This document shows, piece after piece, positions 1 to 47,671 of a DNA stretch of 47,671 nucleotides. Below the pieces are notes generated by a model. It searched no databases. It saw nothing but the letters and a program-made list of their open reading frames with translations, and was not told the DNA's origin. The first letter of the stretch is position 1. Every line of letters begins with the position of its first letter. This stretch comes from Clostridiales bacterium (GTDB lineage Bacteria > Bacillota > Clostridia > Oscillospirales > Oscillospiraceae): positions 32,343 through 80,013 of the forward strand of contig JAAVHV010000015.1 in NCBI GenBank assembly GCA_014799505.1. The letters are read 5' to 3'. The position numbers and the translations under genes are program-made.

Positions 1-1199
1 TGCTCCATCCAGTCGATCATATAGTCCCGGAAATAGTTCAGGTCGTACTCGTAGTCGTCAAACCGGGTGTGTCCCGGCGTCTCCAGGTGGTCGAAGGAAA
101 AGATCATGTCCAGCTCTTTCCGCTCCTCGCCCGTCACCAGCTGGGCCATCTTCATCCCCAGGCCGGGGGTCTCCCCCACGGAAAACGCGCCGTGGGGCTC
201 GAACGCCTTATCCCGGATCTCCCGGAGGTATTCATGGAGATGGGGGCCGTAATAGTAGCGCTCGATCCCCGGAAAGCCCATCAGCGCCCCGATGGTCTCG
301 TTGCCCTGGGGAAGCCCGTCCTCCTTGGAGATGTAATTGATGACGTCCATGCGGAAGCCGTCCACCCCCCGGTTCAGCCAGCGGTTCACCATGGCGATGA
401 CGTCCCGGCGGACGTCCGGGTTGTCCCAGTTCAAATCCATCTGCTTTTTGGAGAACAGATGCAGCGCCCAGCTGTCGTCCTTCTCCACATAGTTCCACGC
501 GGGGCCGGAGAAGAAGGACGTCCAGTTGTTGGGCGGGGTATGGCTGCCGTCGTCCTTCCGGAAGAAATAGTACTCCCGGTAGGGGGAACCTTCGTCCGCC
601 AGCGCCTGCTGATACCAGGCGTGCTCATCGGAGGTGTGGTTGACCACCAGGTCCATAATGAGGCGCATCCCCCGGCTGTGTATCCCGTCCAGAAGGCGCT
701 CAAAATCCTCCATGGCGCCGAATTCCGCCATGATCTTGTCGTAATCCCGGATATCGTAGCCGTTGTCGTCGTTGGGGGAGTCATAGATGGGGGACAGCCA
801 CAGCGCGTCCACCCCCAGCTCCTTCAGATAGTCCAGTTTGCTGAAGATGCCGGGCAGGTCGCCGATGCCGTCCCCGTTGCTGTCGCAGAAGCTCCGGGGA
901 TAGATCTGGTAGAACACCGCCTCTTTCCACCACTGGGGGGTGATCTCCCCAGTGGAGGCACATGGCTCATCCCGCTCTAAATTGACCAGGTGCAGCAGCG
1001 CCTCGAAGAAGTCCGCCCCCAGCTTTTTCTTCGTCAGCCCCGCCACCGTGCGCAGCTTCAGGTTGGCCACCGCCGGGTTGGTGATTGCCGCTTCCGGCAG
1101 GCCCAGCTGGAGCAGCACCCGCGCCAGCGCGTCATGCCCCACGGGGTTCCGATACAGGTCCTTGATCCGGCTGTCATAGGTCAGGTTTTTCCGTTCCAT
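1..1199 (-). CDS. GH13 alpha-glucosidase (oligo-1,6-glucosidase type), C-terminus outside window
   Basis: Partial gene, about 399 codons visible. From about residue 90 it reads as a GH13 (beta/alpha)8 enzyme: VFYQIYPRSF opening strand, DLVVNHTSDEH region, GFRMDVI with the nucleophile Asp near residue 285, and VGETPG with the acid/base Glu near 340. The conserved NHD segment lies beyond the edge. Such enzymes hydrolyse short alpha-1,6 or alpha-1,4 glucosides, or sucrose, in the cytoplasm. The first 80 or so residues are not GH13. They look like a small helical module (IKDLYRNPVGHDALARVLLQ) that occurs on some clostridial glycosidases; its function is unknown to me. The ATG is preceded by a GGGGGAG ribosome site. 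The gene lies 32 nt after the symporter gene in the same direction, so it probably closes a galactoside-use operon. The exact substrate is uncertain. Confidence 0.9.
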   Translation of the reverse strand, partial: MERKNLTYDSRIKDLYRNPVGHDALARVLLQLGLPEAAITNPAVANLKLRTVAGLTKKKLGADFFEALLHLVNLERDEPCASTGEITPQWWKEAVFYQIYPRSFCDSNGDGIGDLPGIFSKLDYLKELGVDALWLSPIYDSPNDDNGYDIRDYDKIMAEFGAMEDFERLLDGIHSRGMRLIMDLVVNHTSDEHAWYQQALADEGSPYREYYFFRKDDGSHTPPNNWTSFFSGPAWNYVEKDDSWALHLFSKKQMDLNWDNPDVRRDVIAMVNRWLNRGVDGFRMDVINYISKEDGLPQGNETIGALMGFPGIERYYYGPHLHEYLREIRDKAFEPHGAFSVGETPGLGMKMAQLVTGEERKELDMIFSFDHLETPGHTRFDDYEYDLNYFRDYMIDWME

Positions 1200-1231
1200 A
1201 TGGCTGCTCCCCCTGCCCGCTATGCGGGCGT

Positions 1232-2713
1232 TTATTTTTTGCCCAGCTCCCGGCAGATCCTGTCGTACTCCGCCTCGTCCAGCTTATACTTTTTCTTGTA
1301 AAGGAAATAGGAGATCAGCATCAGGACCCAGGGCAGCACAGTCATAGTGATCAGCAGGCCCATGCTCTGCCCCCCGGATACGCCGCCGCCCCCGAACAGC
1401 ACCTGTTCGATGGCGGACAGCTTCTGTTCCTCAGATAGCAGGCCCTGGGCGCACTGCTGCTCCAGGTCGGAGATCTGGTTGGTGTAGCCGGTGACGCCAA
1501 AAATGAGGTAGGTGGCGGAGGTGACCGCTACGATGATGGCGGATCCCATCTTGGTGATGAAGGGCCGCAGGGAGGTGATGATACCCTCGTCCCGCTCGCC
1601 GAATTTAAGCTCGTTGTATTCCACCGTATTCATGATGGAGATCATCATGATGAGGTAGAAGCTGTAATACCCGAAATTGGCGCACATATAGCCCCCGGTC
1701 AGCAGGCCGAACCGGCCCATCCCCGTGCCCGGAATGGCGGCGGAGGCCAGCATCAGGGCGTACCCGGCGGTGGAGAGCACCACCATATACCCCATGAGCT
1801 TTTTCCGGGAGAGCTTTCGGGAAATGGCGGGGTAGAAAATCATCAAAAACGCTGTGGCCATCATGCCCACCGTGTTGAACAGGGAGTACAGCCCGCCGCT
1901 GTAGCCGAAGGTGAAGTAGATATAGGTGGAGCCCAGGCCGCCGATCACCAGGCCGTTGCCCACCTGCTGGATGAGGAAGATCACCGCCACCCAGACCAGC
2001 TGGTCGTTGCGGGCGATGGTCTTGAACACCTGGATCAGGGAGAATTTCTCTTTAGGATGGTTTGCGAGGGCGGCCTCCCGGTGCTCCCTGACGCCGAACA
2101 CAGTGAACAGCAGGAACAGCGGCGCGGCGACGGCGATGCCCAGGGCCACCAAACCATAAGCAGTGGACGTATTGCCCCCAAGGGCCCCCGAGCCCGTGGT
2201 AAACATGGGGATCAGCATGGCCGCCAGCGTGCCGCCGATGCCGGCGCACAGCGTGGCCCGGGAGGTGAACTGGTTGCGGGTATCGGCGTCCGAACCCAGC
2301 GCGGGGATCATGCCCCAGTAGGAGATGTCGTTCATGGTATAGGTGATGCTGAAGGCGAAATACATCACGCCGAAGAACCAGACGAAGTTCCAGCCCTGGA
2401 GCTGGATATTGAACATCAGATAGATGACCACCGAGGTGGACAGCGCCCCCGCCACCAGCCAGGGCTTGAATTTGCCGTATTTCGAGCGGGTGCGCTCGAT
2501 GATGTTGCCCATGATGGGGTCGTTCAGCGCGTCGAACACCCGGGCCGCGATCATGATGCCGGTGATGGCGGCCAGTTGGGCCGCGTCCAGCGTGTGGGTG
2601 AACAGCACAAAGGTCAGCAGATAGCTGTTGATGAGGGCGTACAGCGCGTCCCGCCCGATGGTCCCGATGGGATAGCAGATCAGGTTTCTTTTCGTTATGC
2701 TCTTGTCATCCAT
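1232..2713 (-). CDS. GPH-family sugar:cation symporter (MelB-like)
   Basis: Polytopic membrane protein of about 493 residues with roughly twelve hydrophobic segments. It shows the glycoside-pentoside-hexuronide family look: an RNLICYPIGTIGRD start, DALNDPIMGNIIERTRSKYGKFKPW loop region (cytoplasmic D and R residues), and a YNELKFGERDEG loop in the second half. It should import a glycoside such as melibiose or a raffinose-type sugar with Na+ or H+. An in-frame GTG at 2722 overlaps the stop of the galactosidase gene (GTGA), but ATG at 2713 is preferred because GGAGAAGG lies ten bases before it. Coupling to the GH36 gene upstream and the GH13 gene downstream implies shared expression and substrate. 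Substrate specificity is inferred from context only. Confidence 0.9.
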   Translation of the reverse strand: MDDKSITKRNLICYPIGTIGRDALYALINSYLLTFVLFTHTLDAAQLAAITGIMIAARVFDALNDPIMGNIIERTRSKYGKFKPWLVAGALSTSVVIYLMFNIQLQGWNFVWFFGVMYFAFSITYTMNDISYWGMIPALGSDADTRNQFTSRATLCAGIGGTLAAMLIPMFTTGSGALGGNTSTAYGLVALGIAVAAPLFLLFTVFGVREHREAALANHPKEKFSLIQVFKTIARNDQLVWVAVIFLIQQVGNGLVIGGLGSTYIYFTFGYSGGLYSLFNTVGMMATAFLMIFYPAISRKLSRKKLMGYMVVLSTAGYALMLASAAIPGTGMGRFGLLTGGYMCANFGYYSFYLIMMISIMNTVEYNELKFGERDEGIITSLRPFITKMGSAIIVAVTSATYLIFGVTGYTNQISDLEQQCAQGLLSEEQKLSAIEQVLFGGGGVSGGQSMGLLITMTVLPWVLMLISYFLYKKKYKLDEAEYDRICRELGKK

Positions 2714-2718
2714 CTTTT

Positions 2719-5100
2719 TCACACCTTCTCCATGAAATAAAGCCGTGAGCCAAAGTCCTGGTAGACCCTGGTATCCTTGCCGAAGCCCACAGAGCCGAAA
2801 GCCTGCTTCAGCTTCACTCCGTGGTACATCAGCTCGTCGCCGTAGACCAGGCAGTCCTCCGTCTCGCCGCCCAGCTTGACCAGTTTGGCGGCCACAGACT
2901 CCATCAGAGAATCCTGCTTGATGTGGACGGGGGAGATCATATTGACCAGCCCGCCAAAGTCCTTCAAGTTATAATTTATACGCCTGTTGTAGAAATGGTA
3001 GAGCGTTCCCTCGTCCAGACCCTTTGCCCGGTAGCAGGCGAAGAAATCGTTGGGCACCGCCAGCTTTTGGAACAGCATCCCCACCGCCTTTTCCCGGTCC
3101 GGGGAGACGCAGGTCCACTCCATGATGTTCTGGGCGCCGGTGACGCCGATGGCGCTGTGGCTGCCGCCCCCGCTGCCAAAGCTACGCCCCCGGTAAAAGT
3201 CACCGAACTGCAAGACCTCCCGCCATTGCTTGTACAGCGCGATCTGCGCTTTGACGGCGGCAAGTTCCTCCCGGCTCATGTCGCAGAGGTTGCACTCATA
3301 CCCGCACACGCCGAAGGCCGCCACGCTGAAGCGCGTCTCCAGCGGCGTATTGCGCAGGGTCTGATGGTTGGGGCAGGAGGAGACGTGGGCGCTGAGGGTG
3401 GACATGGGGTAGCCGTAGCTGTAGCCGTTCTGGATCTCCACCCGGCACAGGGCGTCCGTGTTGTCGCTGGCCCAGATCTGGGGGAAATAGCAGAGAATGC
3501 CCAGGTCGAACCGGTTTCCGCCCGAGCTGCACCCCTCAAACAGGATCTTGGGGAACCGCTCCGTCAGCGTTTTCATGCAGCGGTACAGCCCGCAGACATA
3601 GCGGTGGAAAACCTCCCCCTGCCCCTCCGGTCCCAGGCTCTTGGAGTACACATCGGAAAAGACGCGGTTCATGTCCCACTTCACATAGGAGATGTCGGCG
3701 GAGGAGAATACCCTGGTCATGGCCTCGATGATGTAGTCCTGCACCGCGGGATCGCCCAGGTCGAGAATGCGCTGATTGCGGCCCTCCGAGTGCCCCCGGC
3801 CCGGAATATCTATGGCCCATTCCGGGTGGGCGCGGTACAGCTCGCTGTTTACATTGACCATCTCCGGCTCCACCCAGATGCCGAAGTCCAGCCCCAGGGC
3901 CTTCACCTTGTCGCACAGGCCCTTCAATCCGTTGGGCAGCTTCTTCGGGTTTGGCGCCCAGTCCCCCAAAGAACGGGTGTCGTCCGTCCGGCTGCCGAAC
4001 CACCCGTCGTCCATGACAAACAGCTCGACGCCCACCTTCTTTCCCGCCTTGGCGAGGTTCAGCAGCTTTTTCTCGTCGATGTCGAAATAGGCCGCCTCCC
4101 AGCTGTTCAGCAGGACGGGGCGGGGCTTCCGCTTCCACTCCCCCCGTACGATGTGTTCCCGGACAAAGGCGTGCATATGGCGGCTCATGGTGTTGAAGCC
4201 CTCGTGGGAAAAGGTCATCACCGCCTCTGGCGACTCAAAAGCCTCCCCGGGGGCCAGGTTCCAGGAAAAGGACTGGGGATTGATCCCGGTCACCAGCCGG
4301 GTCTTGCCCCATGGGCTGACCTCCGCCGCCTCGTAGTGGTTCCCGCTGTAGATCAGATTGACCCCGAAGCAGTCTCCTGCGTCCTCGGTGGTGTGCGCGC
4401 CGGAGAGCATGATGAAGGGGTTCGCCCGGCTGGAGGAGACCCCGGCGTAGGACGAGTTGACACATTTTCCCGCCCACACCTGGGTATCCGTCCGCTTCAT
4501 CTCCCGAGCCCAGCCGCCGGTAAAGGTGGTGAACACATAGCCGCAGTCGGGCAAGTCCAGCTGCGCGCTCATCAGGCGCTTGACTGTGATCCCGACCTCC
4601 CCGGTATTGATGAGCTTTGCGCTTCTCCCAATCACGTCGCACTCCGGGTACACATAGTAATGCAGCTCAAGCTCCGCGTCTTTTACCTTTTCCTTCAATC
4701 GGACGCAGAGGTGCTCCACCTTGCCGTCCTCACTGTAGGAGCCGGGCAGCGAGGCAAATTCCGGCTTTGTGTCGCTGATCTCGTAAGAATCAAACACAAA
4801 ATCGGAGGTAAAGCTGCCGTCCGGGTAGACGATCTCCAGGAAGGGCTCCCGGAGGTCCCCCTTCCCGCAGGAGGACAGCTCCAGGCAGGCGTCCTCCAGG
4901 CTGAAGTTTTTGTGAGCATCATCGTAATAGATCCCGTTTCCCGGCGCGAAGGAATGCTTTTCTTCCAGGGCTGAGGTGTCCCGGAACCGGATCTTTCGCC
5001 CGTAATACAGATGCTCCAGGTGCCCTGTGTCCGTTACCCGGAACAGGTAGGAGGTCTGTTCCGTTTCTAACGCAAATACACCGTCTTTTTCCGCAATCAT
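2719..5100 (-). CDS. Alpha-galactosidase, GH36
   Basis: A 793-residue protein with the GH36 plan: an N-terminal beta-supersandwich, a central catalytic barrel, and a C-terminal beta domain. Visible landmarks are LNSWEAAYFD, VMDDGWFGSR, YVKWDMNR (nucleophile Asp near residue 475), CSSGGNRFDLG, and WASDNTDA (acid/base Asp near 545). It removes terminal alpha-1,6-galactose from melibiose, raffinose or galactomannan oligosaccharides. No signal peptide is seen, so it is cytoplasmic and acts after import by the neighbouring symporter. It is somewhat longer than the common 720-750 residue enzymes. The gene starts 7 nt after the Fe-S aldo/keto reductase gene and its stop overlaps a GTG of the symporter frame, so the genes are almost certainly co-transcribed. 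Confidence 0.96.
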   Translation of the reverse strand: MIAEKDGVFALETEQTSYLFRVTDTGHLEHLYYGRKIRFRDTSALEEKHSFAPGNGIYYDDAHKNFSLEDACLELSSCGKGDLREPFLEIVYPDGSFTSDFVFDSYEISDTKPEFASLPGSYSEDGKVEHLCVRLKEKVKDAELELHYYVYPECDVIGRSAKLINTGEVGITVKRLMSAQLDLPDCGYVFTTFTGGWAREMKRTDTQVWAGKCVNSSYAGVSSSRANPFIMLSGAHTTEDAGDCFGVNLIYSGNHYEAAEVSPWGKTRLVTGINPQSFSWNLAPGEAFESPEAVMTFSHEGFNTMSRHMHAFVREHIVRGEWKRKPRPVLLNSWEAAYFDIDEKKLLNLAKAGKKVGVELFVMDDGWFGSRTDDTRSLGDWAPNPKKLPNGLKGLCDKVKALGLDFGIWVEPEMVNVNSELYRAHPEWAIDIPGRGHSEGRNQRILDLGDPAVQDYIIEAMTRVFSSADISYVKWDMNRVFSDVYSKSLGPEGQGEVFHRYVCGLYRCMKTLTERFPKILFEGCSSGGNRFDLGILCYFPQIWASDNTDALCRVEIQNGYSYGYPMSTLSAHVSSCPNHQTLRNTPLETRFSVAAFGVCGYECNLCDMSREELAAVKAQIALYKQWREVLQFGDFYRGRSFGSGGGSHSAIGVTGAQNIMEWTCVSPDREKAVGMLFQKLAVPNDFFACYRAKGLDEGTLYHFYNRRINYNLKDFGGLVNMISPVHIKQDSLMESVAAKLVKLGGETEDCLVYGDELMYHGVKLKQAFGSVGFGKDTRVYQDFGSRLYFMEKV

Positions 5101-5107
5101 ACCTTGC

Positions 5108-6256
5108 TCACACTCCGAAGATGGCCTTAGCCCGCTTCATATTCTCGATGATGGAAACCTCGAAGGGACACCGCTTCTCACAGGCCCCGCAGGCGACGCA
5201 CTCTCCCGCGTGGTGCTCCAGCGCCCCGTAGTGCTCCCGGACAGTTTCCGGCACCTGACCCTGGGCCACGGCCAGGTTGAGGAACTTGGTGATGGAGGCC
5301 ACGTCCAGCTTCTTTGGGCAGGGGGCACAGTGACTGCAATACATACAGTGGCCCTTCCAGCTGATGTTGGGGAAGGAGGCCAGGGCGGCGGCGTAGTCCC
5401 GATCGGTCTCATCAGCGTCCTCATAGGCGGCGCTTTGCCGCAGCTGCTCCACGCTGTGGGCCCCTGCCAGCACGCAGGCTACCGCCGGACGGGTGAGGGC
5501 GTAGTGGATGCACTGATTGGCGGTGAGCGCTTTGCCCGCCGGGGAGAGGGAGGCGTCCAACAGGTCGCCGCCGCCAAAGGCTTTCATCACCGTGATGCCC
5601 ACGCCCCTGGCCTGACACACCTCGTACAGCTTCTGCCGCTGGGGATCCATGTTCACCAGGGGTGCGGCGTAGGCCTCGTCCCGCCACAGGTCCTCCACGT
5701 CCTCGCTGGCGGGCTGGAGGTCGTAGCAGGGATTGACACTGAACATCAGCACCTCGATGTGCCCGCTCTCCACCGCGGCCAGCGCCACCTCCGGGTTATG
5801 GCTGCTCAGGCCGATGTGCCGGATGGCGCCCGTCTGTTTCAGTTCCAGCGCGTAGGCCAGCACCGGGCCGTCGGCAATTTCCCGCCAGTCGGCCATGGAG
5901 TCGCAGTAGTGGATCATCCCCACGTCTAAATAGTCGGCCTGGAGCAGTTTCAGCATTTCCGCAAAGCCCTGCTTCACCTCGCCGATGTCCCGGGTGCGCT
6001 TGTACTGCCCGTCCTTCCAGATGGAGCAGATGTGAGACTGGATGCAGAACTTCTCCCGGCGGCCCTTCAGCGCCTCTCCCACGGCGGCCCGGATGGCAGG
6101 GTTGGAGGCGTAGAGGTCGAAATAGTTGATCCCCAGTTCCTCCGCCGCGTCGAACATGGGCATGGTGTTTCTGCACTCATCCTCCGCGAAGCCCTCGCAC
6201 CCCATACCGATCTCGCTGACCAGCAGGCCGGTCTTGCCCAACTCTCGATAACGCAT
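5108..6256 (-). CDS. Aldo/keto reductase with C-terminal 4Fe-4S domain (first copy)
   Basis: A 382-residue protein. The N-terminal 270 residues form an aldo/keto reductase barrel (RYRELGKTGLLVSEIGMG start, YFDLYASNP, IGLSSHNPE). The C-terminal part carries two cysteine clusters, CMYCSHCAPCPKKLD and CVACGACEKRCPFEV, typical of two 4Fe-4S centres. The barrel's usual catalytic Lys (ATK in most members) is not evident: the strand reads FCIQSHI, a variant I have seen in Fe-S aldo/keto reductases. Tyr and His positions (LYASNP, MIHY) remain. It may move electrons between a carbonyl substrate and a ferredoxin-like partner; the substrate is unknown. AAGGAGGAG precedes the ATG. It sits between a second Fe-S aldo/keto reductase and the galactosidase gene, suggesting a redox step on a sugar or sugar-derived aglycone. 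Confidence 0.9.
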   Translation of the reverse strand: MRYRELGKTGLLVSEIGMGCEGFAEDECRNTMPMFDAAEELGINYFDLYASNPAIRAAVGEALKGRREKFCIQSHICSIWKDGQYKRTRDIGEVKQGFAEMLKLLQADYLDVGMIHYCDSMADWREIADGPVLAYALELKQTGAIRHIGLSSHNPEVALAAVESGHIEVLMFSVNPCYDLQPASEDVEDLWRDEAYAAPLVNMDPQRQKLYEVCQARGVGITVMKAFGGGDLLDASLSPAGKALTANQCIHYALTRPAVACVLAGAHSVEQLRQSAAYEDADETDRDYAAALASFPNISWKGHCMYCSHCAPCPKKLDVASITKFLNLAVAQGQVPETVREHYGALEHHAGECVACGACEKRCPFEVSIIENMKRAKAIFGV

Positions 6257-6340
6257 ATTGCTCCTCCTTTTTGTGCTGCGCTGAGACAGCGCGCTGATGA
6301 TGCCGCCATCAACGACTTCTCGATTTGCGGATGGGCGGAT

Positions 6341-7354
6341 TTATTGATGCAAAAATGTCTTGTAGTCCTCATAGTTGCGCCGCAGCAGCTCCGGCGTGTT
6401 CAGCCCGTATGGGCAGTGATCCACACAGTGGTTGCAGTGGATGCAGTGGTCGATCCGCGCCATTTTTTCCTGGCCTGCCGGGGACAGGTGGCCTTCCGTC
6501 GGCGACCTCCGCAGCAGAAGCGACATCCGGGCGCAGTTGGGGATGTCGATTTGGGCGGGGCAGGGCAGGCAGTAGCCGCAGCTGCGGCAGAAATCCCCCG
6601 CCAGTTCGCTCCTGTCGTGATCCATGACGGCCTGGAGCTCCGGTGTCAGCTGGGGCGGGTTGTCTATGTAGGACAGGAACTCGTCCAGCTCCTTTTCCCG
6701 CTGAATCCCCCAGATGGGCAGGGCATTGTCATACTGGGCCTGGAAGGCGTAGGCGGCGGCGGAGTTGGCGATCAGCCCGCCGGACAGCGCCTTCATGGCG
6801 ATAAAGCCCACGTTCTGGGCCCCGCACGCCTCCACCAGCTCGATCTCTTCAGGGGTGGCCAGGTAGTTGAAGGGGAACTGAAGCGTGTCATAGAGTCCGG
6901 AGTCCGCCGCCTCCCGGGCCACGGCGAGACGGTGGTTGGTGATGCCGATGAAGCGGATTTTTCCCTGGGCCCGGGCCTGCTCCATGGTCTCATACAGGCC
7001 GGTGCCGTCCCCGGGCTTCGGGCAGAAGGCCGGGTTGTGGAACTGGTAGATATCCACGCAGTCGGTGTTCAGGTTCTTCAAGCTGGTGTGTAGGTCGTTC
7101 CAAAAGCCCTCCACATCCCTGGACATGGTTTTTGTGGCCAGGATGAACTGCTCCCGCTGGGCACTGAGGGCGAAGCCGATTTTCTCCTCACTGTCCGAAT
7201 AGGCTCGGGCGGTGTCAAAAAAGTCGATGCCGTGATCCAGAGCCTTTTGGAGCAGGTATGCCGCGTCATCCCGGGAAATGCGCTGGATGGGCAGCGCGCC
7301 AAAGCCATTTTTGTTGACGGTGAGCCCAGTGCGGCCCAAGGTGACTTGTGTCAT
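6341..7354 (-). CDS. Aldo/keto reductase with C-terminal 4Fe-4S domain (second copy)
   Basis: About 337 residues from the chosen start (MTQVTLGRTGLTVNKNGFG). The catalytic tetrad is complete: FFDTARAY supplies Asp and Tyr, LATKTM the Lys, and YQFHNP the His. The C-terminal third has two cysteine clusters, CRSCGYCLPCPAQID and CIHCNHCVDHCPYGL. An open frame continues upstream to 7432, but that stretch holds a good promoter (TTGGAC, 18 nt, TATGAT at 7379-7408), and family members start near LGRTGL, so ATG at 7354 is preferred. It is 84 nt before the first Fe-S reductase and probably leads the operon. Its role is likely an NADPH- or ferredoxin-linked carbonyl or hydroxyl conversion; the substrate cannot be read from sequence. 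Confidence 0.9.
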   Translation of the reverse strand: MTQVTLGRTGLTVNKNGFGALPIQRISRDDAAYLLQKALDHGIDFFDTARAYSDSEEKIGFALSAQREQFILATKTMSRDVEGFWNDLHTSLKNLNTDCVDIYQFHNPAFCPKPGDGTGLYETMEQARAQGKIRFIGITNHRLAVAREAADSGLYDTLQFPFNYLATPEEIELVEACGAQNVGFIAMKALSGGLIANSAAAYAFQAQYDNALPIWGIQREKELDEFLSYIDNPPQLTPELQAVMDHDRSELAGDFCRSCGYCLPCPAQIDIPNCARMSLLLRRSPTEGHLSPAGQEKMARIDHCIHCNHCVDHCPYGLNTPELLRRNYEDYKTFLHQ

Positions 7355-7378
7355 AAGTCTACCAACCTTTCTGATTTC

Positions 7379-7408
7379 ATCATAAATCAAAGCCATTTGA
7401 TCGTCCAA
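7379..7408 (-). promoter_or_regulatory. Probable SigA promoter of the aldo/keto reductase-galactosidase operon
   Basis: On the minus strand TTGGAC (7408-7403) and TATGAT (7384-7379) are separated by 18 nt. Transcription would begin about 18 nt before the ATG at 7354. This argues against the longer upstream reading frame being translated. Confidence 0.55.
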
Positions 7409-7456
7409 TACTTTGACGGTATCGTTTGCCATAAGTATCTCATGTTTTTGGAAATG

Positions 7457-8986
7457 TCAGTATTCCTCCGAAATAAGCGGAGCGACGATAGATTCCAGCA
7501 GCTCGTACGTGACGGAGCCGACGGTGTTGTAGACGATCACGCCCTCCCTGTCCAGGACGATTGTTTGGGGCAGCATGGCGGAGCCGCCGTAGGCGGCCAC
7601 AACGCCGTTGTCGTCCAGGGCAAAGTGGATGGTGTAGTCGTAGTTGGCCAGATAGGCGTCCACGTCGTCCGTGACAAGGTCGGAGTGGACGGCGATGACC
7701 TCAATGGACTCGCCGTAGGTGCGGTAGAGCTCCTCAAAGTGGGGCAGCTCCGCCACGCAGGGGGTGCACCAGGTGGCCCAGAAGTTGATCACTGTCACGG
7801 TGCCGCGGGTGTCCGAAAGGTGGAAGGTTCCGCCGCCGTAGAGGGGGACGGAGAAGTCAGGCCCGAGCATTCCCACCTCATGGCCCACAGGGAGCTCCGG
7901 CGCGGCGGAGCTCTCAGCCCCTTCTTCGGGGAGCTGGGAGATGTCGGCCCCGGTATCGCCGGGGGCCGCGTCCGTGACGGACGGCCCTTCGCCGGGGGAG
8001 GCCCCGGCGGACAGGTTGTAGTATGCCAGCGCCGCCGCCAGCACGGCCAGCGCAACGCACCAGGCAAGGAGCCGGCTGCGGCAGAGCTTCCGCTTTTTGG
8101 GGGCCTCCGCCTTCTCGTGGGCGCGGAGCGTGATGCTGCCGGCCTGGAAGGAGATGGCGGCGGTGGGGCAGACGTCCACACAGCCGGCGCAGTGGATGCA
8201 CTCGTGGTCGCCCACACGGCGGACATCCATTTTACAGTGGCCCACGCACAGGCCGCAGTGGGTACACTTGGCCTCCTCTACTTTCACGCCCACCAGGTTG
8301 AGCTTGGCGAAGAGTCCGTAGATCGCGCCCAGGGGGCAGAGAAAGCGGCAGAAGGCCCGATAGACAAAGACACAGACGCCGAACAGAAGCACCATGATGA
8401 CGAACTTCCGGGTGAAGAGGATGTTCAGCATGGAGAACTTGTCGGTATTTGCGGGATTGGCCAGCAGACCGATGGCACCCTCAAAGGTTCCGGCGGGGCA
8501 TATGTACTTGCAGAAGGCCGGGACGGGGTAGTGCTGCGACACATACCACAGGGGGATGAGCACCACGAACACCGCCAGGATCACGTATTTCAGGTAGGAC
8601 AGCACGCGGGTGACCCGGCCCTTTTTGAGCTTGGGCGTGGGGATCTTGTGCAGCAGCTCCTGGATCAGGCCCATGGGGCATAAAAAGCCGCAGATGGTGC
8701 GCCCCAGGGTCAGGCCGAAGAGCAGAAGAATGCCCAGCACATAATAGGGGGCCCGGTTCCCCGAGGAGGCCAGGGCGTTTTGAAGCGCGCCCAGGGGGCA
8801 GGCCCCCACCGCGCCGGGGCAGGAGTAGCAGTTGAGGCCGGGCACGCAGACGGCCTTTGTGTTTCCCACAAAGATCTCGCCGCTGATGTAGCCCTTCAGA
8901 TTGGCGTTATACAGCAACGCGGCGTAGACCTGTATGAGCCTGCGCTGGGTGGGCAGATGGTTTTTGATCCAAGTTATTGCTTTCAT
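7457..8986 (-). CDS. Membrane polyferredoxin (NapH-like) fused to a C-terminal TlpA/ResA-type thioredoxin domain
   Basis: A 509-residue two-part protein. Residues 1-300 are a NapH/CcdA-neighbour type polyferredoxin: several membrane spans, cysteine motifs CYSCPGAVGACPLG, CGFLCPMG, CKYICPAG, CRFLCPLG, then two ferredoxin clusters CTHCGLCVGHC and CIHCAGCVDVCP. A further membrane span (LLAWCVALAVLAAALAYY) leads through a low-complexity linker to a thioredoxin fold with the active site WATWCTPC. Electrons could pass from cytoplasmic Fe-S carriers across the membrane to an extracytoplasmic disulfide in the same polypeptide. The frame is open upstream past 8986, but MKAITWIKNHLP with GGGAGC before it is the natural start. 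It follows the small CxxC membrane protein gene by 55 nt. The combination resembles the C. difficile CD1870-CD1872-like set, where the two halves are separate genes. Confidence 0.88.
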   Translation of the reverse strand: MKAITWIKNHLPTQRRLIQVYAALLYNANLKGYISGEIFVGNTKAVCVPGLNCYSCPGAVGACPLGALQNALASSGNRAPYYVLGILLLFGLTLGRTICGFLCPMGLIQELLHKIPTPKLKKGRVTRVLSYLKYVILAVFVVLIPLWYVSQHYPVPAFCKYICPAGTFEGAIGLLANPANTDKFSMLNILFTRKFVIMVLLFGVCVFVYRAFCRFLCPLGAIYGLFAKLNLVGVKVEEAKCTHCGLCVGHCKMDVRRVGDHECIHCAGCVDVCPTAAISFQAGSITLRAHEKAEAPKKRKLCRSRLLAWCVALAVLAAALAYYNLSAGASPGEGPSVTDAAPGDTGADISQLPEEGAESSAAPELPVGHEVGMLGPDFSVPLYGGGTFHLSDTRGTVTVINFWATWCTPCVAELPHFEELYRTYGESIEVIAVHSDLVTDDVDAYLANYDYTIHFALDDNGVVAAYGGSAMLPQTIVLDREGVIVYNTVGSVTYELLESIVAPLISEEY

Positions 8987-9042
8987 CGTACAAGCTCCCG
9001 ATCCAATCTGTGATTTTTGCAAGGACGCGCACCGGCAGGGCG

Positions 9043-9501
9043 TCAGCCCAGGCCGATGCACTCTGTGCAGATGTTGACCGCCTTGACCAGCACGTCCCAA
9101 AGGCCGCCGTTCATGACGCCCAGCACGATAAGGACGATGGCGGCGGCGTAGAGGGCGATCCGCAGCGCGGGGAGCGTGCGCTCCCCGACCGCAGGCGCGG
9201 TGGGGGATTGTTCCGCACGGAACGGACTGGGCCGCTTCAGCTCTCCGCCGCCGGCGGCCTGGAGCGCCAGTCCTGCCACTACGAGAGCCAGATACAAAAA
9301 GAGCGCGGGGGAGATGGCCGCAAGGCGCTCCCCCACGATCTCCCGGGAGTATACGGGCGCGATGCGCACGCCGGGGGCGCTGAAATTGTCCGGGCTGTTT
9401 CCGGTGAGATAGATATCGATTGCCTGCCAGCACAGCAGCAGGCACACGGCGATGGTCGCCGCCGTCAGTAAAAAGCGCATGACGCGCGTGGCGCGGGCCA
9501 T
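9043..9501 (-). CDS. Small membrane protein with CD1871A-like C-terminal CxxC tail
   Basis: A 152-residue protein with three hydrophobic helices (near residues 8-28, 62-84 and 112-132). It ends in GGLWDVLVKAVNICTECIGLG. That ending, with its CTEC motif, matches what I know of the short 'CD1871A family CXXC motif' proteins, which are usually only 40-60 residues; here it is carried on a longer three-helix protein. The cysteine pair lies at the membrane boundary and probably exchanges disulfides with the polyferredoxin-thioredoxin protein encoded 55 nt downstream. A larger overlapping frame in this region is just the upstream extension of the neighbouring gene. The function of the family is not established. 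Confidence 0.75.
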   Translation of the reverse strand: MARATRVMRFLLTAATIAVCLLLCWQAIDIYLTGNSPDNFSAPGVRIAPVYSREIVGERLAAISPALFLYLALVVAGLALQAAGGGELKRPSPFRAEQSPTAPAVGERTLPALRIALYAAAIVLIVLGVMNGGLWDVLVKAVNICTECIGLG

Positions 9502-9551
9502 TGAGATGCCCCCTTTTGTGAGGATCGCGGATGATATGCCGCTCGGATATC

Positions 9552-9580
9552 AGTATACCGCGAAAGACCCGGCGGCGCAA
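9552..9580 (-). promoter_or_regulatory. Candidate promoter for the CxxC/polyferredoxin genes
   Basis: Minus-strand TTGCGC (9580-9575) and TATACT (9557-9552) with a 17-nt spacer, about 40 nt before the start of the CxxC membrane protein gene. The -10 is good; the -35 matches four of six positions. Confidence 0.45.
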
Positions 9581-9657
9581 GCGTTTTGTGTGGGGTTACG
9601 GCTTTAATCCGCCTAAAAAGGCTTGTACTTTTCCGTTGACCTTTGGCAGTTGATACA

Positions 9658-9686
9658 TTGACATACCGCCGCGGTTCTATTATGAT
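9658..9686 (+). promoter_or_regulatory. Strong SigA-like promoter of the thioredoxin-fold lipoprotein gene
   Basis: TTGACA (9658-9663), 17-nt spacer, TATGAT (9681-9686). This is nearly consensus. The leader to the ATG at 9770 is about 77 nt. It is divergent from the candidate promoter at 9552-9580, so the two redox transcripts share one 268-nt control region. Confidence 0.75.
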
Positions 9687-9769
9687 AAAGCAGATCATCC
9701 CTTTGCCCCGTTAAAGTGAAGAGTATGGGGCGGGGATGGAGGAGATTGAAAAATATGGAGGAATGGAAG

Positions 9770-11608
9770 ATGAAACACAAATCTTTGCTCGCGCTCCTGC
9801 TGGCGTTCGCGCTGTGCCTGGGACTGGCCGCCTGCGGTAAGAGCGGCGGCGAACCCAGCACCACCCCGGAACCCAGTGCCAGCGCGGAGCCTCAAGACAG
9901 CTTCCCAACCAACCCGATCGGCACCTCTCTGGGCGACGGCATGGCGGATCTCAGCTTTACCACTTTTGACGGCAAGACCTACAGCCTGTATGAGACCCTC
10001 CAGGAGAAGAAGATGGTTCTCATCAACGTGTGGGCCACCTGGTGCGGCCCCTGTCAGGCGGAGTTCCCCTATATGGACGCCGCTTATCAGGCGTACAAGG
10101 ACGACATCGAGATCTTTGCCCTCTCCTGCGAGGAGGAGGACACCGACGATGTGATCGCGGAGTTCGTGAATGCCATCGGCATGACCTTCCCTGTGGGCCG
10201 GGACACGCCGGGAATGGCCAATCTCTTTGGTATCCGCGCCATCCCCACTTCCATCGTCGTCGACCGCTTCGGCACCATCTGCTTCATTGAGTCCAACTCC
10301 ATCACCTCGGTGGAGACCTTCCAGCGGCTTTTTGACATCTTCCTGGCCGACGACTACACCGAGTCCGTGATTTTGGAGGATGGCATCCCCGCCAAGCGCC
10401 CTGATGTGGATCCTGAAAATCCGGCGGATCTGGCCTCTGTTCTGGGTGAGGGCCTCACCTATGCGAACCCCGACAACGAGTACAACTGGCCCATGGCCAT
10501 TGAGGACGATCATGTCGTCTCCACCAACGCGGCTCAGGGCAGCGCCGTCTCCTCCCTCAACGTGGAGCTGACCGCTGCCGCCGGCGATGTGTTTGCTGTG
10601 GACTACGCGGTTTCCAGCGAAGCGGGTTATGACTTCCTGACCATCTATGTGAACGGTGAGCTGGTGAAGTATGCCAGCGGTGAACGCGACTGGACTACCT
10701 TTGCCTATGAGTGCGAGAAGGCCGGAGATTACACCGTCACCCTGGCCTATGAGAAGGACGAGGCCAGTGATGACGGCGAGGATGTAGCTCGGTTCAAGGA
10801 CGCCCGCCTGCTCACCGGTGACGCGGCTTCCGCCCTACTGAGCAGCCTGCCCGTCTATCCCTATGCGGGGGAGACCGCCCTCACCGTGACTACCCCCGGC
10901 GCGCGGGAAGTGGTCATCAACGACCCCACCGGCACCCTTGAGGGCGCCTTCGGCGATGTCCGGTGGTACATTATCCCCGGCGATACCGCCAGCTTTTCCG
11001 CCACCCTGGCCGAGGGGCTGGATGCCGAATGCGCCAGCTTCTACAGCTATTATGACGACGACGCCCCGGTTCTCTCCGACTGTGTGGCGGGCGATCACTA
11101 TGAGTTTACCACCAACGGGGTCGACAGCTACGAGGCCACAGGCGCGGCCTATTGCTACGTGGAGCTAATACCCTCTATTTTCGACGACCCGATTGACATC
11201 TATTTCTTCAATGACGAGGCGAACCTGAACGCCTTCCTCGCCCGCAACTTCACCGAGGACGACGGCACCCTGGCCGTCACCTGGAAATACGCCGATGGCG
11301 CCGCTCCCGAGTCCACCGCCGTCAGCGAAGGAGTGGATGTCCTGGAGGAGGGCTGCTCCCTCTATTACCTGGTATTCGTCGATCAGAACGGCGATCCCGT
11401 CGAGGGCGTCATGGCAAATGTCTGCGATGACAGCGCCTGCACCCCGATGAAGTCCGATGCCAACGGCGTCGTTGCCTTTGCCTATCCCTCCTTCGCCTAC
11501 CACATCCAGGTCATCAAGGTGCCGGATGGCTACGAATATGACCTGACTGCCGAGACCTATATCAGCGCCGACGGTGGTGTTACTGAGTTCGTTGTGACCA
11601 AAGCGTGA
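9770..11608 (+). CDS. TlpA-type thioredoxin lipoprotein with long beta-rich C-terminal extension
   Basis: A 612-residue exported lipoprotein. The signal peptide ends in a lipobox (LGLAACG), so Cys near residue 22 would be lipid-anchored. Residues 50-185 form a TlpA/ResA thioredoxin domain with the active site VWATWCGPCQAEFP and the cis-Pro strand AIPTSIVV. The remaining 420 residues are unusual for this family. They include a jelly-roll-like stretch (FAVDYAVSSEAGYDFLTIYV), acidic linkers, and a final Cna-B/prealbumin-like segment (GDPVEGVMANVCDD to the end). No membrane helix follows. GGAGGAA lies 7 nt before the ATG, so the longer frame beginning at 9716 is not needed. Divergence from the membrane electron-transfer genes suggests it is the extracellular acceptor of reducing power; what it reduces is unknown. 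Confidence 0.85.
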   Translation: MKHKSLLALLLAFALCLGLAACGKSGGEPSTTPEPSASAEPQDSFPTNPIGTSLGDGMADLSFTTFDGKTYSLYETLQEKKMVLINVWATWCGPCQAEFPYMDAAYQAYKDDIEIFALSCEEEDTDDVIAEFVNAIGMTFPVGRDTPGMANLFGIRAIPTSIVVDRFGTICFIESNSITSVETFQRLFDIFLADDYTESVILEDGIPAKRPDVDPENPADLASVLGEGLTYANPDNEYNWPMAIEDDHVVSTNAAQGSAVSSLNVELTAAAGDVFAVDYAVSSEAGYDFLTIYVNGELVKYASGERDWTTFAYECEKAGDYTVTLAYEKDEASDDGEDVARFKDARLLTGDAASALLSSLPVYPYAGETALTVTTPGAREVVINDPTGTLEGAFGDVRWYIIPGDTASFSATLAEGLDAECASFYSYYDDDAPVLSDCVAGDHYEFTTNGVDSYEATGAAYCYVELIPSIFDDPIDIYFFNDEANLNAFLARNFTEDDGTLAVTWKYADGAAPESTAVSEGVDVLEEGCSLYYLVFVDQNGDPVEGVMANVCDDSACTPMKSDANGVVAFAYPSFAYHIQVIKVPDGYEYDLTAETYISADGGVTEFVVTKA

Positions 11609-11609
11609 C

Positions 11610-11681
11610 AAAAGAAGAAACGCCCTGGACGTGCTGCCGCGCCTGTTCGAATACCTTCAGCAGCTGCTCCTGAGAAAATAA
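11610..11681 (+). pseudogene. Possible C-terminal remnant of a lost gene
   Basis: In the +1 frame relative to the preceding lipoprotein gene, the sequence reads KRRNALDVLPRLFEYLQQLL and a few more residues before TAA. There is no start codon. It looks like the amphipathic end of a protein and may be a scrap left by deletion. It could equally be chance. Confidence 0.2.
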
Positions 11682-11717
11682 CAAGACCTGAGTATAATAA
11701 TATACTCAGGTCTTGTT
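11680..11717 (+). terminator. Perfect 17-bp hairpin, probable terminator
   Basis: Positions 11680-11696 pair perfectly with 11701-11717 around a 4-nt loop (ATAA), starting just after the lipoprotein gene. The downstream T-run is short (TTT), and the hairpin is symmetric enough to act on both strands, shielding the AT-rich operon on the right. Confidence 0.65.
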
Positions 11718-11726
11718 TCATATGGA

Positions 11727-11765
11727 CATGGGCCGCTGCCGTTGATGCCGCATCAGCGGCCCATG
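11727..11765. repeat. Second inverted repeat between the convergent genes
   Basis: CATGGGCCGCTG (11727-11738) pairs with CAGCGGCCCATG (11754-11765), a 12-bp stem with a 15-nt loop. A smaller GCCGCA/TGCGGC palindrome follows near 11780. With the hairpin at 11680 this makes a structured border next to the end of the AT-rich operon. It may be a terminator for the radical SAM gene or an insertion scar. Confidence 0.4.
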
Positions 11766-11802
11766 AAAAGCCGCAGAGTGCCGCAATGCGGCGTGAACTT
11801 CC

Positions 11803-12717
11803 TCATCCAGACAGCCGGTCAGCTAAGCAGGTAGTAGAGTATGGTTTCTCATCAATATTTGTATTTGTCAATTGTTCCAGGCATGGATCCTTTAAATTAC
11901 AAATCAAATATGCAGTATCATTTTTTACACAAGCACATGGGTAAATATCACCGCTTAATGTAACATAGAGCAAATTTTTTCCTGCCTGACAGCCGCATGA
12001 ATCCTTAAGAGGACGGCAGGGAGCCAACTTCGGAATGCTGGAAAATGTGATCCTTGTTGGCAGTTCCTCTCTGCTTGAATGGATAGAGGTAACTGTCTGA
12101 AGATATTCCTGATCAGAAAGGCCAATCGTATCCCAGTGGTTCGAAGCGTTCCCATGTTGTATTAATTTCAGCAAACGTACTTCAGAAACGTTCAGCTCGC
12201 TTACAAAATTGGTGATGGCTCGAATACGACTGGAGTTAAATCGAGTCACGACTAAGTTTATCCTGGTATCAATTCCGACCGCGACCATGTTCTTAATGGC
12301 CTGTACAGTCTTTATAAATGAACCGGTTGTATTTGTCATGTAGTCATGCCACGTTTCTTCATCGCTATAAAGTGAAACATAACAGATTCGAAGTCCGGCT
12401 TGATATAATTGCGTCAAATAATCTGATCCCACAGGAACAAGGCCGTCGCTGCTCTGAATAATTCCAGTTGTAAAAAGTGCTAGTTTGCACGTGGGGGACT
12501 GGGAAGTAATCTCCGAGCATAACGGCAAAAGATTTTGAAACAACAGGGGTTCTCCCCCTGTAAAATAAATCTCACAAGGATCGACCGCTTTCACTAATCG
12601 CAGCACATCTTTTGGCTCATATTGTATGCTTTCTTTTTTGATTGCTTGAGAAGAACAGTGTTTGCATGTCAAGATACAATTCGGTTCAAGCTCAAAATGC
12701 AACTCAAAATTTGCCAT
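11803..12717 (-). CDS. Radical SAM protein with SPASM-like C-terminal cysteines
   Basis: A 304-residue protein. The N-terminus has the radical SAM cluster motif CxxxCxxC (CILTCKHC, from about residue 13) and the SAM-binding YFTGGEPLL. Mid-protein carries RLLKLIQHGNA, similar to the strand seen in SPASM-family enzymes. The C-terminal part has CGCQAG, LSGDIYPCACVKND and a late Cys, suggesting one auxiliary Fe-S cluster. The reaction is not identifiable. AAGGAGATATTT just before ATG 12717 fixes the start. It is the last gene of a four-gene AT-rich operon, 13 nt after the kinase. The final eight or so codons are GC-rich like the flanking chromosome, so the original C-terminus may have been altered at the island border. 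A viperin-like enzyme is an alternative, but viperins lack SPASM cysteines. Confidence 0.8.
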   Translation of the reverse strand: MANFELHFELEPNCILTCKHCSSQAIKKESIQYEPKDVLRLVKAVDPCEIYFTGGEPLLFQNLLPLCSEITSQSPTCKLALFTTGIIQSSDGLVPVGSDYLTQLYQAGLRICYVSLYSDEETWHDYMTNTTGSFIKTVQAIKNMVAVGIDTRINLVVTRFNSSRIRAITNFVSELNVSEVRLLKLIQHGNASNHWDTIGLSDQEYLQTVTSIHSSREELPTRITFSSIPKLAPCRPLKDSCGCQAGKNLLYVTLSGDIYPCACVKNDTAYLICNLKDPCLEQLTNTNIDEKPYSTTCLADRLSG

Positions 12718-12730
12718 AAATATCTCCTTA

Positions 12731-13372
12731 TCAATGAGCAAAGTACGCTTTTATTTTCTCCCAGATTTCGGCCTCTAAAATATGCTCCTCCTTTTCTCCA
12801 TCTACAATCAATACGTTTTCTACATCTTTTAGCTTTTCAAACGCTTCAAAATACTTTTCCCGAACAGAAATAAGACGTTCCCTGGTTTCAAATAATTCCG
12901 GATGAAAACGTGTTTTTGCAATTCTCTTCAGCGCGTTATCGGGATTTACATCAACAAATATCGTAACCGAAGGACGCAGTATTTCAGCGCTCTGAGAATT
13001 TGCCTCAATGACCCAGTCCATTGGCATATCAACACTGTGATAGGCGTAGGAAGAAAAATAGTAGCGATCAGAAATCACGGAGGTGCCGTCCATAATCTTT
13101 GCGTAAATTCCGTTGGTCGGATTTAAAAGATGATCCAGACGATCCGCGACAAACAGGGCCGCTATCACTTTATTATCGCTCAGCACCCTCCCCGTCATAA
13201 TCTGGTGGATCAGTGATCCTATGGGAGAATCTGTTGGCTCACAGGTGCTGTAGCAGTTAATTCCCTCTCGCTGAAGCCGCTGTTTCAATAAGGTGATCTG
13301 GGTGCTTTTCCCGCTCCCATCGATTCCCTCAAATGCGATAAAGGCCCCTTTTTTATTTGTCGTCTTTTGCAT
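12731..13372 (-). CDS. tmk: Thymidylate kinase-like (d)NMP kinase
   Basis: About 213 residues from the chosen start MQKTTNKKG. It has the P-loop FEGIDGSGKST, the DRYY segment (SDRYYFSSYAY) and FVDVNPDNALKRI followed by a lid region. The second motif reads EPTDSPIGSLI rather than the EPGGT of housekeeping bacterial enzymes, and LFVADRLDHL follows. This resembles archaeal or accessory dTMP kinases, so a separate housekeeping tmk is likely elsewhere. The expected reaction is phosphorylation of dTMP or a related nucleotide using ATP. ATG at 13390 and a frame to 13438 are alternatives; 13372 gives the usual family N-terminus with AGAGG upstream. It overlaps the MazG gene by 20 nt. In this operon it probably acts on a special nucleotide made or spared by its neighbours. 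Confidence 0.85.
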   Translation of the reverse strand: MQKTTNKKGAFIAFEGIDGSGKSTQITLLKQRLQREGINCYSTCEPTDSPIGSLIHQIMTGRVLSDNKVIAALFVADRLDHLLNPTNGIYAKIMDGTSVISDRYYFSSYAYHSVDMPMDWVIEANSQSAEILRPSVTIFVDVNPDNALKRIAKTRFHPELFETRERLISVREKYFEAFEKLKDVENVLIVDGEKEEHILEAEIWEKIKAYFAH

Positions 13373-13700
13373 ATTTGGCAAACCTCTCATAATTCTTTCT
13401 GTTTTTTTCAAGGTAAGCTTGCTCAAGATCAAAGCCAAGCTGATAGGTCAGCTTCAAAAGATACGCAAATATATCAGCAATTTCTTCTTGAAGCTCCGCC
13501 TGTTTTTCGCACAGGGAACAGTCCCCGCGCCAGATCTTTTTTACCAGGTTTGAAGTTTCTCCCACCTCCCCCGACAGAGCGAGGAGGGTAAAGCCCAGCA
13601 TAGGGATATTATCCTGAGAAATCGTGGTATCCCACTGAAAATCACTTTCATGCTGTTCATCAAATTGTCTCTGGATATCAGCTAATTCTTTTAAAGTCAT
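13353..13700 (-). CDS. MazG-type nucleotide pyrophosphohydrolase
   Basis: A 115-residue all-alpha protein with the MazG metal site EVGETSNLVKK (ExxE) and, about 28 residues later, EEIADIFAYLL (ExxD). Members hydrolyse NTPs or dNTPs to the monophosphate and pyrophosphate; short forms like this act as dimers or tetramers. The start ATG overlaps the phosphoesterase stop (ATGA), so translation is coupled, and the end overlaps the kinase gene by 20 nt. It could remove a particular triphosphate pool or sanitise modified nucleotides. Base composition is AT-rich like the rest of the island. The exact substrate cannot be read. Confidence 0.88.
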   Translation of the reverse strand: MTLKELADIQRQFDEQHESDFQWDTTISQDNIPMLGFTLLALSGEVGETSNLVKKIWRGDCSLCEKQAELQEEIADIFAYLLKLTYQLGFDLEQAYLEKNRKNYERFAKYAKDDK

Positions 13701-15607
13701 GGTTCCTTCAGCCTTTCAAATCCTTCTATCAGAAGATCGTATTGATGTTCGATATCCTCCTCAAGGGCATCCATATCTTCCGTCGGCTCGGAATGGCTTG
13801 CCCTGCGTTTTTTCAGCTCGTTCAGCATGTCCAGAAGATTTTTTGTGTATGTACATACCTGGTCGAGCTTGGACAATAGAGTTTCTTTGCCGGCCGGCAT
13901 ACCATTTTTTACATCCATAATAGAGTTCAACAGATTTTCAACACCTGCCGTCACAATCACGGTCTCCGAGCGCAGCTTTTTATCCCGGATCAAACGTATA
14001 ACATATTCAATTTGGCCAGTGATAACGGTTGGATCATTGCTGTATCTCAAGCACGCGAGCGTTATCGCCATTTCATTGCTCTGTGCCAGCGTATCAAGCT
14101 TTGCCTTGAGGAAGCAGCCGAATTGCTCTTTGATCTGAACACGAAACGCTGAAACTGCCACCTCGATATTCTGAAACGGATATGTCTCATGGATCTTTTG
14201 GGCAAGGAACAATATTTCACAGATATTGATTTTGAGAAAACGGTTCGCCTCCAGCGCCCGCAGATTCATTGTGATATGCAGTGTGGTCATATCCCGGTCA
14301 AAACCGACCTGAATGGATAGCAGCGAGGGAAGTAATGCGTCGGGAGCGGTCTGAGAAATATCTTTGCTGTTGACTGTCACTAAAACCGCCCGGCTGCTGG
14401 TCATTTTCTGACTGAGCTCATGAATAATATAGTCGATTCCGGATTGGTGCTGTTTTGTGCAGAAATTCTTGCCGTGATTAAAATACAAAACTTTCTCATC
14501 CAGCTCGGAATCCTGCCACATTTCCGCCAGCTCGGTATAGGAATATTCCTTGTCGAATGTTTTTAGCTCTACTTTTTTGCCAAAATTTTCTGTAACATCG
14601 GAGCAAAATTGATCAAAGCGGGATTTGACATGCAGATTAACATGGTACAGCTTTGATTCAGCCCGCACCTTTTTCGTGAGCTCATCATATACCCTGGAAA
14701 AGGTTGTTCCGTAAAAATAATTATTCTCCTTCGAAATGGGTATGGAAATTTTCTCAAATCCATCAGTTCCCGGATTCATTGCCCAATCCGCATGATACTG
14801 ATAATTGTCCGCGGATATGGGGATTCCGCTGTTGCAGCGGATCAGATTGAACTGGGAATTTACATTTGGAAAATCTCTTACATAAGCTGCGCCGACACTT
14901 ATGATCGGGCACCCCTCAGTTCCAATACGAATCATGTACTGCCCATGGGTGTGTCCGTGAAAGACCGCCTTTACAGCGTATTGGTTAATCAACTCTATGA
15001 GCTTGGGCACCTGACGGATGGAGGACTGATCTCTTTCATCCATGCTCATAAGGGTATGATGCAATATAAAATACTTGGTCGAGTCTGCGGGGAGTGTTTT
15101 CAGCGTATTTTCCAAATAGTCATAATCAATTTGGCCGTGGCTGAAATCTGACGGGGGGCATGAATTGATAAAAATAAGATCTACATTTTCGGAGTCGAGA
15201 TGAAGGCTGTATGTTTTGTCAATGTCAGTTGATGCAATCGCTTGAGAAAACCGATTCACTGCATCTATATGTGTTGTGTCATGGTTGCCAACACAAAGAC
15301 CGACTTTAAATTTATACTTATATTTTTTCTTCAAAGGGTCAATGACCGTTGACATAAGAGCATCTTTTGCTTCCTCGTAGCGGGATTCTACTTCAGCATC
15401 TGTCAGATCCCGCGTTCCCGTTGAGGTTCCGTCCGAAACCGGTTTGCTGTCGATGTAGTCGCCGCAGGCGCAAAAGACAACCTCTGCATCCGATGGAATT
15501 TCAGCTTGGATTCTTTCTGCCATCTTTTTCAGGATATCTTTTTCTGATTCAGAACCAAGATGGGATCCTCCAAAATGAAAATCGGCCATTTGGACGATAT
15601 AAAACAT
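13697..15607 (-). CDS. Metallophosphoesterase fused to a thymidylate-synthase-like domain
   Basis: A 636-residue cytoplasmic protein. Residues 1-270 are a calcineurin-like phosphoesterase with all metal motifs: ADFHFGG (DxH), CGDYIDS near 48, VGNHDT near 107, ILHHTL, and FHGHTHG near 219. Residues 375-470 can be aligned with thymidylate synthase: IDYIIHELSQ, then SSRAVLV (phosphate-binding Arg region), LLPSLLSIQ where the catalytic Cys is expected, LHITMNLRALEAN, and FLKINICEIL (the FNIAS region). The catalytic Cys position appears to be Ser or Leu, so this part is probably a nucleotide-binding rather than methylating domain. The last 150 residues are helical with a charged tail. ATG 15607 has GAGAGG upstream. 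First gene of the AT-rich operon; it may cleave a nucleotide or nucleic acid in response to (d)UMP-like ligands (inference). Confidence 0.82.
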   Translation of the reverse strand: MFYIVQMADFHFGGSHLGSESEKDILKKMAERIQAEIPSDAEVVFCACGDYIDSKPVSDGTSTGTRDLTDAEVESRYEEAKDALMSTVIDPLKKKYKYKFKVGLCVGNHDTTHIDAVNRFSQAIASTDIDKTYSLHLDSENVDLIFINSCPPSDFSHGQIDYDYLENTLKTLPADSTKYFILHHTLMSMDERDQSSIRQVPKLIELINQYAVKAVFHGHTHGQYMIRIGTEGCPIISVGAAYVRDFPNVNSQFNLIRCNSGIPISADNYQYHADWAMNPGTDGFEKISIPISKENNYFYGTTFSRVYDELTKKVRAESKLYHVNLHVKSRFDQFCSDVTENFGKKVELKTFDKEYSYTELAEMWQDSELDEKVLYFNHGKNFCTKQHQSGIDYIIHELSQKMTSSRAVLVTVNSKDISQTAPDALLPSLLSIQVGFDRDMTTLHITMNLRALEANRFLKINICEILFLAQKIHETYPFQNIEVAVSAFRVQIKEQFGCFLKAKLDTLAQSNEMAITLACLRYSNDPTVITGQIEYVIRLIRDKKLRSETVIVTAGVENLLNSIMDVKNGMPAGKETLLSKLDQVCTYTKNLLDMLNELKKRRASHSEPTEDMDALEEDIEHQYDLLIEGFERLKEP

Positions 15608-15940
15608 GATCAGGCCTCTCTTTCTAAATCTATCATCGGCAATCAGCAATTACGATTCTCAAAGTAGCGTACTCGGCATATACGACAAACTTTTACTATG
15701 ACGCTGCTCTTTCCCTTCCCAAATGCAGGAGTAACCAAAATCTTTGATTTCAAGTCTTTGGCGATACCAATGCGTTATTTTTGCTGATAATTTCTTTTAA
15801 TTTTTTAAGTATATCAGATTTACAGCAAAAACGCAACGGCCTAATTGAAGCAGCGAAAATCAATTTTCAGTAAAGACATCCTAAATGTTCAAATTGCGTT
15901 ATAATAAAATTTTAAATTGTGATATTCTTTTCAAAAAAAG
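15608..15940. other. AT-rich intergenic region upstream of the phosphoesterase operon
   Basis: This 333-nt stretch contains the promoter at 15808-15836 and a long leader. I see no convincing open reading frame, tRNA or repeat in it. Its composition matches the four-gene island, so the island probably extends to the terminator beginning at 15941. Confidence 0.5.
15808..15836 (-). promoter_or_regulatory. Probable promoter of the AT-rich nucleotide operon
   Basis: Minus-strand TTGCGT (15836-15831) and TATACT (15813-15808) with a 17-nt spacer. The leader to the ATG at 15607 is about 195 nt. Confidence 0.55.
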
Positions 15941-15983
15941 AAAGAAGCCTGTCTTTTGAATCAATCAAAAGACAGGCTTCTTT
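15941..15983 (-). terminator. Terminator of the ABC transporter operon
   Basis: Perfect 19-bp inverted repeat, 15941-15959 with 15965-15983, loop of 5 nt. On the minus strand it is followed by a T-run (complement of 15932-15939), so it terminates transcription coming from the ATPase gene. It also marks the right edge of the AT-rich island. Confidence 0.88.
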
Positions 15984-16063
15984 GGTTGGGAAGGGTGAAC
16001 GCTTTAGATGCCACACAAATTTTGCGGACCGGGGGACATGGGATCCCGGGATATCCGCTTAGG

Positions 16064-17686
<1,623 letters not shown>

Positions 17687-17689
17687 GGT

Positions 17690-19519
17690 TTAACCTCCTA
17701 TTCCCTTGTCCAGGCTGGCGCCGGTGACCTTGTTGACCAGGGTGTTGCAAACGAGAATGGTGACGATCAAAATCAGGTTGATGCCGCTGGAGAAGGCATA
17801 CAGGCCCATCTCGTCGAAGTAGTCCAGGGTGGTGGACAGGATGAAGCCCTGGGTACACAGCAGCAGGAACAGCGACAGCTCCCGCAGGCAGGTCATGAAA
17901 GGCAGCAGATAGCCGCTGATGATGGACGACTTCTGGATGGGGATGATGATGCGGGTCATGCGCTTGATCCAGGGGATGTCCTGGATGATGGCCGCCTCCT
18001 CGATCTCACCGGACAGCTGGAGCATGGAGTTCAGCGAGCTGCGGCTGGCAAAGGGGATATACTTCACCGTGCCCGCGATGATGAGCAGGGTGTAGGTGTT
18101 GAACAGATTGACGTACTGGTTGGAGAACAGGATGAAGAAAGCCACGCCAACGGCGATGGACGGCATGAGGTAGGGCAGGAACGCCATGCTGTTGACGTAA
18201 TTGGCCCATTTACTTCGTCGGTTTTTGGCCACGGCGTAGCCGATGAGGGTGCCGATGGTGCCCGCCAGCAGGGCGCAGGTCACGCTGACCAGCATGGTAC
18301 CCCGGAAGGCCCGCCAGATGGTATCGTTGTGGAGGATGCCCTGCTGGCCGTACATACCGTTTTCCGACACGTTCTCGTCGGTGACCCACCACTTGGTGGT
18401 CAGATTGCTGGTATCCCCGGTGTACAGGAAGGAGTAGTCGCCGGGGTTGGGCAGGAAGGTCTCAAAGGCGAAGGACACGATGGGGAAGATGCTGGTGAAG
18501 AAGGTGATGATGACCAGCGCCAGGGCGATGACGTATTTGCCTACCTTGCCCAGGTTGATCTTGGAGATCTGGCCGGACTTGCCGGTGACGGTGGTATAGC
18601 TCTTCCGGCTGGTGAGGCTGATCTGGTTGAGGAACATGATGGCCACGCCAAACACCATCATGATGATGGCAAGGATGCTGGCCTCGCCGGTGAACTTGGA
18701 GTTCATGGACACGTACTTGGTGGACAGGGTGGTCAGATTCAGATAGTGGGGCACCGGGTAGGAGCCCATGGAGCTGCCGAACACCAGCAGGATGGTGGAG
18801 AGGATGGCGGGCTTCACCATGGGCAGGGTGATCTTGAACATGGTCTTCCACTTGGGCGTGTCCAGGATGGTGGCGGCCTCCTCCAGATTGGCGTCCATGT
18901 TGCGGAAAATGCCGCCGATCAGGATGTACGCGAAGGGGGCGTAGTGCAGTCCCAGCACCACCACGCTGGGGAACAGCCCCTTACACCACCACAGGGGCAT
19001 TTTGATGCCGAACATGGCGGCCAGCAGGCCGTTGGAGCCGCCGGTGACAGCGTTGGAGTTGAACATATTCTGCCACACCACCGCCAGCGTCCACTGGGGC
19101 ATGATGTAGGGGAAGATGAAGATGGAGCTGAGGTACTTCCTCCATGCCAGGTTGGTGCGGGTGACCAGGAAGGCGAACACGCCGCCGAACAGGATGGCCA
19201 CCACGCAGGTGCCCACCGCCAGCCACACGGTATTCAGCAGCGGCGTCCAAAGGTTGGTCTTGGCCAGCTTGCTGGTGAACAGGTCGATGTAGTTCACCGT
19301 GGTGTAGCCCGACGTCTGGCCGGTGAGGTGGGCATCGATGGTGCCGGGGTGGATCTTGAAGGTGTCCTCCACGATGGCGACGATGGGGGCCACAGTGCTG
19401 AAGGTGAGCACAATGCCCATCAGCAGGAGGATGACATTGTGGGGCTTGGAAAAGTAGGTCTTGACCTTGTTGAGCAGGATGGTAGCGCGGCTTGCCTGGA
19501 GGGTGGTTGACTGGTCCAT
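17690..19519 (-). CDS. ABC transporter permease, two fused permease domains (AfuB/FbpB-like)
   Basis: A 609-residue membrane protein with about twelve hydrophobic helices arranged as two halves. Each half has an EAA loop that docks to the ATPase: LEEAATILDTPKWKTMF in the first half and IEEAAIIQDIPWIKRMT in the second. Fusion of both permease domains in one chain is typical of the iron(III)/hexose-phosphate/phosphonate branch. AAAGGAG precedes the ATG. It follows the binding-protein gene by 121 nt, a gap that holds a GC-rich hairpin, and is followed 3 nt later by the ATPase gene. The substrate is not defined by sequence; the sensory operon next door points to a sugar phosphate or similar anion. 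Confidence 0.93.
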   Translation of the reverse strand: MDQSTTLQASRATILLNKVKTYFSKPHNVILLLMGIVLTFSTVAPIVAIVEDTFKIHPGTIDAHLTGQTSGYTTVNYIDLFTSKLAKTNLWTPLLNTVWLAVGTCVVAILFGGVFAFLVTRTNLAWRKYLSSIFIFPYIMPQWTLAVVWQNMFNSNAVTGGSNGLLAAMFGIKMPLWWCKGLFPSVVVLGLHYAPFAYILIGGIFRNMDANLEEAATILDTPKWKTMFKITLPMVKPAILSTILLVFGSSMGSYPVPHYLNLTTLSTKYVSMNSKFTGEASILAIIMMVFGVAIMFLNQISLTSRKSYTTVTGKSGQISKINLGKVGKYVIALALVIITFFTSIFPIVSFAFETFLPNPGDYSFLYTGDTSNLTTKWWVTDENVSENGMYGQQGILHNDTIWRAFRGTMLVSVTCALLAGTIGTLIGYAVAKNRRSKWANYVNSMAFLPYLMPSIAVGVAFFILFSNQYVNLFNTYTLLIIAGTVKYIPFASRSSLNSMLQLSGEIEEAAIIQDIPWIKRMTRIIIPIQKSSIISGYLLPFMTCLRELSLFLLLCTQGFILSTTLDYFDEMGLYAFSSGINLILIVTILVCNTLVNKVTGASLDKGIGG

Positions 19520-19546
19520 GAGATCACTCCTTTATGACCGGGATGG

Positions 19547-19590
19547 CACGCGCCCCCGGCCCCGCCGATCGGGGCGGCCGGGGGCGCGTG
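19547..19590. repeat. GC-rich 15-bp hairpin between binding-protein and permease genes
   Basis: Positions 19547-19561 pair with 19576-19590, all but a few pairs being G-C, without a T-run on either side. Such hairpins after a binding-protein gene usually protect the upstream mRNA or reduce read-through, giving more binding protein than permease. The role here is inferred from position. Confidence 0.75.
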
Positions 19591-19640
19591 TGATGCGCTA
19601 ATCGTTCAAATGGTTCCGCGGTTCAGCGGCCCGCAATGGG

Positions 19641-21062
19641 TCAGCCGGCGTACTTGGTCAGCATCTCGACCCAGCTGCCCACGGTGAAGGACACGTCGGC
19701 GCAGTACTCGGGATCCTCCAGCACCAGCTTGCCGGTGGTGGTCCACCAGTCGTAGCCGCGGTCGTTCTTGGCCTCGAACTCCACAGTGATGCCGTCCTCA
19801 GCCATGCCGCCCTTGGAGTGGCCGTACTGGGCCTCGGTGCCCTCAGCCACGGTGGGGTTGGAGGAGTAGCCGCCCATGTCCTTGCCCCAGGCGGAGAAGC
19901 CGTCTACGGTCTCGGTCATGTAGGCGATGAAGGCGCAGGCAGTCCAGGGCAGGGGGCTGTTGTCGGTGACGAACAGGTAGTGGCAGTAGCCGTAGCCGCC
20001 GATGCCAGTGTAGCCGTGGTCATAGGCCGCCACGTTGATGTTGTTCACGGAGACGGAACTGGATTCTTCCACGGAGCGGAGCTTGGAGTACACCAGCAGG
20101 CCGAACTGGTCGGTGGCGGACTTGTCAACCAGGGTGTTGCAGATGGGGCCGTCGTCGGTCTGGGCGTTGTAGGACTCCACCCACAGCTTGATCCACGCCA
20201 GGGCGTAAGCGCCGTTGGCGCCCAGGCCCAGATCCTCGGCCTCGGACTTCATCTCGTTGATGGTGGGCTGGAAGTAAGCCTGCTCGTCGGCGCTCAGCGC
20301 GTCAAAGGCGTCCTTCAGCCAGCCGGCGTAAGTGTCCTCGGTGAGCATATACAGGAAGTTCTTGCCCACGATCTCGGAGTCGATGTCCATGTACAGGCCG
20401 TGCTCGCCCTCGGCCACGAAGTCCCAGCAGTTGTCATAGGTCTTGGAGCCGGTGTTGTTGTACATGAAGACCTTGTTCAGGGTCTGGAGGGCCAGGTAGC
20501 CGTTATAGCTGTCGGCGGTGACGTTGTTGGCCTCGGCCCACTCCTTGGGGATGAAGGTGTCCAGGATGCCGGTCTGCACCATCTTGGACTCGATCTGGTT
20601 GCCGTCCTGGATGAGGGTCATGGCGAAGGTGCCCTCGGGCTTCAGGGAGTCGGCGGTGAGCTGGTCGAAGATCTTGTTGTTCTTGGGCTGCTGCCAGTCA
20701 AACTCCATGTTGTAGCTGGAGTCGATGGACTGGAGGTACTCGATGAAGAGCGGCAGGGCGCTCTTGCCGCGGCTGGAGTTGCCCACGCCGAAGAAGGTCT
20801 TGCCGTTGGACTCCTCGATGGCCTTCTGGGCCAGCTCCTCAAGGGTCATGCCCTGGGCTTCCTTGATGATCTTCTGCACGGCGCTCAGGTTGGTGTCGTC
20901 GGGCTGGGCGGGAGCGGGGTCGTTATCCGCCGGGGTGCTGGCAACAGGATCCTTGTCGTCGGCGGGCGGGTTCGAGTTGGCGGCGGGCTTGCCGCCGCAG
21001 GCAGCCAAGGCCAGCATCATAGCGGCCGCCAAAAGCAGAGAGATTAACTTCTTCATTTTCAT
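19641..21062 (-). CDS. ABC transporter substrate-binding lipoprotein (AfuA-like)
   Basis: A 473-residue exported lipoprotein. The signal peptide KKLISLLLAAAMMLALAACGG has a lipobox, followed by an acidic Pro/Asp-rich spacer (residues 25-60) and a two-lobed periplasmic-binding fold (FFGVGNSSRGKSALPLF onward). Start ATG 21062 has AAGGAGG seven bases upstream; the frame running to 21248 is not needed. It captures substrate outside the membrane for the fused permease. In known AfuA/HptA relatives annotated as iron-binding proteins, the true ligand can be a hexose phosphate, so an iron label would be unsafe. First gene of the three-gene transporter operon, divergent from the sensory operon. Confidence 0.9.
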   Translation of the reverse strand: MKMKKLISLLLAAAMMLALAACGGKPAANSNPPADDKDPVASTPADNDPAPAQPDDTNLSAVQKIIKEAQGMTLEELAQKAIEESNGKTFFGVGNSSRGKSALPLFIEYLQSIDSSYNMEFDWQQPKNNKIFDQLTADSLKPEGTFAMTLIQDGNQIESKMVQTGILDTFIPKEWAEANNVTADSYNGYLALQTLNKVFMYNNTGSKTYDNCWDFVAEGEHGLYMDIDSEIVGKNFLYMLTEDTYAGWLKDAFDALSADEQAYFQPTINEMKSEAEDLGLGANGAYALAWIKLWVESYNAQTDDGPICNTLVDKSATDQFGLLVYSKLRSVEESSSVSVNNINVAAYDHGYTGIGGYGYCHYLFVTDNSPLPWTACAFIAYMTETVDGFSAWGKDMGGYSSNPTVAEGTEAQYGHSKGGMAEDGITVEFEAKNDRGYDWWTTTGKLVLEDPEYCADVSFTVGSWVEMLTKYAG

Positions 21063-21129
21063 TTTCGTTCCTCCTTCGTCATTCCTGACAAATTCGGTGG
21101 TGCTATCCCATAACTCCACCGTCAATTTC

Positions 21130-21135
21130 ATTATA
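21130..21135 (-). promoter_or_regulatory. Likely activator-dependent promoter (-10) of the ABC transporter operon
   Basis: Minus-strand TATAAT at 21135-21130, about 68 nt before the binding-protein ATG. No good -35 is found at the right distance (best is TGTTCA). A strong -10 with a poor -35 is what a promoter driven by an AraC-type response regulator would show. Confidence 0.45.
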
Positions 21136-21231
21136 AGCTGGGTTGAGAAAAATGAACAGGGGTCAAAACTGCGTTTTCTTGGGAATTTCTGCGGAAGTTG
21201 TGAAAAATTGATGAAACCATTTGGACATCTG

Positions 21232-21240
21232 TGATATAAT
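21232..21240 (+). promoter_or_regulatory. Extended -10 promoter of the sensory operon
   Basis: TGATATAAT at 21232-21240 is an extended -10 (TG, one base, TATAAT) with no clear -35. The leader to the GTG start at 21350 is about 105 nt. Confidence 0.45.
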
Positions 21241-21349
21241 ATCAGCAAATTGCAGCATAGCGGCGCGCGGCGGGGAAGCCCTGCGACGGCCGGCGGCTAT
21301 GATGAGAAGAGCGGCGCAAAGTCGGATCGGGTATTTTGGGGGTGTCACA

Positions 21350-22378
21350 GTGAAGCGACGTGTTCTGTCTGTTATCTCGGCCCTGGCGCTGCTGCTGGGC
21401 CTGGTTGCCTGCGCCGCCGGGCCGGAACCGCCCGCCCCGGACTACGCCCCGGACGAAGGCCACAGGCTGGTGGTATACACCTCCCACAAAGAGGAGGTGT
21501 GGCAGCCCATCGTCAAGGAATTTGAGGAACGCACCGGCATCTGGGTGGATGTGGTGTACGGGGCCACCAGTGAGCTTTTGGAGCGCATCGCCCAAGAGGA
21601 CAAGGCCCCGGTGGCGGATGTGATGTTTGGCGGCGGTATCGAGAGTCTGGAGACCTACCGGGACTGCTTCACTCCCTACACCTGCGCCGGAGCGGAGCAT
21701 ATTTTGGTGCGCTTCCGCTCCCCGGATGATTTGTGGACGCCTTTTTCCGCCCTGCCGGTGGTGCTGGTCTACAACACCAAGCTGGTGTCCCCAGAGCAGG
21801 TCAGCGGCTGGGCCGACCTGCTGAATCCCGCCCTCCGGGGACGGATCGCCTTTCCAGACCCGGCGGCGTCCGGCTCGTCCTTCACCGCCCTGGTCACCAT
21901 GATCAACGCCCTGGGCGGGGATCGGGAGGCGGCCATCCGGGCCTTTGCGGAAAATCTGGGCGGAGTGCAGCTGGATTCCTCCGGCGCGGTGCTCACCGCC
22001 GTGGCCGACGGCTCCGCCTTGGCCGGGGTCACCTTGGAGGAGACCGCGCTCAAGCGCATCGCCGATGGGATGAACATCGCCATGGTCTACCCAGAGGACG
22101 GGCTGAGCTGTGTTCCCGACGGCAGCGCTGTGGTGAAGGGAGCGCCCCATGAGGAGAACGCGAAGCTTTTCCTGGACTTTACCGTCAGCCGGGAGGTGCA
22201 GGAGCTGCTGGTGGGACAGTTCTGCCGCCGCCCCGTTCGGGACGATGTGGAATCCCTGGCTGATCTGCCTGCCTTGGACGAGCTGCCCGTGGCGGGCTAC
22301 GACCTGAACCAAGCCGTCCGGGACCGGGACGCGATCCTCATGACCTGGGCGTTCTACATCGGGGAGGACGCGCCATGA
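21350..22378 (+). CDS. Extracytoplasmic binding lipoprotein of a three-component sensor (HptA-like)
   Basis: A 342-residue lipoprotein beginning at GTG (VKRRVLSVISALALLLGLVAC), with GGGGGTG shortly upstream. The upstream frame to 21221 is cut off by the promoter and lacks signal-peptide character. The mature part is an iron(III)-type binding-protein fold: LVVYTSHKEEVWQPIVKEFE, DVMFGGGIESLE, PVVLVYNTKLV, GRIAFPDPAASGSS. Its stop overlaps the kinase start (ATGA), so it is made together with the sensor kinase rather than with a permease. In S. aureus HptARS a protein of this type presents glucose-6-phosphate to the kinase. I infer the same role, with ligand unproven. Confidence 0.88.
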   Translation: MKRRVLSVISALALLLGLVACAAGPEPPAPDYAPDEGHRLVVYTSHKEEVWQPIVKEFEERTGIWVDVVYGATSELLERIAQEDKAPVADVMFGGGIESLETYRDCFTPYTCAGAEHILVRFRSPDDLWTPFSALPVVLVYNTKLVSPEQVSGWADLLNPALRGRIAFPDPAASGSSFTALVTMINALGGDREAAIRAFAENLGGVQLDSSGAVLTAVADGSALAGVTLEETALKRIADGMNIAMVYPEDGLSCVPDGSAVVKGAPHEENAKLFLDFTVSREVQELLVGQFCRRPVRDDVESLADLPALDELPVAGYDLNQAVRDRDAILMTWAFYIGEDAP

Positions 22379-24084
22379 AAAAACGGTTGACCGCCTCCTT
22401 TCGGACGCGGCTGTTTGGGGCGCTCCTGGCGGCGGCCCTGGTGCCGCTGCTCATTTGCTCCGCCATGCTGCTGCAGATCTTCCGTCTGCGCATGACCGAC
22501 ACCGCCGAGGAGCAGGCCCAAGATCACCTGAGCCACGCCCTGCGGGCCTTGGACGAGGGATACGCCGGCTTTTCCGCCGCCGTGGACGACCTTCGGAGGG
22601 ATCCGCTGATACTGGACGCGCTGACGGTCGGCGGAGTGGAGGACACCCGGGTGAACGCCCAGCTTTTCGCCGCCGCAGGGACCGCCCGGAACCACGCCCG
22701 GTTCGATCTGTATGACAGGGAGGGCAACTGGCGTTATTCCACCCGGAACGCCCCGGCGGAGCGGCGGCTTTCCCTCAACTGGGGAGTGCTGTACCAGGCG
22801 GAGGAGCGGGACGCGCTGGCTTTCACCGCCGCCGGAGATCCCACCGACACCGGCTCCCCCTTGTTGATGGGGGCGGCGGCCCTCACGGATCAGAACGGAG
22901 ACAGGGCGGGCTATGTCGTAATCAGCCTGTACCAGTCTGATTTGCGCCAGCTGCTGGAGGGCGTTTACGGCGCCCAGGGCACGCTGATCCTGCTCAGCGA
23001 CTACTGGAGGCCGGTGTACTGCGCCCAGCCCTCCCTGGCTGTCTCCCTGGCCCCGGAGCTGCGCGGCCGCCTGCTGTCCGGCCAGGGGCTGGAGGGCCTT
23101 TCCGACAGCTTCCTCTACAGCGTGGAGCGCCACACCCCCATGGGACTGTATCTCATTCTCCAGCGGCCCCAGGTGTTCAACCGGGAGACTATGGGCCTGC
23201 TGTACACCGTCAGCGCCTCCAGCGCCCTGATCTGTGTCGTCATCTCGGTGCTTATGAGCCTGTCCCTCAGCCGCCAGATGTTCCGGCCCATCGCCCAGTT
23301 CCAGGGGGCCATCCGGGAGGTGGAGCGGGATAACCTGGATGTGCAGGTGGCCCGGTATCAGGACGACGAATTGGGGGAGCTGGCCCAGCGGTTCAACGAC
23401 ATGGTGGCTGCCCTCAAGCGCAACCGGGAGCTGCTGGTGGAGAACCAGCGGGAGCTGAACGAGGCCCAGATCCGAATGCTCCAGGCCCAGCTCAACCCCC
23501 ATTTTCTGTGCAACACCCTGGACACCATGAAGTGGATCAGCAAGATCAACAAGGTGCCCCAGGTGGCGCTGATGTCCACCGATCTGGCGGATATCCTGCG
23601 CTTCTGTATTTCCCCGGAGGAATTCGTCCCCCTGGGGCGGGAGGCGGAGATTTTGATGCGCTACATTGAGATCCAGCGCATTCGGCTGTCCGATTCCTTC
23701 ACCTTCACCCTGTCCCTGCCCGGGCCGTTGGAGGACTGCCTGGTGCCCAAAATGATCCTCCAGCCCATTGTGGAGAATGCCATCCTCCATGGGGTGGATG
23801 GGGTGGAAAACGGTACGGTAGAGGTGGATGTGGCGGAGGCAGGCGACGGTATGCTGCGTCTCACCGTCACCGACAACGGGGCGGGCTTCCCCCCGGATAT
23901 GCTGGGCAGCTTCCGGCAAATTGGCCGGCGGCAGGGACATTTGGGGCTTTACAACGTGGACACCATCCTGTTAAAGTATTATGGAGAGGGGTATGGCCTG
24001 ACCCTGCAAAACGGTGCCCAGGGCAAGGGCGCGGTGGTCATGGCCACTCTGCCCATCCGCCGGAAGGAGGGAGCGGAATGCTGA
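22375..24084 (+). CDS. YesM/HptS-type sensor histidine kinase
   Basis: A 569-residue membrane kinase. A first membrane helix (residues 12-34) is followed by an extracytoplasmic sensor of about 230 residues, a second helix near 275-297, a HAMP-type linker, and the His_kinase domain with the phospho-acceptor motif QAQLNPHFLCNTLD (His near 375). The ATPase domain shows VENAILHG and DNGAGFPPD. It probably phosphorylates the response regulator encoded next, with which it overlaps by 7 nt; its sensor domain likely contacts the binding lipoprotein encoded upstream. Confidence 0.95.
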   Translation: MKKRLTASFRTRLFGALLAAALVPLLICSAMLLQIFRLRMTDTAEEQAQDHLSHALRALDEGYAGFSAAVDDLRRDPLILDALTVGGVEDTRVNAQLFAAAGTARNHARFDLYDREGNWRYSTRNAPAERRLSLNWGVLYQAEERDALAFTAAGDPTDTGSPLLMGAAALTDQNGDRAGYVVISLYQSDLRQLLEGVYGAQGTLILLSDYWRPVYCAQPSLAVSLAPELRGRLLSGQGLEGLSDSFLYSVERHTPMGLYLILQRPQVFNRETMGLLYTVSASSALICVVISVLMSLSLSRQMFRPIAQFQGAIREVERDNLDVQVARYQDDELGELAQRFNDMVAALKRNRELLVENQRELNEAQIRMLQAQLNPHFLCNTLDTMKWISKINKVPQVALMSTDLADILRFCISPEEFVPLGREAEILMRYIEIQRIRLSDSFTFTLSLPGPLEDCLVPKMILQPIVENAILHGVDGVENGTVEVDVAEAGDGMLRLTVTDNGAGFPPDMLGSFRQIGRRQGHLGLYNVDTILLKYYGEGYGLTLQNGAQGKGAVVMATLPIRRKEGAEC

Positions 24085-24833
24085 AGGTCTTAGTTGTCGA
24101 GGACGAGGAGCTGATCCGAAAGGGCATCGTGCTGGCGGTGGACTGGGCCGCCCTGGACTGCGTCGTCGTGGGGGAGGCGTCCAACGGCGAGGAGGCGCTG
24201 GACGCCGTGGAACGGTATGACCCCACCCTCATCATCACCGATTTGAAAATGCCCAAAATGGATGGGCTGGAGATGATCCGCCGCCTGCGGGAGCGGGGGT
24301 GTACCGCCTACGTCATCATCCTCACCGCCTACGACAGCTTTGAATATGCCCAGTCCGCCCTGCGGCTTGGGGCGGTGGATTTTCTGCTCAAACCCTTCCA
24401 CGACGGAGATCTGGAGCGGGCGGTGACCAATCTGCGCCGCCGGCTCGGGCCATCCTCCAGGGCAGAGGGCGGATCCGCCCCGCCTATCCTGGGCCTGAAA
24501 AAGGGGGACAAGAGCAAGTATGTACTGGGGGCGATGGACTACATCGGCGCCCACTACAACGACCCGGGTATCTCCGTAGGCGTGATCGCCCAGCATCTGG
24601 GCCTCAGCGAGGGCCACCTCAGCCACCTGTTCAAAAAAGAGACGGACTACACCCTGCTCAACTACCTCACCCGGTACCGCATCCACAAAGCCATGGAACT
24701 GCTGCGGGACTGCCGGGCCAAGGTCTATGAGGTGGCGGAGCAGGTGGGCTACAGGGACATCACCTACTTTTCCGCCACCTTCAAGAAGGTGGTGGGGATG
24801 TCCCCATCGGAGTACCAGGACACCAGCAGATGA
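24078..24833 (+). CDS. YesN/HptR-type response regulator with AraC DNA-binding domain
   Basis: A 251-residue protein. The receiver domain (1-120) has the acidic pair VEDEE, phospho-acceptor Asp near 54 in ITDLKMPKMDG, and KPF with the conserved Lys. After a linker, residues 145-250 form a double helix-turn-helix of the AraC type (VGVIAQHLGLSEGHLSHLFK and VAEQVGYRDITYFSATFKK). It is expected to activate the divergent ABC transporter operon, whose promoter lacks a good -35. Last gene of the sensory operon. Confidence 0.95.
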   Translation: MLKVLVVEDEELIRKGIVLAVDWAALDCVVVGEASNGEEALDAVERYDPTLIITDLKMPKMDGLEMIRRLRERGCTAYVIILTAYDSFEYAQSALRLGAVDFLLKPFHDGDLERAVTNLRRRLGPSSRAEGGSAPPILGLKKGDKSKYVLGAMDYIGAHYNDPGISVGVIAQHLGLSEGHLSHLFKKETDYTLLNYLTRYRIHKAMELLRDCRAKVYEVAEQVGYRDITYFSATFKKVVGMSPSEYQDTSR

Positions 24834-24834
24834 A

Positions 24835-24872
24835 AGAAAGGCCGCGGTGACAAAAATCACCGCGGCCTTTCT
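24835..24872. terminator. Bidirectional terminator between convergent genes
   Basis: 16-bp perfect stem (24835-24850 with 24857-24872), 6-nt loop, flanked by A-rich and T-rich bases. It begins two bases after the response regulator stop and also lies just past the end of the hybrid kinase gene on the other strand. Confidence 0.88.
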
Positions 24873-24902
24873 TATCGTTGGAGATCCCGCGCTGTGCTCA
24901 GC

Positions 24903-27900
24903 TTACTTTTCGTCCACCAGGATCGTCTGCAAGGTTTCCATCAGCTTCGGGATGTCGATGGGCTTGGGCACATGGCCGTCCATACCAGCGTCGAACGCCT
25001 TCTGCCGGTCCTCCTCGAACGCGTTGGCCGTCATGGCCACGATGGGGATCTTGGCTTTGGCGGGGTCATCCATGGCGCGGATGGTCCGGGCGGCCGTATA
25101 GCCGTCCATCACCGGCATTTGAATATCCATCAGGATGATGTCATAGGCGCCGGCCTGCGCGGTTTGGATGGCCTCGACGGCCTCAGTCCCGTCATCCGCT
25201 GTGTCAACGATCAGCCCGGCTTCCTCCAGCACCGTCAAGGCGATTTCCTGGTTCAATTCGTTGTCCTCCACCAGAAGCACCTTTTTGCCGGCAAGGAGCC
25301 GCGCGGACGCATCCTGTTCTTCGTTCTCCTCCAGCTCCTTGTAGGGCGCTGTCAGAATTCCCCGGAGCTCTGAGAAAAACAGCGGCTTGGAACAGAACGC
25401 CGTGACCCCCGCCTCTCTTGCCTCGGTCTCGATGTCGGTCCAGTCATAGGCGGTGAGGATGATGATAGCGGCATCCTTTCCAATGATCCTGCGCAGCCGC
25501 CGCGCCGTCTCGACACCATTGAGATCCGGGAGCAGCCAGTCGATCAGGAATACGCGGAAGGGATCATTCTGCTCCAGGGCAAATTCTGTCCGGATAATGG
25601 CCTCCTCGCCCCGGGTCGTCCAATCGGGGCGCATCCCCAGGTCGGAGAGCATCTTGCTCACACTGGTGCAGGTGTTGGTGTCGTCGTCCACCACCAGCGC
25701 CCGCAGATCCGCCAGCTTTTCCAGATGCTGTACGTCGTCCATGTCATCTTTGACCCGGAACTGGAAGGAGACGACAAATTCCGATCCCTTGCCCACCTCG
25801 CTGGTCACGGCAATGGATCCGTGCATCATGTCGACGATATTCTTGGTGATGGCAAGGCCCAGCCCCGTCCCCTGGATCCCGCTGACGGTGGAGGTCTGCT
25901 CCCGCTCAAAGGGCTCAAATAGGTGTACCAGGAATTCCTTGCTCATGCCGATGCCGGTGTCGCGGATCCGGAACTGATAGGAGGCGTACCCCTCCGGTGC
26001 GTCGTCCGTCTGGATGATGCGGACGCTGACCGTCCCGCCGGGCCCGGTGTATTTCATGGCGTTGCTCAGGATATTCAGCAGCACCTGGCTCAGGCGGAGC
26101 TTATCGCAGATGATGGTCTCGTTGGTGACGTCCAGCGTATCCACGTGGAAGGAGAGCTGCTTTGACTTCACGTCGGCCTGCACGATGGTCTTCAGGTCGT
26201 GCATGATCTCCGGCAGACTGGCCTCGTTCTCCTCGATCTTGACCTTGCCGCTTTCGATGCGGCTCATGTCCAAGATGTCGTTGATGAGGCTGAGCAGGTG
26301 CTTGCTGGAGGTGAGGATTTTCCTGAGATAGCCCTCCACTTGCTCCTGATTTTCGATGTGGGACACGGCCAGGGACGTAAAGCCGATGATCGCGTTCATG
26401 GGCGTGCGAATGTCATGGGACATATTATTCAGGAAGGTGGTCTTCGCGATGTTGGCGCGCTGTGCCTCCGCCAGAGCGGTTTCCAGAACCGCCTTCTGTT
26501 CCTGTTCTCTGTGGACGATCTCGTCAATATTCCGGAATCCGATTAGGAAAAAGTCGCCCGGATCCCGGAAGCTTCCATCCGCTCCCAGATGCGTTGCGCA
26601 AGTGAACTGGTAAGTATGTATTTCGCCGTCGATCAGCACCCGGTAGCTTCCGGAATATTCTGTGCTGGCGCCCAGTTTTTCTATGATTGTGTCCAGCGCG
26701 AGGGCTTCTGCCAGGTACTGCCGGTCTCCGGAGAAGACGCGGTTATTGATATAATCCAGCATGAACCCGGTGTAGGAAACCTCTTTCTTGGAATTTGGGT
26801 CCAATCCGGGGGCCACGTAGCCTGCCAGCTTTACCACCCTGGCGGCGTCGGCCCTGGCGTTGATTGCGTAGACGTTAAGAAAATCCCGGCTCAGGGTGTT
26901 GACGATGGCCAGCTGCTTCTCCAGCTCCAGGTTGGCGCGCTCGGTGGCGTGGAGGAGCTTTTTGCTCCACCGCGACCGCAGATAGAGGGCGATGATCACG
27001 CCGATGGCTGCGGCGGCCAGCAGCGCCGTCATAACCACGATTCCGGGGTGGGCCCGCATATACTGGCCGAAGGACATATTTTCGGGCGTGTTAGCCGTGT
27101 ACGCTGTGATGAGCTGGGTCATAGCGTCATCCGGCATCTGCCCGATGCATTTGTTCAGGATGGTAATGAGTTCGTGGTCGCAGCTGCTCCTGACGTACAT
27201 CTTGAAGTCGAAGCGCATGGAATCGACCATGCTGTACTGCAGCGACGCGGAGGGGTTGCTGTTCACAAAGGACTGGGCTGTGTAGGTGTACACATAAGTG
27301 GCGTCCGCCCTCCCGTCCAAAACGGCCTGCAGGGCGCCCTCGCGGGTCTGACAGTTGAGGACCGCGGCGTTTCCGATCAAGTTCTGCTCAACGGCGATGT
27401 CCCCCAGGAGATCCGCCACCGCCAAAGTGGCGATCTCACCGCTGAAATCCTTGCGGGTCACCAGCGCGACCCCGGTGTTGAGATAGGCCGCTGTATAAAA
27501 TCCGTTCCGCTCAAGCTCGTCGGCCTTCAGCTGATCCTGCCGCCAGTCAATGACGACATCCACGCCGTTGTGATCCGCCAGCTCGTAATACTCCGCCCGG
27601 TCAGCCGGGATGACCGGCTCATAGGGCAGTTCGGCCAGTTCCATCAGTTGTGCAAAATAGTCTGGCAGGATCCCCTTCAGCTCGCCGTTCTCCACATAGG
27701 AATAGGGCTTGCGGTCGCCCATAGAGGTGACTGTGATCTGCTTTTTCCCGGATATAACGTCTTGGATATAGGCTTTTTCCCGTTCGGTAAAGGAGAGCCC
27801 GGAGGAATGGACGGTTCCATAATATTTGTAAAACAGATTATTGGACCAGTCCCCCTCGTTGATGTTCATCTGGTCAATGGCATAATTGATCTCAGACAGC

Positions 27901-28613
27901 AGCGACTGATCCTCTTTTCGGACAATGGCGTAAAAATAGTCCGTCTCAATGACGTCCAGCGTTTTTTCGTTTTCCGTCCTTCGCAGGTTGCTGGAAAGGA
28001 TGGCGTCGATGGTTCCGTTTTGCAGATCCTCCGCCATCAGGCCGGAGTCCGTGTACTCCCGGGCCTGGTAGGAGAAGCCGTGTTCCCGGGCGAAGTCAGC
28101 CAGGGCCTGGTTCTGGCTGCTTCCGGGCACAACGCCCACGGTGATCCCATCGTAGGTGGAATAATTGCCGGAGAGCTGGCTGGTGTTTCCCGCCTGAATG
28201 GATAGAACGGTGCTGTTTCTTCCGATGGGAAGGGAAAAGGCATATTTTTCCTCCCGCTCAGGCGTTTTCCTGGCGGACGTCACCACGTCGATCTCGCCGC
28301 GATCTAGCATGGCCTGCATATCCTCCCAGGACTGGTCATACCCGACAAATGAAAAGTTCAGATGGGAGTATTGGGAGACCAGGTTCAGGAACTCCACGCC
28401 GTACCCGGTAAGGCCGCCGTCCTCGCCTTCCATATGGTAGCCGTCAAAATAGAAGACGCCCGCTTTCACCGTTCTATTATTGGCCGGCTGCGCCGCGTTT
28501 GCCGCCGTGATGTTCGACAAAAGAATGAAGAGGCACAGCAATAGGGATAGGGCCCGTTTCCCGCCGCGCGTGTCCGTTATCCACATGTTTTGTTTCCCTT
28601 CCATACTGCTCAT
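24903..28613 (-). CDS. BvgS/EvgS-like hybrid sensor histidine kinase with two receiver domains
   Basis: A protein of about 1,236 residues. Order: signal/anchor helix (near 20-40), two tandem SBP_bac_3 periplasmic-binding domains (about 50-280 and 290-520), a membrane helix near 540-560, a PAS-like linker, a HisKA domain with MSHDIRTPMNAIIG (His near 733), HATPase (750-960, GTGLGLAITKNIV), receiver 1 (DDD near 974, Asp near 1024 in FLIDWLLPDLNG) and receiver 2 (VEDNE near 1117, Asp near 1159 in LMDIQMPVMDG). No Hpt domain is seen and no partner regulator is adjacent, so the output partner must be elsewhere. Ligand is probably an amino acid or similar small solute. The start is ambiguous: ATG 28613, 28604 or 28586 are all usable. 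Confidence 0.93.
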   Translation of the reverse strand: MSSMEGKQNMWITDTRGGKRALSLLLCLFILLSNITAANAAQPANNRTVKAGVFYFDGYHMEGEDGGLTGYGVEFLNLVSQYSHLNFSFVGYDQSWEDMQAMLDRGEIDVVTSARKTPEREEKYAFSLPIGRNSTVLSIQAGNTSQLSGNYSTYDGITVGVVPGSSQNQALADFAREHGFSYQAREYTDSGLMAEDLQNGTIDAILSSNLRRTENEKTLDVIETDYFYAIVRKEDQSLLSEINYAIDQMNINEGDWSNNLFYKYYGTVHSSGLSFTEREKAYIQDVISGKKQITVTSMGDRKPYSYVENGELKGILPDYFAQLMELAELPYEPVIPADRAEYYELADHNGVDVVIDWRQDQLKADELERNGFYTAAYLNTGVALVTRKDFSGEIATLAVADLLGDIAVEQNLIGNAAVLNCQTREGALQAVLDGRADATYVYTYTAQSFVNSNPSASLQYSMVDSMRFDFKMYVRSSCDHELITILNKCIGQMPDDAMTQLITAYTANTPENMSFGQYMRAHPGIVVMTALLAAAAIGVIIALYLRSRWSKKLLHATERANLELEKQLAIVNTLSRDFLNVYAINARADAARVVKLAGYVAPGLDPNSKKEVSYTGFMLDYINNRVFSGDRQYLAEALALDTIIEKLGASTEYSGSYRVLIDGEIHTYQFTCATHLGADGSFRDPGDFFLIGFRNIDEIVHREQEQKAVLETALAEAQRANIAKTTFLNNMSHDIRTPMNAIIGFTSLAVSHIENQEQVEGYLRKILTSSKHLLSLINDILDMSRIESGKVKIEENEASLPEIMHDLKTIVQADVKSKQLSFHVDTLDVTNETIICDKLRLSQVLLNILSNAMKYTGPGGTVSVRIIQTDDAPEGYASYQFRIRDTGIGMSKEFLVHLFEPFEREQTSTVSGIQGTGLGLAITKNIVDMMHGSIAVTSEVGKGSEFVVSFQFRVKDDMDDVQHLEKLADLRALVVDDDTNTCTSVSKMLSDLGMRPDWTTRGEEAIIRTEFALEQNDPFRVFLIDWLLPDLNGVETARRLRRIIGKDAAIIILTAYDWTDIETEAREAGVTAFCSKPLFFSELRGILTAPYKELEENEEQDASARLLAGKKVLLVEDNELNQEIALTVLEEAGLIVDTADDGTEAVEAIQTAQAGAYDIILMDIQMPVMDGYTAARTIRAMDDPAKAKIPIVAMTANAFEEDRQKAFDAGMDGHVPKPIDIPKLMETLQTILVDEK

Positions 28614-28652
28614 ATCCTTTTGATCCTGCGATCACTTATTTTGCATAACCCT

Positions 28653-28681
28653 ATTATAGCGCATTTATCTGAAATACACAA
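28653..28681 (-). promoter_or_regulatory. Promoter of the hybrid kinase gene
   Basis: Minus-strand TTGTGT (28681-28676), 17-nt spacer, TATAAT (28658-28653), about 40 nt before the first possible ATG. Confidence 0.55.
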
Positions 28682-28831
28682 CCATAGTCTTTCATAAAAT
28701 GGCGTTTATGGCTGTGGAATCACAGGGGCAGGCCGGTGCCCGCGAAGCGGCGGCCGGACAGCACTCCGGCTCGCCCCGTGCGGAAGGGTCAGGCCTGAAG
28801 CGGGGGAAGAAAATAAAATTGATTTCCCCTC

Positions 28832-28860
28832 TTGACAGAGCCTTGGCTCCATGGTATCTT
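28832..28860 (+). promoter_or_regulatory. pyr operon promoter with an overlapping palindrome
   Basis: TTGACA (28832-28837), 17-nt spacer, TATCTT (28855-28860). The spacer begins with the palindrome GAGCC TT GGCTC (28838-28849), placed to act as an operator. The start point near 28867 leaves a leader of about 25 nt before ATG 28892, too short for a classical PyrR attenuator. Confidence 0.65.
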
Positions 28861-28891
28861 ATCAAAGATTGAGGCTCTGAAAGGGCCTTTT

Positions 28892-30112
28892 ATGGAAAGA
28901 GAGGGGTTCGCTTTGCGTTTCTTGAGTGAGAAGCATCAGGACAACAGCTGTAAAGAAGCCATCGACCGGTTCCTGATTGGCGGTGGCCGTGTCCCCGTTT
29001 CCTTTGGCCCTTATTTCGTTTTCCCCGGCTTCTGTGATGTACACGTACATTTCAGACAGCCGGGGTATTTTTATAAGGAGACCATAGAGACGGGGAGCCG
29101 GTCGGCGGTTCAGGGCGGCTACACCGCCGTATGCGCCATGCCCAACCTGAACCCGGTGCCCGACAGCCCGGAGACGCTCCAGCCCCAGCTGGACGCCATC
29201 CGGGCGGGGGCGGTCATCCCGGTGTACCCCTATGGGGCCATTACCCGGGGGGAGCGGGGGGAGGAGCTGGCCGACATGGAGGGTCTGGCCTCCCAGGTCT
29301 GCGCCTTCTCCGACGATGGCCGGGGGGTGCAGAGCGAGGAGATGATGCGCCAGGCCATGACAAAGGCCAGGACTTTGGGGAAGATCGTGGCCGCCCATTG
29401 CGAGGATAACAGCCTTTTGAACGGCGGCTATATCCACGACGGCGTATACGCCAGAGCCCACGGCCACCGGGGCATCTCCAGCGAGAGCGAGTACCGGCAG
29501 ATTGAACGGGATCTGAAGCTGGCGGCGGAGACGGGCTGCAAATACCACGTCTGCCACATTTCCACCAAGGAGAGCGTGGAGCTGATCCGGAAGGCCAAGG
29601 CGGCGGGGGTGGATGTGACCTGCGAGACGGGCCCTCACTACCTGACCCTCTGCGACGAAGATCTTCAGGAGGAGGGCCGGTTCAAGATGAACCCGCCCCT
29701 CCGGGGCCGGGAGGATCGGGAGGCTTTGATCGCCGGGCTTCTGGACGGAACCATCGACATGATCGCCACCGACCACGCCCCCCACTCGGCGGAGGAAAAG
29801 TCCGGGGGACTGGAAAAGAGCCTCATGGGCGTGGTGGGGCTGGAGACCGCCTTCCCGGTGCTCTACACCCATCTGGTGAAGCCTGGTATCCTGACGGTGG
29901 AGCGGCTAAGCCAGTTTCTCTCGGACAACCCCCGGCGGCGGTTCGGCTTGGAGGGGGATCCCGGCTACGCCGTCTTTGAGGTGGAAACGCCCTATGTCAT
30001 CGACCCCGGGGAGTTTGCCAGCAAGGGCCGCAGCACGCCCTTCGCCGGAACGGAGGTCTATGGCCGGTGGGTGCTGACCCACTGGAACGGAACGGATTTC
30101 CGGCGGGCATAA
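28892..30112 (+). CDS. pyrC: Dihydroorotase
   Basis: A 406-residue amidohydrolase that converts carbamoyl-aspartate to dihydroorotate in the cytoplasm. Zinc-site motifs are clear: DVHVHFRQPG near residue 50, a carboxylated-Lys region, HVCHISTKES, and ATDHAPH near 292. ATG 28892 (MEREGFALRF) is chosen because the promoter -10 lies at 28855-28860 and AAGGG precedes it by 6 nt. The ATG at 28832 lies inside the promoter. A TTG at 28913 with AGAGGGG upstream is an alternative. It opens the pyrimidine operon; the next gene, carB, follows after 37 nt. Confidence 0.93.
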   Translation: MEREGFALRFLSEKHQDNSCKEAIDRFLIGGGRVPVSFGPYFVFPGFCDVHVHFRQPGYFYKETIETGSRSAVQGGYTAVCAMPNLNPVPDSPETLQPQLDAIRAGAVIPVYPYGAITRGERGEELADMEGLASQVCAFSDDGRGVQSEEMMRQAMTKARTLGKIVAAHCEDNSLLNGGYIHDGVYARAHGHRGISSESEYRQIERDLKLAAETGCKYHVCHISTKESVELIRKAKAAGVDVTCETGPHYLTLCDEDLQEEGRFKMNPPLRGREDREALIAGLLDGTIDMIATDHAPHSAEEKSGGLEKSLMGVVGLETAFPVLYTHLVKPGILTVERLSQFLSDNPRRRFGLEGDPGYAVFEVETPYVIDPGEFASKGRSTPFAGTEVYGRWVLTHWNGTDFRRA

Positions 30113-30149
30113 AACCCCTGCCTGAATCAAGAAAACGGAGGAATCAAAT

Positions 30150-33100
30150 ATGGCAAAGAGAACGGACATCAAAAAGATCCTGATCATCGGCTCCGGCCCC
30201 ATCGTCATTGGCCAGGCCGCTGAGTTTGACTACGCGGGAACCCAGGCCTGTCTGGCCCTGAAGGAGGAGGGCTACGAGGTGGTGCTGGCCAACTCCAACC
30301 CGGCCACCATCATGACCGACACCACCATTGCCGACAAGGTGTATATGGAGCCGCTGACCTTGGAATACGTGGCCAAGATCATCCGTCACGAGCGGCCCGA
30401 CGCCATCGTTCCCGGCATCGGCGGCCAGACAGGGCTGAACCTGGCCATGCAGCTGGAGAAGAAGGGGATCCTCCGGGAGTGCCAGGTGGAGCTGCTGGGC
30501 ACCGACAGCCGGAGCATTGAGCGGGCCGAGGATCGGGAGCTGTTCAAGGAGCTGTGCCAGTCCATCGGAGAGCCGGTCATCCCCTCGGAGATCACCTACT
30601 CGCTGGAGGAGGCCCGGGAGGCGGCCAATCGGATCGGCTACCCGGTGGTTCTCCGGCCCGCCTTTACTCTGGGCGGCACCGGCGGCGGCTTCGCCTATAA
30701 CGAGGCGGAACTGCTGGAAGTGGGCACCAACGCCTTCAACCTCTCCCCGGTGCACCAGGTGCTGGTGGAGAAGAGCGTTAAGGGCTATAAGGAGATCGAG
30801 TTCGAGGTCATGCGGGATTCCAGCGACCACGCCATCACCATCTGCGGCATGGAAAACGTAGACCCGGTGGGGGTCCATACCGGGGACTCCATCGTGGTGG
30901 CCCCCATTATGACCCTGAACGACCACGACCTGAAGATGCTCAACGACAGCGCCATCAAGATCATCCGGGAGCTGAAGATCGAGGGGGGCTGCAATGTCCA
31001 GTTCGCCCTGAACCCCAACTCCTCGGAGTATTTCCTCATCGAGGTGAACCCCCGTGTGTCCCGGTCGTCCGCCCTGGCCTCCAAGGCCAGCGGCTATCCC
31101 ATCGCGCGGGTCACCGCCAAGGTGGCCGTGGGCATGGCCCTCAGCGAGATCGCCATCGCCAACACCACCGCCGCCTTCGAGCCCAGCCTGGACTATGTGG
31201 TGGCAAAATTCCCCCGCTTCCCCTTCGACAAGTTCGCCGCCGCCTCCAACATCCTGGGAACCCAGATGAAGGCCACCGGGGAGGTCATGGGGATCGGCTC
31301 CACCCTGGAGGAGTGCGTTCTCAAGTCGGTGCGCTCTCTGGAGATCGGCGCCTGCCACCTGTGGCTGCCCAAGTTCGACGCCATGAGCCGGGAGGAGCTG
31401 CTGGAGCATATCTCCCAGTTCCGGGACGATAACATTTATGCCATTGCCCAGCTCCTCCGGCTGGGGGAGAGCGTGGAAAAGCTCCATGAGGTGACCATGA
31501 TCACCCCCTTCTTCCTGGAGTCCATCAAAAAGATCGTGGACTTTGAATCGGTGATCCGCGCCGACAGAAGCAGCGATACCCTCCGAAAGGCCAAGACCAT
31601 GGGCTTTGGGGATCAGTACATCGCCAAGCTCTGGGGCGTCCCGGAGCTGGAGGTATACGAGCGCAGGTGCGCCGAGGGCATCCTGCCGATCTACCGCATG
31701 GTGGATACCTGCCACACGGGGGCCTACATCCCCTACTTCTATTCCACCTATACCGGGGAGAACCAGAGCCCGGTGTCCCAGCGGGAGAAGATTGTGGTGC
31801 TGGGGGCGGGCCCCATCCGCATCGGCCAGGGGGTGGAGTTCGACTACTCCACCGTCCACGCCGTCCAGACCATCAAAAAGGCGGGCTATGAGGCCATCAT
31901 CATCAACAATAACCCCGAGACGGTGTCCACCGACTACACCACGGCGGACAAGCTCTACTTTGAGCCGCTGACCCCGGAGGACGTGATGAACATCATCGCC
32001 CTGGAGAAGCCCATGGGGGTCATCGCCTCCCTGGGCGGCCAGACTGCCATCAACCTGGCCGAGCCGCTGATGAAGCGGGGGGCCAAGATCATCGGCACCG
32101 ACTGCGCCGCCATCGAGCGGGCCGAAAACCGGGACGCCTTTGAGAAGATCCTGCTGGAGCTGAACATTCCCCAGCCCCAGGGCCGGGCGGTCACCGCCAT
32201 TGAGGATGGGGTCAGGGCGGCGGCTGAGATCGGCTACCCGGTGCTGGTGCGGCCCTCCTTTGTGCTGGGGGGCCGGGCGATGCAGATCGTGGGCGGTGAG
32301 GAGCAGCTTCGCCAGTACCTGAAGACCGCTGTGGAGATCGACGAGGACAAGCCTGTGCTGGTGGACAAGTATATCGTGGGCAAGGAGGTGGAGGTGGACG
32401 CCATCTGTGACGGCCGGGATGTGTTCGTCCCCGGCATTATGGAGCTGGTGGAGCGCACCGGCATCCACTCCGGCGACTCCATCAGCGTCTACCCGCCCTT
32501 CAGCATTTCGGACAAGGTGAAGGGGATCATCCTCCAGTATGCCAAAAAGCTGGGCTTTGGCTTGGGCATCGTGGGCCTGTTCAACATCCAGTTCATTGTG
32601 GACAAGCAGGACCGGGTGTATATCATCGAGGTAAACCCCCGCTCCTCCCGGACGGTGCCCTTCCTCTCCAAGGCCACCGGCTGGAGCCTGGCCGACATCG
32701 CCACCGAGGTCATTCTGGGCAGGAGCCTGAAGGAGCAGGGCATTTTCGACATCTATCCCGCGGAGAAGAAGCGCCGGTATGTGAAGGTGCCCGTATTCTC
32801 CTTCAACAAGATCCGGGGCCTGGACGCCTACCTCTCCCCGGAGATGAAGTCCACCGGCGAGGCCATCGGCTATGACAACAAGCTCAACCGGGCCCTCTAT
32901 AAGGCCCTCCAGGCCTCGGGCATGAAGCTGCAGAACTACGGCACGGTCTTTGTCACTGTGGCCGATGAGGACAAGGAGGAGGTTCTGCCCCTCGTCCGCC
33001 GGTTCTACCACCTGGGCTTCAATATCCAGGCCACCCGCGGCACCGGCGAGTTCCTCAAAAACAACGGCATCCGCACCCACATTCTCCGAAAGCTCAGCGA

Positions 33101-33323
33101 GGGCAGCGATGAAGTCCTCCAGGCCATCCGGCAGGGCCATCTGGCCTACATCATCAACACCAGCGGCGTGGGCCGGACCGACACCGAGCGGGACGGGCAG
33201 AAGATCCGCCTCGCGGCCACCGAGTACAACGTGAACCTCTTCACCTCGCTGGATACGGTCAAGACACTGCTGGATGTGCTGGAGGAGATCACCATGGAGA
33301 TTTCCACCATTGACGGCGAATGA
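30150..33323 (+). CDS. carB: Carbamoyl-phosphate synthase large subunit
   Basis: A 1,057-residue protein near the family's usual 1,070. Two homologous ATP-grasp halves are visible (IGSGPIVIGQAAEFDYAG near 15 and LGAGPIRIGQGVEFDYS near 555), and a C-terminal MGS-like allosteric domain from about 930. It makes carbamoyl phosphate from bicarbonate, two ATP and ammonia delivered by the small glutaminase subunit. GGAGG lies before the ATG. Unusually, no carA gene is adjacent: pyrC is directly upstream and pyrK directly downstream, so the small subunit must be encoded elsewhere. Confidence 0.98.
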   Translation: MAKRTDIKKILIIGSGPIVIGQAAEFDYAGTQACLALKEEGYEVVLANSNPATIMTDTTIADKVYMEPLTLEYVAKIIRHERPDAIVPGIGGQTGLNLAMQLEKKGILRECQVELLGTDSRSIERAEDRELFKELCQSIGEPVIPSEITYSLEEAREAANRIGYPVVLRPAFTLGGTGGGFAYNEAELLEVGTNAFNLSPVHQVLVEKSVKGYKEIEFEVMRDSSDHAITICGMENVDPVGVHTGDSIVVAPIMTLNDHDLKMLNDSAIKIIRELKIEGGCNVQFALNPNSSEYFLIEVNPRVSRSSALASKASGYPIARVTAKVAVGMALSEIAIANTTAAFEPSLDYVVAKFPRFPFDKFAAASNILGTQMKATGEVMGIGSTLEECVLKSVRSLEIGACHLWLPKFDAMSREELLEHISQFRDDNIYAIAQLLRLGESVEKLHEVTMITPFFLESIKKIVDFESVIRADRSSDTLRKAKTMGFGDQYIAKLWGVPELEVYERRCAEGILPIYRMVDTCHTGAYIPYFYSTYTGENQSPVSQREKIVVLGAGPIRIGQGVEFDYSTVHAVQTIKKAGYEAIIINNNPETVSTDYTTADKLYFEPLTPEDVMNIIALEKPMGVIASLGGQTAINLAEPLMKRGAKIIGTDCAAIERAENRDAFEKILLELNIPQPQGRAVTAIEDGVRAAAEIGYPVLVRPSFVLGGRAMQIVGGEEQLRQYLKTAVEIDEDKPVLVDKYIVGKEVEVDAICDGRDVFVPGIMELVERTGIHSGDSISVYPPFSISDKVKGIILQYAKKLGFGLGIVGLFNIQFIVDKQDRVYIIEVNPRSSRTVPFLSKATGWSLADIATEVILGRSLKEQGIFDIYPAEKKRRYVKVPVFSFNKIRGLDAYLSPEMKSTGEAIGYDNKLNRALYKALQASGMKLQNYGTVFVTVADEDKEEVLPLVRRFYHLGFNIQATRGTGEFLKNNGIRTHILRKLSEGSDEVLQAIRQGHLAYIINTSGVGRTDTERDGQKIRLAATEYNVNLFTSLDTVKTLLDVLEEITMEISTIDGE

Positions 33324-33336
33324 GAGGAGGCGCTCC

Positions 33337-34080
33337 ATGGAACAGGCGCTTTTTACCATTCGGGAGAATGTCCACCTGACAGCGGAGGTCTGCCGCATGG
33401 TGCTGGAAGGAGATACCGGCGCCATCACCGCCCCAGGGCAGTTTATAAACCTGCGGATTCCCGGCTTTACCCTGCGCCGGCCCATCTCGGTCTGCGACTG
33501 GGATGAGGAGACGGTGACCATCGTCTATAAGGTGGTGGGGGCCGGCACGGCAGAGCTGGAGCGGATGTCCCCGGGGGAGCGGCTGGACACTCTGGTTGGA
33601 CTGGGCAACGGCTTTGACACCGCCAGAAGCGGCCAACGGCCCCTTCTGGTGGGCGGCGGGGTGGGAACGCCCCCCCTCTACGCACTCTGCCGCGCCCTCC
33701 GGAAAGAGGGGAAGGAGCCTGTGGTGGTGCTGGGCTTCCGGACTGCCGGGGAGGTCCTGCTGTCGGAGGAATTCGCCGCCCTGGGCGCGGAGGTTCATAT
33801 CACCACCGAGGACGGCTCGGCGGGCCGGAAGGGCTTTGTAACAGCGGTCATGCCGGAGCTTGATTACACCTACCTCTACGCCTGCGGCCCCATCCCCATG
33901 CTGCGGGCGGTGGACGGCGCGGCAAAAACCGGCGGCCAGCTCAGCTTTGAGGAGCGGATGGGCTGCGGCTTCGGCGTGTGCATGGGCTGCAGCTGGATGA
34001 CCAAAAACGGCAGCAAGCGGATCTGCGCCGACGGCCCGGTGCTGGAAAGGGAGGAGCTTATATGGGACGCACAGCAGTGA
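33337..34080 (+). CDS. pyrK: Dihydroorotate dehydrogenase electron-transfer subunit
   Basis: A 247-residue FAD/2Fe-2S protein. It has a ferredoxin-reductase-like FAD domain (TLRRPISVCDWD) and an NAD-binding half (LLVGGGVGTPPLYALC). The C-terminal 2Fe-2S site is CGFGVCMGCSW plus ICADGPV. It passes electrons from dihydroorotate oxidation in PyrD to NAD+. AGAGGAGG precedes ATG 33337, 13 nt after carB. Its end overlaps the pyrD start by 19 nt. Confidence 0.96.
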   Translation: MEQALFTIRENVHLTAEVCRMVLEGDTGAITAPGQFINLRIPGFTLRRPISVCDWDEETVTIVYKVVGAGTAELERMSPGERLDTLVGLGNGFDTARSGQRPLLVGGGVGTPPLYALCRALRKEGKEPVVVLGFRTAGEVLLSEEFAALGAEVHITTEDGSAGRKGFVTAVMPELDYTYLYACGPIPMLRAVDGAAKTGGQLSFEERMGCGFGVCMGCSWMTKNGSKRICADGPVLEREELIWDAQQ

Positions 34081-34979
34081 CCCTGTCCGGCTGGGAGCTG
34101 GATAACCCCGTCATCCCGGCCAGCGGTACCTTCGGCTACGGCAGAGAGTTCGCCGCCATCTACGACATCAACTGCCTGGGAACGTTCTCCTTCAAGGGGA
34201 CCACCCGCCAGCCCAGGTTCGGGAATCCCACGCCCCGCATCGCCGAGTGCCCGGCGGGCCTCATCAATTCGGTGGGCCTTCAAAACCCTGGTGTGGATCA
34301 TGTGCTGGCGGTGGAGCTTCCCCAGATGGCGGCCTACTTTCATAAAAAGGTCATCGCCAACGTGGGCGGCTTCTCGGTGGAGGATTACGTGGAGGCTTGC
34401 CGCAGGCTGAGCCAGTCGGAGCAGGTGGGGCTTTTAGAGGTGAACATCAGCTGCCCCAACGTGGAGCACGGGGGCATGAGCTTTGGGGTGACCCCGGAGG
34501 CCGCCGGTGAGGTGACGCGGGCGGTGAAGGCGGTGAGCGCCAAGCCGGTGTATGTCAAGCTGAGCCCTAATGTCACCGACATCGTCTCCATCGCCAGGGC
34601 CTGCGAGGAGGCGGGGGCGGATGGCCTGAGCCTCATCAACACCCTGCTTGGTATGCGCGTCGACCCCAGAACCCGCCGCCCGGTGATCGCCAACCGGATG
34701 GGCGGCTACTCCGGGAAAGGGATCTTCCCGGTGGCCCTTCGGATGGTGTACCAGGTTTATGAGGCGGTGAGCATCCCCATCATCGGCATGGGCGGCGTCT
34801 CCACGGCGGAGGATGTCATTGAGATGATGCTGGCGGGGGCCGCGGCGGTTCAGGTGGGGACAGCCAACCTCGTTGACCCCTTGGTCTGCAAAAACATCGT
34901 TGACGATCTCCCCCAGGTTATGGACAAGTATGGAATCAAAGAACTGAACGATATTATTGGAGGTGCGCACCATGGGTAA
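34062..34979 (+). CDS. pyrD: Dihydroorotate dehydrogenase, class 1B catalytic subunit
   Basis: A 305-residue FMN barrel enzyme that oxidises dihydroorotate to orotate. The start [22 protein letters not shown] is preceded by GGGAGGAG. The catalytic base region reads [11 protein letters not shown], with the Cys typical of class 1 enzymes, and [14 protein letters not shown] forms the phosphate-binding end. The class 1B assignment rests on pairing with pyrK. It overlaps pyrK by 19 nt and pyrF by 8 nt, so translation is coupled. Confidence 0.97.
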
Positions 34980-35676
34980 AGACGTGATTGTCGCCTGCGA
35001 TTTTGCCAGCGGGCGGGAGGCCCTCAGCTTCCTGGATCGGTTTGAGAAGGAGGAGCGCAAGCCCTTCGTGAAGATCGGTATGGAGCTTTACTACGCCGAG
35101 GGACCGGAGATCGTGCGGGAGATCAAAAAGCGGGGCCATCAGATATTCCTGGATCTGAAGCTCCACGACATCCCCAATACGGTGATGAAGGCCATGCGGG
35201 TGCTGTCCAACCTGGATGTGGATCTGTGCAACCTCCACGCGGCGGGGACGGTGGCCATGATGAAGGCGGCGGTGGAGGGCTTGACCCGGCCCGACGGAAC
35301 CCGGCCCCTGCTGATCGCGGTGACCCAGCTCACCTCCACCGACCAGCAGAGCATGGAGGAGGATATCCTCATCCGTGAACCCATTGACCAGGTGGTACGC
35401 CACTACGCCCAGCGCGCCAAGCTGGCGGGGCTGGACGGGGTGGTCTGCTCCCCCAGGGAGGCTGGAGAGGTGAAGGCCGCCTGTGGACGGGAGTTCCTGA
35501 CGGTGACGCCGGGGGTCCGCTTCGCCGACGGCGACGTTGGCGACCAGAAACGGGTGATGACCCCCGCCCAGGCCAAGGAGATCGGCTCTGACTACATTGT
35601 GGTGGGCCGTCCCATCACGGCGGCGGTGGATCCGGTGGCCGCCTACCGCCGGTGCGTGGCCGAGTTCGTGGATTGA
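34972..35676 (+). CDS. pyrF: Orotidine 5'-phosphate decarboxylase
   Basis: A 234-residue barrel enzyme that forms UMP from OMP. The active-site motif is [11 protein letters not shown], and the phosphate-binding end reads TPGVRF and [17 protein letters not shown] precedes ATG 34972, which overlaps the end of pyrD. Normal length for the family. Confidence 0.97.
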
Positions 35677-35687
35677 GGTGGGCAGGG

Positions 35688-36779
35688 ATGCGCCATCTGC
35701 TGAGCATTTTGGATCTCACCGTGGAGGAGATCGAGGAACTTCTCACTACCGCCGAGGACATTCTGGATCACCCGGACAAGTACCAGGACGCCTGCCACGA
35801 CAAGATCTTGGCCGCTCTCTTTTTCGAGCCCTCCACCCGCACCCGCCTCAGCTTTGAGTCGGCTATGCTTGGATTGGGGGGGCGGGTGCTGGGCTTCCAC
35901 GACGCCGCCTCCAGCTCCACCCGGAAGGGGGAGAGCGTGGCGGACACCATCTCCATCGTGAGCGGTTATGCCGACATCATCGCCATGCGCCACCCCAAGG
36001 AGGGTGCGCCCCTGGTGGCCGCCCAGCATACCCGTGTGCCCATCATCAACGCCGGAGACGGGGGACATCATCACCCGACCCAAACCCTCACCGACCTTTT
36101 GACCATCCGCCGGGAGATGGGCCGCTTTGACGGCCTGACCATCGGGGTATGCGGCGACCTGAAATTTGGCCGGACGGTGCACTCCCTCATAGAGGCCATG
36201 TCCCGGTACAAGGGGGTTCGGTTCATCCTCATCTCCCCCAAGGAGCTGGCGGTTCCCTCCGTCATGCTGGAGGAGCTGGACAGGAAAGGGGTTCCCTATC
36301 TGGAGTGCCAGTCCCTGGAGGAGCATATGGGAGAGCTTGACATCCTCTATATGACCCGCGTCCAGCGGGAGCGGTTTGCCAGCGAGGAGGAGTACCAGCG
36401 GCTGAAGGACAGTTACATCCTTGACCCGGATAAGCTCCGGGGGGCCAAAGAGGGGATGATCGTCATGCATCCGCTGCCCCGTGTGAATGAGATCGACCCC
36501 CAGGTGGACGAAGATCCCAGGGCCTGCTATTTCCGTCAGGCGTTTTATGGGCGGTATATCCGCATGGCCCTCATCCTGAAGCTGCTGCGGGAGCGGGGGG
36601 AGGCCCCCGCCGCCCCGGACAAGGGCCGTCCCGCCTATCCGGTCAGCCAGCTTCCGGGGGCGGTGTGCAAAAATCCCCACTGCATCACCACCATCGAGCC
36701 GGGGCTGAAGCAGATCTTCCTGCGGGACCCGGAGAATGGGGAGTGCCGCTGCTTTTACTGCGAGAGCAGGGCTGAATGA
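35688..36779 (+). CDS. pyrB: Aspartate carbamoyltransferase with a C-terminal PyrI-like zinc segment
   Basis: A 363-residue protein. Residues 1-305 are the catalytic subunit: carbamoyl-phosphate loop [31 protein letters not shown], and HPLPRVNEI. After a short linker the final 40 residues read [11 protein letters not shown] and then CRCFYCE, the C-x4-C and C-x2-C zinc site of the regulatory subunit PyrI. The nucleotide-binding allosteric domain of PyrI is absent. The chain may thus carry the zinc contact that holds catalytic trimers together without CTP control (inference). GAGGTG precedes ATG 35688; the frame to 35652 is not needed. It closes the operon, 11 nt after pyrF, and is followed by a strong terminator. 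Confidence 0.95.
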
Positions 36780-36791
36780 GCGAAGAAATAA

Positions 36792-36829
36792 CATCCGCCC
36801 CCGGAACAAATGGGTTCCGGGGGCGGATG
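36792..36829. terminator. pyr operon terminator, probably bidirectional
   Basis: 16-bp GC-rich perfect stem (36792-36807 with 36814-36829), 6-nt loop, then CTGTTTTTA. It lies 13 nt past pyrB and 24 nt past the convergent SLH protein gene. Confidence 0.92.
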
Positions 36830-36852
36830 CTGTTTTTAGGGTTGGCGCAAAA

Positions 36853-39042
36853 TCAATCCCGCTGCATAAAGGCGAGCAGCAAGACAGCGGCATCTCCGCG
36901 TGTGGCGGACTGGCTGGGGTTCAGCCGGCGGGCGGTGTCGCCTTTGGCCACATTCAGCGCCTGGGCCAGCGCGGCATAGCCCAGCAGGCTGTCAGGAATA
37001 TCCGCCTGGTCGGAAAAGTCCGTCCGGTAGATGCCCCGGAGCTGGGCGGCAGTGCCGTAGCCGCCGGCGTCCAGCAGGATTTTGATCACATCGATCCGGG
37101 ACAAAATCCGGCTGTCGTCCCGATCTGTCCGCTGGAGCGCCCCCAGGTTGTAGGCCGTCCGATAGGCCCGGTCGGTGTCGCCGTCGGCCAGATTTTCCGG
37201 GTCGATCAGAAGGCCCTGGGTGCTGGCCAGCAGGACCACCAGATCCAGCTGGGTCAGCTTTTTGTCGGGGCGGAACGTTCCCCCTGCGTAGCCGATGCCG
37301 TACTCCGCCAGCTTCTCGGCGGCATTCTTGGCCTGGGATCCCGCCAGGTCGCTGTATTGCAGGGGATTACTCTCCTCGGCGGCTTGGGAGACCGGCTGGC
37401 CGGTTTTGGCGTCAATGCCGGTCACATAGCTGCCCGACGTTGTCAGTTGCCAGCCCAATTTCAGGCTGTTCAGGGCACGGTAGCCCATTTCGGCCAGGGG
37501 GGCGTAGTCCGGGTCGGAGAGATCCAGCTTCTGGGGGACCGCCACATAGCCTTTTGTGATTTGGAAGGTCTTGAAGTAGGCGCTCACCGCCTGCTCCGCT
37601 GAAATGATCCCATCAGGGCTGTCGAAACGCACATCCTCTGTCCAGGACTGAGAATAGGAGGAGACGGAGCCGTCAACGGCATCAATTTCGATGACAAACT
37701 GGTCGCTGGGGAAGAAATATCCGTTTTCTTTCCGGGCGTATTGGAAGCTCCAGACACCGTAGCGGCCATTCTCCCGCTGGTTGGCGGGGTCGCCGGTATA
37801 GGGGGCGCACAGGGAGAAATGTTCCTTCTGCTGGGCGGTGAGGAAGGCCTCCGCCGTCTTGCGGGCGGCGTTCTCGTCCACCTTTTTGGCCTCATTCTCG
37901 TCCCACAGCCTGGAGCTGTGAACCGCGATCAATTCCCCCGTCTTGGCGTTCAGGGTCACCCACCGATATAGGGTACTTTCATCTACCCGTTTGGCGTAGG
38001 AAAGCCGGGCGACAATCACCGGGGCGTCCTTGACCAGCTCTTCCTCTTGGTAGGATACGGAGGCCAGCGTATAGCTGCCCAGGCCCAGCTGGGAGATGGC
38101 CTTGGCCTTTTGATCCAGGGCCTCTTTGCTCAGCGTGCCCTTCAGCTTGTCCGCGCCCAGCTGCTCCGCCTGGGTCAGGCCGCCGTTGCCGTCGGCGCCG
38201 GCGGCGGGGGAAGGAGCCTCCGCTGCCGCATCCGCGCTGGTGAGCTTGTCGTCCCTGCCCAACTCCTCATACAGCTTGGTCAGGTCGACCAGCTTCCCGG
38301 AGGCGTCGTCCACATAGAAATTGTGTATTGTGTTGGGCAGATAGCGCAGAACAGCCGTCTTTTCCCCCTCATCGAGGACATATTCCAGCCTTAGAGACAG
38401 CGTGTCCCGGAGCAGGGGTTCCACCGCGCTTTGTTTCATTTGGAAGCTGGCGGCGGGAACTGTGCCGATGTATCCCGTTTCCAGGCTGTCCCGGCGGAAC
38501 TGAACGACGGCGTAATCCGACGCGCGCACCGACAGCGAAAAGCTCAGGGGGGAGGGATAGCCGTTGAGCAGCAGGGTGCCCCGGAAGTAATACCGAGTTT
38601 GATGCAGAGAAGTTGTCTTGTCGGCGGCGGCGTCCAGATCCACCGTCTCACCGGAACCCAGAACCCGCTTCAAAAACGCGGCCGCCGCATCCTTGGCCTC
38701 AGCTGGGTCGCTTTTAGGCAGGGAGAGCGGGGCGCTGTCCCACGTCTCGTCGTTGTCATAGCGGTAATAGCTGATAACCCTGCCCGATTCGGAGGCTGTG
38801 ACCTCCAGAGAGCCGTCCTCGCCGCTCCAGCTCAGCCGCCATGTGGGAGCCAGCTCACCCTCGGTCAGCTGGCCGCCGAACTCCGTGTACCGCTCTGTAT
38901 CCAGGGCCAGGGCGTTTTTCACCTTTCCGGTGACAGCGGCCAGACGGGCCGCGCTGTCGCTGCTCTCGGCCGCGAATCCGGGAACAGCCATAGAAAACAA
39001 CAGGATCGGAGCCAGCATTATGGATAGGATACGCTTCTTCAT
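36853..39042 (-). CDS. Cell-surface protein with YcdB/YcdC-like repeats and SLH domains
   Basis: A 729-residue exported protein. A signal peptide (MKKRILSIMLAPILLFSMAVPGFA) is followed by two or more repeats of a PepSY/YcdB-like fold (for example VISYYRYDNDETW and YSQSWTEDV segments) separated by a low-complexity Ala/Gly/Glu linker. The C-terminal 190 residues hold SLH-type segments (YSDLAGSQAKNAAEKLAEYG, FRPDKKLTQLD, FSDQADIPDSLLGYAA, ATRGDAAVLLLAF), which bind pyruvylated wall polymers. It is likely anchored to the wall; the function of the repeats is not known. It stands alone, convergent with the pyr operon. A candidate promoter (TCGACT, 17 nt, TATACT on the minus strand near 39235-39264) lies about 190 nt upstream. 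Confidence 0.85.
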   Translation of the reverse strand: MKKRILSIMLAPILLFSMAVPGFAAESSDSAARLAAVTGKVKNALALDTERYTEFGGQLTEGELAPTWRLSWSGEDGSLEVTASESGRVISYYRYDNDETWDSAPLSLPKSDPAEAKDAAAAFLKRVLGSGETVDLDAAADKTTSLHQTRYYFRGTLLLNGYPSPLSFSLSVRASDYAVVQFRRDSLETGYIGTVPAASFQMKQSAVEPLLRDTLSLRLEYVLDEGEKTAVLRYLPNTIHNFYVDDASGKLVDLTKLYEELGRDDKLTSADAAAEAPSPAAGADGNGGLTQAEQLGADKLKGTLSKEALDQKAKAISQLGLGSYTLASVSYQEEELVKDAPVIVARLSYAKRVDESTLYRWVTLNAKTGELIAVHSSRLWDENEAKKVDENAARKTAEAFLTAQQKEHFSLCAPYTGDPANQRENGRYGVWSFQYARKENGYFFPSDQFVIEIDAVDGSVSSYSQSWTEDVRFDSPDGIISAEQAVSAYFKTFQITKGYVAVPQKLDLSDPDYAPLAEMGYRALNSLKLGWQLTTSGSYVTGIDAKTGQPVSQAAEESNPLQYSDLAGSQAKNAAEKLAEYGIGYAGGTFRPDKKLTQLDLVVLLASTQGLLIDPENLADGDTDRAYRTAYNLGALQRTDRDDSRILSRIDVIKILLDAGGYGTAAQLRGIYRTDFSDQADIPDSLLGYAALAQALNVAKGDTARRLNPSQSATRGDAAVLLLAFMQRD

Positions 39043-39296
39043 GTTTTCTTCCCCTTTCGCAAAATCCAGGGCGTGAAACCCTGTCTCATTGATTCAGCCC
39101 GCTGACAGGAGTTTGCTTTGAACTGCCAACAGGTCTACTGATAAAGACGCATTTTATAGCAGCCGGTCACAGTTTTTCCATTGATTTCCCTCATCGCTCC
39201 CACACGGCGAACCGAAGGTCGTCATTTTCCTCAGTATAACACATTTCTTCCCTCAAGTCGAGAGCTGATATGTTCCCCATAGAGTGGGGCAGCCGT

Positions 39297-40448
39297 TTAT
39301 GCGCCCCGCAAGGTCTTGATGAGCCGGAATACCTGCTCCACAGTGTCGATCATGTTGCGCTCCGCGCTGTTGTGCGCCATGGCCTCCTGGAGGGTGACTA
39401 CGCCCCGGAGAATGGGGAAGTAGGCATCAATGCCGCCGCCGTTGCAGGCCCGGGCGTCCTGGGTGACGCAGCCGGAGAAGGCCAGCACCGGCTTGCCGTA
39501 CTTCTTGGCGATTTGGGCCACACCGATGGGGGCCTTACCCATGACGGTTTGGCCGTCCAGACGGCCCTCGCCGGTGACGACGATGTCGGCATCCTTCACA
39601 TAGTCTTCCAACCGGGTCTCCTCCAGAACAATCTGAATGCCGGACTCCAGCACCGCGTTGGTGAACGCCAGGAAGGCAAAGCCCAAACCGCCTGCCGCAC
39701 CGGTCCCCGGCTGATCCTGGTCTGCCTTGGGGAACGTTTTTGCCGCCAGAGCGGCAAAATTGTGCAGCCACTTGTCCATCTGGAGGATCATGGCGGGGGT
39801 TGCGCCCTTCTGGGGCCCGTAGACGGCGCTGGCTCCGCGGCCGCCGCACAAGGGGTTGGTCACGTCGCAGGCAACGCGGAAGGTGCAGTCCTTCAGCTCG
39901 GGCAGAACGTGGTCGCTGGTGATCTCCGTCAGCTCCTCCAGGCCCTTTGCGCCGAAGGCCACCTGACTGCCGTTGGCGTTCAGCATCCCATAGCCCAGCG
40001 CCTGGAGCATCCCGATGCCGCCGTCGTTGGTGGCGCTGCCGCCGATGCCCACGATGAAGCGGCGGCAGCCCTTGGCAATGGCGTCCTTGATGACCTCGCC
40101 TACACCGTAGGTGGTGGTGTTCATGGGATTGCGCTCCTGGTCGGGCACCAGGGTGATGCCCGCCGCGCCGGACATCTCAACGATGGCGGTGCCGCTCTCC
40201 TCCAGAATGCCGTAGGCGCACTCCACCAGCCTGCCCAGCGGCCCGGTGACCGCCACCTTCTCCATCCTGCCGCCCATGCCCAGGGCCAGCGCCTCCACGG
40301 TTCCCTCCCCGCCGTCGGCCAGGGGACGCACGCAGACCTCCGCATCGGGCATGGCCAGCTGTACCCCCTTTCGGACGGCCTCCCCAGCTTCCAGGGAGGT
40401 GAGACTGCCCTTCAAAGAGTCGATTGCCGCCACAATTTTCATGCCCAT
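39297..40448 (-). CDS. glxK: Glycerate kinase
   Basis: A 383-residue enzyme of the GarK/GlxK family: KIVAAIDSLKGSLTSLEAG start, RPLADGGEGTVEAL, FIVGIGGSATNDGG, PGTGAAGGLGFAF, and VTGEGRLDGQT. It phosphorylates glycerate to 2-phosphoglycerate, linking glucarate, galactarate or glyoxylate breakdown to glycolysis. ATG 40448 or 40442 could be the start; AAAGGA lies 4 or 10 nt before them. It is divergent from a CdaR-type sugar-diacid regulator, its usual controller, and an extended -10 promoter lies between them. Confidence 0.95.
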   Translation of the reverse strand: MGMKIVAAIDSLKGSLTSLEAGEAVRKGVQLAMPDAEVCVRPLADGGEGTVEALALGMGGRMEKVAVTGPLGRLVECAYGILEESGTAIVEMSGAAGITLVPDQERNPMNTTTYGVGEVIKDAIAKGCRRFIVGIGGSATNDGGIGMLQALGYGMLNANGSQVAFGAKGLEELTEITSDHVLPELKDCTFRVACDVTNPLCGGRGASAVYGPQKGATPAMILQMDKWLHNFAALAAKTFPKADQDQPGTGAAGGLGFAFLAFTNAVLESGIQIVLEETRLEDYVKDADIVVTGEGRLDGQTVMGKAPIGVAQIAKKYGKPVLAFSGCVTQDARACNGGGIDAYFPILRGVVTLQEAMAHNSAERNMIDTVEQVFRLIKTLRGA

Positions 40449-40498
40449 CCAATCCTTTCTGAACTTTTGTGTGGTACGGGTTTCTCTTGATAGTATGG

Positions 40499-40507
40499 AT
40501 TATATCA
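40499..40507 (-). promoter_or_regulatory. Extended -10 promoter of glycerate kinase
   Basis: Minus-strand TGATATAAT at 40507-40499, with a poor -35 (TATGCC), as expected for an activator-dependent promoter. The palindrome at 40528-40541 sits immediately upstream of the -35 position. Confidence 0.5.
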
Positions 40508-40527
40508 GTTTGGCCGACAAAGGCATA

Positions 40528-40541
40528 TATTCTAAAGAATA
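40528..40541. promoter_or_regulatory. Palindromic operator candidate shared by glxK and cdaR
   Basis: TATTCT AA AGAATA is a perfect 14-nt palindrome. It lies just upstream of the -35 of both divergent promoters, the natural place for CdaR binding. Confidence 0.5.
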
Positions 40542-40548
40542 GAAAATA

Positions 40549-40577
40549 TTGAAATAAGATAAAATATATGGTATAAA
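40549..40577 (+). promoter_or_regulatory. Promoter of the CdaR-type regulator
   Basis: TTGAAA (40549-40554), 17-nt spacer, TATAAA (40572-40577), about 30 nt before ATG 40609. Confidence 0.6.
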
Positions 40578-40608
40578 GAACATATCCGGAAAGCGGGAGT
40601 GTGTTTCG

Positions 40609-41421
40609 ATGAAGGGGCAGATCAGAAAGAGCGTGGCGCAGCAGATTGTGCAGGCCGTGAAGGACGTCAGCGGGCACGACGTGAACTTTATCGACAAGAG
40701 CGGCGTCATTTTTGCCAGCACTGACCCGGGCCGGGTGGGTGCGTTCCACGAGGTCGGACGTCAGGTGGCGAAAACTGGTCAGACCATCGAGGTGGAGACG
40801 GACGGCAGCTTCTTCGGCACCCAGAAAGGCGTGAACATCCCCTTTCACTATCAGGGAGAGCTGATCGCCGTCATCGGCATCAGCGGGGCGCCGGACGAGG
40901 TTCGGAAGTTCGCCTATCTGGCCCAGCGGATCACCCTGCTGATTCTGCGGGAGCAGGAGCTGAACGAGCAGAGCAGCAGCGAGAACGCCCAGCGCAGCCA
41001 CATCATCCGCTCTCTGGTTATGGGTGAGGCGGTCAATTATGACTACTACATGGAGTTCATGGGAAAGCTGCAAGTGGACACGCGGGTCAGCTTCCGCACC
41101 ATCGTCATGCGCTTGGACGGTCAGTGCGACCCTGCCGGCCGTTCCCTGGCGGAGAGCAGCGTCTATCAGGCATTTGAGCAGACCGGCGCCAGGCTGTATA
41201 CGTTCAATTATCCCAATGAATACATCCTGCTTCTGGAATCGGAGCGCTTTCAGAAGTGGGAATACGCGTTCCGGCAGCTGGCCGGGAGCTGCTCAGAGAC
41301 CCTGAAAATCGGCGTCGGGAGCAGCGACTTGCTGACCCGCCAGGATCGTTCCTATCAGGCGGCTCAAATCGCGCTGTCCAGCCTGGCGGCGGGACCGAAT
41401 CTGGAAAGAAAGTGGGTATAA
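40609..41421 (+). pseudogene. cdaR: CdaR-type sugar-diacid regulator, truncated before its DNA-binding domain
   Basis: 270 codons remain open. Residues 1-135 are the diacid-recognition domain (IRKSVAQQIVQAVKDVSG, IFASTDPGRVG, IPFHYQGELIAVIGISG), and residues 140-265 are the GGDEF-like middle domain. Family members run to about 370-400 residues and end in a PucR/CdaR helix-turn-helix. Here the frame stops after SLAAGPNLERKWV, so the DNA-binding end is absent. The sequence that follows is a decayed transporter, not the missing domain. The regulator is therefore probably unable to activate glxK, unless the short form has another use. The start ATG and promoter are intact. Confidence 0.8.
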
Positions 41422-41448
41422 TCCCCGATCTTTTCAGGACGCGGTAAT

Positions 41449-41893
41449 TTTGTATTTGGGGCTGAAATTGCTGCCTTGATGGCGGGCGACGGAAAAGGGC
41501 CTCGGAGTGAGCAAAGCGGTGGACGATCTGGCGGGGTCCATGGCCTTTGCGGTACTCATGGGCACTTCCCGGGCCGTCTATGGGAAATACGGAGAGAAGC
41601 TGGATCTGAATCGCTTCATGGCGGGCAGCGCCCTGCTGTGTGTGGCGGCCTATCTGTGCATTGCGCTGATGGCCCTGGCCGGGGATTTGGGCTGCTCCGG
41701 AGGCCCCACTCTGGTGGGGATGGTGTCCAGCGCCTTGGGAGACAATCTGAAACGGGGTATTTTGGCGGGGATCATATTCCCTATCCTGCTGCTGGCAGGA
41801 CTCTGGCTCAGTGGAAGGGCCAGGAAATCCGCCGTAGAGGGCCGAAGATGGCAGATCGATCTATTATTGCTTACCGCCACTAAAGCGCCATAA
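41449..41893 (+). pseudogene. Decayed MFS transporter fragment
   Basis: The frame from about 41493 reads EKGLGVSKAVDDLAGSMAFAV and then GTSRAVYGKYGEKLDL, the second half of a clostridial MFS permease. An internal join (AYLCIALMALAGDLGCSGG) skips about two helices that intact relatives have at this point. It ends in GRRWQIDLLLLTATKAP. Further upstream, traces such as GAEIAALMAG lie in a different frame, and a stop codon (41476-41478) interrupts. The first half of the gene is missing. It probably once followed cdaR in a diacid or glycerate uptake locus. Confidence 0.7.
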
Positions 41894-41896
41894 TAG

Positions 41897-41943
41897 GAAA
41901 GCTGCATTTCAGCCCTATACAGCAGGACTAAAATGCAGCTTTC
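41897..41943. terminator. Stem-loop between the MFS remnant and the aldehyde dehydrogenase gene
   Basis: 13-bp stem (41897-41909 with 41931-41943) and a 21-nt loop, with no long T-run. It lies between convergent reading frames and may terminate either one. Confidence 0.45.
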
Positions 41944-42079
41944 AACTTGGTACAATGGGGCAAAAACGCTTTTCGGCAAGAGACCGCGGCAGCTGTGATG
42001 ACGGCAAGAAGCATTTACTTCCGGAGTCTTTCTGATACCGCGGCTTATTCTATGGATTAGGCTCCGCACCGTTCAAAAT

Positions 42080-43453
42080 TTATCTCAGAAAGAGATGCAG
42101 CAGCTTGCCGTACAGCTTCTTTTGATAAGGCTGGTAACGTATGGGCAGATCCATCCAGGTCTTTTTGTCCACAATGCTCTTGGTGTGGGAGAAGGCCTCG
42201 AACCCGATCTTGCCGTGATACGCGCCCATGCCGCTCTCCCCAACGCCTCCAAAGCCCATCTCGCTGGTGGCCAGGTGGATGACCACGTCGTTGACGCACC
42301 CGCCGCCAAATTGGAAGCGGGACATGGCCCGACGGACGCGGCCCCGATTCTGCGAGAACAGATAGAGCGCCAGAGGTTTGGGCTGGCTTGCCAGGGTGCC
42401 GTACAGCTCCTCGAAGCGGTCGTAGGTGAGTATGGGCAGGATGGGGCCGAAGATCTCCTCCTGCATCACCGGGGCATCCCAGGTGACACCGTCCAGGACG
42501 GTGGGCGCGATTTGCAGTGTGGCCGGAGAGGACTGGCCTCCAATTACCACCTTGTCCGGTTCGATGAGGCCCAGCAGCCGCTGGAAATGCTTCTCATTGA
42601 CGATCCTGCCGTAGTCGGGGTTTTGCAGCGGATCCTCACCGTACTGCCGCCGGATCTCTTTGCACAGTGCGTCCACCAGCTTGTCCTTCACGCCGCTGTG
42701 GCACAGGATATAGTCCGGGGCCACGCAGGTCTGCCCACAGTTGAGATACTTGCCGAAGACGATGCGCCTTGCGGCCAGGGGGATTTTTGCGGTTTCGTCC
42801 ACGATACAGGGGCTTTTGCCGCCCAGCTCCAGCACCGCCGGAGTCAGGTGCTCCGCCGTGTGCCGCAAAACCTCCTTCCCCACAGCCTGGCTGCCGGTGA
42901 AGAACACGAAATCGAACTTTTCCTCCAGCAATGCGGCGTTCTCCTGCCGGCCGCCGGTGACCACGGCCACATATTCGGCGGGAAAGCAGCTGCCGATCAG
43001 CGACCGCAGCAGGGCGCTGGTGGCGGGGGCGTAGGCGCTGGGCTTGACCACGGCGGTGTTTCCCGCCGCGATGGCGTCGGCCAGGGGATCCAGGGTGAGC
43101 AGCACCGGGTAGTTCCACGGGCTCATGATGAGGGTGTTTCCATAGGGGGAGGGCTTTTGGAAGCTCCGGGAGGCAAACTGGGCCAGGGGTGTCCGGACGG
43201 TGTGATCCTTTGCCAGACGGCGGGTGTGCCGGATCATATAGCTGATCTCGCTGCGCACCAGCCCGATCTCGCACATGAAGCTCTCGTAGCCGCTTTTCCC
43301 CAGGTCGGCGGCGAGGGCTTTGGCGATTTCTTCCTCATAGCGGTCCACCGCGTCCCGCAGCTTCTTGAGCATCGCCACCCGGAAGGACGCCGGCAGCGTG
43401 GCGCCGGTATGGAAGTATTTGCGCTGGGCTTCAACAATCTCATGGATATTCAT
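42080..43453 (-). CDS. NAD(P)-dependent aldehyde dehydrogenase (ALDH3-like)
   Basis: A 457-residue enzyme close to the ALDH3 family length. Landmarks: SPWNYPVLL, AGNTAVVKPSAYAPAT, LELGGKSPCIV with the general-base Glu near 209, and NCGQTCVAPDY with the catalytic Cys near 240. The C-terminus is basic and not clearly membrane-anchored. It oxidises medium-chain or aromatic aldehydes to acids. ATG 43453 is chosen because GGAG is 9 nt upstream; the frame to 43510 is not needed. It follows the GH3 gene by about 98 nt on the same strand and may handle an aldehyde released from a glycoside. Confidence 0.95.
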   Translation of the reverse strand: MNIHEIVEAQRKYFHTGATLPASFRVAMLKKLRDAVDRYEEEIAKALAADLGKSGYESFMCEIGLVRSEISYMIRHTRRLAKDHTVRTPLAQFASRSFQKPSPYGNTLIMSPWNYPVLLTLDPLADAIAAGNTAVVKPSAYAPATSALLRSLIGSCFPAEYVAVVTGGRQENAALLEEKFDFVFFTGSQAVGKEVLRHTAEHLTPAVLELGGKSPCIVDETAKIPLAARRIVFGKYLNCGQTCVAPDYILCHSGVKDKLVDALCKEIRRQYGEDPLQNPDYGRIVNEKHFQRLLGLIEPDKVVIGGQSSPATLQIAPTVLDGVTWDAPVMQEEIFGPILPILTYDRFEELYGTLASQPKPLALYLFSQNRGRVRRAMSRFQFGGGCVNDVVIHLATSEMGFGGVGESGMGAYHGKIGFEAFSHTKSIVDKKTWMDLPIRYQPYQKKLYGKLLHLFLR

Positions 43454-43551
43454 GGTCATCCACTCCAATCTGCCGCCTTTTCGCAGCATAGGGAAAACAT
43501 TGCGGCACAACAGACTTTACGCCCGGTGTGTTTGCTTTTCATGATTCGGTT

Positions 43552-45897
43552 TCATTTTGCCAGCATGGTACGTATGCCCCGCAGGAAATGCCCGTTGGCC
43601 ATCTCCACCAGCCCCTGGGCCTGCCCGTCGGACATGGCCCCGCCCGCACTGATGGCCGCGGCCCGCATGGGGCAGTCGGTGGCGCACGTCATCATCATCT
43701 TGAACGCCGGGTCGGAATAATCCTTCTTCCCGCCGAAGCTCTTGGCGATCATGCGCTCGGTGACCTTGTACTGGATTTTCATCACCAGGGAGCTGCCCTT
43801 CATCTCCATACAGGTGTTGTCCCAGGTGAACTGCCCCTTTTTCGGTTCCGGCGTGACGGGCACAGCATGGCCCATGATCTGCTCCCATCCGCTTCGAGAA
43901 GGGGCGCCTGCCATGGTTTTGTACCAGCTCCCCGCCTGCCAGCCGGGGGCGGGGATGGTTTCACCCGCCACTTCTAAGCTGCCGCTCAGCCGGATGTCCC
44001 GGCTGGACGCGCCCACCCGGATCTCATACGCACCGCCGGGGATTTTCCAATCGCCGTCCCATATCGCGAAGCTGCGGCTGTCCAGGGGGAAGCGCACCCG
44101 CTTGCTTTCGCCGGGGGCCAGCTCCACGCGGCAGAAGCCCTTCAGCTCCTGCTCCGGGCGGTGGAGCCCGCCCTTGGGCGGAGCGATGTACAGCTGGGCC
44201 ACCTCCGCGCCGGGGTATGCGCCGGTGTTGGTTACGGTGATAGATACGGCGTCGCCTTTGACTTCCAAATCGCTGTAGACGAAGGTGGTATAGCTCAGCC
44301 CGTGGCCGAAGGGGAAGCGTACCGCTTTTTCTGCCTTATCGTAATAACGGTAGCCTACGTAGATGCTCTCCCGGTACTCCACGTTCTTCTGCCCGAAGGT
44401 GTCCTTGGAAATCACATCATCATAGGTAAAGGGCCAGCTCTCGGTGAGCCTGCCGCCGGGAACCGCTTTTCCTGTGAGAAGATTGGCGCAGGCCTCGCCC
44501 CCCGCCTGACCGGGCAGGCCCATGTATAGGATGGCCTTTACTTGATCGCACCAGGGCAGTTCCATAGGACTGCCCCCCAGCAGCACCACCACCGTGTTTG
44601 GATTGGCGGCGGCCACCGTTTCGATCATGCGGATGTGACCCTCCGGCATGGCCATGCTGGGCCGGTCGAAGCCTTCGGATTCGTAGGAGTCCGGCAGGCC
44701 CGCCACCACCACGGCCACCTTGGCCCCTTTTGCCGCCTGGGCGGCGGCGGACAGCTCCGCCTCGGTGACCTTGCCGTTCTTGTCGCCGCAGGGGGTATAG
44801 GGCACGTTGGGCAGAGCATCTGTCAAAGTGATATATTTCGTGGGGTTGATGTGGCTGGAGCCGGCGCCCTGATAGCGGAACTCTTTGGCCATGTAGCCAA
44901 TCAGCGCCATACCCTCCTCTTTGGCGGGAAGGATGCCGCCCGCGTTTTTCAGCAGCACCGCCCCTGCCTCCGCCACCCGGCGAGCCAGGGCGTGGTGGCT
45001 GTCCATATCGAAGGGGCCGCTCTTTTTTTGCTCTGCCGCCCGGAAGGCCAAGGTGAGGATACGCGCTACCGAGGCGTCGATGTCTGTTTCACTGAGTTCG
45101 CCCCGCTTCACCGCCTCCAGCGCGGCTTTTTCCATGAACTTGGAGCCGCCGGGCATATTCAGGTCGCACCCGGCCTGGAAGCCGCGGATCCGGCTGCACA
45201 GCGCCCCCCAGTCGGTGACCACCATGCCGTCAAAGCCCCACTCGTCCCGGAGGACTTCGGTGAGCAGCCAGCGGTTGTCGCTGGCGTGGACGCCGTTGAT
45301 CTTGTTGTAGGAACACATCACTGTATCCGGCTTTCCCGCTTTCACGGCGGTCTCGAAAGAGGCCAGGTAGATCTCCCGCAGGGCCCGTTCGTCCACCTGA
45401 CTGTCGCCGTTCTGCCGCTTGTACTCCTGGTTGTTGGCGGCGAAATGCTTCAGGCTGGTGGACACGCCCATCCCCTGAACGCCCCGGATGAACGCGGCGG
45501 CCAGCGTCCCAGCCAGATAGGGATCCTCGGAGATGTACTCAAAATTCCGCCCGCACAGGGGGTTGCGCTTGATGTTGCAGCCCGGGCCCAGCACCACGTC
45601 CACCCCATAGGACAGCGCCTCCTCCCCGATGGCCGCGCCCTCGGCGGCGTACAGCTCCGGACTCCAGGCCGCTCCGGCGGTCACCGCCGTGGGGAAGCAG
45701 GTGGCGGGGAGCGAGTCGTTGATGCCGATCATGTCCGCCTCGCCGCTTTGGCAGCGCAGGCCATGGGGGCCGTCGGACATCATGAAGGCGGGGATGCCGT
45801 ATTGCTTCATGGTCTTGCTGTGCCAGAAATCCGCCCCGGTACACAGGCTGATTTTGTCCTCCAATGTCATTCTTGTGATGAGTTCCGAGATATTCAT
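43552..45897 (-). CDS. Beta-glucosidase family protein, GH3
   Basis: A 781-residue cytoplasmic glycosidase without a signal peptide. The N-terminal GH3 barrel shows MSDGPHGLR, SLKHFAANNQE, CSYNKING and VVTDWGA with the nucleophile Asp near 227. The second GH3 domain and a fibronectin-III-like domain follow (VTNTGAYPGAEVAQLYIAPP). The last 100 residues, after PVTPEPKKGQF, are an extra helical module (CATDCPMRAAAISAGGAM, GLVEMANGHFLRGI) seen on some clostridial GH3 enzymes. It would cleave beta-glucosides or related glycosides. GAGGAGG precedes the ATG, which overlaps the stop of a GH78-like remnant (ATGA). Confidence 0.95.
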   Translation of the reverse strand: MNISELITRMTLEDKISLCTGADFWHSKTMKQYGIPAFMMSDGPHGLRCQSGEADMIGINDSLPATCFPTAVTAGAAWSPELYAAEGAAIGEEALSYGVDVVLGPGCNIKRNPLCGRNFEYISEDPYLAGTLAAAFIRGVQGMGVSTSLKHFAANNQEYKRQNGDSQVDERALREIYLASFETAVKAGKPDTVMCSYNKINGVHASDNRWLLTEVLRDEWGFDGMVVTDWGALCSRIRGFQAGCDLNMPGGSKFMEKAALEAVKRGELSETDIDASVARILTLAFRAAEQKKSGPFDMDSHHALARRVAEAGAVLLKNAGGILPAKEEGMALIGYMAKEFRYQGAGSSHINPTKYITLTDALPNVPYTPCGDKNGKVTEAELSAAAQAAKGAKVAVVVAGLPDSYESEGFDRPSMAMPEGHIRMIETVAAANPNTVVVLLGGSPMELPWCDQVKAILYMGLPGQAGGEACANLLTGKAVPGGRLTESWPFTYDDVISKDTFGQKNVEYRESIYVGYRYYDKAEKAVRFPFGHGLSYTTFVYSDLEVKGDAVSITVTNTGAYPGAEVAQLYIAPPKGGLHRPEQELKGFCRVELAPGESKRVRFPLDSRSFAIWDGDWKIPGGAYEIRVGASSRDIRLSGSLEVAGETIPAPGWQAGSWYKTMAGAPSRSGWEQIMGHAVPVTPEPKKGQFTWDNTCMEMKGSSLVMKIQYKVTERMIAKSFGGKKDYSDPAFKMMMTCATDCPMRAAAISAGGAMSDGQAQGLVEMANGHFLRGIRTMLAK

Positions 45898-46092
45898 GCT
45901 GTGGCCTCCTCAAAGGTGTGGATGCCCGCCCCTACAATCTTCAGCGTACCGGAGGGCAGCTTAACCTCCGCCGTAGTGTTGGCGGGGACAGTAACGGTGT
46001 AGACAGTTCTGCCGTTTGCCCGTTCCCATCTACTTTCTACTGTACCATATACGCTGTCATAAGACAAGTCTGCTTTTGGCATCATCATTTGG
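45894..46092 (-). pseudogene. C-terminal tail of a deleted alpha-L-rhamnosidase-like (GH78) gene
   Basis: About 65 codons survive: PKADLSYDSVYGTVESRWER, VYTVTVPANTTAEVKLPSG and GIHTFEE, which match the C-terminal beta-sandwich of GH78 rhamnosidases. The TGA overlaps the GH3 start codon, so the two genes were once translationally coupled. The catalytic barrel and everything upstream are gone. The open frame continues to 46190, but that part is not GH78-like. Confidence 0.7.
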
Positions 46093-46229
46093 TCGGCTGC
46101 AATTTTTGCCCCAAACCCGCTCGATGGAGCAGCAGCACGCCCCCCAAAAGCGCATCCTGGGATACGATATTCACGCACTGGGCCAGCCAATGCATGGAGG
46201 AGGAGTCGTCAAAAGCGGCGCTGAGATAG

Positions 46230-46258
46230 CCCATACTTCATTGTGAAGATATTGTCAA
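46230..46258 (-). promoter_or_regulatory. Candidate promoter with palindromic spacer, upstream of the GH78 remnant
   Basis: Minus-strand TTGACA (46258-46253), 17-nt spacer, TATGGG (46235-46230). The spacer contains the palindrome CTTCA TTG TGAAG (46237-46249). It may be the old promoter of the GH78-GH3-ALDH operon and could still drive GH3. The -10 is weak. Confidence 0.35.
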
Positions 46259-46340
46259 TATAAACTGGAATAAATGATCGGGTGCGGCTTGCATATATTT
46301 TTTGGAAGAAATATTGGAGAGAAACCGGTTCTGGAAAATA

Positions 46341-46375
46341 AAATCGACAGGCTCCTCGTGGAAGTCTGTCGATTT
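46341..46375 (-). terminator. Terminator of the aldo/keto reductase gene
   Basis: 10-bp stem (46341-46350 with 46366-46375) with a 15-nt loop, followed on the minus strand by a T-rich run. It begins about 20 nt after the reductase stop codon. Confidence 0.7.
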
Positions 46376-46394
46376 ATGCTTTGCGCTGACGATA

Positions 46395-47312
46395 TTACGG
46401 AAGCTGTTTTCCTGCGGCCATATACAGTGCGTACCACTCTTCCCGCGTCAGAGTTATGTCGGACGCCTGACTGATATCCGCGATCCGCTGCTTGTTGGTG
46501 CTGCCCACAATGGTTTGAATCCTGGCCGGATGCCGGAGGATCCAGGCAACCGCAATCGCGTTCTTAGACACGTGATACTTTTCGGCCAGCTCCTGGAGCA
46601 GGCGGTTCAGCTCGGGGAATTTATCACTGTCTACAAACACCCCCTCAAACATACCGTACTGGAAGGGAGACCATGCCTGGATGGTGATCCCTTTTAACCG
46701 GCAGTACTCCAAGATACCGCCGTCTCGATTGATGCCAGCGTCGTTATGCACATTGACGTTCAGGCCGGAATCAATCATATCGCAGTGGGCGATGCTGAGC
46801 TGAAGCTGATTCACGATAATCTTATTGCCGCAGTAGTGGTTTAGCAGCTCGATTTGCCCGGCGTTTTGGTTGCTGACGCCAAAGCAGCGAACCTTTCCCT
46901 GGCGTTCCAGGGTGTCAAAGGCTTCCGCCACCTCCTCCGGTTCCATGAGGGTGTCCGGGCGGTGGAGCAGAAAGAGGTCGATATAGTCCGTTTTGAGCCG
47001 TTTCAGGCTGGCGTCTGCCGACGCCAAAATGTGCTGCTTGGAAAAGTCGTAGCATACGCCGGGGCGGATGCCGCACTTGGTCTGGATGATCATACGTTCC
47101 CGCAGGGAGGGATCCACCGCCTCGCCGAAGATGCACTCGGCCGCCCCTTTGGCGTAAATGTCCGCGTGGTCAAAGAAGTTGATGCCATGATCCATGGCGG
47201 TGTCAATCAGCTCCCTGACCGCCTTCGTGGAACCAAGACCAGTGATCCTCATGCAGCCAAGGCCGATCTCGGGTACTTCCAGCGCTCCGTTTCCCAGATT
47301 AATTTTCTTCAT
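46395..47312 (-). CDS. Aldo/keto reductase (YdhF-like)
   Basis: A 305-residue NADPH-dependent oxidoreductase with a complete tetrad: FFDHADIY (Asp, Tyr), IIQTKCG (Lys) and FLLHRPD (His), and a C-terminal cofactor site (IVGSTNKQRI). It lacks the Fe-S tail of the two reductases at the left of the window. The nearest familiar relative is E. coli YdhF; the substrate is unknown. It lies 38 nt after an AraC-type regulator on the same strand. AAAGGA precedes the ATG by 12 nt. Confidence 0.92.
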   Translation of the reverse strand: MKKINLGNGALEVPEIGLGCMRITGLGSTKAVRELIDTAMDHGINFFDHADIYAKGAAECIFGEAVDPSLRERMIIQTKCGIRPGVCYDFSKQHILASADASLKRLKTDYIDLFLLHRPDTLMEPEEVAEAFDTLERQGKVRCFGVSNQNAGQIELLNHYCGNKIIVNQLQLSIAHCDMIDSGLNVNVHNDAGINRDGGILEYCRLKGITIQAWSPFQYGMFEGVFVDSDKFPELNRLLQELAEKYHVSKNAIAVAWILRHPARIQTIVGSTNKQRIADISQASDITLTREEWYALYMAAGKQLP

Positions 47313-47350
47313 GTTAATGATTGTTCCTTTCCGCTATGCGCCAAGGTGTC

Positions 47351-47671
47351 TCAATTTCTACCGCAGTGCAGATTTCGCCACTCCGCGGCGGAGATACCCT
47401 CCAGCCGTTTAAACACCCGGGAAAAGTGGGCGGTGTCGGCGTAGCCCACCCGTCCCGCAATCTCACTGATGCGCAGGGCGGGGTCCTCCATCAGCTTTTT
47501 CGCCTGCTGCACCCGTACCGAGTTGAGCAGGTCGTAAAAGGTCTGCCCCAGGTGGCGGTTGAGCAGCTTGCTCAGGTGCCACTGGCTGACGTAGCAGTGA
47601 TCCGCCACGTCCTGAAGGGACAGCCGCTGGGCATGGTGCTCCTGGATGTACGTCTGGGCCTGCCGCACCAG
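47351..47671 (-). CDS. AraC-family DNA-binding domain, N-terminus outside window
   Basis: The last 106 residues of a regulator. Both helix-turn-helix units of the AraC domain are present (LSLQDVADHCYVSQWHLSKLL and ISEIAGRVGYADTAHFSRVFKR). The frame is open to the window edge, so the upstream sensory or receiver domain is not visible. It may control the reductase gene 38 nt downstream. Confidence 0.92.
   Translation of the reverse strand: MVRQAQTYIQEHHAQRLSLQDVADHCYVSQWHLSKLLNRHLGQTFYDLLNSVRVQQAKKLMEDPALRISEIAGRVGYADTAHFSRVFKRLEGISAAEWRNLHCGRN

What the first reader, a model, noticed from the sequence alone, without database searches (positions are those of the whole stretch)
11803..15836. 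AT-rich four-gene operon: phosphoesterase/TS-like fusion, MazG, dTMP-kinase-like and radical SAM proteins
Seen: four minus-strand genes joined by an ATGA overlap, a 20-nt overlap and a 13-nt gap, with their own promoter, and AT-richer than both flanks (one sampled line is 28/60 G+C, against 43/60 in the pyr operon). Known: MazG enzymes hydrolyse (d)NTPs, dTMP kinases phosphorylate dNMPs, calcineurin-like phosphoesterases cut phosphoesters. Inference: the set makes, removes or senses a particular nucleotide and could be a phage-defence, nucleotide-modification or signalling cassette. I do not know a named system with this composition.
Basis: partly seen in the sequence, partly recalled or inferred. 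Interest (0 to 1): 0.85.

Follow-up and report, generated by a model that had tools for sequence, protein, structure and literature searches.

The report
Mobile nucleotide-handling cassette, candidate phage defence
A small group of four genes that seems to handle DNA building blocks travels together between unrelated bacteria, often beside known or suspected virus-defence genes, and is best read as a new, still untested, way of fighting bacterial viruses.

Summary
In detail: four minus-strand genes at 11803-15607, joined as described, 43% G+C in a window otherwise at 61%. They are no chance neighbourhood. Gene 1 encodes a metallophosphoesterase fused to a thymidylate-synthase-fold domain whose catalytic cysteine is serine in 7 of 7 aligned copies. 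The set recurs in the same order at six separate sites in two phyla: phosphoesterase and TS-like parts at all six (separate genes at two), MazG at five, radical SAM at five, the kinase at three. In E. coli a real thymidylate synthase replaces the radical SAM. At four of six sites known or candidate defence genes adjoin, once a Wadjet III operon around it. It is patchy; five same-genus genomes lack it. In NCBIfam the phosphoesterase is nearest to the anti-phage DS-8/DS-9 proteins, but controls show only a subfamily link. I found no named system of this composition in the libraries and papers searched. Best reading: a nucleotide-centred anti-phage cassette that alters, degrades or senses a pyrimidine nucleotide. 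Defence is inferred from location and kinship; nothing was assayed, no background rate was measured, and the radical SAM substrate (nucleotide or peptide) is open.

The parts
13697..15607 (-). Gene 1: metallophosphoesterase fused to a TS-like domain, 636 aa from the ATG
   Evidence: PF00149 2.8e-9; AlphaFold model mean pLDDT 78.3; relatives
14723..15607 (-). Metallophosphoesterase domain with the metal-ligand motifs (DxH, GD, GNHD, HH, HGHxH), 5 of 5 aligned
14120..14731 (-). TS-fold domain, catalytic Cys replaced by Ser (LPS or IPS in place of PC), one Arg and one Asn of the TS pattern kept
13697..14032 (-). C-terminal helical tail of gene 1
   Evidence: DSSP of the model
13353..13700 (-). 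Gene 2: MazG-like (d)NTP pyrophosphohydrolase, 115 aa, ExxE...EExxD kept 6 of 6
12731..13372 (-). Gene 3: dTMP-kinase-family protein, second copy in this genome
   Evidence: TIGR00041 153.3 bits, cut-off 83.25; second copy and tree
11803..12717 (-). Gene 4: radical SAM protein, CxxxCxxC plus five conserved C-terminal Cys, 6 of 6
   Evidence: PF04055 5e-9; motifs; model pLDDT 82.5 and matches
15808..15836 (-). Possible promoter TTGCGT-17-TATACT, seen by eye, 8 of 12
   Evidence: sequence; below the threshold of the scan
11680..11717 (-). Perfect 17-bp hairpin downstream of the operon, terminator-like
15941..15983 (-). Perfect 19-bp hairpin ahead of the operon, terminator-like, probably of the upstream ABC genes

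Best explanation
It is a horizontally moving anti-phage cassette built around a pyrimidine nucleotide. Shown: the gene set recurs in fixed order in two phyla, in the window as DNA of foreign composition and at four of six sites beside known or candidate defence genes; the phosphoesterase, MazG, kinase and radical SAM motifs are intact, and the TS-like domain has the TS fold (by prediction) without its catalytic cysteine. Inferred: the TS-like domain binds a pyrimidine mononucleotide and gates or aims the phosphoesterase; MazG turns (d)NTP into (d)NMP; the radical SAM enzyme (a true thymidylate-synthase relative in E. coli) alters the base or sugar; the kinase, where present, re-phosphorylates the product. 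During infection this would starve or poison phage nucleic-acid synthesis, with the phosphoesterase as effector or as self-protection. The direction of flow is a guess.
For: Order phosphoesterase, TS-like, MazG, (kinase), radical SAM or TS at six separate sites. Neighbours at four of six: inside a Wadjet III operon with JetA 1e-199, JetB 3e-101, JetC 8e-91, JetD 2e-92 plus an AbiLi-like gene at 5e-80; a type III-like methylase at 2.8e-50 with a partner ORF that looks helicase-like by eye; candidate pair PDC-M02A/B 3.4e-63 and 5e-152 and a TrlF-family gene (over its NCBIfam cut-off; Ppl model 6e-46 in PADLOC); E. coli islands with transposases, a candidate PDC-S50 gene in the one scanned and integrases in another. 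Phosphoesterase nearest to DS-9/DS-8 anti-phage models, 2.5e-13 to 1.5e-23 in four relatives, 9 to 20 orders better than the best other phosphodiesterase model. TS fold by structure, Ser for Cys in 7 of 7. Radical SAM and TS swap at the same place in the operon. Kinase clade apart from the common family form. Patchy: 2 of 300 family genomes incl. own, none of the 5 same-genus genomes listed, 5 of 5426 E. coli genomes. Phages and viral contigs gave no relative of the TS-like part.
Confidence: 0.55

Rival explanations
1. Plain nucleotide depletion: MazG takes dNTP to dNMP and the phosphoesterase takes dNMP to nucleoside when the TS-like domain senses an altered dTMP/dUMP pool in infection; no new nucleotide is made.
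For: MazG and phosphoesterase motifs intact; 5'-nucleotidase among the structural matches; phosphoesterase and TS-like are the only parts at all six sites.
Against: Does not explain a radical SAM or TS gene at every site, nor a kinase that would undo the loss.
Confidence: 0.17
2. A metabolic or pool-cleaning set (house-cleaning of odd nucleotides, salvage) carried on mobile DNA, not defence.
For: Kinase, MazG and TS are nucleotide families; no defence neighbour was seen at two of six sites; in G131 the cassette kinase is the only one found.
Against: Known or candidate defence genes at four of six sites, once within a Wadjet III operon; very patchy; phosphoesterase nearest to anti-phage models.
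Confidence: 0.15
3. The radical SAM protein modifies a peptide or a partner protein, and the cassette is a peptide-based or toxin-like system that only borrows nucleotide folds.
Against: Replaced by a thymidylate synthase in E. coli; viperin, BlsE and MoaA within 2.5 Z units; nearest PDB chain by sequence is the nucleoside enzyme BlsE. I noticed no precursor-peptide ORF but made no search for one.
Confidence: 0.1
4. A base-replacement kit of phage origin, kept by the cell, or a counter-defence set.
For: Kinase, MazG and TS match phage protein families; the chemistry (dNTPase, dNMP-altering enzyme, dNMP kinase) mirrors phage base replacement (recalled).
Against: No match to the TS-like part in 50,697 phage records with three queries (one search found three phosphoesterase-only records) nor in three scans of viral contigs, which test only for a few short patterns.
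Confidence: 0.03

Closest known systems
DS-8 and DS-9 anti-phage systems (DefensePredictor, PMC13092281)
   Same: A calcineurin-like metallophosphatase; four cassette relatives match their NCBIfam models best and the fold is close to SMPDL3A, to which DS-8 is compared in the paper. In DS-8/DS-9 the metallophosphatase residues are needed for defence (section 7).
   Different: DS-8 has a NACHT domain and DS-9 a HAD phosphatase; TS-like, MazG and radical SAM parts are not described for either there. Scores far below the equivalog cut-offs.
DefensePredictor system(s) with TS, dNMP kinase, 5hmdU kinase and NMAD domains (PMC13092281, passages only)
   Same: Thymidylate synthase is among the domains first validated in defence there, and dNMP kinase is abbreviated in the same figure legend.
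   Different: Which of these domains share a system could not be read; MazG appears only among predicted, untested systems. Figures and supplements not seen.
Prokaryotic viperins (pVip) with kinase
   Different: 35.1 bits against a cut-off of 180; SPASM-like Cys-rich tail (PF13186 0.11); extra phosphoesterase/TS-like and MazG.
Thymidylate synthase / dCMP hydroxymethylase fold
   Same: Fold and weak profile matches in window, L034 and E. coli copies.
   Different: Catalytic Cys is Ser in 7 of 7; fused to or beside a phosphoesterase.

Membership tests
DS-8 / DS-9 anti-phage phosphoesterase | Score over the equivalog cut-off (790 or 420 bits) | tested here: not met
   Window 25.5 bits for DS-9; best relative 83.5 bits
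DS-8 / DS-9 anti-phage phosphoesterase | Metallophosphoesterase domain with intact metal ligands | tested here: met
   5 of 5 aligned copies
DS-8 / DS-9 anti-phage phosphoesterase | NACHT partner (DS-8) or HAD partner (DS-9) | tested here: not met
   Gene 1 matches only metallophosphoesterase and TS profiles in Pfam, and no HAD or NACHT family among the four gene products
Prokaryotic viperin | NCBIfam viperin model over cut-off | tested here: not met
   35.1 of 180 bits
Prokaryotic viperin | Makes ddhNTP | not testable with these tools
   needs an assay
Thymidylate synthase | Catalytic cysteine in the PC motif | tested here: not met
   PS in 7 of 7
Thymidylate synthase | TS fold | tested here: met
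dTMP kinase | TIGR00041 over cut-off | tested here: met
   153.3 against 83.25 bits; substrate not tested
MazG-type pyrophosphohydrolase | ExxE...ExxD metal motif | tested here: met
   6 of 6
Radical SAM enzyme | CxxxCxxC and PF04055 over cut-off | tested here: met
   37 of 29.5 bits; 6 of 6
A named defence system of PADLOC 2.0.0 or NCBIfam 20.0 | The set or its TS-like part has a model | tested here: inconclusive
   No PADLOC match to the TS-like part and only sub-threshold TS models in NCBIfam; whole-system rules not run
Anti-phage defence system | Protects cells from phage | not testable with these tools
   needs plaque assays

The most novel reading that the evidence does not exclude
A new class of immunity in which a dead thymidylate synthase is the sensor: it reads a pyrimidine mononucleotide that changes in phage infection and switches on a fused SMPDL3A-like phosphoesterase, while an exchangeable enzyme (radical SAM in Clostridia and their kin, thymidylate synthase in E. 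coli) makes a modified pyrimidine nucleotide used as poison or signal, with MazG and a private dTMP-kinase-like enzyme steering that pool.
Probability: 0.25. Interest if true: 0.9.

Novelty: new variant of a known kind. Interest (0 to 1): 0.72.

Why it matters
If it is defence, it would join radical SAM or TS chemistry, nucleotide breakdown and a cysteine-less thymidylate synthase in one immune cassette shared by Clostridia and E. coli. It would link two threads that are open now: the unknown substrates of the DS-8/DS-9 phosphoesterases (stated as unknown in PMC13092281, section 7) and the use of modified nucleotides against phages. The E. coli form has four genes annotated as intact and is directly testable in laboratory strains.

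Tried and rejected
Viperin membership: rejected on score, though the folds are close. A link to DS-8/DS-9 as membership: rejected, and the control showed that the resemblance is not unique to the cassette.

Empty site in close relatives: tried with the flanking ABC gene in five same-genus genomes; the best matches were pieces 42-53% identical, so no orthologous site could be read. No other empty-site test was made.

Matches not counted as cassettes: in genomes, phosphoesterase-region matches L005, L012/L020, L015, L017, L025-L029, L031, L033 and TS-region matches L016, L030, L066, L067. L020 was read as a long protein with a NACHT-like part; L025, L026 and L028 were used as controls; L016, L030, L066 and L067 were not followed. 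In plasmids, 211 records matched gene 1 of L018, only two of them over at least 80% of it; of the other 209 I read two, L058 and L059.

Phage or viral carriers: searches gave none for the TS-like part; one search gave three phosphoesterase-only records, of which one, H23, was read. Plasmids: no match with the window's gene 1 at 1e-5; two E. coli plasmids with relatives, of which one was read.

Kinase tree: of 39 loci given to the script 36 gave a row; L049, L054 and L055 dropped out at the search step. Of the matches only those fetched as loci could be used. Two rows had very long branches.

Sets in print: ten searches of the paper library listed no paper whose title or abstract names this set. 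Of the papers listed I opened only PMC13092281: passages and section 7, not its figures or tables. The jumbo-phage paper PMC7824862, which holds all six terms, was not opened. The library holds no preprints and few subscription papers; PMC4678834 is not held.

VIA-align rows: the list for gene 1 is filled by the phosphoesterase half, so absent TS rows there mean nothing.
Full report
What is there. Four minus-strand genes lie at 11803-15607: a phosphoesterase/TS-like fusion, a MazG-like protein, a dTMP-kinase-family protein and a radical SAM protein. The stretch has 43.1% G+C against 60.6% in the rest of the window, and none of 725 overlapping same-length stretches outside it falls below 56.5%. 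Perfect hairpins stand on both sides (11680-11717 and 15941-15983). The promoter is only a weak match seen by eye, and the scan gives no more promoter-like sites than chance.

The phosphoesterase ligands (5 of 5), the MazG motif (6 of 6) and the radical SAM cysteines (6 of 6, plus five further conserved Cys) are intact in the aligned copies. So these look like working enzymes, while the TS-like part looks like a binder.

The set recurs. Separate sites: (A) the window, with L002 at 86% identity in a Clostridiales MAG beside the same ABC genes; (B) L006, same family, without MazG; (C) L018, same class, all genes; (D) L019, same class, no kinase; (E) L034, another class of the phylum, phosphoesterase and TS-like as separate genes, no kinase; (F) E. 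coli, phosphoesterase, TS-like, MazG, then a real thymidylate synthase (PF00303 1.1e-31) where the others have radical SAM; no kinase is annotated there. Order is kept throughout. F is on two conjugative plasmids (2 of 72,556 plasmid records; IncHI1B for the one read) and on the chromosomes of 5 of 5426 E. coli genomes.

It is rare and patchy. Full sets, own genome included: 2 of 300 in the family, 2 of 394 in the order, 3 of 391 in the class (the same three with a second profile), 2 of 348 in the phylum. Samples overlap. The tallies of those calls (3, 3, 7, 9, and 5) include weak partial matches that I do not count. The five same-genus genomes listed have none.

Neighbours. In C the set lies between JetB and JetC of a Wadjet III operon, with an AbiLi-like gene (4.9e-80). 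In D it lies beside a type III-like methylase (2.8e-50) and an adjacent ORF that looks helicase-like by eye and has no PADLOC match. In E it follows the candidate pair PDC-M02A/B and a gene over the cut-off of the TrlF family, which matches the PADLOC Ppl model at 6e-46 but lies below NCBIfam's Ppl cut-off. In F it lies in E. coli islands among transposases: in NZ_CP060075 with a candidate PDC-S50 gene, in NZ_CP168035 with integrases. For A and B three neighbours each were scanned and gave only matches that look spurious. So four of six, with known kinds of defence at C and D and mainly candidates at E and F. I measured no background rate. PADLOC without cut-offs gave 4.5e-26 to the window's ordinary ABC ATPase and 8.1e-27 to what looks by eye like an RNA methylase, so only far stronger matches, or sets fitting by order, are used. 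The TS-like part was not found in phage and viral collections, within the limits of those scans.

Kinship of the phosphoesterase. In L057, L034, L018 and L019 the best NCBIfam models are DS-9 or DS-8 (1.5e-23, 3.4e-23, 1e-16, 2.5e-13), with the best other phosphodiesterase at 8.7e-4, 9.1e-9, 2.5e-5 and 2.4e-4. The window's own copy gives only 5.3e-6, next best 0.061. Control, six other phosphoesterases: L025, a DS-8-like protein, 1.7e-46 for DS-8; L058 1.4e-16 for DS-8 and 4.8e-12 for SpdA; L028 1e-15 for DS-9 and 2e-11 for CpdA; L026 best SpdA 8.9e-28, DS-8 3e-11; L059 best acc_ester 1.7e-9, DS-8 5.7e-7; L020 (NACHT-like) best HyoA 2.6e-14, DS-9 7.6e-7. So the link is real but at the level of a subfamily. 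In PMC13092281, DS-8 and DS-9 need their metallophosphatase residues for defence and their targets are unknown (section 7).

The kinase. Own genome: a second copy at about 60% G+C on another contig, 52% identical. Of 125 family genomes 109 have some kinase match, mostly about 30% identical. In a 40-row tree (36 of 39 loci given plus the four cassette copies; three loci gave no row) the four cassette copies form one clade (99/97), sister to the chromosomal copy of the own genome, split 100/100 from 29 rows of the common family form; two rows had very long branches. That the 29 are housekeeping kinases is inferred. In G131, which carries set B, the cassette kinase is the only one found, so there it may also serve the cell. 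That counts against a purely private role. The other genes were not put in trees; their identities fall off in the same order of genomes.

The radical SAM protein. Sequence: best NCBIfam match HxsC (peptide maturase), 87 of 267.9 bits; viperin 35.1 of 180; in the PDB the nearest is BlsE, 8e-9. Structure (pLDDT 82.5): SkfB 23.9, SuiB 23.5, anSME 22.7, viperin 22.5, BlsE 21.8, MoaA 21.5. Peptide and nucleotide enzymes are nearly tied. The swap for a TS in E. coli is what tips me to a nucleotide.

Mechanism. Shown: gene set, order, patchy spread, intact motifs, predicted TS fold without Cys. Inferred: pyrimidine-nucleotide binding by the TS-like domain, its control of the phosphoesterase, alteration of a nucleotide by radical SAM or TS, and an effect on phages.

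Novelty. No PADLOC model and no NCBIfam or Pfam model over its cut-off fits the TS-like part, and ten paper searches listed nothing that names such a set (open-licence papers only, one paper opened). PMC13092281 counts a thymidylate synthase among newly validated defence domains, so the general kind is known; I could not see whether its tables hold this set.

Noticed in passing
L018 1277-17766: A Wadjet III operon is split: JetD, JetA and JetB, then an AbiLi-like gene, the cassette and an ATPase-like ORF (by eye), then JetC.
   Followed up: partly
L020 3618-8009: A 1463-aa protein with a related phosphoesterase domain and a NACHT-type part (HyoA/EruA models), DS-8-like in build.
   Followed up: partly
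L060 1-4191 (MT838439.1): An unverified phage scaffold carries a similar long phosphoesterase ORF with a P-loop seen by eye; it may be bacterial defence DNA.
   Followed up: no
L056 9334-9969: Second dTMP-kinase-family gene of the window's genome, G+C like its surroundings, 52% identical to the cassette copy.
   Followed up: yes
L061 14940-15894, L109 17940-18258, L110 17940-18894: In three of three E. coli chromosomes read, a hypothetical gene right after the TS gene is annotated as a fragment, followed by a transposase or integrase remnant; the four cassette genes before it are annotated as intact.
   Followed up: partly
L109 3109-21126: The E. coli island lies between yde/fim fimbrial genes and hipAB in this strain, a possible integration hotspot.
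   Followed up: no
window 16064-17686: The flanking ABC ATPase is 540 aa; relatives match its two ends in separate pieces (about residues 3-110 and 219-383), so it seems to carry an insert.
   Followed up: no
window 12731-13372: The kinase also matches PADLOC candidate PDC-M51B (1.8e-15), from a candidate system unknown to me.
   Followed up: no
L057 12028-12798: The E. coli phosphoesterase also matches PADLOC candidate PDC-S60 (1e-12) and an effector model (1.3e-8) over its first 87 residues.
   Followed up: no
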